A stretch of DNA of 64,000 nt from Mugil cephalus (lineage: Eukaryota; Chordata; Actinopteri; Mugiliformes; Mugilidae), in assembly GCF_022458985.1 (NCBI RefSeq), contig NC_061781.1, positions 7,923,501 through 7,987,500 of the forward strand. The letters run 5' to 3'. How positions within the stretch are numbered: the first letter of the stretch is position 1; the number at the start of each line of letters is the position of its first letter. Positions 1 through 64,000 of this stretch are shown here, piece after piece. The notes under the pieces are model-generated. The model was given only the letters and a program-made list of their open reading frames with translations, searched no databases and had not been told where the DNA came from. A program made the translations under genes and the position numbers.

Positions 1-1563
1 TCAGTTCTCCCAGGTTGGTTCTACCTCTTTCACTATGACGTGGGCTGCGCCAGGTCAGGAAAATCGAATAACTGGCCTGACGGGTCTCACTGGCTACCGC
101 GTGGTGGTGAACCCAAAGAACAAGAGTGGACCCACCAAAGAGATCAACCTGGCCCCAGACGCTACTCAGGCACACATCTCTGGACTCATGGTGAGAGCAA
201 ATACAATCGGCATGAGGTCACTCATGATGTGGTCATTCTTGGACTGCTGTGACCCAACAATTGCAGGCTAGCCAAAATGTGAAAAAAATCTGCACTGTCC
301 ATTGATTCATTTTCAACACGCATGCTTGATCTCAGTGCTGTGCTGACTGTGACGGCCATTTTGTCTCCCATTAGATTGCAACTACCTATGAAGTCCATGT
401 CTACGCACTGAAGAACTCTCTGACCAGCAGACCAGTCCAAGGAGAGGTCACCACTCTGGAAAGTGAGTTGCTTTAAGATAATGGATTGTCTCTTTCTCCT
501 GGTTTAGTTTCTTCTTATTAATATTATTTCTCGTTATTTGTGTATTCTAGACATCAGCCCCCCTCGCCGTGTACGTATCTCTGACGTTAATGATTCCTCC
601 ATCACCCTGACCTGGCGGTCCAAGACAGAAACCATCTCCGGGTTCCTGGTTGAGGCCAGACCCACCGCCTCATCTTCGGGTTACATACCTATCCAAAAGA
701 CCATCAGCCCCGATTCACGCTCTTACACCATTACAGGTAGATGAATATTGGAATCCAAATACACGAAACTGAAAGCTGCGGCTGTAAGGATGATGCAAAC
801 ACAGTGTAGTGTTTCTAACACAAAACTTCTTGCTAACCTGTCTGTGTCTGCACTTTAGGTCTGGAGCCAGGCACCAATTACGAGATCAACATGTATACAC
901 TGAAAGGCAATGGACGCAGCGTTCCTCTCACACTCACAGCCACCACAGGTAAATGATGAACTGTATCCTGGGGTTTCACTCAACAGCTGTACATTGCCGT
1001 CCCATGTTACACCTTTGCAGAATAGTTCCTGCTGTATTGTTTATTCAGTATAGTAAAAAATATATAAAACTACTACTATAAAACATTGCATACTAGCAGT
1101 GTTTGTAGCAACAGATTCAGTATTTTGCATTTAGTGTGGGATATTGCTCAAAATAACATGTTTTCCATGATTTTCTTTTCTAGCTCAACCATTGGTCATC
1201 CCACCCACCGATATTCGCTTCACCTCCCTGAATCCTACCAGCATCTCTTTCATGTGGGAGCCGTCACGCACTCCAAAGGTCACTGGGTATTACGTCACCT
1301 ACGAGGAGGCTGGAGGCCTACCTCGAGAAGTCACTCCTAGGCCCCACGCAGGCCAGCTCTACACCACCATCAACAGTGAGTAGGCATAAGATTTTCTGTG
1401 CACAGATAAATACCCCAAATGGATGCCGTCTTGAAATAAACGCCCTAAACTTTGTTTGTTTGTTCGGTCACAGATCTGAAACCAGGAACGGAGTATGTCA
1501 TTAAGATTGTGGCTCTGCAGAACGTTCTGAGAAGCACACCTCTAGTGGGCAAAGCCAGGACCC
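1..1563 (+). other. fn1: fn1 heparin-binding (Hep II) domain exons, III-12 to III-14
   Basis: Six exons encode three type III modules, each split by one intron as is usual for vertebrate fibronectin. In family knowledge III-13 carries the main heparin site; its basic PPRR cluster is visible at the start of the exon at 551. III-14 begins VIPPTDIRF where the human protein reads IDAPSNLRF, so the IDAPS-type integrin alpha4 site described in mammals is not preserved here. Confidence 0.9.
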
Positions 1564-4500
1564 GTAAGTTCAGCTGTCAGCTCCTGTTACTTTGGAGAAA
1601 CAGAGCAATGTTGTATCATCGTTTCATCTTAAGTTATGACACACTAAAGGTATGATGTAGTGCTTATGTAGTGGAACAGTAAACCAATATGAAGTCTTAC
1701 TACAAAAATGTTAATGATTAGACCATTAAATGAATAATTCAAAGCTGTTTTTATATTACCCACTTTAACAAATTGCACCAAGACTTGTGCTTATTACCTG
1801 ACGTAATTTTTTCTCCTTAGTTTTAGGAGAATCATGATTGATGTAATGAGGAATAACAAAACAAAATAAATAATAATTGCATAGCTAGTTTGATAGCTAT
1901 GCTGTGCTGCCCTCTGCTGGCTTCAGAGTGAAATTGCATAATATATTTACTAAGGCTTACTGTATGTGGCCGTGACCCATAGGACAAGTAGTTACAGAAA
2001 ATGAATGAAAGAAAGAATAATGATGTAGCAAATTACATTCCGAAATTATGCAGAGCACTTTATATTGATTGAAACATCCCAAAGATGTACTTTGAATAGC
2101 CTTACAACCAATGAGGTCCAAACTGTAACTTGTACTGTGATCAGATACAAACTTCACGATACATAAATAAATCACTGCCATTTAGGTAAGAAGGCATTGG
2201 TGGAAGACACTGTGTGCTTTTAGTTTATAAAAATGCAGCTAGTAAAGGGATGCATTTGCTTTGTCGTGCTTGTGTCTAACAGCCGTGTGTCTCTTCTCAT
2301 CCAATCAGAACCAGCTACAGATATCCCGTTATTGGTCCCTGAACTGCCTCAGCTTCCTGTTCCTCATCGACCCAGCACTGATATTCTGGATGTTCCAGAG
2401 TCCGTCAATGACAAAATGTAAACATCCATGTGAAGATGGAAATAATTGACCTACCAGCTTATGTTAAAAAAGCCTTGAAACAGTTTTCTTTGTATATGTA
2501 TGCTGTGTATTTGTTTTTATAACACACATTTTTATTTCTTCTTCCATGTCCAGCTTTGACTACAACCATGTCCACTTCGCTGGTACCAGCGGCCAGAGCC
2601 AACCAGGCCAACACGGTCAGCATATCTACACAGAGTATCAGGGTCTAGGCCCCAATAATGGACTTTATGGCCCCTACAATGGACCCAAAGAAGGCCAGAG
2701 ACCCACGCTCAGAGAACCCCTGGTTTATATTCCTGTAGCAGGCCCAGATGGAAACAGAGTGCCCTTAGTAAAGGTGTGTGACTTAAACCTGAAGTACCTC
2801 TTAGATGTTTTAATGCTGCTGTAAAAGATTATGTTTCCCCAGTGTTCTGTGCAAGTAACTTAACATCTGGAAATACAGCATGTGTTTGCAAAACTATGTG
2901 ATTCATCTGCAATAGATTTGTGTTTGGATAAAAACACGTCTTCCTGTTTAGGTGAGCGACGGCCCTCTCCCAGGTCTTGCGTTTGGTTTCCCTGACAACG
3001 AGACAGATCTGCCCCAAGAAGCGCAGACAGTCACAACCATCTCTTGGCAACCTGTCCCTCAAACGTCAGAGTATGAAGTGTCCTGCAATCCCATTACACA
3101 CATGGAGGAAAAGGGCTTCCAGGTACAGACGCACTTCAGCATCCACACATGTTCGCTACTAGAGAAGGACTCGTGCTCACTGTGTCTTTCTCTGTACAGA
3201 TGCGTCTTCCAGGCACCTCCAACAGCGCCACCCTGATTGGACTGACATCTGGAGCTTCGTATAATGTTATAGTGGAGGCTATGACGGGTGGGGCTAAAGA
3301 GAAGGTTCTGGAGGAAGTTGTAACTGTTGGCAATGCTGGTACGTTCATCCACAGTGAAATAAACCATTTAATCACAGGAAAAAAAAAGTTTTATAGTGAA
3401 ACATGTTCACACAAATACTAAGATGCACCTCAAGTGAAGACTTTATCAATCATTTCCGTTCTTTTTTTCCCAAATCCTTAGTTCCAGGCGACGTCCCCGT
3501 TACCACCAACCGAGATGTGTGTTACGACACGTTCACACACATCTACCACGAGGTGGGCTCAGAGTGGGAGCGCATGTCTGAGACGGGCTTCAAGCTGTGG
3601 TGCCACTGCCTGGGGCTGGGCAGTGGTCACTTTAGGTGTGATTCATCCAGTGAGTGGCTTATTAACCCCCATCCCATCATGCTTTGCAGAAACACACCAT
3701 GGAATTGGGAAAAAATAATCCAGTAATTCTATGTGATATACTCACAAGGAATTGATGTGTATTTACTGTAAATAATTACAACAGTTTACCTTATGCACAT
3801 TATAAATTCCCTAGCTACAGTTCATAAGCCATAGAATCATCTTCTATGTGCAGCAGCACGCAGTAATAAAATTGCCAGCATGGGCAGCATTTATAAATGG
3901 ATATTCACATTTTCAACTTTTTGACTCGCTTATAGTTATCTATGCTACTTTGCTGTATTGTATATGTTAGGACTCAGTGTATTAAATAAATTCAAGATAA
4001 AGTCGATAGTGCTTAGAGAATATAAATCTGCACATGCCGACTATAAAAACTTCACAATAAGAGCACAGAAAGCTAAGGTCAGCTTAGTGGTCAGTCATAC
4101 TCTCAGTTATTTGTATTGTCCATGGTTGTCCAGCGCTAACATGACAATACAAGAACTAAGATCACCAGCCAGTGTGTCATTGTCATGTGTTTATCGTGTG
4201 TTCACATATGGACTAGGTGCCACATGTTGGAAACACATTGTTTTCAAATGAAGATCAACATCAGTTTCTGCATCACTATGTAGATTGTTTTATAGATTTT
4301 TTTTCTTGGCGCTGTGATTTACACTGTAGAGAAATCAGTATAGCATGGGAATACTACTACACTTATTCTGCTCTGAGAAGTGGGAAGGTTTGAGTTTAAT
4401 TCAGCTGCTCTTTACATTTATTAAAGAACTCTTCTTTCATTTGCCCACCTCAATCTTCTTCCTCCTTACTGTTCGCCGTCTCTCGTTTTCACCCCGTCTA

Positions 4501-5498
4501 CGTCTCTTCTTTGTGTGTGTGTCTCGTTACTCCTCTGCTCTTTCCTCCGCCTCTGTCCCTCTCTCTGCTACTCCTCCCTTCTACAGAGTGGTGCCACGAC
4601 AACGGTAATAACTACCGTATTGGAGAAAAGTGGGATCGTCACGGTGAGAACGGTCACATGATGAGCTGCACCTGCCTGGGCAATGGAAAGGGAGAATTCA
4701 AATGTGAACCTCGTAAGTACAGTCTTGCACAAACCTGTACCACTTCCTGGTTCACACACACTTGAATGGAGCATGTCAGATCTCAGGCAGGGATGCTGTT
4801 GATCTTTATTAATCCGGATTCATTCTCCAGATGAGTCGACGTGTTATGACAATGGGAAAATGTACCAGGTTGGAAACCAGTGGCAGAAGGAATACCTGGG
4901 GGCCATCTGCACGTGTACCTGCTACGGAGGACAACAGGTGACAAAATCTCTCTGTGCACACAACACACCTGAAAGCCGTCTGAATGCATGTCCACCACAG
5001 CGCGGCTCTTTTACACAAAGTAACTTTTCCCTCTTCCTTTTTAGGGCTGGCGATGTGAGAACTGTAAAAGACCAGGAGGACAGACTGATGTGGATGCTGA
5101 CCTCCTGCAGCCCGTTCACACAGACGCCTTTGACCGGTACAGAGAAAATGCTCTACGCAAACTGGTTAGTGTCGCACCTCTTTCCTCTACACTCGTTATA
5201 ATGAACTATGACTAAAACAAGCCAGTAAATCAACAGTTAATCTATACGAAAATGACAAAAGTCAGCACCTGTTTTTTAATGGGGCACGTGAATGGAAAAG
5301 TTTCAGCAGGGACATCCGTTTAGTTTGTAGCTTGAAGCTAGGAAATATGTTAATACAAATAACCACGAAAAGCTAATTATTAAAACTTTTTCTCCATTTT
5401 CCTTCTGTCTTCATCTCTCTGTCCCCCAGAACATCCAGTGTCCGATTGAATGTTTGAGACCAGAGCTGCTTGCAGATGCTCAGAGCCCCCTGGAGTAG
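1..5498 (+). CDS. fn1: Fibronectin, C-terminal part (5' end outside window)
   Basis: Secreted multimodular matrix glycoprotein that binds integrins, heparin, fibrin and collagen; only the C-terminal third is here. Coding exons, all with GT-AG borders and matching phases: 1-190 (open at left), 375-462, 551-736, 859-948, 1184-1375, 1474-1563, 2309-2417, 2554-2773, 2952-3122, 3200-3338, 3482-3649, 4587-4712, 4831-4937, 5045-5164, 5430-5498 (TAG 5496-5498). Modules in order are III-12, III-13, III-14 (two exons each), the variable region, III-15 (two exons) and type I modules 10, 11 and 12. Diagnostic stretches are KEINLAPD and SGLM in III-12, SPPRR in III-13, EWERMSE in I-10, [13 protein letters not shown] in I-11 and [11 protein letters not shown] in I-12. 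The tail keeps CPIEC, whose two cysteines form the interchain disulfides of the dimer. The RGD module III-10 lies upstream of the window. Teleosts often carry two fn1 paralogs; I cannot say which this is. Confidence 0.97.
1907..1920 (-). promoter_or_regulatory. CTCF-like motif in an fn1 intron
   Basis: Read on the minus strand, the 14 bases are CCAGCAGAGGGCAG, matching every position of the consensus CCASYAGRKGGCRS. It lies in the long intron between III-14 and the LDV exon. CTCF binding there, and any role in V-region splicing or in insulation, is inference. Confidence 0.4.
2309..2773 (+). other. fn1: fn1 variable (IIICS/V) region exons with LDV motif
   Basis: Two exons (2309-2417 and 2554-2773) lie between III-14 and III-15. 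The first encodes [12 protein letters not shown] followed by DILDVPES, which aligns with the human CS1 segment EILDVPS, the integrin alpha4beta1 recognition site. The second encodes a Gly/Pro/Gln/Tyr-rich stretch ([10 protein letters not shown], then [12 protein letters not shown]) resembling the low-complexity rest of the V region. The first exon is 109 nt and the second 220 nt, so skipping either one alone, or both, breaks the frame. Length variants would need internal alternative splice sites. Confidence 0.8.
4440..4586 (+). other. Long polypyrimidine stretch before fn1 exon I-11
   Basis: Nearly 150 bases rich in C and T precede the acceptor of the exon at 4587, in a 937-nt intron. It acts at least as the pyrimidine tract of that acceptor; its length is unusual but no other function is visible. 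Confidence 0.5.
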
Positions 5499-5774
5499 CA
5501 GAAGAAGGGTGCTTGAGTAAAGGAGGGGAACGAAGTGAGACCTCCCATCAAGATCACCACCACCACCACTTCAAGAAGGAAACCTCCTTTCACTAGGAGA
5601 AGACCTTTCCATCACATTTGTGCCTTCATGGTTTTCACCACACCAAATTGTAGTGCCTTAAAAGAACTCCCTACTCCAAACCTTGTGCCTTTTCCTGTTG
5701 GGTTTTATTCTCCTGTTGAGACAGATTTTTGTTTGAGCACAAATCTTGCTACTCCATCACTTTAAACCTGCCTA

Positions 5775-5808
<34 letters not shown>

Positions 5809-6710
5809 GATGCAGTGTTTTTACATATTTGTATTGTTGTAATGGGGCTTTTGTTAATTTCAGAGCATTCCATGACAATTCCCTTTCTCCGATCATTACT
5901 GGAAATCTTTAAATGTAACAATAATAATTTTAAATAATGATTTCCCCCCCGATAATAACTGTAGCCACCTTTTGTTTTGCTTCTCATATGAAGTTTCACT
6001 GTGATTATTGTGTATTCAGGTAGACGTTTAGGTAATATAGAATGCATATTGCAAGGCCATTTACATTTCCAAATCGGAAGCGAGTTACAGTATTACCATT
6101 GTTTCCCAGTCACAATCCGATTTAATTCAACATTACTTTTTATCAAGTTGAATCTGGATTCTTTGTAATGAAGGGGACTCCTCCTCTTTGCAAAGTATCT
6201 CCACCTCTGTGGTATGCATTTCTGAAGAGCAGAGAGCAACTGATCAACAATCACAGATTCTTCTTAAATGTAAAAATAAAATAAAAAATCTAGACAAACT
6301 TTCCTTTTAAAGATAAGCACTGTTTTTAGGTGGTATTATATTGCCTGTCTATTTTTACTGTGTAGGCTCTCGAATTTGCATCGTATATGTGGCCATGTCA
6401 TTTGTAGCATGGCCATTTTGAACGTACACAATATGCAGTTGTTGAAACCAAAGCTTACTGACCAAAAGTAAACTGTTATTTCAAAAATGAATTCGAAAAT
6501 TCACCCTTATTTCCAAGTGAAATGCATTTTAGTGTATTTTTATTCATTCCTTTTTATTTATCCCTTTTGGTTTAGGCATTTTGTTCAATGCTATTTTGGG
6601 GTGTACACTTTATTTTTTTGATTTATTTGTTTCTTTTTTTTATATTGTTGGTGCCTGACTCTGAACTACTGTGGACTGAATCTTTTTAATAAACTGAACA
6701 AAACTCACCA
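5499..6710 (+). other. fn1: fn1 3' untranslated region with poly(A) signal
   Basis: AT-rich sequence follows the stop codon without a coding exon. It includes a CA microsatellite at 5776-5805. An AATAAA at 6688-6693 is the likely cleavage signal, so the transcript should end near 6710. The end point is inferred. Confidence 0.7.
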
Positions 6711-6997
6711 GCTGCTACTAGTCTGTCTGTTTGGAGAGAATGTACCTGGCTATTTCTTGGTTTAGGAACCAAGATATACAGATATATTTTGTACCTCAAC
6801 TCCAGTAACCAAAGGTCCTGGCTGAACTTTTTAGGAACTTGATCGACTGAAGGAAAGTATGGGCTATTATCCAAAAAGGAAGGCAACCAGACTTGGAGTT
6901 TTGAGAAGATGTTTTGCTGCTTATCCAAGTAGCTTATTCAGTTCTAAGGGAGTGGTGAGAAGTTAAGGTTTAAATAGGAAACTGTAGGTAAAAGCCC
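6711..6997. other. Intergenic spacer fn1-umps
   Basis: No exon or recognisable repeat is seen between the fn1 poly(A) site and the start of the duplicated block. The spacer is under 300 bases; both neighbours are on the + strand, and umps transcription starts in the duplicated promoter further right. Confidence 0.5.
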
Positions 6998-7129
6998 ATC
7001 AGAAACATGCTTGACTTATTTCTGTTAACAACCAGATAATTATGCAACTATTGTTCTGTTTGTCCCTGTCCCCTTTCCCTACCTCACTGACCTGCTCCAT
7101 CGCCACAAACCATCCCCAGCCTCCTTCAT

Positions 7130-7375
7130 CTGATGCAAACCTCCTTACTCCAGCTCTCTGGACCAAGCACCAAACCTGGGGTGACAGAGCCTTCTCTGCA
7201 GCTGCCCCCTCTCTCTGGAACTCTCTACTCAAACACATCCGTGACTGTACAGACTTGCCCACCTTCAAATCCCTGACAGAAACACGCCTGTTTAAAATTG
7301 CTTTTAATGTTAAGTTTTATATTTTGTTTATGTAAAGTGTCTTTGGGTACTTAGAAAAGCGCTTCTTAAATAAAA
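7130..7375 (+). mobile_element. L2-type LINE 3' fragment, first copy
   Basis: Translation shows WGDRAFSAAAPSLWNSL followed by LPTFKSLTETRLF, the typical C-terminal tail of fish L2/CR1-like retrotransposons. It is followed by a short 3' end that runs into an ATT microsatellite, as such elements do. Only the last part of ORF2 is present. Exact family is not determined. Confidence 0.75.

Positions 7376-7426
<51 letters not shown>
7376..7426 (+). repeat. (ATT)n microsatellite at LINE 3' end
   Basis: About 17 uninterrupted ATT units directly after the L2-like 3' terminus. The homologous tract in the second unit (about 9217-9240) is shorter. Confidence 0.95.
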
Positions 7427-7549
7427 GGTCAGAAGCGCCAGTGTCAAAGGCTGAATGAATGCGGTTGAAAGTTCCTGGGGACAGAAGTCCAGACCCTTGA
7501 GATTGCAGATTGCTACCAATACTTTTAAATCTGCGATGATCTGTCGCTT

Positions 7550-7676
7550 TTATGTTGAAGAGGCGGAAGTGCGCACGTACTACGCGCATGTCACGCATGC
7601 GCGCTTGCACCCCTGGAAGCAAGAGACGGAGTATCTCAGAAGTTAAGTCGAGTTAAGGCTCCTCTGCGAAATAAAA
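7550..7676 (+). promoter_or_regulatory. Promoter of the upstream umps copy
   Basis: GC-rich, TATA-less sequence just before the first ATG. It holds an ETS/GABP-type site (GCGGAAGTG, near 7563-7571) and an NRF1-like CGCATGCGCG at 7594-7603. The second copy (9395-9500) keeps the ETS site but has a 15-base deletion that removes the NRF1-like motif. Such sites are typical of housekeeping promoters; activity is inferred. Confidence 0.5.
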
Positions 7677-8968
7677 ATGACGAACGTTTGCGTTGACAGT
7701 TTAATCCTGAAGCTCCACGAGGTGAACGCGGCGAAGTTTGGGGAGCACAAGCTGAAGAGCGGCATGATGGCACCAGTTTACATCGACCTGAGGGTTCTTG
7801 TGTCTCATCCAAAACTCATGAACCAGGTAAACACGCGTTAGCTCCATCGCTGTGATTGATAGTGATGGGCATTCCGGCTCTTTTTAGAGAGTGTGTGCAA
7901 GACATGGGTGGTGGGTCCATTTCAGGTTAATTGCTTTTGTTATGTTAGCTGCATTGTCACTAAAACAGCAAACCACTTTGTTTTCTATGTCCTACTCTTT
8001 TGCCACTTTGTGGCAGCTCCTCTGCTAAAGTCTCAGATGCGTGTCTGTCACTGAACTCAAAACAACTCTTACGACCGGCAGTTTGCACGGGGGTATTTTA
8101 TTTTGAAAATCCACCGGATTTTCTTTGTTTTTTCTGTGTCTGGCTTCCGTCCACTCGAGGTGGTCTGTGTAAATTGACGCGTGCTTCATAATTTTTAATT
8201 AGTCACAGTAATACCGTATACCTACTCCGGCTTCCTCCCACCTCCAAAGATATGCTCGTTGTGTGAGTGTGAATGGTTGTATGTCTCTGTGTTAGCCCTG
8301 CGATAGGCTGGCGACCTGTCCAGGGTGTACCCCGCCTGTCGCCTGATGCCAGCTGGGATAGGCTCCAGCAACCCCCGCGACCCTAGTGCAGGACTAAAAT
8401 GTGGAGACGGTATGAAGGTATCAAAATTTGGATACCGCTCATCCCTAATATACATATATATTGATTTACAGGTTTCAAGTCTCATCTACCAGCGGGTGCA
8501 AGAGGAGGGACTGCAGTTTGTCTCTGTGTGTGGGGTTCCATACACAGTGCTGCCTCTGGCCACAATTATCTGCTCCAGGCATGAGCTACCCATGCTCATC
8601 AGGCGAAAGGAGGGCGAGGACTACAGTGAGTCGGGCTCGACTGGTCAACCTTCAAAATGAGAACGTCACCTTGCATTTGCAAGTTTATCTGCAGAAACTG
8701 ATGGAAATCCTGTACTCCTGGGACAAAGCGGCTGGTGGAGGGCTCATTCCGTGAGGGGGATACCTGTCTGATCATTGAGGACACGGTGACCAGTGGCAGC
8801 AGTATCCTGGAGACAGCTCAAGTGCTCTACAAAGAGGGGCTGAAGGTGCACAATCAAACATTACAGTCGTGATAATCGCACGATATTGGTGCTTAACAGT
8901 AATGGACAGAGAACAAGGTGGTGTAGAGATGTTGGCCTCTCCGGGAATCAGGCTTCATCCCATCATCT
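7677..8968 (+). pseudogene. Partial, broken duplicate of umps (exons 1-3 and part of 4)
   Basis: Exon 1 (7677-7826) and exon 2 (8472-8625) are open with GT donors and encode the start of the OPRT domain (YIDLR, VCGVPYT, MLIRRKE). Exon 3-like sequence at 8721-8845 is open and the same length as in the intact gene, but the base pair before it is TG, not the AG acceptor kept at 10275-10276. Exon 4 survives only as 8902-8968; its acceptor and first 20 or so bases are deleted, and the copy ends at the duplication joint. Conserved residues have changed in exon 2 (RH for TN after CS, and E for K before DY). A full enzyme cannot be made from it. Exons 1-2 could still splice into the downstream gene. 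Confidence 0.85.
8221..8400 (+). mobile_element. tRNA-headed fish SINE-like repeat, partial
   Basis: Shares the blocks CTTCCTCCCACCTCCAAAGA, GGCGACCTGTCCAGGGTGTA and GATAGGCTCCAGCAACC with other copies in this window. It lies in intron 1 of the upstream umps copy and is absent from intron 1 of the intact gene, so it was inserted after the duplication or lost from the other copy. Confidence 0.7.
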
Positions 8969-9045
8969 CCATCAGAAACATGCTTGACTTATTTCTGTTA
9001 ACGACCAGAAAATGCTACTCTAAATCATGATACTCTATACCCAAA

Positions 9046-9240
9046 CACATCCATGACTGTACAGACTTGCCCACCTTCAAATCTCTGACAAAAACACGCC
9101 TGTTTAAAATTGCTTTTAATGTTAAGCTCAGCCTTTTGTGTTTTCAGTGTACTATTTTATATTTTGTTTATGTAAAGTGTCTTTGAGTATTTAGAAAAGA
9201 GCTTCTTAAATAAAATGTATTATTATTATTATTATTATTA
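9046..9240 (+). mobile_element. L2-type LINE 3' fragment, second copy, with ATT tail
   Basis: Duplicate of the tail at 7240-7375 carried along by the tandem duplication. It is shorter at its 5' side and ends in an (ATT)n run of about 24 bases. Confidence 0.75.
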
Positions 9241-9394
9241 TGAGTGGTGCTCTAACGACACATTATAGGTCAAGCGCCAGTCTCAAAGGCTGAATGAATG
9301 CGGTTGAAACTTCTTGGGGACAGAAGTCCAGACCCTTGAGATTGCAGGTTACTACTAATACTTTTGAATCTGCGATGATCCGTCGCTTTTATGT

Positions 9395-9500
9395 TGAAGA
9401 GGCGGAAGTGCGCACGTACTACGCGCGCTTGCACCCCCGGAAGCAGGAAACGGAGTATCTCGGAAGTTAAGTCGAGTTCAGGCCCCTAAGCGAACTAAAA
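9395..9500 (+). promoter_or_regulatory. umps: Promoter / 5'UTR of the intact umps gene
   Basis: GC-rich, TATA-less. Holds the ETS/GABP-type GCGGAAGTG and a second GGAA site (CCCGGAAGC) shortly before the ATG at 9501. It is the homolog of 7550-7676, minus 15 bases. Confidence 0.55.
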
Positions 9501-12500
9501 ATGGCTAACGTTTGCGTTAAAAATTTAATTCTGGAGCTCCACGAGGTGAACGCGGTGAAGTTTGGGGAGTACAAGCTGAAGAGCGGCATGATGGCACCAA
9601 TTTACATCGACCTGAGGGTTCTTGTGTCTCATCCAAAACTCATGAACCAGGTAAACACGTGTTAGCTTCATCGCTGCGCGGCTAATTGACGTAAGAGCCA
9701 CCTAACGCGAACTACTGCGAAATACGCCCTCGTGGCAGTACCCAAAGTCACATTTAAACAAACAAACAAAAATCGCTTGAAAATGTAACTTTCTCTGTAT
9801 TCAAATGTGTATTGACACACACGTGGAAGTTATTGCATGAACAACTAGCTGTCACAGCCCCCCCTGATTTACAGGTTTCAAGTCTCATCTACCAGCGGGT
9901 GCAAGAGAAGGAACTGCAGTTTGACTCTGTGTGTGGGGTTCCATACACAGCGCTGCCTCTGGCCACAATTATCTGCTCCACGAATGAGCTACCCATGCTC
10001 ATCAGGCGAAAGGAGGCCAAGGACTACGGTGAGTCGGGCTCGACTGGTCAACCTTCAAAATGAGAACGTCACCTTGCATTTGCAAGTTTATCTGCAGAAA
10101 CTAATAGACATACTTTGGACAGCCCTGCAGGTCCTAAGCAGACCTCCTGAACCTTAAGACTGTATTTTGCACTTGGGGGCTCTGTGTGTTGAAATGTTTG
10201 ACTGTACTGGACTGTAGTAGTTGGTCAGGAGTTTCAGATTATGTGTCTTTAACAGTCCCATGAAATCCTGTTCTAGGCACAAAGCGGATGGTGGAGGGCT
10301 CGTTCCGTGAGGGGGATACCTGTCTGATCATTGAGGACACGGTGACCACTGGCAGCAGTATCCTGGAGACAGCTCAAGTGCTCAACAAAGAGGGGCTGAA
10401 GGTGCACAATCAAACATTACAGTCGTGATAATCGCACGATACTGGTGCTTAACTACTCTCCCTCCAGACTGCGTGAGATTCTCAAGGGATGTTTCTGTGT
10501 TTGTTCCAGGTGAATGACGCCATCGTGCTCATGGACAGAGAACAAGGTGGTGCAGAGATGTTGGACTCTCAAGGAATCAGGCTTCATCCCATCATCCCCT
10601 TGTCCAAGGTGCTCGACGTGCTGCAGACTGCCGAACGCATCGACGCCCAAACCGTCCGAAGTGTCCGCAAGTTCATCCAGGAAAATAATACTTTTAGGTA
10701 CAGATACTTTTTATCTTTAATTTTTATCAGCAAGTCCATTCGCTGATAAAGATCCGTGACCCTAGTTTTACGTTGGTGAGAGAGTTCATCGGTTGGCTGT
10801 TCAGACCCAGTACATGAGAAGAGATCCTAAAGTGACAGGTACAAATGGTACATGCAATCCTTTTGGACATCTAATCTGACCATTCAGATACACAACTATG
10901 ATTCCCAGAATAGTTATGTCCTTAAATGCAAGTGCAGGATGTGTGCTCAGTTGGCCATTGGCTGTAGTCTTGAAGTGTTCAAGTACAAATTATTCGCCCA
11001 GACACTGGCAACATGAGGTGACGTCACAGTCGACTTTCGTTGCCGGCGGTTCTTTGATGTGTCTATACCTTCTCTGCAAGCAGATGAAAGTGTTACTCTA
11101 CAGTTGTTGCATTGTCTTTCAGCCCCAAGAAGGAGAATGATAACAGCACCCCCACCCCCAAGAAGCAACGTGTGGAGCAGGAGCTGAGACTGAGCTATGC
11201 GGACAGAGCCAAGCTACCAAGTATGTGGTCTTGGACAGTTCACACTCGCTGGTCGAGTCTGTCTCGGTTTGCGTGAAATGGTTTACTTAATTCTAAGATT
11301 ACAACTCGGTGTCAGAAACTCCATCTCAAACTCCATTCATACATTTTATAAGCTCCCAGTGAGTTATCAGCTGGTAAAATTACTGCCACAAATCCAGTGA
11401 GTGCGTTTAGCACAGCAAAAATAGCATAGTTTTGATACTGAGCTGTCCAGTTCTGAGCTATGTAGGTTGTTTACAATATTCCTTTTGTTTTGCAACTTTT
11501 CTGTACATGTAAAGGCAAATCCACTGTGAATGCAAGGGCATTTCTTGTCGAACCAGAGTACAGGTCTGAACACACCCATAGTCATCTAACCTACTTGTAT
11601 AAACAAGCTAAAATAACACTTTGTCTGCAGATGTTCACCCTGTGGCATCGAAGCTGCTGAACATCATGGAGGAGAAGCAGTCCAACCTCTGCGTTTCTGC
11701 TGACGTGACCAGCAGCGAGGAGCTGCTCCAACTCGCAGATCGTCTTGGTCCGAAGATCTGCATGCTGAAGACCCACATCGACATCCTCGAGGTAGAAGGG
11801 GATCAAGCCAATTTGGTGACATGGAGATCTTTGTCAATACAAATAAACTGAAAACATTGACATGTGCGCTAACAGGACTTCACAGGGAACTTCTGCGAGA
11901 AACTCCAGGCCTTGGCTGAGAAACACAACTTCCTCATCTTTGAAGATCGCAAGTTCGCCGACATTGGGAACACAGTCAAGCATCAATATGAAGGTGAAGA
12001 GGTTTAATGAATTCTGTAACTAGTTGTTAAATTGCATTCCAAGTGAACAATCAAAGCAGGCTAAACGTGCTTATGTGTGTGTTCTCCAGGCGGCGTATAT
12101 CGGATCTCATCATGGTCCCACATAGTGAATGCTCATGTGGTGCCGGGGCCCGGCGTCGTGAAGGGTCTGAGCGCAGTAGGAAAACCTCTGGGCCGAGGAT
12201 GTTTGCTCGTAGCTGAGATGACCTCGCAAGGCTCACTGGCTACCGGTGAATACACAAAAGCATCGGTAAGCGAGTCTCTGCTGTCCACATGTACTCCATG
12301 CTGACATTGTCGACGTCGGTCAGTTTATAGCTGTTTTCCCTGAGACGTGTTGTGTGTCTTTATAGCTGCACATGGCAGAGGAGCACTCGGACTTTGTGAT
12401 TGGATTTATCTGTGTCTCTAAGATCAGTCAGAGGCCGGGGTTCATCCACATGACCCCTGGAGTGCAGATGCAAGCTGGAGGTACATTTCACTCTATTTGC

Positions 12501-13956
12501 TTCCCTGCAAATGTGCTGATTTATATTCACAGCTATACAGTATGCTATAATGTAGGGTTAATCTTCGAAATCTTGTGTTTTTTAAAGGGGTTCAGCCATG
12601 GTAAACTCGTTCATACAATATATGCATGCCTACACGTATTTCTGTGGTCTTTCATTTCTGGGGCGCTGTGTGTCTTAATGAGATGGAGCCCATACACCAG
12701 TGCTTCTCAAACTTTTTTTTGGTCACGCCCCTCGCACCACAGCAAGTACAGTATCGACTAACGATAGTGATGTTGCATTCACTTTTGTACAGTAAGTCCT
12801 GTCCTAGAATGGAGAGAGCCTTGTTGGAGAGACAGGCTGTCAGCCTCAATGGAATTCAACTAGTCATAATCAAGGAGCTGTAGGTTGGATGCCTCTGTGC
12901 TTTATCTGTGGGACCTCTCTCCTACTATTTGGTGAAGAGGATAAGAGAGAATATCTTGTGCAACAGTTTAACCTCTGTATTTTTCCAACACACACGTATA
13001 GAATAATATAATAATAGATTTATTTATTATGTAGTGTACATTTTAAAAGGCTCTCATTACTTATAAACAAGCATCACTTGAGGTGTTTTTTCCTTTTTCA
13101 GGTGATATAAAAGCAGTGTGTTTTTTCTGAATGAACGGGACAGAACTCGGCTATACTAGAGCACCCTTGTTGAGTAGTCGGTCTTTAATGTGACCCAGGA
13201 AGCATTGTGTGTTCACACAACAAAGGGAATGAGATCAGATCAATCAAATGCGTCCTGAGTTATATTGTTTAATTTTTAATCCATGTGCTAAAATACAGAT
13301 ATAACACGTCAACAGTGTGTAACCATATGTACACTAGATGGATTGAGATAGGTAAATACTTAATTGATCACCAAGGGGACATTCAGGGCGTCTTGTCACT
13401 CAACCACAGTACAATAGAATAAACAAGACAAAACGGGGTCAGCTATAAACGGTATAAAATGCTATGAAATCATGGTAAAATGGACATCCCCAGGGTAAAA
13501 AGGTCTAGTTAAAATTTTAAAATAAATGGATAACATGTAGCTATGAAGCTAGCTCACAGAGACTGCACAAATTCAGCTCAGGTTGGGAGCACTGGCTAGC
13601 ATACTGCTGTCTTGTATCTCTTTCTGTTGTCATGTCTCTTCTTCAACACAAGGTGGTGCTATAGGACAATAAAATACTTCAAGCCCTCCTTCATTATGTC
13701 CATTTATTTTCCATCGCCATTCCTCACCTGTTTCTCCCATCGCTCTCTGTTTACAGGAGATTTGCTGGGACAGCAGTACACCACCCCAGAGGAAGTCATC
13801 TACAACAAAGGCTCTGATGTCATCATTGTGGGACGAGGCATCTTGGAGGCCCCTGATAGGCTGAAAGCTGCCGAGTCCTACAGAAAGTCGGGCTGGGACG
13901 CTTACACAAAGAGCTTGAACCAGTGTCCAATAGGAGCCAATGGGTTGCATGTGTAG
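9501..13956 (+). CDS. umps: Uridine 5'-monophosphate synthase (OPRT + OMP decarboxylase)
   Basis: Cytosolic bifunctional enzyme of the last two steps of de novo pyrimidine synthesis: orotate plus PRPP to OMP, then OMP to UMP. Exons: 9501-9650, 9875-10028, 10277-10401, 10510-10697, 11123-11220, 11631-11791, 11876-11993, 12090-12265, 12366-12480, 13757-13956; all GT-AG, summing to 1485 nt (494 residues; human about 480). OPRT motifs: [30 protein letters not shown], and the PRPP loop [12 protein letters not shown]. Decarboxylase motifs: [13 protein letters not shown], the catalytic [22 protein letters not shown] and IVGRGI. The exon at 11123 encodes the linker, rich in charged residues. Start chosen at the first ATG, giving MANVCV. 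Oddities: a tail about ten residues longer than human after AYTK, AEMTS where human has AEMSS, and CVSK where human has SGSR. The last intron (1276 nt) is by far the longest. Confidence 0.97.
12690..12745 (+). mobile_element. hAT-like terminal sequence in umps intron 9
   Basis: CAGTGCTTCTCAAACTTTTT followed by GGTCACGCCCC resembles the terminal inverted repeat of hAT-Charlie-type non-autonomous elements. I did not find the matching opposite end nearby, so this is a fragment or chance resemblance. Confidence 0.35.
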
Positions 13957-14145
13957 CATTACCTCGAATTTCAGATTTAAACTACAGCTGTAATTTGAAC
14001 CATTTTCTAGGAACACAGTTGTATTCATAGTTAGACTGTAGATATGTGCATCTACACACAACGCTGCCACATCCAAATGCACACAGTGCACACGGTCTAT
14101 AAACATCTCCAAGGACACTTGCCAAATAAAGGGAATCGGATATCA
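13957..14145 (+). other. umps: umps 3'UTR with poly(A) signal
   Basis: AATAAA at 14125-14130, about 170 nt after the stop, is the first strong signal. Longer forms are possible. Confidence 0.65.
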
Positions 14146-15779
14146 TACCATTGAACATTTATCAAAGTTTTTACAAATCTGTCCTATTAATGAGTTTTTT
14201 TATAATGTAGTATGTAGTAATTACGTTCTCCAAAACTGCCGGGTTGTTTCTGATTTGTCTTTTAATGCAGGACCACTTAGGGGTCATTCCCTCATCAAGG
14301 AAACGGCTTCTGGTCGAATTTAAGCTTTTCTTTCTCACAAACCCATATAAAAGAACACATGGTGTTCATAATGATGGTGGGATTATCATGTACTATCATA
14401 TAAAAGTTAAACGCCAATATTTAGGGAAAAACTAATTTGGATGGCCACTAATAGTTTTTTTTTGGGGGGGGGGGTCCAATTGGTCATATAAAATGAGGAG
14501 CTAGTCTTGTACACACTGCTATAGTTGTGTAAGTTCAGACATTTTAAAGGCTACAGGGCAGTTACGAATTAAAAAAATAAATAAATACATAAAAATGAAG
14601 AATCCATTTTGAATTGCAGTACTAAGTGACATAGCCTGAAGTTTATTTTGTTTTTTAAGGGTAACACTCGATTGATTTGACTGAGCAGTGGTAGGTCAGC
14701 TTGCTATTTATTTTCCAGCCACTGGTAGTATTAGATCTTATTAATGATGTCATTAGTGTGGCCTCAAACTGCTGTGAATCACAGGAAAAGGGAGTGTAGA
14801 TTTGTCTGGGTTAGCTATTAGAATTGCCTTGATTACGTCCGGTGTCTGCCGTCCTTATGTAGAATAACACACTGAGGGGAAGTAAAATGAGAATTGACTC
14901 ACAGCTGCTGTTTACACTGGCAGTTCAACTTGTGTCACTTCCTTTGTAAAGCGGATACGAGTTAAATGCTGCAAACAGTGCCCCGGAGTCATGACCGGTA
15001 CAGGTACAACCATAGGCACCGGTCCTGTTGGAGTTGGTGGATTTTTTTTTTTTTTCTTGCAGAGACCTTGTTAGGTGTTTCCCTCCTTTATTAACAGAAA
15101 TAATAAATTTTAATTTTTCTAAAACGAGGTTAAATAAATAAATCTTACGTTGAAAAATCATTATTTTTTCTGTTTTGCTTGACGTTCCTCTTGTTCTGTA
15201 TTTGTCAAGTTTGTTGAGTATTTGTTGTATTCCTGATGTCACTGTGTGATGTAGAATTTTGTCCTAGAAAGTTTTCATCTTTATAAACCGATTCACACAG
15301 TTCTGATAATCAACATTTGAACATAGACACATCTGGATTACTGAGGATTATGTCCACGGATGTGTTCTTTAGCAAGGCATAAATATAGCATTTCAAAATG
15401 ACAAGTTGTATATTAACGATTCCAACTGTATACTGTTGAGCAGTTAAATACATACCAAACCCAACCTAAACACGTGTTAACTATTGATGCTGCCAGCTCA
15501 GTTCATTGCCAAGGCATGTACTCCACTGAGATGTCAAGAATGTACATTCAGTCACTCCACTGTGGCATTGCCAGAACAGAAGTGTCCTTCTGGACTGATG
15601 TCAGTGTGGATTCTTGTGAAGTTTCAGAAAAGTTCTTGTATGTTGACCTGAACAAACATTAAGTTCTGTAATGCAGTTTAGCTGAACTAAATATTGCAAT
15701 ATCCATGGGAACAATTTATTTGCTTTGGTTTACACAGACCAGGAATACTGTATTTCATAGGTCTCTCTTGTTCCTTCAT

Positions 15780-16178
15780 CAGAGAATGGGCGTTCTGAGG
15801 GTGTCCTTTGGGTTCTGTCAACAGAACAGAATGTTGTTAGTGAGTTGAGGAGAGTGGCCTCTCTGGATAAGGTGCATCCCACATATACTTCATGATGTTT
15901 GTATGTTCTTTTTTTTTTTTAGTTGTTCCTAAACCGTTTTTGTGTGTCTTGTTCAGGCTGCATCCTGCTGGGGATGGCTACTGCTGTCAAGGAGTGCCAT
16001 TTCTTTGGGGTGGGGGTGGGGGTGTCTGGTCGACGTGGGTGCTACATGTCTGACTAACATACACACGAATGAACGCCAGGTCAAGAAGTTTCCCAGTAGA
16101 ACACTGAATTGTCACAGGATGATCAATGTTATTTACTTTTCCCGGTAGTGGTCATAATGTTGTGGCTGATCAGTGAAT
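15780..16178 (-). mobile_element. Decayed Tc1-like DNA transposon, internally deleted
   Basis: The right end, TGGTCATAATGTTGTGGCTG followed by ATCAGTG, matches a very common fish Tc1-like terminal repeat. The adjoining ATGATCAATGTTATTTACTT and inner segments (TTTCCCAGTAGAACA, AATGAACGCCAGG, GCATCCCACA) match the transposase-coding part read on the minus strand. Only pieces remain and the reading frame is destroyed. Confidence 0.7.
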
Positions 16179-17101
16179 GAAATAAAACATAAATCAATAA
16201 AAACAGACTGATTCAGTAATAGTTCATGCAATACAACAGAATGAGTTTTTTGAAAAAATAAAATTAAAATGCAAATAAATCAACATGTTGCCTTCAAGCC
16301 TTAGCTTATATTCTTTGGCTGGTTCTTCCATAGACTAGCTTGTTTGGGATGGATTCAAACATTTTTCCTATTGTGTCTCTGCTCTCTGTGAAGCACGTAT
16401 ATTTTTCACATCCTGAGTCTCTTGAGAAAAAAATGACCTCTCTCAGACGACACACAGCTGTCGCATGGCGGTTAAGGATTGTGAGCCGCCTTGTTAGCGA
16501 ACTTGTCCCTTAAACTTAAAGACACGCTCAGCCAACAACAACAGCTTATCCCAACATAGTAAGAAGGCCTCTGGTTGGCCTCCTCTGTGACCAATAGGCG
16601 CTCCTTTTCCAGGCTTCTAAGAAAATATTTTCACATACTGTTTTCTGTGTTAACACCCGGTATAAATACTCATTCAAGTTTATTCTAACAAGATTTGATG
16701 CTTTTATTTCCTGTTTTGAGGAGATGCGGAGATAATCCACTTGTTTACGGTATTTTTCCCCATGCACACAACACACGTAATTTGATGCCAGTATGTTGTC
16801 AGTAGTCAGATCCTGGTAATTTCACAGTGAGCTTTTTCCTTCAAAAGTTGTAGAGCAAGGTGAGTCACCGCAGCAGCAGGGTAGTCATTTGCAAGGCATA
16901 TGATATGAAAATGATGCCCGAACAGGCGCCGAAGAGGACAAATTGAACAAGTCCGTAGTAGGTAGCTTGGTTACAATGCGCCTTTTCACAGTTCAGCGCG
17001 GGCACAAAGGTCAAACGTGTCGCTGGCATGGAGGACGAGGAGGGGAGGGCGCTTTGGATGGAGGAGTGGGTGAGAATAATTCATTTCGTGTGTGTGGCCG
17101 T

Positions 17102-17103
<2 letters not shown>

Positions 17104-17132
<29 letters not shown>
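17104..17132 (+). repeat. (CA)n microsatellite
   Basis: Uninterrupted CA run about 155 bases upstream of the mir-375 TATA box. Confidence 0.95.
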
Positions 17133-17134
<2 letters not shown>

Positions 17135-17285
17135 CCACTACGCACACCCATCCCCCCTTTATGTCAATATTGGATCAGAGCAACGCACCGTGCGACAGGT
17201 GTCTGTGTGTCTGTGTACGTTCAGAGGATCCACTTGAAGGGGTGGAGAAAGAAAAGGGAGAGAGAGAGAGAGCATGATGTAGAGG

Positions 17286-17293
17286 TATAAAAG
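17286..17293 (+). promoter_or_regulatory. TATA box of the pri-mir-375 transcript
   Basis: TATAAAAG preceded by AGAGG, about 370 nt before the mature microRNA. Mammalian mir-375 has its own short promoter with a TATA box, so the position fits. The start site would be near 17315. Confidence 0.6.
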
Positions 17294-17619
17294 GTGTATG
17301 CCAACCACAAACGGCACACATTCAGTGCGCGTAAAAAGGTGAGGACCAACCAAAGTTGCGCATGTCACTTTACTTCTCCTAAAGGTAGGCCGTGAGACTT
17401 CCCGCTCACTTTCTCACTCACTTTATTTCATTCAGAGTATTCATCCTTTAGAAAAAAGAAAAAGAAAACTTTTTTTCTTGGTGTTTCTAACTTTTCCAAA
17501 TCTTTCCCCCAAAAGGTTGACACCGTGGCGCCAGCTGTTAACGCGCTCGGGCGCACGTCTCGGCGGATCACCGTGACTCTGCGATCGGTTTTTGTGACTT
17601 TTTCCCTTTTGTCCGTATT

Positions 17620-17692
17620 TGCTTCACGTTGAGCCTCACGTACAATACCTGAAGATGAAGTTTTGTTCGTTCGGCTCGCGTTACGCAGGTAC
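17620..17692 (+). ncRNA. mir375: microRNA miR-375 precursor hairpin
   Basis: The 22 bases at 17662-17683 equal the known mature miR-375 (TTTGTTCGTTCGGCTCGCG plus TTA). The 5' arm at about 17621-17650 (GTTGAGCCTCACGTACAATA) pairs with it, leaving a loop around CTGAAGATGAAG; the central TGAGCC/GGCTCG and ACAA/TTGT pairings are easy to see. miR-375 limits insulin secretion and shapes pancreatic endocrine, pituitary and sensory epithelial cells in vertebrates. In human it sits beside CRYBA2, as it does here. This is the + strand precursor; no protein gene overlaps it. Confidence 0.97.
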
Positions 17693-18778
17693 GGGTTGGC
17701 AACTGGAAAAGGCACAGAACAAGAGTTGACAAAGCCTAAAATTCAGACAAATGACATGTGTGGGGTTTGTTCTCGCAAGATCACACTAGTGCGATGAATC
17801 GCGCCAAATGCGTGAGGTCGGGCGCTGCTGCCAAACTGCAGCACTAGTGAGTCAAAAGGTCATCTGAAGTGTACAGAAGTGTAACATTTATTTCACAGAA
17901 AATGCATCTGAGTTGAACTCAGGACCAAAAGACATAAAGATAACACCAGTCTCATTATCTGAAGCACCAGGTGTGTGTACACTTTTTTTTTTTTTTTTTT
18001 ACATAAAGGTAGGTAGGTTGATTTGCATACAGGTGGCAGGAGACAATTATTTAAAGAAAGCAAGGCTTGCTCTGGACTAACTCACTGCCTTGCTTAACAA
18101 AAGTCAGTCATTTAACCAGACTATGAAGGCTAAATAATCTTTTGTTGAGTTAACTTCTTTTTTTTTGTATTAGTCAAAGTAAGTAAAGCAAAGACATGTT
18201 TATGGCAGTTGATTTCAGTTGGTGATGTTATCAGGGTTAGGAGATCATATATCATAAGTTGCGACTTTAACGCAACGTGTGCTGTATTTCCTGTTTTTAC
18301 TTTAAAGATGTGAAGAGCCCCAGTCTCACGTCGGTCCATATGTTCACGCACACTCTGCAGCCTTTGAACAGACGCACACACCTGTGTGTTGAGGCCAGTA
18401 GTTCCACCGCTGCTCTGAATCACCGCTGGCAAACCTGTAACTGACACTGAGAAGGAGCCCAACTGATGGGGACTTTCACTGTTTATTTTTTTAATTTTTT
18501 TTTTTTTAAAGTCAGTGGTTGTGCCTTGCCTTTTGTGTGCTTGCTTGAATTGCCCTGGGATGTTATCACGCCCACTGTGCAGGGTTGACATTTACAATGG
18601 CAGGAAGGACTATCTCTATCTTTCCCCTTAGTGCTTTGTGTGATAATCATTTTCCCGTTGGCACATTCATGATGACAGCGTGTATTTTCCACTGGGGGCC
18701 TGTTCATCACTGCCCGTCTCCTACGTCACGATGTGAGTCCGCAGGCAAGCACTGGAGATGGGCTTAATGGGAGGCTAT

Positions 18779-18791
18779 GTTAATCATTAAC
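18779..18791. promoter_or_regulatory. Perfect HNF1-type palindrome
   Basis: GTTAATCATTAAC equals the HNF1 consensus GTTAATNATTAAC in both halves. It lies about 1.1 kb downstream of mir-375. HNF1 factors act in pancreas and gut, where mir-375 is expressed; the link is inference. Confidence 0.5.
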
Positions 18792-18801
18792 TAAGCATTA
18801 A

Positions 18802-18828
18802 CCACACACACACACACACACACACACT
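18802..18828 (+). repeat. (CA)n microsatellite
   Basis: CA run directly after the HNF1-like palindrome. Confidence 0.95.
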
Positions 18829-21426
18829 AGACATCTGATACAAGCCATCTGTCATCTGGATGCGATGATGCAGTATTCAGTCCCCCTGCCACTTTATTGT
18901 TTTATTTTACTCCAAAGGGCCGAACATTTGAAGTTAAACAGAGATAATGTGTTTCACTGCTTTGATAATAAACTGATGATCCCAATCCCACCACGCTACT
19001 CCTGCTTTACTAAAAAAGGAAACTGCCATTTTCCAATTCCTAATTTCAAACTACGTCGTAACATCCAAAGCCGTTAACATCCAGTAGAAACACGACAAAG
19101 AAAAAAAGGACAAATGTATCATATATCTTTGCACAATTAGTTATACATATTTTGAATTCAAATTAAAGTTGAAATGTTCCATTGCACTGTAACATCTACA
19201 TATGTATGAGCCAAGAGAGACACACGAGCACAATGCAGTCATGCTCAATTTGCTCTGATTAATTAAAAGTCATTTGCAGTGTTGCCTCTGTCTATTTGGG
19301 TTACCTTATCAAAGTTAAATACTGGATCCACGTTAGTCACTTTTGTACTTTTGTTCCCTTGTGCACATTATTACCGTCGCATTATTTTGTGTGCCTGGTA
19401 AATCCCCTGTCACCCTCCATTATGTGAATAAAAACCCAGCTCATGCTGGTATCATCACCTTAGCAGCGACATCATGAGAAGCCTGTCCTACATGTCGGCC
19501 CTTACCTGAGAGCCTATTTGCTTCTTCTTAAATCTCTAGTCAATATTTGCTTAAAGGCAGTGGAAGGGAAAGCTCACACTCCTCAGTATCCTGGTTACCT
19601 TGCCTCGATTCAGAATGACTGTCCCGACTGGTCCTGCTGTCGCTACACCCATTCTGCCAGCTCCATGAGCTCTGTCAACTTACAGGTCATTCGTTCGGGA
19701 TTCGACATCGAGGCTTGCCTAGAAACGGGCCACTAGAAGATGTTGACTATAGGACATCGCACATCTCTATCTCGTTACAGTTGGTAGGATTTAAAAATAA
19801 ATGGAGCACAGTGCAGGCAGGTGCAAACTGTTGCGTATAATGCCATGAAATATTTCTCATTAGCACCCCTGTAATGACAAAAGACCAAAATCATCCACAG
19901 ACAAAAGTGCTGTTAATGTACAGATGCATAAAAATACATTTAATGCTAATTCTGTACTTTTAGACTTAGTCTAACTGAATTTTGAACTGAATTACTCACC
20001 ATTATAAATATATGACAACAAACAGATAAAGGTTTTAGTTAATGTTAAGAGAGTAATCATACATATGAGTGGTATTAACAGTCTTGATATGTGTTTTATT
20101 ATCAACATAGATGTTTAATATATATGGAAAGATTATATTTTTGGTTTATGTTGCTGTATCTCTGGCCTGTCCATCTTCTCTTCTTTTCCTTCCTTTTCTC
20201 TACATACTATTTAAGAGTGGAATAGCAGACGATGGTATATATATGTCTATAAAGCGAGCTTATACACAATTCCTGGATTTTATAAACTGAACCGACTGAA
20301 CCTCTTCTCCACCGCTGCCTCAGCCCTGGCCCTATAAACCGTGCTCTGCAGGTCTACCCTGTGTCATTAAGTCCGCCATTAGCGTCTCTCCAGCGGGAGC
20401 ATGATTACATTTGCTGTGCCTGCCGAACAGTTTGGTGCTATCTGTAAGTGGTGGAGCCTTCCCAGAGGCTGTGTATGACTGTGTGTATGTGCTGCCTGTA
20501 GGCTGTGTGCTGTTTCGTCTGACAGTTACTGATAATGAAGACTCATGCAAATGCCCAGGGCCTGTTCCCTCTCCCCGGAGGTTACTCCTTAACTTTTGCT
20601 CTCTGGCTTTTCTGATGGTAGAAACGAGCCCTGCTGGGTTTAAAGTGACGTGTCAACACAACTCACAAAAGTTGCCAAAATAAGATGTTAACCCTACTAC
20701 TACCGTTGGGGTCAATTATACCATATTCAATGTTTTATGTCTCTAAATATATGATTAACATCATTTGTTTTGCTTCATCTTTGATGACTTTTCCTAATTT
20801 AACGGTGACACTGGTCCCAACTTCATATATGTTATGATTCTTGATGATAGTTGTGATAATAATTTTTTGTACCAACAAGAATATGTACTTATGTATGTAT
20901 ATGTGGGGTGGGGCGATTTGTTTTTGTTTAAAGAGCTATTAAGGTAGTGATAATTTTTTTGGAAATTGCTGGAGTCCAATCGACGCCAAGGACAAAAAGT
21001 GTAAAAAAAAAAAAAGCTGAAGGTAATAGGAAGGTTAAGTCCCTTCAGGCTAACGTGTTCCTCATGTGTGCGATCCGTCTGTTCATACAGTCGACTGCCA
21101 TCTGTAGTGCATGCACGCCTGTCGTCACAATCTAATACCGACTGTCTTCTGATCTGCGTGTTTGTCTTTAAAGAGGACTCACAGACAGAAAATATTACAA
21201 TCTATACAGTATTTATCTGTCTCTTCAGCTCAGTCCAGCTGCTTGTGTGTCCGGTCAGTGAGCACCGGGGACAAGTGGAGGCAGCGCGAGCAGATGTCCT
21301 GCTCACATCATCCTTACCTGGATTAGTCTCCACGGTAACGTTCCACCTGAAGGAGGGCATTTATTCAGGGCAATCTGCGTGTCAGCGTGTCTGTGTGTCG
21401 TGTGTTGGCGTACAGATGTACAAACA

Positions 21427-21459
21427 GTGTGTGTGTGTGTGTGCGTGTGTGCGTGTGTG
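21427..21459 (+). repeat. (GT)n microsatellite, imperfect
   Basis: GT run with GC interruptions. Confidence 0.9.
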
Positions 21460-22184
21460 CAGGTGCATTCACTACATATTCAAATAGTCGAGACTCACAC
21501 TAACTCAGCACACAAGCAGCGTTAATACACTTAACAACACATTAATACACACAAAATGCATGTTTTACGGCCACTTTCACTGTATATGTAAATTGTATGT
21601 GTGTTTAAATATTTAGCTGTATTTTCCAATAAAAAAACAACAACCACACAACTGTTTTTACCCAGAATTCTAAGAGGTGCAGTGGTGAGTTCACACAGTA
21701 ATCACATGCAGCATTAGACTAAAATAATGTATGGATTTTCTCCGTTTTTACTCTTCAATGACACAAATAGAACCAGATTTTATTAATTATTATTGCCAGA
21801 CTTACAGTTTTGTTATTCTCACTTCCTGTTAAATGACCACTACCTACTCCCCCGAGTTGTATATTCTTCAACTGTACTGACATTTACAAACCAAAAGAAA
21901 TGAGTGGACTTTGTCCTTTACCTGCACCCGATGACGCTTACACAATGAACCACTAAATTAGGCGTTACCAAGCCGATATGTTAAAAATTCACAAAAATAT
22001 TGGATGATGGACCAAGACAGAAAAGAAAGAAAGTTTGTATTCAGAGGGAAGACCAAAACCCTTTACCCCAGGCATTTTCAATGAACAATTTGTTTCTTTT
22101 GTGAACGTGAAATCGGCTTATTGTTGTAATTTTTTTTTAAATCAATCACCAGTCAGTATATTTTCCCTGATATTTTGCATTTCA

Positions 22185-22315
22185 TTCATCCATTTCCTGT
22201 AGATGCGTGTCCTCTGGAGGGCTGCAGGAGGGAGGGGGCTGGAGCCCATCCCAGCTGTCACTGGGAGAGAGGCGGGGTACACCCTGGACAGGTCACCAGT
22301 CTATCGCAGGTGATT
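22185..22315 (-). mobile_element. SINE-like fish repeat, partial
   Basis: Reverse-strand copy: the + strand shows ATCCATTTCCTGTAGATG, then CTGGAGCCCATCCCAGCTGT and GCGGGGTACACCCTGGACAG. These are the reverse complements of the tail blocks of the copy at 8221. Confidence 0.7.
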
Positions 22316-23101
22316 TGCATGTGATGACGTGAATTGAAAATGGAGAGAAGAGGTGAAAGTCAAATCGAAGTGCATCAGGAAGTGCCGTTGTATATGACCT
22401 GACTGTCTGTCTTCATGTTAACGGACAGTTATTGTATGATAAATACGTCTAACTGGATCACTGGATAATGAGCTTTTTTATAGGTCAGTTTTATTACAGT
22501 CCACCAGATTAAACAGTCACAGGTATGATAGAACCAGCTGTGTCTGAAGGCCGTATGCGCTGTACCTGAGGACGAACAGCTACCAACCAGTAGAGCGGAG
22601 GTGTCATATGCCCAGTTAGAAAAAAACGAATGGGTTTGTTACAGTACAGCCAGATAAGGATTCAAAGTAGAGCCTTACTGTGCTAGCTCTGTACTGGACT
22701 ACACTATCCCCACACATGCAAATGTTTCCCAGAAGTATTTAACAGGGAAATGAGCAGCACACGTGTGCTTGCATAGTTTGCTTTTATTAAGTTTTAGGTT
22801 GTGTTTAGGGTGCGGATAAATGTTAGGATTATGCACTTAGTTGAGAGGATTAGGAGCTAGGGAATGACTTATGCCAACAGACACACATCAGCTGATTTTT
22901 CTTACCAGACCTGGTAAGAAGAAGGGTGAAAGATAGGTTCAACCACAAAGAAACACACACATGAGCACACACATACACATTCTGGATGCGCGCACGCACA
23001 CACATGCACCCACACACACACATGCACACAGACACAACATCTGTGTCTATTTAAGCCTTTTCTTTCACCTGCCCATCACCTGCTCTGGGGGCAAGCAGGG
23101 T

Positions 23102-23102
<1 letters not shown>

Positions 23103-23132
<30 letters not shown>
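23103..23132 (+). repeat. (CA)n microsatellite
   Basis: Uninterrupted CA run. The preceding 150 bases are also CA-rich with interruptions. Confidence 0.95.
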
Positions 23133-23137
<5 letters not shown>

Positions 23138-24599
23138 GAGACAAGGACAATGAATGGGTTAACACAAGACAATGAGAAAGCTGTTCATACAAGTAAACAG
23201 CACACATGCCCTGCAGGTGAAGCACAAACACCTGCATACACCTAGCCTAGCCTAGCTCAGTCGCTCGCTGCATTTTTAGTCAAAAAACAAACATGTTTAT
23301 CATGTCGTCTGTGCTCCACACGTGGCTGGATGCTCGTTGTTGTTGCGGTTCCATTAACTCCTGGTGTTAGCCGTCTCAAGAAATGAGATGATGTCTGAAT
23401 GCCGAATAAGAAATGCATTGGTACCAATGTTTCAGACGAAGCTTCCCCAAAGCACTGTGTAGATTACTCATACTGAAGCGGTCAGTTTATGATCTCTGCC
23501 AACCTCAATGTAACGAATACATCTGCCACTAGATGTCACCGATGATGAAGGAAAAGCCTTCACTGGACACTCTTCTTTCCTGACACAACTCTGGGGATAT
23601 TGTTGTTTCAGGTCCTGGACGCAAAACCAACCAAATCTAACAAAATAACAAAAAAGGAATGAAAGGAGTATAACACAATCCAAGGAAAGATAGATACAGT
23701 GTGTAAAGCGTAGGAGATGTTGTATTGTTTAAATACTCAAATAAAATGCTATAATGAGTTTTATGAGTAAAATTAACAAATTTGGTTTACATAGCTATGT
23801 ATTGAGATGCAGTGCTCTACAAAAGGACGAACAAGCAAACAGAATGTGGACCGGCAAAAAAAAGGAGCAATATGTATATGTGATGCTTTTCATGATGTAA
23901 AACGTCCCCATGTGAACATAACAATTCAAAATCCAGCAGTGGAACATTTACACTTTCTCTGTTATGTTGTTTGTTTGTTTTTTGTACTGGAAATGTTCTA
24001 TTTTTCTGTTTTCATTTGATTTGCATTTACTCAGCCAATACATTTAAATCCCATGCTTATTGCCAGGAAAGAAAAAACAATCCCACATCTTAAAAATACT
24101 TTTTATTTTGGATTTATAATGTATGTCCAGAAAATAAGTGAATCTGAAGATGCAGAACATGTCTTCCTTTGGAGCATGTGCTGATCGCCTCCATATCAAA
24201 CTGTATATAAGATGCCCCCCCCCCCCTTGATGTTGTGTAATCAAAACTACATGTGTGCGCGCAAAGAAGTGTTTATCAGATTTCCCAATCAGTCTCGAAC
24301 AGAAAAAAACAAAAAACACTGCGGCTTTTTACTCTGTTGACTCTTTCCAGATCCACTGAAAAGAAGTAGATAAGTATGCCCTCTGGATGAAATTGCCACA
24401 TGTCGTAGCACTCGCTATGTGTGACGCCCCATTCCCACCTCTAGTTTGGGATCCAGTTTACCTACAGCAGCCAGAGAGAGAGAGGGGGGAGATCAGCTCC
24501 CAGAATGTGTCTATTATCCTGCTACACCAATCAAACTGTTGTGTCAGTGCGTTGCCATTGTATAGTCCCGGGTCAGGTTGCCACTGACCACGGCTGCCA

Positions 24600-24790
24600 T
24601 ATTGATGACTAAGTCAGTTTGGGGCTCTGGGGACAATGGTGCTCTGGAGCCTCCACAAAGCGCGAGGCTAATGCTCCCCTTTCAGCTGGTCTGCTCAGCT
24701 GCTGAGTGTGCAAGGCTGCTGGGCAAATGGAGCGGCGCAGGTCCAGGGGGGCCCGGCCCTATAAAAACACAGGCGAGGGTCTCTTCCCCG
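24600..24790 (+). promoter_or_regulatory. cryba2: cryba2 promoter
   Basis: TATAAAAA at 24760-24767 sits about 30 bases before the probable start of a short 5' exon. Upstream are a perfect 11-base palindrome TGACTAAGTCA (24606-24616), AP-1/Maf-like, and TGCTGAGTGTGC near 24700, a Maf half-site. Large Maf factors drive crystallin genes in lens fibres, so these are plausible lens elements; function is inferred. Confidence 0.55.
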
Positions 24791-24830
24791 ACATTGATTA
24801 TACTGGATCTGTCCCACCTCAGTACCGTCT
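24790..24830 (+). other. cryba2: cryba2 non-coding first exon
   Basis: Follows the TATA box and ends at GTACCGTCT before the donor GTAAGTA at 24831. Its intron would run to the acceptor at 25626-25627. A short non-coding first exon is the normal layout of beta-crystallin genes. Confidence 0.6.
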
Positions 24831-25657
24831 GTAAGTATACACACTGCCTCAGACTTAGCCACTAGACACCGCAATCAGGGGGACAGCTCCATGTGCTGGG
24901 GTGGAGCCCCCCAAGATGCTCCTCATAACACTGTGTGCATTTTTAGAGAAAGGATGATTCACTTTGAGTGTGATTTGACTTTGCTAACATGAAAACACAG
25001 AATCCACTTCATACTTCTGCGTTTGGGCGTGTCTGGTTAATTACTTTCATCCATTTCAGGGGAGAAAGCTGGAAAAGTAACACTTGTGTTTGGCATTTTT
25101 AGGACTTTTCTACATCTCACTTAAAGATTAAAATTACAGTAAATACAGACATCAGCTCATGCGAGGCGACTTGTGCCAGTGAGAAACAGTGTGCGTGCTT
25201 TTAAGCTAACAGATATGTGGTTCGCTGTTGTTGCGCTAGCTGCATTACAGTCACACTGCAATTTATGAGCTATGGATATATGTCTGTGGTTGCCGATGGA
25301 ATCTCCCGGATGAAAACAGAGACAAATATGTGCTGAGAGGAAATGGAGAAGTGAAAAATGAGTGGAGTTTTTTACTTCTTCTGGCATCCCTAGCAGGACT
25401 TTCTCCAGATATATACCAGTAACTTTTCATCAAAGCTAAAATACAAGGAGACAATTCGAAGACGATTTGTAGAAAAATCAAAAATTACCTGTCTTGTGTT
25501 TCCAAGGCAAACAACCCCTCTGAAAATTAAAGTTGCTGCTCAGGACACGGAGGCATCTTGTCGTGATTTTGCGCTTTTTTTTCTTCTTCTTTCATAAATA
25601 TCACACTGAACCCTCTGTCTTCTCCAGAGAGTAACCCCTAAGGGAGAAGCAGCAGCC

Positions 25658-27484
25658 ATGAACACTCAACAGATGGAGCAGATGGGCCAGTTCAAGATCA
25701 CAGTCTGGGAGGAGGAGAACTTCCAGGGAAAGCGTTGCGAGTTCATGCTGGAGTGCCAGAACATCATGGAGAGAGGTTTCAACAAGATCCGCTCCATCAA
25801 GGTTGAGAATGGACCGTAAGTTTGTTTACCTCGGGGCGCCGCTGGTTTCCCCCGTCTTCAACCAAATGCTCCAAATTTGATCCCTTTCTTGACCCTTTGA
25901 ACTTTTTATTTTTTCTCTATGAAATAAGGTAAGGTAATAAGGCTGATGCCCGTAGTTGTTTTCCAGTATGAAAGCCTGGAGCTTATAAATGATACTAGTC
26001 GATAGCTATTCCATGAATTCCTATTATTTGCTTCTCAGTGTCAATTTTACCCGCCCAAAAGCCGTGATTAAAGCAGAGATAACTCAAAAGACGACTCTAA
26101 ACAGCAAGTAGAAAAGATCGGAATAGCAAAAACCCAAAACCTGCTGTGTTATTACATTGCTAGTTGGCTCGTGTCGCTTGCATGTGTGTGTGCATGCATC
26201 AAAGTGTGACCCTATTGTGATATGATTTGGCTGTGTGCAGCTGCTGGCTGTGAGCCAGAATGGCTCGCTGGCAGAGTGACTGGTGATCAGATAAAGAGGC
26301 CTGGGTGCAGCAGCAGCAGCAGCAGTTGAGGCAGTAGCAGCAGGATTTAATGTTTGCTTTGCGCTCCCAATGACAAAAGGGCGTTGGACTTAAAAAAAAA
26401 GGGGGAAAAAAAGCGTCAGTTTCCACGTACAGAAGTAAACTGCATTTAGTTCGTGTGTGTATTCCTGAGCTTCTCGGGTTTTTACTCACTCTTGATCTCT
26501 CTGTCCTCTTTTCTCATGTCCAGTTGGGTTGGTTATGAGTACCCAGAGTTCCAGGGGCAGCAGTTTATCCTGGAGAAGGGAGACTACCCTCGCTATGAGG
26601 CCTGGAGTGGAAACAGTGGCTACAGAACCGAGCACATGCTTTCCTTCAGACCCATCAAGTGTGCTGTAAGTTCCCCCAACCTCGTACTAGCCAGCTTCCG
26701 TCTTTCTCCACTGCCCAACCCTTCCTTTATATTAACTTACTCATCCCTCTGACGCTGTGGTATTTTCTATTTTAATCCATCACTTACAGGCTACTTATGA
26801 TACTTCCCATCCTCTACAAGCTTTAGGTCTTGAAGTTATTGCAAATCCTCTGTAAAATCTAAATCTAATTGCTGACTCCATATTGAATAATATTACCATC
26901 GGCGGCACCATCACACCTTATTTGTCTTGTTCCCTGCAGAACCACAGTGACAGCAAGGTGACCTTGTATGAGTGTGAGGACTTCCAGGGCCGTAAGTTCG
27001 AGATGTGCGATGACTACCCCTCCCTACAGGCCATGGGTTGGTGCAGCAAGGAGGTGCCTTCTATCAAAGTCAACTCGGGAGCGTAAGTCAGACACCCTCG
27101 CCTCTGTTTAATCCTTTTTCCACCTGTGTCTCTTGGCTCTGGTTCTCCCCCTTTTTTAACTCTCCAGTCTCATCTCTAAAAAGCTCATACTTCTATGCAT
27201 TTATTTTTTTAATTTCATTTCATTTATTTATAGAATGAAAATTTAGGGGGAAATCGATGAGCCTCGTAGCATCACCAGATTTTGCTGAAATTATTTTAAA
27301 TGATGATGAGTTTTTTCCTCCCCTCCCTCTCTGCAGCTGGGTGGCCTACCAGTTCCCTGGTTACCGTGGCTACCAGTACATCCTGGAGAGAGACAGACAC
27401 CAAGGCGAGTACAGACACTACAACGAGTACAGCACCCAGGCTCACACCAACCAGGTGCAGTCCATTCGTAGGATCCAGCACTAA
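25658..27484 (+). CDS. cryba2: Beta-A2 crystallin
   Basis: Soluble structural protein of the eye lens; four Greek-key motifs in two domains provide transparency and refraction. Coding exons: 25658-25815, 26524-26665, 26940-27082, 27337-27484 (TAA 27482-27484), total 591 nt, 196 residues, one motif per exon as is standard for beta crystallins. Motif signatures: [71 protein letters not shown]. The end QSIRRIQH matches mammalian CRYBA2 (QSIRRVQH), as do [19 protein letters not shown] and DDYPSL. The short N-terminal arm ([11 protein letters not shown]) fits an acidic beta crystallin. The poly(A) signal AATAAA is at 27696-27701. Teleosts may have two cryba2 copies; I do not assign a or b. Confidence 0.96.
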
Positions 27485-27715
27485 GCCTTCATTCTGCCTG
27501 CCTGACCTGACCTGAAAGAGAGAGGGGAAAAAAAGAAACTCGCACCCTGACCGCTTCCTTAACTTGAACACTGGACAGACCGCTGTCACAGAACAGTAGA
27601 TGGACAGACTCTTTCTATCACTCTGTGGCTCTGCATGTATGGATATCTAAGTACCTACTTCTACTACCATGCTAAAGCATGTTCTTCGAATAGGAAATAA
27701 AGGCTTTTCTTCAAA

Positions 27716-30700
27716 ACTAGAGACTGTTTGTCGGTATTCTTTTTTTTTTTTTTTACTTTTACAATGAAGATTATTATTACATTTAAATAAAGAAAAATGA
27801 AATGCTCCAGGTAACTGGTTGTAGTATTTGGCCTTATTAAGCTATTTCAATTCACATGAAGCTGTACAAGCCTGGAAAATCAGAGCCCCCAGCCAGGCTG
27901 TTACCAGAGGTAGATTTTGCTTTGTATTTATTTGAAAGACATATTTAGCTTTTTAGCAAGCACACATCGAAAGACTTGAATTTGTTAGGCTTTAGGATGT
28001 GTAACATTGTTCTTGTCAGACTGTATTCTCATTTCCAATAAACAAGAGCACGAGATCCCGTTCGTTTTCCATCATTTGTTTTGAAACCGTTCCAGGTGCA
28101 GTTTGCCAAAAAAGGCAAAAGAAGCACAGACGTATGAAAAGCAACAGGCAGCTAACGTTAGCCGTCCACTTTTCAAGGCACAGCGCGCTCCCGCGAATCC
28201 TCCTCCTTATCTCCCTTTGGCGCTTGCTTGCTTGCTTTGATGCAGCAGAAATGCTGCACGGCCATAACAACCAGAACAAAACTACACGCGGAAGCACAAT
28301 AGTGTTTTCCTGTAAAATTCCACAACACGCTGACAAAGAAGCGGGCTCTTTGTCCCAGCCGTCGTCCTCGTTTAAACTGTTTCTGTAAGCGTTTCCAAAG
28401 AGGCCAGCAGAGGTCCTCTGAGAGACCAAACCTCATCCATGAGATCTTATTAGTCATTGATGAAAAGTAGATTCACACCCACTGTGCAACGTCGTTAATA
28501 CTTGAACGGTTATCATTTTCACCCAAGCAGAAAACCTCTATTCATAATCATTGTTAATTGCTGTATTATGTGTCAAAGAAGGAGAAGTAAATATAGACGC
28601 AGTAACAGTCACACAGAGGCAGCGCTTTGACAGTTTAGTTCGCAGCACTTCATACGAAAGTCTGGTAAGTCAGCGTTTGCTTGTTTATTCTAATGCGACA
28701 CATGTTTACCCTGCTGTCACACGACGGGATCCTGGAGTGTGTTTACCTGCACACACACTCCTCCTGTTGGTCCAGGACGTAGGATTCCGTGTTACACACC
28801 CACAAGCCCTGCGCCGGCTGCACTGTCCCACACCCAAAATAACAGGATCTTTTAATAAATGTGTAACCATGCACACACACCTTTCACAAACATACATTCC
28901 TCAGCAGACTGATTAAAGCAGCCACGACGTGGCTTCCACAGTAGTGCACTAAGACCACACAGTTCAGAGCAGCAAGGTAAGGCCAAGACTTGACAGAGGA
29001 GCCTCGCGCTAATTACTGATGACCGCTTTTCTTTTTGAGGTAGGATCGACTGATATATTGGTCAGAATTACAGCTGGTTTTAGAGCAATATGTTTTAAAA
29101 TGAGATGATGTAATGTAGCCTGAATGTTTTCATGTGTTAAGTAGCAAAACGACCACAGAGGTTTCTTCAGGGATGACGTATGCCAAGACATAGCATCTGA
29201 ACAACACATTCTGGAGCTACTGTTGGAAACTTTCACGTATTTTTTTTATGTTTTCTGTGCTTAAAGTCTCAGTATCATCAGGCGATAAGTTTTCTTGTGT
29301 GTGTGTGTAAATCTTTAACTACAGTAATGGAATACATCAACATTTTTTTTTTTCTGCGGTTTTCTGGCCTCATGCTCAGCACTCACTGGAGGTTATCAGC
29401 CTATTTTCTACTGTATGCACCATCTAACGACGCAGTCTGGTTTTCGAGGCTTGTTTTAAGTTGCCTGCGACTTGTAATTGTACACAGGCAGCTAAAGCAA
29501 GTCTGGGACGCCAGAGACAAACCTGCCAACACACCATTCGGCTCATGATGGAACTTAATGCGCTGCTCTGTTCTGCAGCGGACAGTCACACAACATGTTT
29601 CTTGGGTGTGCGGAAGAAGAAAAAAAAAACTTGAAATGATATGTTGAAGTTCAGTTGTTTTGACTGAGAGGCAACCAAAAGACCATGTTAATATCACACT
29701 AACTGGGATGTAACATGTGTAGAAGGTAATTTCATGCACTGTCTTTATGTTTAATTAGACTAACGTGTAGTCCAATAAATAAAAAAAATTAAATCAACAA
29801 ATAGCTTGATTCCCAGTTCTTTAAATATGTCCATGTCTGACCTCAGTCAGATGATTCATTACGTAGATGGCTAATGATTAGCAGGCCATTCACTTTCACT
29901 TCAGTCACCAGGGAGGGCTGAGTGCATGATATGAGTCGAGACAGAACTTTACAATTGGGATTTTGACACAGAAGAAGTCGACGTTCACGCAAAATCTGAT
30001 TATTTCCTGCAAGAAAAGCTGTTGTCATTTAATTTTAAGATTTTTATGTTTTAGATACTAATCTAAGATTGTTTGTGATGCATTTACAATTCATTTTATT
30101 CATATAGATTACAATATCATTGCATCATCACTTGTTCTGTCCAGAAAAAAATAAATATGCAAAACCACACGTGATCCCATAGAGATCACATATGTGATGT
30201 CAAGGTGTTTTTTTATTGTTTTTATTTCAGGGCAGTTGATGAATCAAGCAGATTTATTGGCCTTTTTTAAAAAAAAACATTGATTAGATCTCTTTCAAAT
30301 GGATGCAGACTAAGAAACACGGGATGAGAAAGTATTGCAAACAGCAAAGGAATCAAACCAGGGATGTCCCCCACGTTATAGATATTTGGGATATAACCAT
30401 TTATCATTTCTGACACACTCATGAATTATAGAAACCTTTGTCTCCGTGTTTGTTGCTTTAAACAGCTTTTCAACAATATTTTTTTTTTCTCCTTGGAGAT
30501 TTCAGGTAAATGTAACATTAATTTTTTTAATTAAACCTAATCAATGTTGGTTCTGGTTCATTGCTGTTATGTGTGCGTAACGTCTGCTTTATTAACACCT
30601 GAATAAAACGTTTGAAATGTTCTGCGTATCCAAGTAAACGGGAAAAATGGTAAATGTGTGTCCATTGTTTTATTTTGAAGCCCTTAATACCAAGGTAGGT

Positions 30701-30828
30701 TAATGAGAATATTAACTGCAGAGTGTGTGTATAGACTATACATGGAAAGACAAAGCAAAAATTGCCCCATCCAGACTCGTGACGGAGAGAGCCCAGCTTT
30801 ACGCAGTCCACTGCTCCCAAAAAAAAAA

Positions 30829-30860
<32 letters not shown>

Positions 30861-31150
30861 AAAAAATATGAGTGGACTTGATAACGTCAGTGAGCATCAG
30901 AGGCCGTGGTTTCAAAGTTACAACCTCATTAGCCCCGGATTGATGCCATATAACCTTAAACCCACAAAGAGCAGGTTAGGAAGGATGAAATGTTCTTGTT
31001 TTCTCGTGCTTACTGAAGCGTGTTTTAAAGGTAAATATTCATTTCCCGGCATGAAATAGGTCTTTGCTGTTTGCCTAGAGGTAAAGAGGCGGAAAAGTAA
31101 GGAGGATCTGAACTGGTTTCCATGTCAAACACTTCAATTCACCATAGAAA
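27716..31150. other. Intergenic region cryba2 to fev
   Basis: No convincing exon. A GC-richer patch at about 28130-28430 contains the inverted repeat TGCAGCA-GAAA-TGCTGCA (28241-28258). A poly-A/AAAAG tract lies at 30819-30866. The small ORFs here show no family features. Confidence 0.5.
30819..30866 (+). repeat. Poly-A / (AAAAG) tract
   Basis: Run of A followed by AAAAG units; may mark the tail of an old retroposed insertion, but no body is recognisable upstream. Confidence 0.85.
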
Positions 31151-31469
31151 CTCAGATCTTAACGCGGAAACTTTATTAAACTGTGATGGCGGATTGATAA
31201 GGGCCGAATTTCTATCGCCCTCTTTTTATTGTGGGCACCAGGCGGGCTGACAGAGGTAAATTGCTCTTTTAATTAAAGCAATGCACCAGGGGAAATTGCT
31301 GTCTGAATATTGTCTCAGAGATGGGGGCCAGTGACAGTTGCCTGGAAACTTCAATCTGTCCCCCCGCCGCATTTATTCCAGATCACAGTTATGAGATAAA
31401 GTTTAATAAAAATCTTTTCCTCCGCCACCAACGAAATGAAATCCAACCCTTTCTGAACAAGTGAACACA
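31150..31469 (+). promoter_or_regulatory. fev: fev proximal promoter / 5'UTR
   Basis: Unique sequence just before the start codon, with GATA sites TGATAAGG (31195-31202) and AGATAA (31394-31399). In mouse, Gata2/3 act upstream of Pet-1, so GATA sites here fit the known circuit. No TATA box is assigned. Confidence 0.45.
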
Positions 31470-33994
31470 ATGAGACAGGACTGCGGAGGAAACCTCATGT
31501 TCAACATGTATCTCTCAGGTTGGTCGTTTAGACCCGTTAAGAACGATAGAAATAGCTCTTTATGATTTAATATTTTAAATTTCGCTGGGTGTCGGTGTCC
31601 TCCAGAGGAAGATGCTCCGTTTCCAGGGCAGAGCATTGTTCAGCCGTTTCAATCTGAAAGCCCGTCTGCTCTTTTGTCGGAAATCGGAAATCCTTTTTCC
31701 TGGACGCGTTTCCTGGCTTCTCGCAAAGGAGACCGCAAAGACGACATGCTTCACGCATTAGATTCCGACTGGACCCTGGATACAATTAGGATTTTAATCT
31801 GTTTGGTTGAGATTTGAGGATTTTAAACATTTTATTTCAGTTTGAACTGTGTACTGGTCAATTTAAAGCATATTGTAACAACTAGAGCTTTTATGACAGC
31901 CACCATCTAACCTCTAGGGAGATTTTGTTCCTAATTCCATTTTTTAACTGATTTTCTTGCCATGATGGAAAAATGTTTCTTGTTAGATGAGGAGTCTAGA
32001 AAATTATGGACATGACTGGATCCGTTTTTCTCATCTCAGCAAAGAAATATTGTAATATTTTGAAATACCTATAGGTGCTGTATGACACAAAAAAAATGAT
32101 GTAGGCCTGCACCTGTCCTAGAAGACCTCCTGTAGTCATTTAAAGAGAAAGAAAAGCACCTGATGTTGGCATTATGTTTGCTTTGATTTCAGATCCAACA
32201 GAAAATCTGTTGAAGGAAAGCAAAGGAACGTCTTGGGGTCCAATAAATACAGGCGTACAAAAAGGTAAGAACTCAAGTGTCCGCACTGTCACATAATAAA
32301 TATCATTATGACTATGTAGTGCAATTATTGATTCGTTTATTTTGATAGGGAAAAAAAACACTATACACTATTCTATACACACTCAAATATTCGAAAACAT
32401 TAATAATGACTAAAATAATAATTAAACAGCTGTTTTTTTTTTTGCTTTGTTTTTGTTTTTTACCGAGAAAAACTTCCCAGACATAATATATAGCCTGTAT
32501 AAAAAAGATATGAAGAAATGACTCAATATTGATTATTATATAAACTCTATACGGTAATAATATAGCAGGATTAAAATGCGTAAAGAGTCCTCGCAGTCCT
32601 CATATTAACACCCCCTTGTTTATTTTGTTTACTGGTTTGCAGGTGCGACATTGTGCATTATTAACACAACAGTATATTTTATGTCTTATCCGAGCAAAAT
32701 GAAAATAAATAAACTTAAACCATGCACACTGAGCAAAAATGTCGAATTTGCTACCTATACTGTGTAATACGTGATTTTATATCTTGTGGCGACAGCTCCT
32801 CTCAAACGATGCGAGAAGAGCTTTATTTTGCTGTCTATTTTTTTTTTTTTTATTATTATTATTTTAAAAAAAGGAAAGCAGAAGTATATGTCAGTGTCTG
32901 GTACGTTTATCCACGTTTGACGTGTGCGTAATGTATCCCCGTATTCTAGTTAAGAAGATGATCGCGATAGGGGCACATTTAAATAGCGGCAACCCAATAA
33001 ATTAAAATGCGCTGGAACGATGAAGGAATTATGTCTCATTATACATATATTTGTTTTTGAAGCGCGAACTCTCCAGTTTGAAGTATAACCTAAATCTCTG
33101 TTTATCTTTTGAAATTAAATTGTGCTGTAACCATTACATTGTGCAGATGTTTTTTCTCATTTCCAATATGCTTTACGTTTCAAAATATGTGTATATATTT
33201 GATACAAATATTTAAAAAAAAAAAAAGTGTACATAAAAATATGTTTTCCATATAATGTATCCATAATTAATCTTTCAATTTCGCCTATTACTATACCTAT
33301 TAGATGTATTAGAATTGATACATTTTGGGAGGTTCTTGCTTATAAGAAGAATAGGTTGTGTTGCTATGTTTTTTTTTTTTTTTTTTTTTTTTTTCTTGCG
33401 TGCATTAGTTTACAAGTTGGACCAATGATTGTGTTTGTTTCGCTTTAATCAGGGAGCGGGCAGATTCAGCTCTGGCAGTTCCTGTTGGAGCTCCTCTCTG
33501 ACAGCACCAACATATCATGCATCGCCTGGGAGGGCACCAACGGAGAGTTCAAGCTCATCGACCCGGACGAGGTGGCCCGGCGATGGGGGGAGCGCAAAAG
33601 CAAACCCAACATGAACTACGACAAGCTGAGCCGGGCGCTGCGCTACTACTACGATAAGAACATCATGACCAAAGTGCACGGCAAGAGATACGCGTACAAG
33701 TTTGATTTTCACGGCTTGGCGCAGGTGTGCCAGCCGTCCACCACCGAGCAGGCCATCTACAAGTTTCAAGGCAACTTCTCCCCGATTTCCTTCTCCGGGA
33801 TTTCCAAACTGAACCTCGTGGCTCCCGGGGTGGGACCTTCGAGTTTCTCCTACTGGCCCGGCTCTCCTCCGGCGGCTCTGTACCACAGCCACAACCTTCA
33901 GCCCCCGGGGCCCTTTGGCACCGTGTCTCCGCCACACATCAGCTGTGTCAACAACATCAACAGCCTGAGCAGCATCAATAACCACTACAACTGA
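31470..33994 (+). CDS. fev: FEV / Pet-1, ETS-family transcription factor
   Basis: Nuclear DNA-binding regulator that specifies serotonergic neurons by activating serotonin synthesis and transport genes. Exons: 31470-31518 ([16 protein letters not shown]), 32193-32264, 33453-33994 (TGA 33992-33994); total 663 nt, 220 residues. The phases agree (1, 1) and the small exons align with human MRQSG...INMYLP and the SWGP...VQKGSGQ segment. The third exon holds the whole ETS domain: [58 protein letters not shown], and [13 protein letters not shown]. The C-terminal part keeps LSKLNL-like KLNLVAPG and FSYWPG but lacks the long alanine run of the human protein, and ends SSINNHYN. Among ETS proteins the short N-terminus and lack of a PNT domain distinguish it from FLI1 and ERG. 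Confidence 0.96.
33369..33394 (+). repeat. Poly-T tract in fev intron 2
   Basis: 26 consecutive T, about 60 bases before the acceptor of the ETS exon; probably part of its pyrimidine-rich region. Confidence 0.9.
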
Positions 33995-34420
33995 CTCTTA
34001 ATGCATCATTTAGACAAACTGAAAAACGTGTAGATACCACAGGTGATTTATCAGCGAAAGGCGAGAGATTACAAAGAAGGACGAAAATCTAGTTTTGTCT
34101 CAAATTGGCGTTTCCTGCTTAAAAGGTTTGTTTCAACGGCACGAAGCAGTTTTTAAATTACGAACTGCAATGGTAGATACTACGAACGCGTATTTAAACA
34201 AAAATGAATTCAGCTCATCTGAGGCCGCCTGTCAAATTACGCACAGAAGTTCGCACTTTTACGCGTAAAATTCTGCAAATACTTTGATTAAACTCAAACC
34301 ATACACAACCAAGATATGGGGTTTCTTCTCAGCTTCAATTTGTGACGTTTAATCGCTAATCAGTAAACGTTTACAAGCGAGAGAGCAGATTTGGATAATA
34401 AAATTATTACTATTTCAGAA
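33995..34420 (+). other. fev: fev 3'UTR
   Basis: The first AATAAA is at 34397-34402, a second at 34722-34727. The transcript end is uncertain between them. Confidence 0.5.
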
Positions 34421-35960
34421 GACAGCTTAATGTCATGCACTGTCTGTTCTTTACCTATCAGCCTTCACCGGTCAATTTTCATTCGCTGTCTATTATCCCC
34501 CTTCCCGGTTTTGTCCCAACATACAGACAGGTGCGCTGGCACCAGTACGGGAGAAAAACGTCGAGCCATTAGTGGTCTACTGGCGCCAGCTTGTGGTTGT
34601 GGGACGGAATAACACTTCTACCAATAACGTCGTGCAAGAGTCACCTGAAACAAAATGTTAATTTAATCGCTGTTAGGGTTTGAAATCAAGCGAAACAAAA
34701 TATATTTCCATACCTACATGCAATAAAATGAAAACCAGTGCAAAGGCACAGACTTGTATTTTGTGTGGGGGGGAAAAAGGCTGAATAGTAACAGAAAACT
34801 GTGAATTTATGAACTTCTCTGTAAATGCTGCTTTTTAGTTGTTTTAAAGTGATTAGATTGCATTTGTTTACACAGCGTGACACTGTGGCTAAGACAGCTG
34901 TACCAATGAGAAATATGAAACGATGAATTAAATACAAATCCAAATAAATCTTGTTTTGTGACTTTATACTTAAATTGCACGTTTTCACTTTATGCCTGTT
35001 GCAAAACAGCCAGTCATGCTTAAAATGCTTCAGTTTTTCTTGTCGTTGTATGTATTCCCTAAATAACGAGTCTTTGGATGGAATAAATAAATTGATTGTG
35101 AGAAAGTAAAGGTAGGAGCTGGAGACAAGTAGCTAATGGCTGCCATGCCAGTCCTGCTGTGATACATCCACGTAATTCTTGCGCTCAAATATATCACCCT
35201 GTCGGTTCATACAGAAACACAGAGGAGCCAGTCATCCATATGAAGAGCCCTTTGACATCCAGATGGTGTACATGTGTAGCTTAGCTATAATGGAAAGGAG
35301 GAATTAACATATTTACAGTTTTGCCAGTGAAAGTGGGAAATGTGTTTTCTTAAAACTAAAAATCAAATGAATCAAATTCATTGCAGTCTACCTACTGAGC
35401 TCATAGATGAAAATCCTAAAAGTGTTTTTTTGTTTGTTTGTTTGTTTTCATTTATTTCATTCTACACTTACTTTTAAACTTCACAGAGACTGACTCACCA
35501 TGCAGCACACAAATGATACAGAAGAAATTTCATATTTGCTGCATTAGTATTAGTCATTATCTGTTATCACATTTTTTCTTTTTTTAATGACTAAAGTCTG
35601 ACAGTAAATGTTATCAGCCAGGTGGGGGCGCCGTAACTCTTCCAATGTCAGAACACGGTTAATAGGTTTACATAACAAGGTAGAGGCATTTGCAGATGGC
35701 AGATTAACCTCAAACCATATTTTTATGACAGCGATACAATGGAAAGAACACAGAGGCTTTATGTATTTAACACATCAAGAAAGATTAGTGCACATAACAC
35801 ACAAAACATGGGTGGCCTTTAAATAAAACATTTGCCTAGAATGTGTATTTGTGTGGTAAAATGAACAAATTAAAAAAATAAAATAAATCGCATGTCGATA
35901 ATAATCCAGACAGACTGAATGAACACACTAATTAAATGACATATGTTTGATGTGTGTGAG

Positions 35961-35989
35961 GGTGTGTGTGTGTGTGTGTGTGTGTGTGG
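35961..35989 (+). repeat. (GT)n microsatellite
   Basis: Uninterrupted GT run. Confidence 0.95.
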
Positions 35990-38900
35990 GAAAGAGATTG
36001 AGGGGGTAACTCATTCACAACTGTGTGCATGTGTGTCCTGAATATCAATGGGAAAGACATGGGGTCGCTATTGACGACTGAATTTCTCACTCTCCCTCGC
36101 CTTCACAGACAAAACACTAACACACAGGCACAGAGGTCCCTGTGATGTGTTGTCCACCCTCCATAGACTTGCGCGTTCCTTAAAACAACACAGCTGAAAC
36201 TCCACGGGGACTGAGTCACTTCCACAACATTGCAGTCGTCACCGTCTCCTCTGCCAACTGCTCTGCCACTAATCTGCTGCGCCTGTTGTTGCTGATCCTC
36301 ATCCTCTCTCTCCTTGCATAACAAACTAGGTGGGTGTTTTCCTGCAAGCCACAGGATTAACGGCGTCAGCGTGGAGGACTGAGGAGCGAGAAGGAAACGC
36401 ACGGAATTGGAGGATAACAGAGAAGAAGCACATCTCAGCGCCCATACACGCTGTGCTACCTAGGAGCACTTATGTTAGAGATGAATGTTCCACACAAGTG
36501 ATAAAAAGAGGGAAAAAAATGTACGTTTAATATTTAATTTTGTTTTTCCAGCCATTTGGACAGCCTCCCTGTTTGGATGTACTGGAACAGAGAGCTGTGG
36601 AGTTACAACTAAAATGATCACACTGGTGGTTTTACACAAAGCCGTTCTATAAAAAACACATGGCCTCAACACAAGAACATTTACACATTAAGAGCATTAT
36701 CTTTTATTGCAATACTTTTAGTGCCTTTATTTCTTTTTTTTATCATTATTTTTAATAAACCCTACTTGTTTTATCATATTTGCGCAAAATCCCATATTCT
36801 GTTGGTGTCCATGACTCACATATTCCGTAAATACAGTCAGGTCTGACAGTAAAGCAGAGTTGTTTTTATGTGAAGCGTTGCACTCAGTGACTCATTCCTC
36901 CAGCCAGAGAGAGAGCAGCAATGAAGGCTCAGCTAATTTAGAACAGCACACCTACGTGGTGCTCAAATAGACGTGAGAATAAAAGGGCGAGAGAAAGAGA
37001 TGCGAGGAGAAGAGAGGCACTCTGAGAGGAGGAGGAACACGAGAGGTACAAGAAAGCGGGCAGGCAATTTAGACCAATGTGCCGCATTTGTAGCCTTTTT
37101 TTTAAACCGAGACAGTAACGCCTCTGGATGGACATTCTGATTCTGTGGAGCAAAAAAAACAAAAACAACCCCTGAATATCCCACTGTTGTGAATGCACTA
37201 TAAAACTATTAATGCTGGGGACATAAACTCAGTGGAGATGGAGGTTCCTTTGTCATTTTAAGGGTTTGTTTGTTCATTTATGCTAATTTGACACCTATTT
37301 TGCATTTTGTAACCGTGTGAAAACATAGCAAACACGTAAAAAAAAAAAAAAAAAGAAAAAAAAGAGCAAGATTTCTGTTTAGTGTCAAAAGATTTTGCAT
37401 TTCCATCAGTTTGGTGCAGGCGTCCAAACTGTGGCAAACACTCAAGACTGAGTCAGAATCAAATGATGGTTCACTTGAAATGTTAATGACCCAATTCGGG
37501 TCTGGGGCTGAAGCACCTCTATAGTTCTAGTCTGTTACGTAAAACTAATTGACGAATAATCATGCAGTGTGGAATGATTCACTGGTAAAGAAGAGAAAAT
37601 AACAATAAATGCTGTGTAGGTGTGTGTTGAATGAAAGAATTAGAACGGTGAATTGTTTAAAAACTTGAAACAAAATAAAACGTCATAAGAACAGAAGAGT
37701 GTGTCCCCATATAATACGTGTATGACATAAATCAAGTGAGACAATTCGCCTTCAAATGAACCATGGCGTGCCTTAGTTTCGATTGACTTCACTCTGCTGT
37801 ACTGGTGACCAGGTGTCTCAGTGCAACTCGACGCTGGAGTAATCTAGTTTAAGAGATTAGTAGGGTGGTTATGTAGCAAGAGGGCAGCAAAATAGATATA
37901 ATCCCTGCAGGGTGTTGCCTCGGTTGCTCCTGATTTGGTCTCTTTGCTACAGAGAGAATCCCATTTCACCAGACAGGAAATTCTCAAGACAATGACAAAG
38001 TCAAAAAATATTTTGCCAGCCCGACGGAAGCTATTCTAAATCCAATTTAACTCTTCATACAGGCCCCATGAGTCAGAACAGAACATACACAAAGTGGCTG
38101 CCTGTGGAGTCCAGTCTGATGGAAATATTACTGAAGAAAAAGAAGACCTTCATATATTCAGCTTTGTTGACAACACTGAACGAATTCAATAAAAGACGAT
38201 GTTTACCTCAAGTGGCTGAAACATGTGCAGAAAGAATGTATTTCTCCTGGAAGGAAATGATTGGTTCAAGTGTTTGCATGTTATTGTGTGCTGTTAGAAT
38301 GGCCTGAAGCATGAAGCTTGAGACCCAGTGGAGGTGCAAAGTATTTATTCACCAACAATGATCATCACAAACACACAAAAAACCTCCTCCAAATTAGGAG
38401 TGATACAAAGAAAAAAGCAATGGTGGAATACAACCTGATAGAGTGCACCGGCTCTATTTTACAGGCTGCAATTATTCAAACCTCAAGCCCTACCAATCCA
38501 CCGGAGGACTCCTTAACCCAATGTTATATGATGTTAAATTAAGTACAAACATGTATTATCATAATGACATTTACCATAACTTAATTTAAAACCTTTACAT
38601 ACATCACATTCAATCCTTTCAGTTCTTATTTGGCATTTGAGCGTCAGCTATCCCCCTCTTTAAGTACACCACTGGTTTCTCGTGGAACCTTGAAAGTTTC
38701 TTAGTTACCTGTGTGGCTCTTTTAGCCCAAGCACCTGAAAAGGGAAACACAACAAAGGTAAGAAACGCATCCTGAATTTCCACTCTACACAAACTTGTAT
38801 CTTTACAGTCTTTAAGTTACCCAGTTGCTAGAGTTTGCACTTTTAAAACTTCTCAACTTCCTAATGTCTTTGACAAACTTTCTCACCCAATGTCTTTCTT

Positions 38901-39712
38901 TAAAGGACAGGCCTTCATTAACACAGCAGCTGCTCCAAACGGATGTTAGAGTGGAGCCACACAGAGCCGCCATATTGATGACCCGCCCACACACTCGCGT
39001 TTTCGTTTAACTAACACTGTGCTCTGCTCTACCTCCACCAGTTACAAGATGTTGGATTATACACTGTACTTGAGTATGCATCAGTATTATATGAATTACC
39101 TACGACCACCCTTGAAGAAAATATATGTGACGTATACTTCAGTGTTGTAGTTTGGCTCAAATCCGAACATGGAGGCAGTCACCAAGGCAGCACTTTTGCT
39201 TTAGCTTCACTTTTGTGGAGCCGTTTTGTCGTCCATCTTTATACATTGTGTGTCAAATGTTAAACACGTTCTCCTACGCTGTTGTCAGCAGCTCGTTTTA
39301 GGCCAAAACCCTCCGCCTTCCACTCACCTTCAGCCTTCACATCCATGGTCTGCTCCACAGTCTCATCCCATGTAGATCTCCATCATTCCCCCAACAGACC
39401 CGTGGTTTCCTATCGTAAGCGCAGCCTTAAGCTATTCCATTAACGTACGACATCACCACTGATCCCCAAAGACTGACATTTTTCTTATTGGCCACATTGT
39501 CAAATAAAATCTTCACAGTTTCTCCTGATTGACGCTGACTTGGCTTGTTCAGGTCCCAGTGTAATCTTCCCTGCTGTCGACGCTCTTCAGAGGAATCTGA
39601 CAGGACGAAAGAAAGAAAACAATCTTCTTCCACACAAACGCATATTTATTTGAACCCTTTCTTTAATCTCTGGATCTATTCAAATAAAACCAGATGAACT
39701 GAAGAGGAAAGG

Positions 39713-39985
39713 ACAGCACAGTAGCTCTGTGGTCAGCACTGATGTTTCCCAGCGAGAAGGTTTCGTGTCCAACTTGGGCCTTTCTGGGCGCAAATTCTTC
39801 CTGTGTCCACAGGGGATTTTCTCCGGGTACTCCAGTTTCCTCCCACCTCCAAAGACATGCTCTTTAGGTTAATTGGTGATTCTAAATTGCCCATAGGTGT
39901 GATTGTGAATGGCTCTGTGTTGGTAGGCTCCAGCAACCCTTGCGACCCTAGTGAGGATAAGTGGTGGCAGAAGATGAGATGAGAA
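39713..39985 (+). mobile_element. tRNA-headed fish SINE-like repeat
   Basis: Most complete copy here. It begins AGCACAGTAGCTCTGTGGTC (A-box-like) and GTTTCGTGTCC (weak B-box-like), as in tRNA-derived SINEs. It continues TTTTCTCCGGGTACTCCAG, CTCCCACCTCCAAAGACATG, GGTTAATTGGTGATTCTAAA and GTAGGCTCCAGCAACC. The middle GGCGACCTGTCCAGGG block is deleted. Confidence 0.7.
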
Positions 39986-41249
39986 CTGAAGATGAAATCT
40001 GTTAATGAAACTGCCTAAAACGTGTTGAGTGCCTGATTGTGAAAATGAACCTAAACTACTGTACATTTATGCATGGACACGAGTCAAAACCATATTGAGA
40101 GCCAGAAACATTCTTACAAAGAATGTAACTTCTAACTAAACTAAGTAAACTCTGAAAAATACAAGTGGAAAAAGTAGGTCTCCAGTAAACTTAACTGCGC
40201 TTAAATATAGATGCTGGGTAAATGTTCTTTGTTACTTTCAATCCATGTCTTTTGCCTGCAGGTGAATCCATTTACTGCAGCTTTATTAAAAATTTAAATT
40301 GCCTAGCAAACATTGCAATCAAGACCCTGTCCCCAAGAAACCACGCAGACCAACTGTGGCCTGGAGGCAAGTCAAGCAAACGCTGCAGCACTTTTCCGAG
40401 CAGAGGTGGCTCGGAAAAGAGAGAGTGGCTGTAGTCAGACATGGCTGCACTGACAGACATTCACCGACGCTGTGTGCCTGCCTCCTATTGATCGCTGCAG
40501 TGTGTAATGTGTTGTGCAGTGGTTTCAGCCCACGCTCAGCCCCACACAGCTCACTTCGCCCTTCTCGCTCTCATTTACTTACCTACCCGTTACTATAGAG
40601 ACGCAGTGGAGAAGAATGCAGAAAATGGGCTGGCAGACAGATATGCAAGAGACCTGGGATGAATCTTAATAAAAAGCTCACAACACAGCACCGAGAGACA
40701 GTTATATAATGCTGCTGCAAGATTCTGCCACCAAGAAATAAAAAATCTATATAACAGGAAAGCTGTTTCGACCATTGTGGTGCGCTTATTGGAACTTCCT
40801 CTATTTAAATGAGACTTTACGCTTAGGATCTTTTTATAAACCTCTATAGGAGACAGCGGCTTGCACTGTTAATGCCATCAGAAAGATTCAATCAAGTGAG
40901 AACGTAGGAGCTGTGTAACAGTATAACAGTATGTCTATTTCTATAAAACATGTTTCAAGTTTTCATCGAAAACAGTTTCCCCGCAAGTTCAGATTACAAT
41001 CACCAGACATCAGATTACAGAAACTGAATGAAATATACACCAATCTGTCTCTATTCTTCCCCATTTTGTTATCAGCCAACCTCCTTTTTTCCCCCTAGAA
41101 ATTCACCATTCCCTGTTTCTATCTTCCTTTAAAACTATTTCACCGCTGCTCTTATTCTGTCATGACGCCTTATTTTCCCTCTTAATTCCAGTCTGCCGTT
41201 CTTACATTTTTGCTCTGTAAATAGACACTGTATGTCCCTGAAAGACGAG

Positions 41250-41276
41250 CGAGAGAGAGAGAGAGAGAGAGAGAGA
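41250..41276 (+). repeat. (GA)n microsatellite
   Basis: Uninterrupted GA run. Confidence 0.95.
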
Positions 41277-42215
41277 CATCGAGAAAGTCACAGGCAGTTC
41301 TGAGACTGCAGCAGATTCTAACCAATCACATGAAGGAATCCTCCAGCCCACGTGGCTTATTCATAAATCCAAGAGGAAATCCTTATCAATTCAGCTCCAT
41401 TCTGTCAAACAGGAAATCATTGCTTCTGAATGCTACTGGAATTTCCTAATGTGCCACATTTTATCATCCTCGGATACATTTTGATATCAGCACACGCTGT
41501 GTGACGTTTATGAACACATACTGTGTATATTTTTCAGAATTCTCTCATCAAAAGAGTGTGGGATGCGCATGCAAGCTCCTAAACTGTGAGAGTTTTCTAA
41601 TTTATGTTCTTACAGTTTGACTCCGTGTTCCCATTTCAGTACGTGGCCTCGTTTGGAATACCCAGGACACACAGATAGGTTACCATAAATATCTCTTAAA
41701 TGTGTCAGCAGGCTTTGCTGTCCTCGGCGTGTAAAACAGCTATCGGCTGCAGCGCACCATCACTGTTGTTACAGATCCATATCTACGGCCATAATCTCAT
41801 ACAATCACTAAGGTTAAGACTAAATATTGTGGCAGGTAACTTGTCCCTCTAATATTGCCTCCATTTGATGAGTTCTAGTATCATGGCAACAAATGGGACC
41901 TGATGTGTCTCAGTATCGAGGCAACCTAAACATCCTCAACAGATCCCAGTAAGCACATTCGTCATGGACTTATTGCTATTGCATAACTGTGTCTCAAGGG
42001 TTCCCTGCAAATCAAGGATTAGTGGGTGGCGTACGTAGATAAGAGGCTGTGCAAGTTAATCACTGCCTCAACAACCTGCGAGGTTTGTACCAATGTGGAC
42101 CACGAGCGTATGTGTAGTGCACATTAGGACATGTTGTGGTGAGCACACACATAAACATCAGGACAGGATGCGGAAGGAACAAAACAGGAGGCAGGAGATC
42201 CTACATAAGTTTGGA

Positions 42216-44043
42216 TTTATTTCCTTATGGTCACCATAAACAATTACTGCATTGACCTTTAATTAACATGTAGAGAGAGTGAATGCAACTGCGGCGGAAC
42301 ACCACAGACAAAACATCTAATACCACTTTCCATTGATGACATAACTACAGATGATTCAATTCACGGATGATCATCCTAGAGCGAGAACTGGTGACTGTAA
42401 CTGTGATGGCAAATGCTCCAGCGCTTGAAAGGAAACACTGGCTCATCACCGTTGTCTTATACCACAGTGCAAAACATCGTAGGTTTGTTCACAGCTGTGC
42501 AAAATAGCAGCATTATAATTCACTTTCAAAGCAATGGATTCACGACACAACATCACGATGATCACTCTGAAGGACCATTCAGCACTGGTTGGCCAGGTTT
42601 GCGCCGATACGTTTGGTTTGACAATTAGAGTCGGATCACGTTTAGCTTATAAAAACTGCAATAACACATGTGCAAATGATAGCCTTCTGCCAGTTAATAA
42701 TGCGATCTTTACATTAAATACGTATATACTTTGAAGAATCCTGAACTACAGCAGGCAAACAGAGGCCCATGGTACATTTTGCAGAACAGGGCCAAAGTAT
42801 AACTTGACCATTAAGCTCTTATCCATTTTTTTTTGGAACTACACTGTATACAGTCACCTTCCAAAACAGGCAGAAAATAAAATAATCAAGCTACTCTATA
42901 ATGTGGGGTATGTACATGTAAACTATAAAGATTCAGGCCATTTTTTAATAGTTGGCACATTCAAGATTGGAAAAAAAAAAACAAACAAAAAAACAAAACA
43001 AATCTCTTGAAAAACTGTACATTCCATTCAGTCTCTGGACGACCTCTGCAGGGGTCGACACACGACGGAGGCCTCGGTTTGATTAATCTCGCTGCGTGGC
43101 CATCTGTGGGCGCATTTAGTGCAACTGATCACATTCAAGACGGGAAGATGCTCCCTTCACATATTTCACATTCCTTCCCCTGTTCACCCTCATGTCTAAC
43201 CCATGTATATAATCACATTGTTCTGCAAAATCAGATTGGTATTATGTGAGATTTGGTGTTTTTGTTCTTTTCTTTTTTTTTTAAATCATACGAAACGAGC
43301 TGAAAACAGTTTCATATACCTGTCAGGTATTAAAGCAGCCATAAATACAGCAAGGGTGAAGGTTCGCGGATAAAAACTACCTCTACTGCCCATATCTACA
43401 GTTATACCGAGTAGTTTGTCCCCTTAAAGAAACATGCCTCTGACACCAGTTGCATGTTCAACATCTTGACTATCAGCAGACTGATGTTAAAAGTATACAT
43501 ATATATACTACATATGTACTTAGAAGGCTTAAGCCTATGTGCTCAAAGTAGACTGCGCTGACTCTTGGCCTCTTAAGCCACGCTTGTTTCTGTTTTGGAA
43601 AAGTGACTGACATAACAGGGAGGGGAGGAGAAATGGCCGCACAGGTCAGCACCTCGGACAGCTCCGCCTCTCGAATGGACCTCGCAGATCTATTCTGGTC
43701 CTACCCTGAACCTCAGCTCACTGCGACATCCATTCACTTATCTAGGCTAATCATGAATGGAACGGGGATTTGATTTTCACTTAGAATGAGATTTAGTGTC
43801 ACCAAGTCAATCCCTGCATCAATCAAGGGACACGAATAAAAACAAAGAAGAATCTACCATTGGCATGCATTTATAAAATCTCCTACACTGTAGCCTACTG
43901 AAGTTGTGTAACATCATGAGAGACATAGTCAGCCCGGACATGAGAAGCCTTCGACATCCTTATTCAAAACCACCCATATGTGATTTTGCATTCGTCTTTT
44001 ACATTCATTTTTAAACGCGCCCATGTCTTTGTTCGTTTCAGTG
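42216..44043 (-). other. cdk5r2: Probable cdk5r2 3'UTR
   Basis: On the minus strand the first clear AATAAA after the stop is at 42221-42216 (GGAAATAAATCC), followed by a T/G-rich stretch. This would give a 3'UTR of about 1.8 kb, plausible for a neuronal gene. It is inferred from the signal alone. Confidence 0.4.
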
Positions 44044-44931
44044 TCAGCGGTCCAGGTTCGATTCGCTGGCATCTCGCTGGTTCTTGAGGTCCTGGAAGAC
44101 CTCCGTGAAAAAGTGCGGGTCTGCGTTGAGCTGGAGCATCTTGCCGCTCATCCTGTTGATGATCCGGAGCGACGTCTCCCAGAAGACGTCCTTGTTCGAC
44201 TCGATCATGAACGGCTTGAGCGGGTAGGAGATCTCGTTGCCCATGTAGGAGTAGGCCAGGTAGAGGCACGTTTGGAAGGTGCCCTGCAGCTCGGCGGGGC
44301 TGTCTACGCTGTCATCTATCGTGTCTTCACACAGCAGGTACACGAACACGACGTTGGCCGGTGTGATGAAGCCTTGATCCTGCCAGCCCTGAATCAAAAG
44401 CGTCCTGTCAATGTTCCGGAACCAGAGGATTACCTCCCCGCAGTTTAACTCTTTCAGTTTGTAACACCTGCGGCACAGGAAGTCCCCTAAACAGCGAAGC
44501 AGCTCCCCGGTGGAAGCCTGGATAACTATCCGCTTGGGTGAAACCAGGGACAAGTTGCTGGTTTGCTTCTGGACCGCGGGTACCCTCCCGTTCTGAACGG
44601 CAGTCTCGTTGTTTTGCGTGGGGACTGTTGGCACCGGCACTGGGATGGGCGCTTTGGGTTTCTTCTCCTCGGTTTGGTGCGTCTTCCTGATGTTCTCGTT
44701 GTTGAGCTGGGCCACCTGGTTGGACGGCAGGTCGCGGGTGGGAAGCGGGTTCGGGTTCACTTTCTTTGCGCTCTTCTTGGCCGAGCTGGTCACCAGCTTC
44801 TTCCAGGAGAGGGACACGAACATCGAGTGCCTCTTGAGGCTCTTGTCGTTTTTGAGTCCATCCACTGCGACCTCGGCGTCCATGATAGACGTCTTCTTCG
44901 ACGAGGGGGATATGGAGAGGACGGTACCCAT
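44044..44931 (-). CDS. cdk5r2: CDK5 activator 2 (p39)
   Basis: Membrane-tethered, cyclin-like activator of CDK5 in neurons, acting in migration, synapse function and the cytoskeleton. A single uninterrupted exon of 295 residues, as in other vertebrates. It begins MGTVLSISPSSKK, with Gly2 as the myristoylation site shared by p35 and p39, then KRHSMFVSLSWKKLV and a Lys-rich stretch. A low-complexity middle includes VPVPTVP, which occurs in human p39 but not p35. The activator domain starts around residue 138 (VIQASTGELLRCLGDFLCRR) and includes QGWQDQGFITPANVVFVYLL, YMGNEISYPLKPF, LNADPHFFTEVFQDLKN and a final NLDR. GELLRCLGDF, LKEL and FQDLKN also favour p39 over p35. It is shorter than human p39 (367) because the Gly/Pro/Ala-rich segments are missing. 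It is convergent with fev. Confidence 0.95.
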   Translation of the reverse strand: MGTVLSISPSSKKTSIMDAEVAVDGLKNDKSLKRHSMFVSLSWKKLVTSSAKKSAKKVNPNPLPTRDLPSNQVAQLNNENIRKTHQTEEKKPKAPIPVPVPTVPTQNNETAVQNGRVPAVQKQTSNLSLVSPKRIVIQASTGELLRCLGDFLCRRCYKLKELNCGEVILWFRNIDRTLLIQGWQDQGFITPANVVFVYLLCEDTIDDSVDSPAELQGTFQTCLYLAYSYMGNEISYPLKPFMIESNKDVFWETSLRIINRMSGKMLQLNADPHFFTEVFQDLKNQRDASESNLDR

Positions 44932-45440
44932 GTCTGCGGAGGAGAGCGCTGCGGTGCTATGGACGCTGCTGCAACTTAACGCAGAAATCTTCTGCAGAGT
45001 GAGAGGCGGTGAGCAACAGTCACGACAACGATTGAAACTCCATTTACGCGTTCATTTCACCCGTCTGATTGCTCCCCGGATGGAGGCGAAAGGAGATGGA
45101 GCTGTTTGCCTTTTTCCCGTGGAGAGGAATATATTCCAACAGATGCTCTGTCAGCGCCTCGGAACGGAGACGCTGCGACACAATCCTATACGCCTGTGTC
45201 TTCAATGAAGATGAGACGCTATGCGTAAATCAGGGGTTTAAACGAACCAGCAAGTGCAGCCTCTGACCGACAGCCGAGCCGACCAATGAGAAAACTGATC
45301 AATGATCCAATCACTGGGGGTGTTGCTTTTAGGTCCAGGGTGCCGTTGATAGCAGGAGACGTGCACTGCTTTACTTCAAGTGCTTTGCTTCTCCTCTAGT
45401 CCAGTTACTTTAGAAAAGCAGTGCTATTTATAAACCAGCC
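44932..45440 (-). promoter_or_regulatory. cdk5r2: cdk5r2 5'UTR and promoter region
   Basis: GC-richer sequence upstream of the start codon. A TATAAATA reads on the minus strand at 45432-45425, about 500 bases before the ATG. CCAAT motifs on the + strand lie near 45280 and 45307. Whether the TATA-like site or a TATA-less start nearer the ATG is used cannot be decided here. Confidence 0.4.
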
Positions 45441-46265
45441 CATTTTCCAACCCCGTAAGCCGTCAGAAGAACAGGTACTTACACCGACTAGATCTGGTGA
45501 ATGACGCACCGTCCTTTTCAGTGGTTTTTAGTTGTCTTCCCTAATTTGCCAGTTAATACAAGATTCATATACAGTGGAGTGCACACATTTAAAATTTTGT
45601 TTTATTAGAACATCGGAGGTCTTTGTAAAACATTCTCACATGGAGCTGCTGCAAAATATATGAACAATCTATACATGCGTAGGCCATCCAGCTTCAAGGA
45701 CAGTTCTTGCCTCATTTTGTAAGCTTTGGGTGTATTTTGAGACTTTACAAACTCCAAACCAATGCTATTTGACCCTCTGTACTGCTTTATACTGCTGTTA
45801 AAGAGGCAATATGTAAATTATACGAACATACTCATTTGCAAAAGTGTGCAGATAAAGAGATATAAGTAGCCTCGCTGACCCAATTACAGACACATGGACA
45901 ATTCAAGCTGAACAGGGGAAACAACCATACATAAATAACTAGTAATTTACAAAACAAGACAAATTTGGATACTGGGAACAAGGTATAGAGACAGTAGAAC
46001 CAATTTATATGAATCTACACATGTACATTTATTAAGAAAATAAATTGTCCCCCTTTACGGTTTGTACACAATGTGCAAGTGCCAAGAAATATGCAAATGT
46101 GACCATCAAAACAATTCAAAGCCGTGCCAGACATCAGTGGCTTTAGTATATAAATACAAAACTACGCAGTAATAACAAACAAAACGTGTATACTTCTGCC
46201 AGGATACGTACAGAATATAGTTCCTAAGAGCTAATACATAAAGTGTGTCAGACAGTTTGACTGTT
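45441..46265. other. Intergenic AT-rich sequence
   Basis: No gene, RNA or known repeat recognised between the cdk5r2 promoter and the LINE relic. Confidence 0.5.
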
Positions 46266-46830
46266 GTGATGTATGTTTATTTTACAATCTCTGAGGGTTG
46301 GAGGCACTTGGAGATGTGGTGTTGTGGATTCTGATTGCTGCTGGCAAGAAAGAGCCTCCTGAACTCTTTGAGACTTGTGGATGGATGACTCAGTGTCTGA
46401 ATGTGCTGCATCAGCTCAGCAAAGAGTGGGTGAGAAGGGTTGTCCATGACAGCTTTCAGGTTTCCTCTCATCCTCTTCACCGTTTCTGCCTAAACAGTTT
46501 CACCTTCACCACTCAGCTGTTTCATTTTTCTCACCATTTTTCTCATTCCTAGCTCCACAAATCCTGATGCCATTTCCCCAGAACGATGAGACTGATTGAA
46601 CATCTGTAGCATCCTTGAACATGTACGAAAGTAACTGAGGCTTCTCCTCACTGTTGTCTGACCGCTCCAGTCTGCTGGAGAAGCTTGTACTTATGGTGAC
46701 AGGAGCGGGGGATCTCTCGCTGGTTTGAAAGTCCACCACCAACTCCTCAATTTTCCAGAGGTGGTTATGCAGACGTGGTTTCAAGTATTTTGAAACCACA
46801 TCTGCACTTCATTCTTCCCCCAATAATAAT
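46266..46830 (-). mobile_element. LINE reverse-transcriptase relic
   Basis: Minus-strand translation shows KIEELVVDFQ followed by SPAPVTI, which recalls the KTKELVVDFR region of fish LINE reverse transcriptases. Further on come KRMRGNLKAVMDNPSHPLF and FRRLFLASS, as near the C-terminus of such ORFs. Stops and frame changes lie between, and the RT core is deleted. Confidence 0.55.
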
Positions 46831-47470
46831 AAAAAAAAAATGTTCCTTGAAGAGTGGTTGGAAAAAAATCCATACATAGGGTTTGTGCCAGCTCTGGGCA
46901 AACTCAGCTTGAAATACATTTAACATTTTGAACATTTTAGCCCCGGTTCTGCCCCAGCTCCTGTATAAGGTTTCAAAAAAACACAGACAAAAACAGCACT
47001 TGCACCTGCACATTATTTTTGCTAAAATAAGACAGCTTTCATCTAGCAGGCAACTGCTAATGACACACTACGGCCTGAGTTCAATAATAGGACACAGCTT
47101 TAATTACAGCTACTTTATCATTCAGGTCTTGAGGGTGATCCAATTACCACCAGCAGAACTGGCACTTTTCCACTGTAAGTTACAGGACGTCTGTGTGATC
47201 TTTCCATTCACCTTGCAGTGGAAATAGATAATAATAGCATTGAACAATAAACATGTCTGAGCCTTCAAACTGGGTTTTGTTATTAAGTTGTATGTAAAGT
47301 CCTCTGCAGTATATAACTGTAAACTTGTGCGCTGATGTCATTTGTATTAACTCATGAATTTATGCTTCCTGTATATTTCCCACACTCTAACAACATCCCA
47401 ATTGCCGTGTTGCTCTGTCTGTTCAACCGAATGAAATCCGCACTGGGATTTTTATTCACCTCATCATTCA

Positions 47471-47762
47471 TGATGGTGCAGAGGTTAGCACTGACGTCAT
47501 AGCAAAAATGTCCTGGGGCCTTTCTCTTGCTGAGTTTGCCTGTTCTCCCCCGTCCCTGTGCGGGCTTTGTCCGGATGTTTGGGCTTCTTCCCGCAAATGC
47601 CAAATTGATATGGTTGTTGGTGATACTAAATTGTAGGTGTGAGTGTTAATGGCGACCTGTCCAGGGTGTACCACACCTCCTGCCCAGTGACAGGTGGGAT
47701 AAACTCCTGGCCACCTGAAACCCTTTAGAGGATAAGCGGTAATGGGTAATGGATGGATAGTC
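47471..47762 (+). mobile_element. tRNA-headed fish SINE-like repeat
   Basis: Head GGTGCAGAGGTTAGCACTGA (A-box-like), then TTTGCCTGTTCTCCCCCGTC, a body, GGCGACCTGTCCAGGGTGTA, and the end GGATAAGCGGTAATGG with ATGGATGG. Same family as 8221 and 39713. Confidence 0.75.
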
Positions 47763-47929
47763 TGAAAAAAAAGCACAAGATAGTGTAAATTGAGTAGCTT
47801 TTTGTTCCCATCTTTCTTTAACCCTTTTTATTTATTAATCAGTCAAAATTCCTTACATTTTCCACTTAATTTGATCTCAGATAAAACTGTGACCGGGCTG
47901 ATGCAATGCCTTTTTTTTTAGCTGAGACT

Positions 47930-48410
47930 CCTATCTAGGGTAAAGTCCTTTTATCCTTTAATGATTTTGAAAGGATTATACATGCTTTTATCTAACTCTG
48001 ACTCGACAACTGTAATGCCCTTTATGTTGCTGTTAACCACCATTAAGCCTCCTCCTCATGCTTATAGGTTGTCTGGAATGCTGCTTGTCCCCGTACTGGC
48101 CTCTCATCTCTTGTTCCCTGATTTAAGAGCGCTTTAAAGATTTTATTCTTTACTCCAACCTATCTCTCTGACCTTTTAGAAACTGCACATCCCATCAAGG
48201 CCACTAACAGTTGTTTGGTTGTCCCCAGATCAAGGTTGAGCGTTCAGGGAGTTTGTGCTGTTGCAGTTGGAGCCCCCCCAAACTCAAGAACAGTTTGCTT
48301 CTGCATCTTATGCTTGTGTCTGTCTACACTGTCTGCTTTAAACACATCTTAAAACTTATCTCTATTACATGCTGATCAACTTTCTATTGTAGTGTAAGAC
48401 GTGATCAGAC
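47930..48410 (+). mobile_element. L2-type LINE ORF2 C-terminal relic
   Basis: In broken frames the + strand reads LDNCNAL-like residues, VWNAA, FTPTYLSDLLE, VVPRSRLS and a LKTYLY-like end. These are the ordered landmarks of the fish L2/CR1 reverse-transcriptase tail. Several stops interrupt it. Confidence 0.6.
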
Positions 48411-48477
48411 AAGCTGTCCAAAGCTTTAAATGATAAAATGACACTACACCGACACTGTGGCCATATATTCTAAAGCA

Positions 48478-48610
48478 CACCGATCAGCCACAACATTAAA
48501 ACCACAGGACCAGGCATTGGTATGGATGTTACTTAGACATGGTCCACCCACCCAGACAATATCAGGCACCCCCACCCCATAGCAATGACACTCCTTGACA
48601 CACACACCCA
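48478..48610 (+). mobile_element. Tc1-like transposon end
   Basis: CACCGATCAGCCACAACATT followed by AAAACCAC is the common fish Tc1-like terminal repeat. GGACCAGGCATTGGTATGGA and TGTTACTTAGACATGG match transposase-coding sequence on the + strand. Opposite orientation to the relic at 15780. Confidence 0.7.
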
Positions 48611-50373
48611 GAAAAAGTTGTGAACAACTCAAAAAGAAACATGTAAAACAGCACAAGGTGCTGGCCTGTGTCGAAATTCACTGGATCCCAAACTGATCAC
48701 GTGTCTGTGGTTGGTCGGTAACATTATGAGGTATGCAAAAAAAACACACAATGTCCTTGTTTATCGTAATACAGCATGAGGTGCTACATTACAGGCGACG
48801 TCTTGCTACTTATTTACTGTTTTTCTTCCACTAATAATCATGTCATAATCACCACCAATGTATTGAAATTCTCATCAGTGCTACATCAGCTGTTGTCAGA
48901 GGCTTCCAGACTTCTAATATCTCTCCAATATTCAAACACACGCGTCTCCTGAGCCTCAATGCATCAAGTAAACATAAATGAAAGGAATCAAATGTCGTCT
49001 GTATTGCATCCTTGGAGTTTTCCCACTGATCAAACGGAACACTGAGCAATAGTCAATGAGGCAACAATTGAAGTAGAAAAGTAATCTTGTAAAGCGTTAC
49101 CTTTTTCCCCGTACGCTCTTTTGATCGAGCCATCGTTTGATCCAACACATCATGAATCAGATGCCGATCAAAAGGAACTCTTTCATCGCAAATCAAACAA
49201 AATGCAAGAGGATGTATCAGAGGAATAACCTCAAACTATTAAGCTTTTCCGGTTGTATTGTATATCACTGTGTAAACCCGTAGAGAAGAAACAACAACAA
49301 GAGATTAGACGATGAGAAAGCGAGAGATGATTATATATATTTTATATAGCCTTTCAAATGGATATATGTTTTAAATATAAATTATACTCCATATGAGTGT
49401 CCAAAATGATCATAGGACATGCACTGTAAACATACTGTGTGTTCTGAGCGTTTGCAGTGCGATGTTTGGGATCGAGGAGGTTCTAGCATCAGAAACGGAA
49501 TGAAATACTTATATATGTGGTTTTACTGGAGTACAGTCATCTGTAAAATCATGTTTTTGTTATCTTGGATTGAGTCCTTAATATCAACAGGGAGTGGGTC
49601 ATTCATATAGTGACTCAGAATGGACAAACCAACCACAAACTCTTGAAGGGATCTTTCACGTTTTTGCGTTGAGGTGTTTGTTCTCAAAAAGATTAGTTGC
49701 AATCTGCAACTTCACCTGGATGTCCCACTAAATCCCACACACAGGACCATTCAGTGAACTCTTTGGGACCCTAGGAGGCAGCTGTATATGCAATATTAAG
49801 ATATGATGAGTGGGTACTGAGGGCTTTTTGCACATCTAGTTTCCGCCCCGCCCTGATGAATTGAAGTGATTATTTTTCCCTGCTTTCTCCAGCTTGTTAG
49901 TCATTTTATTTATTTTTATTTCGCATCAGCCTTTGGATGAGGACATGCATTGAATGGTGGAACACAAGCCTGCGGATGAAAAAGTGGATGATGGATTTAA
50001 TCAGCTTTGTGAATTAAAGGGGATCAGCTGAGTGTTGGGAATATAGTTCTCTGTGGTTTCTTCACAATGAGTAAGATCTTTCTCCTTTAGTCTTCTATTG
50101 ATTGGTGACGCCAAACTGAAATGAAAACACAGCATGAATATTCATGAAAGACAGAAGTAGAAAATCAGTGCATGCTTTGATGTAAGTTGTGTGTAAAATC
50201 CCTGGTAGGTGCACCTGTCAAAGTAATTTATATAATTACTGATAAACTAACCAATAAAGATATAAACTGCAGGTGTAGTTGGTATATTTTTCTTACGAAA
50301 TAAAGACAGTGAACAAGTGCATTAACAATATAAAAGTTAAATCAGAAGAACTTCTTCTTTTCCCCATCATTTT

Positions 50374-50452
50374 TGTCTCATCTCATCTCATCTTCCATAC
50401 TGCTTAATCCTCACTAGGGTCGCGGGGATTGCTGGAGCCTTTCCCAGCTCTA
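50374..50452 (-). mobile_element. SINE-like repeat, 3' fragment
   Basis: CTCATCTTCCATACTGCTTA and CCTCACTAGGGTCGCGGGGA are the reverse complement of the tail of the copies at 8221 and 39713. Confidence 0.6.
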
Positions 50453-51354
50453 TCAGTTTTTTAATGAGTTAAATTTCAGTCACTGCAAAATTTGAATTAA
50501 TTTTTGACGGACTTTTGCTCATGTCTAAATTACAGATGAGGAAGTGTGAGAAGAAGAATGGGAGGTAAGAGAACTGAGGCTCATGCAAAACATCTCGGTT
50601 TAAAAGTTCCTTAAAGGTCCTTCACTAACCCCAGTGGGAGTTTGTGATACAGCTGCTGCCATGTTCCATAAATCTGGGAGCCTCTAGAGGCTAAGTGGTC
50701 ATGGAAAATGGATTGGGATAATGAGGTACGAAAGAAAATACAATCAAAAACATAAATTATAAACAGCCAACATAGACACAAATGCTGCACTTAGAGGTAA
50801 AAATAAATAAATAAATAAATATGCGTAGAAAAATTCTGAGATACTAATGTGGAGTTGTTTTCTGATCCCAAATGTTCATGCAGATTATTCTTTTCAACGT
50901 GAAGGGATCATTTGATGTGTAAATGAACCAGACAGTTCATTACCATCAAATGAAAGAACAATGATCACTTTAGGACATTTATTTTAGCAAAATGTTAAAA
51001 CTTTAGCGTACAATCTCATAGAAAATGTACACTTTTAAATGTAGGAATTGTAAGAATTTCCTTGATCCCATTGTCTCCTCTCTTCTCTGCTTCAATGTGA
51101 ACATAGTTTTTCAGCCCAATAGGAATGGGAGAATATGACTAGTGTCTCACCTGTGATATTTTGCATTACGCCAATATCAAACTCTGCATCTATATTGCTC
51201 TGCTTATCAGTGTCTACTGCTGACTCAGTTTAAAGAAAAAAATATATATAATCAAATGATTTCCACTTCTCTGTGTGCACCTTCTAGATTTTGCTGGAAG
51301 ATATTCTAACAGAGGACAGTGGGTTTCTTATCTCTTTCACTGTCTGTGGTAAAT

Positions 51355-51368
51355 TCGCCACCTGGTGG
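51355..51368 (-). promoter_or_regulatory. CTCF-like motif
   Basis: Minus-strand CCACCAGGTGGCGA fits CCASYAGRKGGCRS at 13 of 14 positions. Binding is not shown. Confidence 0.4.
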
Positions 51369-51912
51369 ATTTTAGGTGCAACTGCAGCAGTTGCAGCATT
51401 TTCCATTGACATTCAGTGTTACCCATCAAGTATTTAAAGGTGTCTGACACTGCATTCTAACCAGGATATACTTTAATATCTGACTTCTCAGTTTGATATG
51501 AACCCATAACCTCTCATAGCAACAGATGACACATGAGGTAGAAAATAGTTATACAACTATTTTATATTATGTGCAATTTAGTGTACTCACTTCTCCAATA
51601 GTTCAATTTGATTTAAAACATTTCATATTTTAAAGCTTTCATTTTTTTTAATTTAAAGCTTCCACAACCCCAAGCCGAGTAAAAAAGAAAAGAAAAGAAA
51701 AGAAAAATACAGATTTATTTATGTTTATGTAAAGAGGAGGGCGTTTTGTTCATGTGTTCACATCCTACACACACAAAAGAACACAAAGAAGAAAGAGCTG
51801 ATAAATTTGAGTATTTTTTGTTTGTTTGTTTGGATTAATAGCAGAGTAACGTATTTTCCATTAGCCAATCAATAATGAAACGTGAAATTCAAGATGGACC
51901 AGTGAGAGTTGT

Positions 51913-51926
51913 CCACTGGAGGGCAG
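51913..51926 (+). promoter_or_regulatory. CTCF-like motif, weaker
   Basis: CCACTGGAGGGCAG fits CCASYAGRKGGCRS at 13 of 14 positions, about 550 bases from the previous site and in the opposite orientation. Confidence 0.35.
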
Positions 51927-52639
51927 TCACACACAGCTGTGTGAAAATCCAGCCAACCTCTGAGAGGAAATATTTGTCATGAAGGGAGGTTCTTTCTGGT
52001 GACATGCCCTGTCAGCAGGCATCTTCGCCACCTCATCTGAGCATTTAATTAGTTCTAGTGAAACAGTGCAACTGCATATCAGGCGGACGGACTGAAGAGA
52101 GGAGGAGGAGGAGGAGTGAGACCTCTGACTAATATTTGCTTTAGTGACAGAATTCTCCCATCAACTCAGTCAGGGTCTGCCAGGGCGGAGGGAGTGAGCG
52201 CGGAGATGGAGAGGGCGGAGGGCGCCCACAGCACTGAAAGGAAAAAGATACTGCCGTGCCACGGATAGTTTGAGTTATTCACATGGTTGTGGTAAGCCCA
52301 CGCAATGTACAACAAAATATCCATCAGCATATCAGCTTGAGGACAAAATGTTTATTCATGATTCCTGTTTCTTCACCATTTGTGTTGTGTGAACCTCGTG
52401 ACTGACTATCGAGAGCATGTTTAGTAATAAACTAAACCACTACAAAAAGCAATATATTTACCTTGGGAAACATAAGTGATGAGAAAGCTAAATATTATAT
52501 CCAGTATATGTTAGCTCTCATCATTTTATATTCATTCATTCATAAATTCATAACAGAAAAAGTCTAAAATATTAAGTCAGTGCTGCAGTCTCTCTGGACT
52601 GTTTCGCTTTTCTTATCATAAGCACACAAAGAGGAATCT

Positions 52640-52910
52640 GCCTCCGTTTGTGCGGGGGCTGCGCGTGTCAGTGTGTGCGCTGGGCACATCAAACAGTAGT
52701 AAAGGGATCGTGTGTCATGTCTTATCGAAGTCTCGTCTGTCAGGGTCGGTGGGAGGGATTAGCCCGGCTGACATGAGCAGGTGGAGACTAAATACTACGG
52801 ACGGACGGAGAGCGGAGTGGGGCAGGTGGGTTCATGCGGACAAACAGGTGGGTCGCTGTCAGCGTCGCAGACCTCTCGCCTGCAGCTGCGCCGCTGTGGA
52901 CTTGCTGATA
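52640..52910. other. CpG-rich patch of unknown role
   Basis: Locally rich in CG dinucleotides within an AT-rich desert, with an open frame of 105 codons on the + strand that shows no recognisable domain. Could be a promoter, an exon of a non-coding RNA or a regulatory element. The frame may simply reflect the composition. Confidence 0.35.
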
Positions 52911-55637
52911 ATGATGCACACTCTCTCATTCATGTGTTTCCCATCTATGACAAAGCAGGATTGTTAGCAGCACTGTCCGTGTGGGCCTCCCTTCGAGATG
53001 TACAGCTTTCATGGAGCCCATTCAAAAACATTTATATTTAAAGTAAGAACTGGCTATTTTTTGAATTTCCTGTTTCCATTTTTTTTTTTCCATTTTATCT
53101 TACTAGCCCCAAAGACTCAGTCAGGAGATTGATGTTATATTTTTCGAACATGTCTTTGAAGCCTCACTCTTTACATTCTCATTCTGAGACTTCATTAGTA
53201 TGTTTGATCAGGTTGAGTGGACCAGTGATGTTTACCAGACAAGAAAGAAAAAAAAAAGCTTTTTCAGTTCAAAAGTTTTAACCTTTTAAATACCTTGGAA
53301 ATCTAGCTACACAACGAATGTAAACACCTAGCAGTTAGGAGTTACAGTTGTTGAGGTGATAGACTTAAATTTTATTTTGACTTTTTATGACTGTTCCTGT
53401 TGATTGGACACAAACTTCCAGCTTCCACAAAACTGCACCCTGTGAAACTTTGTGAAAATGTTGGTCACAGCTGACTAAGATCGTTGACTTTTCCCTCCTC
53501 TAACTGCCGTGGCACACCAAGAAGAGGAATGACCACTGGCCCATTCAGCTTCGGCTTTTCAGCTGATTTATCGTGTTGTCGTTGCCATTGTTCTGGTTTG
53601 CATAACAAATGAAGTTTGGGAAACCAGTGCATGAGAAGGGCTTGTTCTTGTATTTCAAGCTTTCCCTTCTGCTGCTGCCACTGGTGGGAAGATTATTTTT
53701 TTTTGGATGTTGGCTGTAGTTCTTGTGGCGTGTTCAAGTCCATCCTTTTTGGCTCAGACACAGGTAACGTGAGGCAGCAGCTTCCTTGATAAAGAAGGCT
53801 GATGTTTAATATTAACAGCAAAAATGACAACTAAACTCTCTACCCGACGGGGTGAAGGATGTATTTTTCTGTATTTCTGCCTTTGGTGATGGCTGTAATT
53901 TCATTGTCACGCATGAGTTACCTGTGACTAACGGATAATCTAACAGCTTGTTCCACCACCGTGGCTTCCCATGTGTCGTCTGTCTTCTGTTGGGCTGACG
54001 ATGATTTTTCTGTGCAGCATCTCTATTTTGAAAAGGGTATTTTCTGGTTCATCGCAGATAAATATATTCCACCAGTCCGGCGACTAACAAATAAATTTAA
54101 AAAATGCAGTGTAATCGCAAGAATCCCCCTCTCTGATGGCGTATTATGGACACCAGCTTCATGCGTGCTTTGTGCTATGTAGTTAAGGCATATGTAACAT
54201 TCAACACAAAGGCAACATCTGGTGTTCAGCGACCCCACCTGCTGCTTCCTATTGAATAATGTAACAAAAGACAAAAAGGGATGATATGAAAACAAGGCTT
54301 TAACGGTGTATAATTTCTATCAGACTCATTCAGGTGATCAAAGGCTGTAATCTCTCTCACATCCACGCCGAGTTACGGCTGGATGTAGATTTTTCCTCTT
54401 GCATAAAACCAGCTGGCAGTTCTGTCCTGTGCTGTTGTGGCTCACTGCTATAATTAGAACAAGGGACGATAAGCATTCAGATGCTTTTATGTTCTTATCT
54501 GAAGCAGCCAAAAGGCAGATGGGGACATGCTCACAGTCAAGGCTCAGCCTCTCAGTCATGCACATACTCAGACATGGCCACACACACACATGCAAACACA
54601 CACATACAGAGTGCAGTTTCAGAGAGCACTTTGCCAAATTTCAACCTTATCGCCGTTTATCCGAATTAAAGGTATCGTGAGAACAATGTTTTTTTTTCTT
54701 AATTTTGTCACTGGTTCTCTTTAGGCCTATGAGCAGTTTCAGCTTGGATTTCTATTCCCCACCTTTGCGTGTGCGGCATGTTTGAATAACAGATGATGCT
54801 CAGAATCCGCTGCTCGTGCAAATGATCAACTATCTGAAAATCAGTACCAAGGATGTTATGAAAGGGAATGCCGGCTGACTCATCTCGACGTAGACGGCTG
54901 ACGGAGAGGACGCAGTGCAAGCGGAGCTGAGGCTGTAGTGGCGTCAAGAAAGAGAACCAACCGGTGGTGGTTTATTTGCAATCGTTGTCCAGAACCAACA
55001 AAATAAATAATCATCCGGCTGCTATGGTTTTCATTGTAATTGTTTTTGTGTCCAAACCATGAGATAGACTATTTGTGTGCACCATGTAATGAACCAAGGC
55101 CAGCAGAACAGAGAGGGCAGATGACCACCATGCATCCCGGTACATGTAAGCAGTGCAGTAACATTCATGTGTGCAGGATAATTGAGAGGTTTCTGTGTTG
55201 TAACATACACGGAGGAATTTAATGAATCGGTTGTATACGGTCATCATCAAAAATGATTGGATGCATCCCTGACCTTTATATTGAGATGGATTGTCTTCAC
55301 TCAATTTTGTTTACTGATCTCTCATCAAAAAGATGGTTTATGTGAAATGTATGTTACTGACAGACTGAATCTGCTGTGATGGATCAGATTGGACGACACT
55401 ACCATCAGTGTCCACCAGGTTGCACCCTTGTCCCGGTGTCATTCAGCACCATATTTGGTCTATGATCGTGAATGGGTACGTTTTAGTGTATTAGTGTATG
55501 CTGTATGTAATTGTGTATATTAAGAAAAAACATATATTCAATGGCGGAGTTAATCCATAAAGCCTGCTATTCATAAAAGTGCTCATTTGGTTAAAACCAC
55601 AACAAGCAACTGCCCCCCCCCCCCCCCCCCCCCCACA

Positions 55638-55688
<51 letters not shown>

Positions 55689-58600
55689 TGCACTGTGTCA
55701 TCAGCCCCTGCTTTTGATGAGTTGCTGTCTAGTCCCACAAACTGCTTGCTCTTTGTTCTTCCAAAATAAACCCTTCTCTCCTCCTGCTCTTTGTTGGTTC
55801 ATGCCTTGTCTTGTCCTCTTTGGAAGACCCCATCCCGCAAGTAGAACATTTATTTTCAGAAAGGAAGTTAAAGTAACAACAGCAATGGATAGAAATGTGT
55901 TTCTTAGGCAGAGGACAAAGGCGATCGATCAATCATCTGAAACAAGCAAAATTCAGTAGCCGTGAGAACCAAATGATTCACAGATTTCACAATGAATTCT
56001 GGTGTGATCAGTCCTTAAAGCTCTTATATACAATGAACTGTACGTATCTGTCCCACAGAGCAAAGCAAAAGCATACGAAACATGAATACTGATACATATT
56101 TTGTCTTAAAGATCTGTCTCCATCCTTTTTTTTTTTTTTTTTTTACTCATGAGGGTAAATTAGACCTCAAACAAGATAACCGTCTTTCCACCCACGCCCC
56201 AATTTCCCTTTGGCTGAATGATACAGTATAGATGTTAAGGTTCACACGCAGGTTCAAATCCAATCTGTTTCTCAGTTGGAAAGGACTGGAGTGATGTTTA
56301 GGGAGATTCCTGCTCCATAGGAACAGAGCGTGGAGGCTTTGATGCTCGGAGAGAAACTACAGTCGGACAGAGATAGAGAGTGAAATGATGATGACCTTTT
56401 TTGGCGCAACCTTGGATTGCTCCTATTGGAAAAAACACAGAATATGGGTAACAGATGTTTCATGTTTTTGTCTGCGGGCTTATCGTGCCCACAGGGCAGA
56501 GGCATTGCGGTTCTATCCTGGTTTATGTGATTTTGTGCGGAAAGTTAAAATGAAACACATAGTAACTGTAGATTCCACAACATATTTATTTAAGAAAATA
56601 TCATTAGCTCGGATTATATTGAATGTCAGAGTGCAGGTGCGATTCCAATCACAAACCCGCAGACCATTCACTCCTCTATTATAAACCGTCAAAATACAAA
56701 GAAAACTCCCTCAATGTCCATTGTAACTCCAACCAACCACAACTGCCCAGCAAGCTTCAATGCAAATAGACCCTATTCAGTCCCTTTCTAGCCTCTGGCT
56801 GTTGTATTTTCACAGAGCCAGGGATCAGGGAAAGCTCTACAGTGCTGCGGCTGCTGGCCAGCTGGCTGATATATTTCTATCAACCGGTGGCTATCTAACT
56901 TCCCCTCCCTCCCACATCCTCCTCCCCCCTTCTTTCTTTTCTCTACTGTCCCATTAGCAGAACAACACGGACAGACAAACACACACACACATAGGCGAAT
57001 ACTTTTCTGTCTACATGTCTGTTAAAAAATATATAGAAGTGAACATTCTATCTGATGGACTGAGATCACTTTCATCTATCTTGGCTTGGTCGGTGTCAGT
57101 CCCCTTTATCCCTCCCGGTTATGAAAACCCAATAAAAAGCAGTTCACATTTGTTGTTATTAGAAAGCGATAAAGTGAACGTATGATAGTTTGTAATGTAG
57201 GGTCTCTGGGGAGAAAAAGAGGACCTAACGCATAGTTTGAAGCTTAAGTTGTCTTAGGACACCCAGACTCTGTTCTGATCCATGGCTCCAAATATCAGAA
57301 CAAGACAGAGAAAAGAACCAGAACGGCCTTGATAAATTTACTTCTCTCAGATTCCTAAGTTATGCTTGAGATATTCAAAGAAGAGGCCAACGGTGCTGCC
57401 CATCTGATCCTGTTGCAAAGCAAAAACACGAAAAGTAGACATAATAAGACCCAAGATATACAAAGAAATATGTCTCAGTGATTCGTCCATGTCAGCGCAG
57501 CAAGAACATCCACTCCTTGAGGTTGAAAGTGATGGCGAGCTGAAAAGTACGTTTGACATGTTGGATCATCGGTCTGGACATGCTGAGATGATACTGAAGC
57601 GCCACAAATGTGGCTTCTACTTCCAACCTCAAATCTAGAAAAAATGTTTTGTTTTAACTTTGCTTTTTCTGCATCGAATTTACATCTATTGCTCAATAAA
57701 TTACTCAATAAATTGAGCAACAGATGAGATATGAATAAAAATGCTTTGGGAGGCTCTGTCTCCCATCACTGCTCGATGGAGCCAGCTGATTGCTGGGTCA
57801 GAGATAATGGTGGAAGGCGACGCAGCTGGAAGTAAAGCTGAAAGCAAAGTAAAGAGTAATATGACACATTACTTTTGCAGATGAGTATTTCTAAAGTTAT
57901 ATAAACACTTAATATGTAAGGGGAGGGGTAAGAGGGGTTGCACGCAGAGATAGATGATGGTTTTTAAATGTGGAAGAATCCAGGGAGTAACACTCAAGGT
58001 GGGGGCACATCCTAAGAAGTTTTAGCTCTTGTATCCCTGATTCAATAATGAGAGAGGGAAGAGGAAGTGAGGTAAAGATAGGGAGGGAGGGTGGGAGGCA
58101 AACATATAGAGAGGGTTGAGACAAACTATTATAGGTAATGGAAACAGAATGGCATGAGGTACGTCTTGTTCTTGAACTTAAGATATCATAACTTTAAAAG
58201 TGTTTTGTGTCAGGTTTGTGCATTCAAATGATATGCTTTTATGGCCATCATCAACACATGCGGAGCATTACACAAATGCCTGTGCAACTCAAAAGGTATG
58301 ATGGATACTGATTTGATAATAGTAGCTGGGTGCATGGGAGGTAAGGCCTCTAAATTCCAGCAATAATTTTCCATAAAAGTTATTTCTTTTTTCCAAACCC
58401 AGGGCATCGTTGATACATTTCCCACCCACAGAGGGCAGCATTGCTTCCCATATTCCCCTACGTTTGTGTGCCTCTCTTCTCCCCCCTCCCACCCCCCGCT
58501 CTAAACGCTGGAACACATGACATCCAGCCCTGCATTCTCCCATGTGAATTACCAGCGTCCTCACCCAGGGGTAAGGAGTCATCCAAGGAAAACAAACCAA

Positions 58601-58840
58601 AGCGACCAAAGGGCTCTATTACTGGAATGTGGGTTTGTTACACCCACAGTGGTCTGCCATCTCTTCAACAGGTGCTGAAAATATGTGGAGGACAGTCCCC
58701 AGTAGTTTGATTATATTGATAAAGGTTTTAAAAGGGTTTATAGTTTATAGGAGGATCATCATTGATATAAATATATGGACAGATGAATACTTATACATTT
58801 AGGCTAGAATCATTGATTTTCTCAGCTACTCAGCTCCTTT
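52911..58840. other. Intergenic, no gene recognised
   Basis: Unique AT-rich sequence, microsatellites (55614-55685) and poly-T near 56129. One weak CTCF-like match lies at 58425-58438. ORFs near the microsatellites are simple-sequence translations. Confidence 0.5.
55614..55685 (+). repeat. Poly-C followed by (CA)n
   Basis: About 21 C then a CA run of about 50 bases. Long homopolymer and dinucleotide tracts are prone to assembly error. Confidence 0.95.
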
Positions 58841-58849
58841 TTCAAGACA

Positions 58850-59300
58850 CTAAACGCCTCACAGCTCCTGATGTGCAGCTCAGCAGAGGGCCCTGACCTT
58901 TGACCTTTCACGTGGAGCTGGCGAGCAAACAGTGATGCCCCCAGAAATCTCAAATGTATGAATAAGTTACTGAAAAAAGAAAAAAAAAAGAAAAACCAGC
59001 ATCTACAGCTGAAAATCCCCTGCTCCGATCACGCTTTAGAGCGGTAGCATCCCAGAACTCACCTTAGGCATCAACACGGAAGAACACGCAGAGATCACAC
59101 GGCTGCTGCTAATGTGGATCTTGTTAATGCAAAAGGCACCCAGAGGAGCGTTTTAGCCCCACAGCGGGCCTCCGTGCTGGGCCGCTATCGTCCCACATCG
59201 GACCCGCGCTCCTTGATGTGGTTTGGGAGGACATGACGGGGCCGAGCGGGGCCCAAAGTGATCAGTCGCGCAGTAACATCTGAAACCCATTTCCCCACAA
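58850..59300. other. GC-richer unique patch in the gene desert
   Basis: Higher GC than its flanks and no repeat signature. It includes the DR1/E-box and several CG-containing stretches at 59120-59260, ending near a GT tract with ATTTGCAT (octamer-like) at 59362. No protein signature on either strand. Enhancer is the most likely reading. Confidence 0.35.
58894..58914 (-). promoter_or_regulatory. DR1 nuclear-receptor element with adjacent E-box
   Basis: TGACCTTTGACCT (58894-58906) is the reverse complement of the DR1 consensus AGGTCAAAGGTCA. CACGTG follows at 58909-58914. DR1 is bound by HNF4, COUP-TF and RXR heterodimers. The site lies at the left of a GC-richer patch. Confidence 0.5.
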
Positions 59301-59367
59301 TTAAAGAGAGAAAGAAACTATCAGGACCAAACATCGCCGGTTTCCACGGCATCGAGTCAAACATTTG

Positions 59368-59369
<2 letters not shown>

Positions 59370-59403
<34 letters not shown>
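59370..59403 (+). repeat. (GT)n microsatellite
   Basis: Uninterrupted GT run. Confidence 0.95.
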
Positions 59404-59405
<2 letters not shown>

Positions 59406-62400
59406 CTGCACCTCCCCACCACAATCACTCCCAGACACACACACACGCACTATTTTTCCCACCCTAAACAGTGACAGAGCATTTCCAAATGTGTTTACTT
59501 ACTAGGAAAACCACTTGCCACCAAAAAATTTGATATATGTAGACTGATACGTGATGATGGAAAAATATAAATAATTATCAACAAAGCAGTTATCAATAGA
59601 AGAAAGCTGAAGGGCTCAAAAAGGCTTGCAGATGTTGACAGGTTTATGCTATAACTGTAACACCTGTGCTGCCATAACTGTCACAAGCGTAGGCTTGTGT
59701 GTGTGCGTGCATGTCTGTGTGTTTACCAGCGAGTTATACCTGTTGAGTTGCCCTGTCTCGATGCTCGCGAACATCAAACACCATGTAGCAGCAAGTGGAA
59801 TGGAGCTGATTGCTATCTCCAAAATGTAATCAAACCAATTCAGCCCACTAAAACACAGGCACATACTCTCTCGCTACTCTCCCTCCCTCTCTCCCTCCAC
59901 ACACACACATCCCAGCCCAAACCCCAGAGTAAAGGCCACACAGTGCCTCCTCCTTGGTTCAGATCATTGGTCATGATGTGCTCACCATGTCCTTGGCCTG
60001 TGCTGCTCTTTGCTGTGGTATCAGTGGTTGGCCATTTCACAAACATCCTCCAAGAGAACCTGTCAGTGAAGTTCCTATTTACCCGAGCCAAGAACTGCAG
60101 CTTCCCATGACCCTCAGCTTTCCTGAGTTAGGTTGACCTACAGTAAACCCAGGGGTGACCTTTAAGATCAGGACAAGGTTTTTTGATTAGCTTGTCTGTT
60201 ATGAATGAGGCATAAATATGATCATATCAGGCCATGTTATGGAAAGCTCAGTGACTCTCCATAATAACCTCTGCAAGTGAGACGCAGAGGGAGGTTGTGT
60301 GTGTGACACAGATATCAGCTTCAGGATAAGTACTTGATAGTGTAATGCTGTTGATATCAGATACCAAATAGAGAGTAGATTTTAATTTGTGGTCTGAGAA
60401 AAGCTACCAGAGATCATTTCTAGTTAAGGGACCCCTAGATGTTATAGGTTCGGTTTCAAATTTTGGGTTTCCTCATTATGAACATATCTGTGAGAACCTC
60501 AGACCTGGTCAAATCTCCCCGAAGCTTTCTGATCATATTTGAATCAGTCGGCACTCAGTGTGCATATGTGTGTGGGCATGCACGCTCTTGGACAAGTACC
60601 GCCTTTTGTTGGCCCACACATGGTGGTAGATTGGCTTAGAGTGAAGAATTACTACTGAAGCATGCAGCAACAACTCAATCAATGAAACGCGAGGAAGTTC
60701 ACAGAACAGGAAGAAAGACTGACAGAGAACAAAGCTGAAGTTAAAGAGACCCAGAGACAAATCAGTGCTCGGGCTGAGGAAGCACAGACAAGTCAGAGAG
60801 CACTGAAATGAACCCTCAGAGAAGGCGCAGACTGAGAGACAAGAGGCAAACAGATACGGAGCCAAATCACCAGCGTTTGATTCCTTGCTAAGACAAGCAT
60901 ATTCTAAGTATCCAGGAGTGAGCGGTACTTTCACTGGCCGTCTCTGAAAACACAATCACAGGGAGAGGCATTCCTTAACCCTTCACCTTTTGTAACTTGG
61001 CAACAACTGGCTATCATCTCCTATTGCCTTCCTCAGGAGACGGGAGGGGAGCTGACAAGCATGACATCAATTTGTGGCTGGGGAAAATCAAAGCTCTGAA
61101 AAGAGCAAACCCATACTAATAGGTTATGGGTTTGGATTATAGTTATTAAAGTTTGCCTGAACAGCTCCATGTACGTATGATGGCACCGCCATTTTGGGGC
61201 AGTGTGTTTAGCTAATAAAGTACCATCTCTCAAACATTTTTATCTGCTACCAAATGAAGTAACACACATTCCCTTGCAAGACGTACACAGTTTTATGGTG
61301 TGTGTTATCCATCATATAGTTATCTTTGTATCTGTTATATAGGTGCAACGTTTATGCCACTGGCGTGACCTGAGTGTCAACTCCCAAACGACTGACAACA
61401 TCACACAGGCCATACTCAAATCTAACCTCCGACACAAAACAGATACGTGTTTTCCCAAGAAATGTCAAACTTCAGCAAGTCAAACTGAGAGGTAGTGGGA
61501 TGTGCATGAGTCCGTTTGTTTTACCTTACGCGCTCCTCTCATTTTCCGTGACTTTTGTTGTTCTCGATTCAGCCCAGATCAGATTTGAGTGAATAATTGG
61601 CCGAGGCTATAGATTCATGTTCTCTTAACATGGTGTTCCACCTTTTCTGATAACCTCCGCGCGGGGCCCCTTTTCAGAGTCATATGAAACAGATTTACCT
61701 GACCCAAGCAGGGAGAGACATGGCGAACGAACAAAACAGAACAGTAAAGGAGGGTGAGAGACACAGAGAGAGAGAGAGAGAGAGAGAGGGTGAGAGAAGA
61801 TCCTCTGAGGGCAGCAGCTCCGGTTTCAACCAGCCACTGATGCTGACTGGCAGCCATGTCAAAAGCAACAAAGTCAAACGATGCAGATTCTCAAGTTCAT
61901 CTTTAGGGCATGACTAAGTAAAGCTTATTATACATGGTTCTGCAAGGCCAGGAATGTGCAAATACATGTATCTGTGTACACAAACTCACACTTGGAGGTA
62001 CACATATACCTGCAGGCGCATACACATGCCTGCAAATGTGTGTGCAACATATAACAATGTAGAATGCTGTTTACACATGTTTTTGTGTTGGAGATTCACA
62101 CACACAGTGACACACACACTGTTCTTTATCATAAGATCTTGACCGTCAGTATTTAATGAACAGTGAGGACCTGCAGGGTTATTATCCACACAGACGGGAG
62201 AGTGGATTAAAGTCATTACAACTGAGAGATCTTCATCTGGAGATTACCTCTGTGATGCACAGCGAAATAGGCTTAGACATTTGTTAGGACACAAGGCTCA
62301 TAGATTACTGATCGTAACACAAGGATGATGGTCACATGTCCTCCTTCCCACCTCGCCATGACACGTACAGATCACCACATATGAAATGATCAATTTGGTC

Positions 62401-64000
62401 TGATCTTTCCCAGTTTGAGGATTTTCTTCTGCCGCTGAATGCAACAGCATGTTCTTCAGCGTCCGCAAAACCGTTCCCGTGCTATTCACGCTGCAAGTGT
62501 CGCACAAACGAAAAAACAAGGGTCTAAATGTGGGGCGTGTCTTGACCAAAACTACCCTCACAAAACGCTTATTTAATAGAATAATTGGATGCCTCTATTT
62601 GACTGCGTTGTCCGGGGGCCAACATATGCACATGCAGCCACCAGCGGGACAGTGTCACACAATGATTGAATGCGAAAGCTAAGTCAAATGCCTCTTAGTT
62701 CACAAATGATTGCACATTCGAAGGACTATCAATGCATTTTTTTGAAGAAATTCAGTTGCTACTGGCTTCTAACTTTACTGAGATCGTTCTGTTGAGATGT
62801 GGCAGTGTAAGATAGAATGAATCTGCTTTTGTGAGTCCTCGGTGCATTTACTAGGTGGTACGCTGAGGGTTTATTTTATAAGGTTTTCATGATATTGTAT
62901 CTTTTCAGTACAGATAGGGGCCTTGAGTACATTGTCCGATTGCTTGACATCATAAAACTGGTGCTTCAGCTTTGAGTCAGTGAATATTGCCTCATGAAAA
63001 TGATACAGTGAAAATCACGTGACATGATCAAAATCAAATTGTTTCCTCCCTTTTAAGGTTTTGAAAAAAGTATATTTATCCATTATATTAACTAGATTTT
63101 TAACACTGTATTGTACAGTTTGAACACAAATCTTCACACGACAGGGCAAATTACTTTCACTTGACATGCTGTGTCATGCTCATAGTTTTCCATTTTGCCT
63201 TTAATGAGAATTGCTTGCGTCTGAGCCTTGCTGCCAGGGCAACTGCACACGTTAAAGGGTGGTTGTAAAAACGAACAAAATGGGCAGAAATTTTAAGAAG
63301 AAAAAGAACATAATCTAGCACCCCAAAATGGTCTATTCGATTTTCCAATGGTATTAACTAACAATTCATGAGTGAGGCAGCGAGACCACATGCCTGTAAC
63401 ATTCGGCTATTTTTCTAGAAGCCATAAAAATGCTCCATTGTGTTTTACAACATTGCACTCCATTTTATTTTCATTTCTCCTCTGGTGGAATATATAATAC
63501 TGGTATTACATCATTTGCAGAGAGAGGGAGTTCTGGCATCAGTTGCTAGCTAAAACATACAGATCTTGTATAAACAAAGTTTTAGCTGCTGCCACACTGG
63601 TCTTACACTCTGCATTAAGCACCAGGCTGCCATGTAAACCATGTTAAAGTTAGAAGCCGTTGAGTCATACTGACATACTTTATCACATGTTACTATGTTT
63701 TGATTCAGGTCTGCTACTCCTGACTCATGTTACCCAGTGGGAGACGATCAGTAGTTGGGCTGAATGGTTTTACTTTATTATATACTTTATTCAGCTTAAC
63801 AATATGATTACAATTATAAAGTATTAAAGAGGTCCTTCAGCAAAATACATATTTGAACATGTACATATGCATGTAGTCATATACATATAAACACACCACA
63901 TATAAAAATATAAATAAAACACAAATATGGACATGCCTGGGCATGTCTTAATCCATCCTTGTACTCAACACTGAACTGTTATGCTTCTTACTGACCTGTA
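59404..64000. other. Intergenic, no gene recognised
   Basis: Unique AT-rich sequence with a GA tract (61765-61789) and CA-rich stretches near 62090-62120. In human the next gene beyond CDK5R2 is WNT10A; no Wnt exon signature is seen up to the window edge. Confidence 0.5.
61765..61789 (+). repeat. (GA)n microsatellite
   Basis: Uninterrupted GA run. Confidence 0.95.

Follow-up and report, generated by a model that had tools for sequence, protein, structure and literature searches.

Partial gene duplicates are commonly lumped with pseudogenes. According to one review, they account for 21% of 290 young gene pairs in C. elegans and for 76% of the duplications segregating in 15 lines of D. melanogaster (PMC3449122). 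The same review presents human SRGAP2B-D, which consist of the first nine exons of SRGAP2, and credits the truncated protein SRGAP2C with a function (PMC3449122). As for tandem duplications in Drosophila yakuba, increased expression was reported for 24 of 76 chimeras (PMC5460883).

We analysed a stretch of 64,000 nucleotides from Mugil cephalus (GCF_022458985.1, contig NC_061781.1, positions 7,923,501 to 7,987,500), called here the window. It contains umps, which serves the final two steps of pyrimidine synthesis and whose 5' half is present twice in direct order, as an upstream unit (U1) and a downstream unit (U2) that runs on into the complete gene. Like the partial duplicates described in that review (PMC3449122), it is a copy of only part of an ancestral gene and sits next to a parent that is intact, and like SRGAP2B-D it consists of 5' exons duplicated without the 3' part. 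U1 has no apparent new terminal exon or function, and it is set apart from SRGAP2C by its missing splice acceptors and by its place directly in front of the parent gene (PMC3449122). The likeness to D. yakuba is that tandem duplications cutting through genes can move promoters and exons to new contexts; the fly chimeras segregate in populations and were studied by RNA-seq, whereas U1 is diverged, sits within one gene and is known from sequence alone (PMC5460883). The locus thus looks like an ordinary partial tandem duplication, with no departure from that known kind. No report of a umps duplication in fish was found in the literature searched, which left most subscription papers outside its reach.

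The parent gene is complete, and its product matches the pyrE and pyrF domain models (orotate phosphoribosyltransferase, OPRT, and orotidine-5'-phosphate decarboxylase) above the cut-off, the first part also matching human OPRT (2wns). All nine of its introns are GT-AG.

9501..13956, plus strand: complete umps, ten exons, 494 codons and a stop, exon borders placed by hand
9501-9650, 9875-10028, 10277-10401, 10510-10697, 11123-11220, plus strand: umps exons 1-5
11631-11791, 11876-11993, 12090-12265, 12366-12480, 13757-13956, plus strand: umps exons 6-10

A first-look, non-exhaustive search of the genome (634.8 Mb, 24 contigs) placed all eight OPRT protein matches at this locus, between window positions 7677 and 10698, and both exon-2 DNA matches here too, in U1 and U2. 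No second umps elsewhere was found among these two DNA and eight protein matches, and this is apparently the genome's single umps locus. The region upstream of U1 has one or more exons coding for a fibronectin type I domain (4400-4765), and the gene concerned is probably fibronectin. The gene order over 4400-45051 is fibronectin type I exon, umps, Ets-domain gene and CDK5 activator gene. Human UMPS is presumably on a chromosome other than that of FN1, and if so this order would be a fish arrangement.

Comparison of the whole window with itself by BLAST recovered the two units as five collinear direct pieces of 85-96% identity. Chance similarity is excluded because their E-values range from 3e-13 to 0.

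6996..8970, plus strand: U1, the upstream partial copy, a broken 5' half of umps (self-comparison and global alignment)
8969..10599, plus strand: U2, the copy running on into complete umps (self-comparison and global alignment)
U1 6996-7040 and U2 8969-9013, direct: piece 1, 96%
U1 7220-7852 and U2 9032-9676, direct: piece 2, 85%
U1 8462-8711 and U2 9865-10114, direct: piece 3, 95%
U1 8704-8897 and U2 10262-10453, direct: piece 4, 95%
U1 8902-8970 and U2 10531-10599, direct: piece 5, 93%

Both units derive, in direct order, from a single ancestral stretch. In the global alignment, each contains the last portion of an interspersed repeat, followed by an L2-like tail, the promoter and exons 1-3, with both ends of intron 1, parts of introns 2 and 3, and some of exon 4. 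An earlier, sequence-only reading had proposed just such head-to-tail sharing, from the L2 tail through exons 1-3 into exon 4, and had asked for a self-alignment of 6.9-10.7 kb; our comparison confirms the proposal. The limits given there, 6998-10620, were roughly right in extent, and the homology that we measured ends at slightly different points.

The units meet at a novel joint.

6900..7050, no strand assigned: interspersed repeat holding the left breakpoint, with many genomic matches at 78-86% (40 scored of 1262 candidates)
8968..8972, plus strand: tandem-duplication joint, the middle of exon 4 fused to left-breakpoint sequence with 2-3 shared bases (sequence and global alignment)

The meeting point is 8969-8970, where CATCATCTCC is followed directly by ATCAGAAACATG. 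In U2 the sequence on the exon-4 side is CATCATCCCCTTG, and that of the left breakpoint is AAAGCCCATCAGAAAC, so that the two ancestral breakpoints have two bases in common (CC), or three if a T is a later change. The left breakpoint (6996) lies inside the interspersed repeat at about 6900-7050 and the right one inside exon 4. The sequence-only reading, which had described a joint in mid-exon 4 with only a few shared bases and preferred end joining to recombination between long repeats, is thus borne out on the first point and offers the better fit on the second, given the near-absence of shared sequence. Replication-based template switching would fit the joint too, and either route probably accounts for it better than recombination between long repeats. 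We rejected the latter on the shortness of the shared sequence and on the position of one end in a repeat and the other in exon 4. A retrocopy origin of U1 is ruled out by the presence of introns.

Since their formation, the units have come to differ by 66 substitutions in 1131 reliably aligned bases (5.8%), plus several large indels; this count omits columns outside the named blocks, chiefly the forced alignment of intron 1, and all aligned columns give 77 of 1242. If 2-4 substitutions accumulate per billion sites each year, 5.8% would correspond to roughly 7-15 million years, as an order of magnitude only. Both units contain repeats.

7070..7398, plus strand: L2-like 3' tail of U1, repeat status computed
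9032..9240, plus strand: L2-like tail of U2, 5' part absent, AATAAA at 9209 (global alignment and comparison with genomic copies)
7859..8452, no strand assigned: interspersed repeats in U1 intron 1 (40 scored of 3606 candidates)

The tail was computed to be a repeat; its name, L2, is taken over from the earlier reading. Intron 1 is almost entirely unlike between the units. In U1 it is mostly filled by pieces of three interspersed repeats (7859-8065; 8069-8222 plus 8395-8452; and 8223-8397, nested within the second), none of which has a counterpart in U2 in the window self-BLAST, and the U2 stretch is 188 bases long. One repeat piece of U1 intron 1, 8297-8369, recurs inverted at 22310-22238 with 88% identity and has many genomic matches. 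In the tail, U2 is without the 5' part of the L2-like element, some 170-200 bases that U1 and another genomic copy (L008) retain. Conversely, a 28-base stretch is absent from the U1 tail and was lost there, because U2 and L008 both have it. Decay thus affects both units outside the working gene.

These differences bear on the possibility that the duplication is an assembly artefact, with two haplotypes, or a contig joined wrongly, placed in tandem. Had haplotypes been merged, one would expect near-identity and the presence of the rest of the gene as well, whereas the units carry different large deletions, and their joint falls in mid-exon with almost no shared sequence. Because of the 5.8% divergence, the repeat-filled intron and the several large indels, merged haplotypes are very unlikely. 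We rejected haplotype duplication on these grounds, and an artefact of any such kind keeps only the slightest probability.

As for its coding potential, U1 is broken at specific places.

7677..7826, plus strand: U1 exon 1, 50 open codons, donor GTAAAC intact (splicing and frame check)
8472..8625, plus strand: U1 exon 2, open, with all nine of its differences from U2 non-synonymous (block comparison)
8721..8845, plus strand: U1 exon 3 relic, acceptor AG lost (global alignment)
8898..8901, plus strand: four U1 bases standing against 77 in U2 (10454-10530, covering the acceptor of intron 3 and bases 1-21 of exon 4)

Intron 2 measures 95 bases in U1 and 248 in U2, and no AG precedes exon 3 in U1; further on, a loss of about 75-77 bases has removed the acceptor of intron 3 together with 21 bases of exon 4. 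With these two acceptors gone, U1 alone cannot make a working OPRT domain. It has the make-up of an unprocessed pseudogene, with introns 1-3 partly kept, the acceptors of exons 3 and 4 lost and coding disabled. Read-through of intron 2 would nevertheless give an open product of 112 codons, and U1 lies directly upstream of U2 on the same strand, with a single plus-strand AATAAA, at 9209, between the two start codons. It is conceivable from these features that U1 encodes a short, truncated form of OPRT or gives rise to a non-coding RNA regulating umps as a decoy or by transcriptional interference on the U2 promoter. However, such a protein would lack the second half of the OPRT domain and the U1 exons show no visible constraint, so that this idea has only a slight probability.

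No net constraint is visible in the comparison of U1 and U2 coding sites. The units differ alike at coding (29/498) and non-coding (37/633) sites. The coding differences comprise 24 non-synonymous and 5 synonymous changes on about 356 and 142 sites, which fits the neutral site ratio (p 0.13) in a pairwise comparison that takes the two branches together. The non-synonymous rate is similar to that of the promoter and 5'UTR (p 0.87). It does not differ significantly from the synonymous rate alone (p 0.21) or from all silent blocks together (13/327, p 0.13). A comparison with synonymous sites and the starts of introns 2 and 3 only gave p 0.016 but left out the ends of intron 1 (3/38) and of intron 2 (3/16). 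Positive selection on U1, considered in view of the 24 non-synonymous changes among 29 coding differences, was dropped because the tests with all silent blocks, like those against the neutral ratio and against synonymous sites alone, are non-significant. Introns 2 and 3 begin with shared sequence (8626-8702 and 8846-8899) that is near-identical, with 1/77 and 1/54 differences, and exon 2 has 9/154; this contrast is likewise non-significant once every silent block is counted. The changes affect 23 residues, 3 of which fall outside the alignment with human OPRT; at the other 20, the human residue matches that of U2 in 7 cases, that of U1 in 3 and neither in 10. One of the U1 changes replaces Lys99 by Glu, Lys99 being the second lysine of the sequence RRKEAKDYG, which we take to be part of the catalytic loop of the OPRT enzyme family.

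The lesions and the equal divergence of coding and non-coding sites make U1 most likely a decaying pseudogene, and we consider it probable that U1 is a 5' partial-duplicate relic of umps, with U2 as the working gene. Some observations run counter to this. U1 is not visibly rotting everywhere, since its exons 1-3 contain no in-frame stop in the ancestral frame and the CpG density of its promoter equals that of U2. If U1 alone decayed while U2 stayed constrained, non-synonymous differences should be rarer per site than silent ones, and the point estimate runs the other way (24/356 versus 5/142), albeit non-significantly. The three sites at which the human residue sides with U1 against U2 also count against the pseudogene reading.

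The promoter of U1 is still CpG-rich.

7433..7676, plus strand: U1 promoter and 5'UTR, rich in CpG; 15 bases at an NRF1-like site (one mismatch) have no U2 counterpart
9272..9500, plus strand: U2 promoter and 5'UTR

The CpG observed/expected ratio is 1.21 at 7540-7840 in U1 and 1.22 in the U2 counterpart, against 0.52 for the window, 0.09 for the upstream flank of U1 and 0.31 for its L2-like tail; U2 intron 1 is also high (1.14). Between 7433 and 7835, both copies retain 20 of 25 CpGs, versus 15 of 28 elsewhere in the unit, a difference that is non-significant (p 0.08 and 0.17). Where U1 has 7584-7602, U2 has 9422-9423, leaving 15 extra bases in U1, of ambiguous placement, that overlap the NRF1-like sequence ACGCATGCGC at 7593. 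Flanking GCGC repeats suggest that U2 lost these bases, and the altered promoter may be that of the working gene itself. In a motif scan made without a chance control, a CCAAT and the NRF1-like site of U1 had no U2 counterpart and two ETS-like sites, each with one mismatch, occurred only in U2; the motif balance is therefore not clearly in favour of U1.

It is tempting to speculate that U1 supplies umps with a live alternative promoter and first exon, and this is possible because its promoter is CpG-rich, its exon 1 is open and the exon-1 donor matches the phase of the real exon 2. Writing e for U1 exons and E for those of U2, both e1-E2-E3-E4 and e1-e2-E3-E4 read through, and such transcripts would encode full-length UMPS with a slightly different N-terminus. 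However, U1 exon 1 bears no sign of constraint (8 non-synonymous and 2 synonymous differences from U2), and the evidence from CpG keeping and motifs is equivocal. In addition, U1 exon 2 retains its acceptor, the join e1-e2-E2 is frame-shifted with stops, and e1-e2-E3 alters residues conserved to human. We therefore regard such a role as rather unlikely. That the U1 promoter has actually taken over part of umps transcription after U2 lost the 15 bases with the NRF1-like site, with U1 exon 1 spliced directly to U2 exon 2, seems doubtful; it would give this core pyrimidine-synthesis gene a first exon and promoter specific to the lineage. From the anatomy, new promoter activity or chimeric transcripts arising from U1, which the earlier reading had anticipated, may occur.

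Under the pseudogene reading that we prefer, a tandem duplication at ancestral umps copied very roughly 2 kb, from the interspersed repeat that precedes the L2-like tail to the middle of exon 4. The ends are joined at 2-3 bases of microhomology, and the repair route is presumably one of those considered above. The downstream unit would have continued as the working gene, driven by its own copy of the promoter. The upstream one, presumably freed from selection, carries intron-1 repeats that U2 lacks and has lost two splice acceptors. Transcripts from the U1 promoter would mostly be dead ends, either stopping at the AATAAA at 9209 or splicing out of frame, and a minority might join U1 exon 1 to exon 2 of the real gene.

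The locus offers a clean 5' partial tandem duplication, with both copies and the joint preserved, at what is apparently the sole umps locus. Automatic annotation pipelines could fuse the U1 exons into umps. The interest of the two units lies mainly in the spare promoter, which might still be in use, and its fate beside the parent gene can be tested with ordinary RNA-seq.
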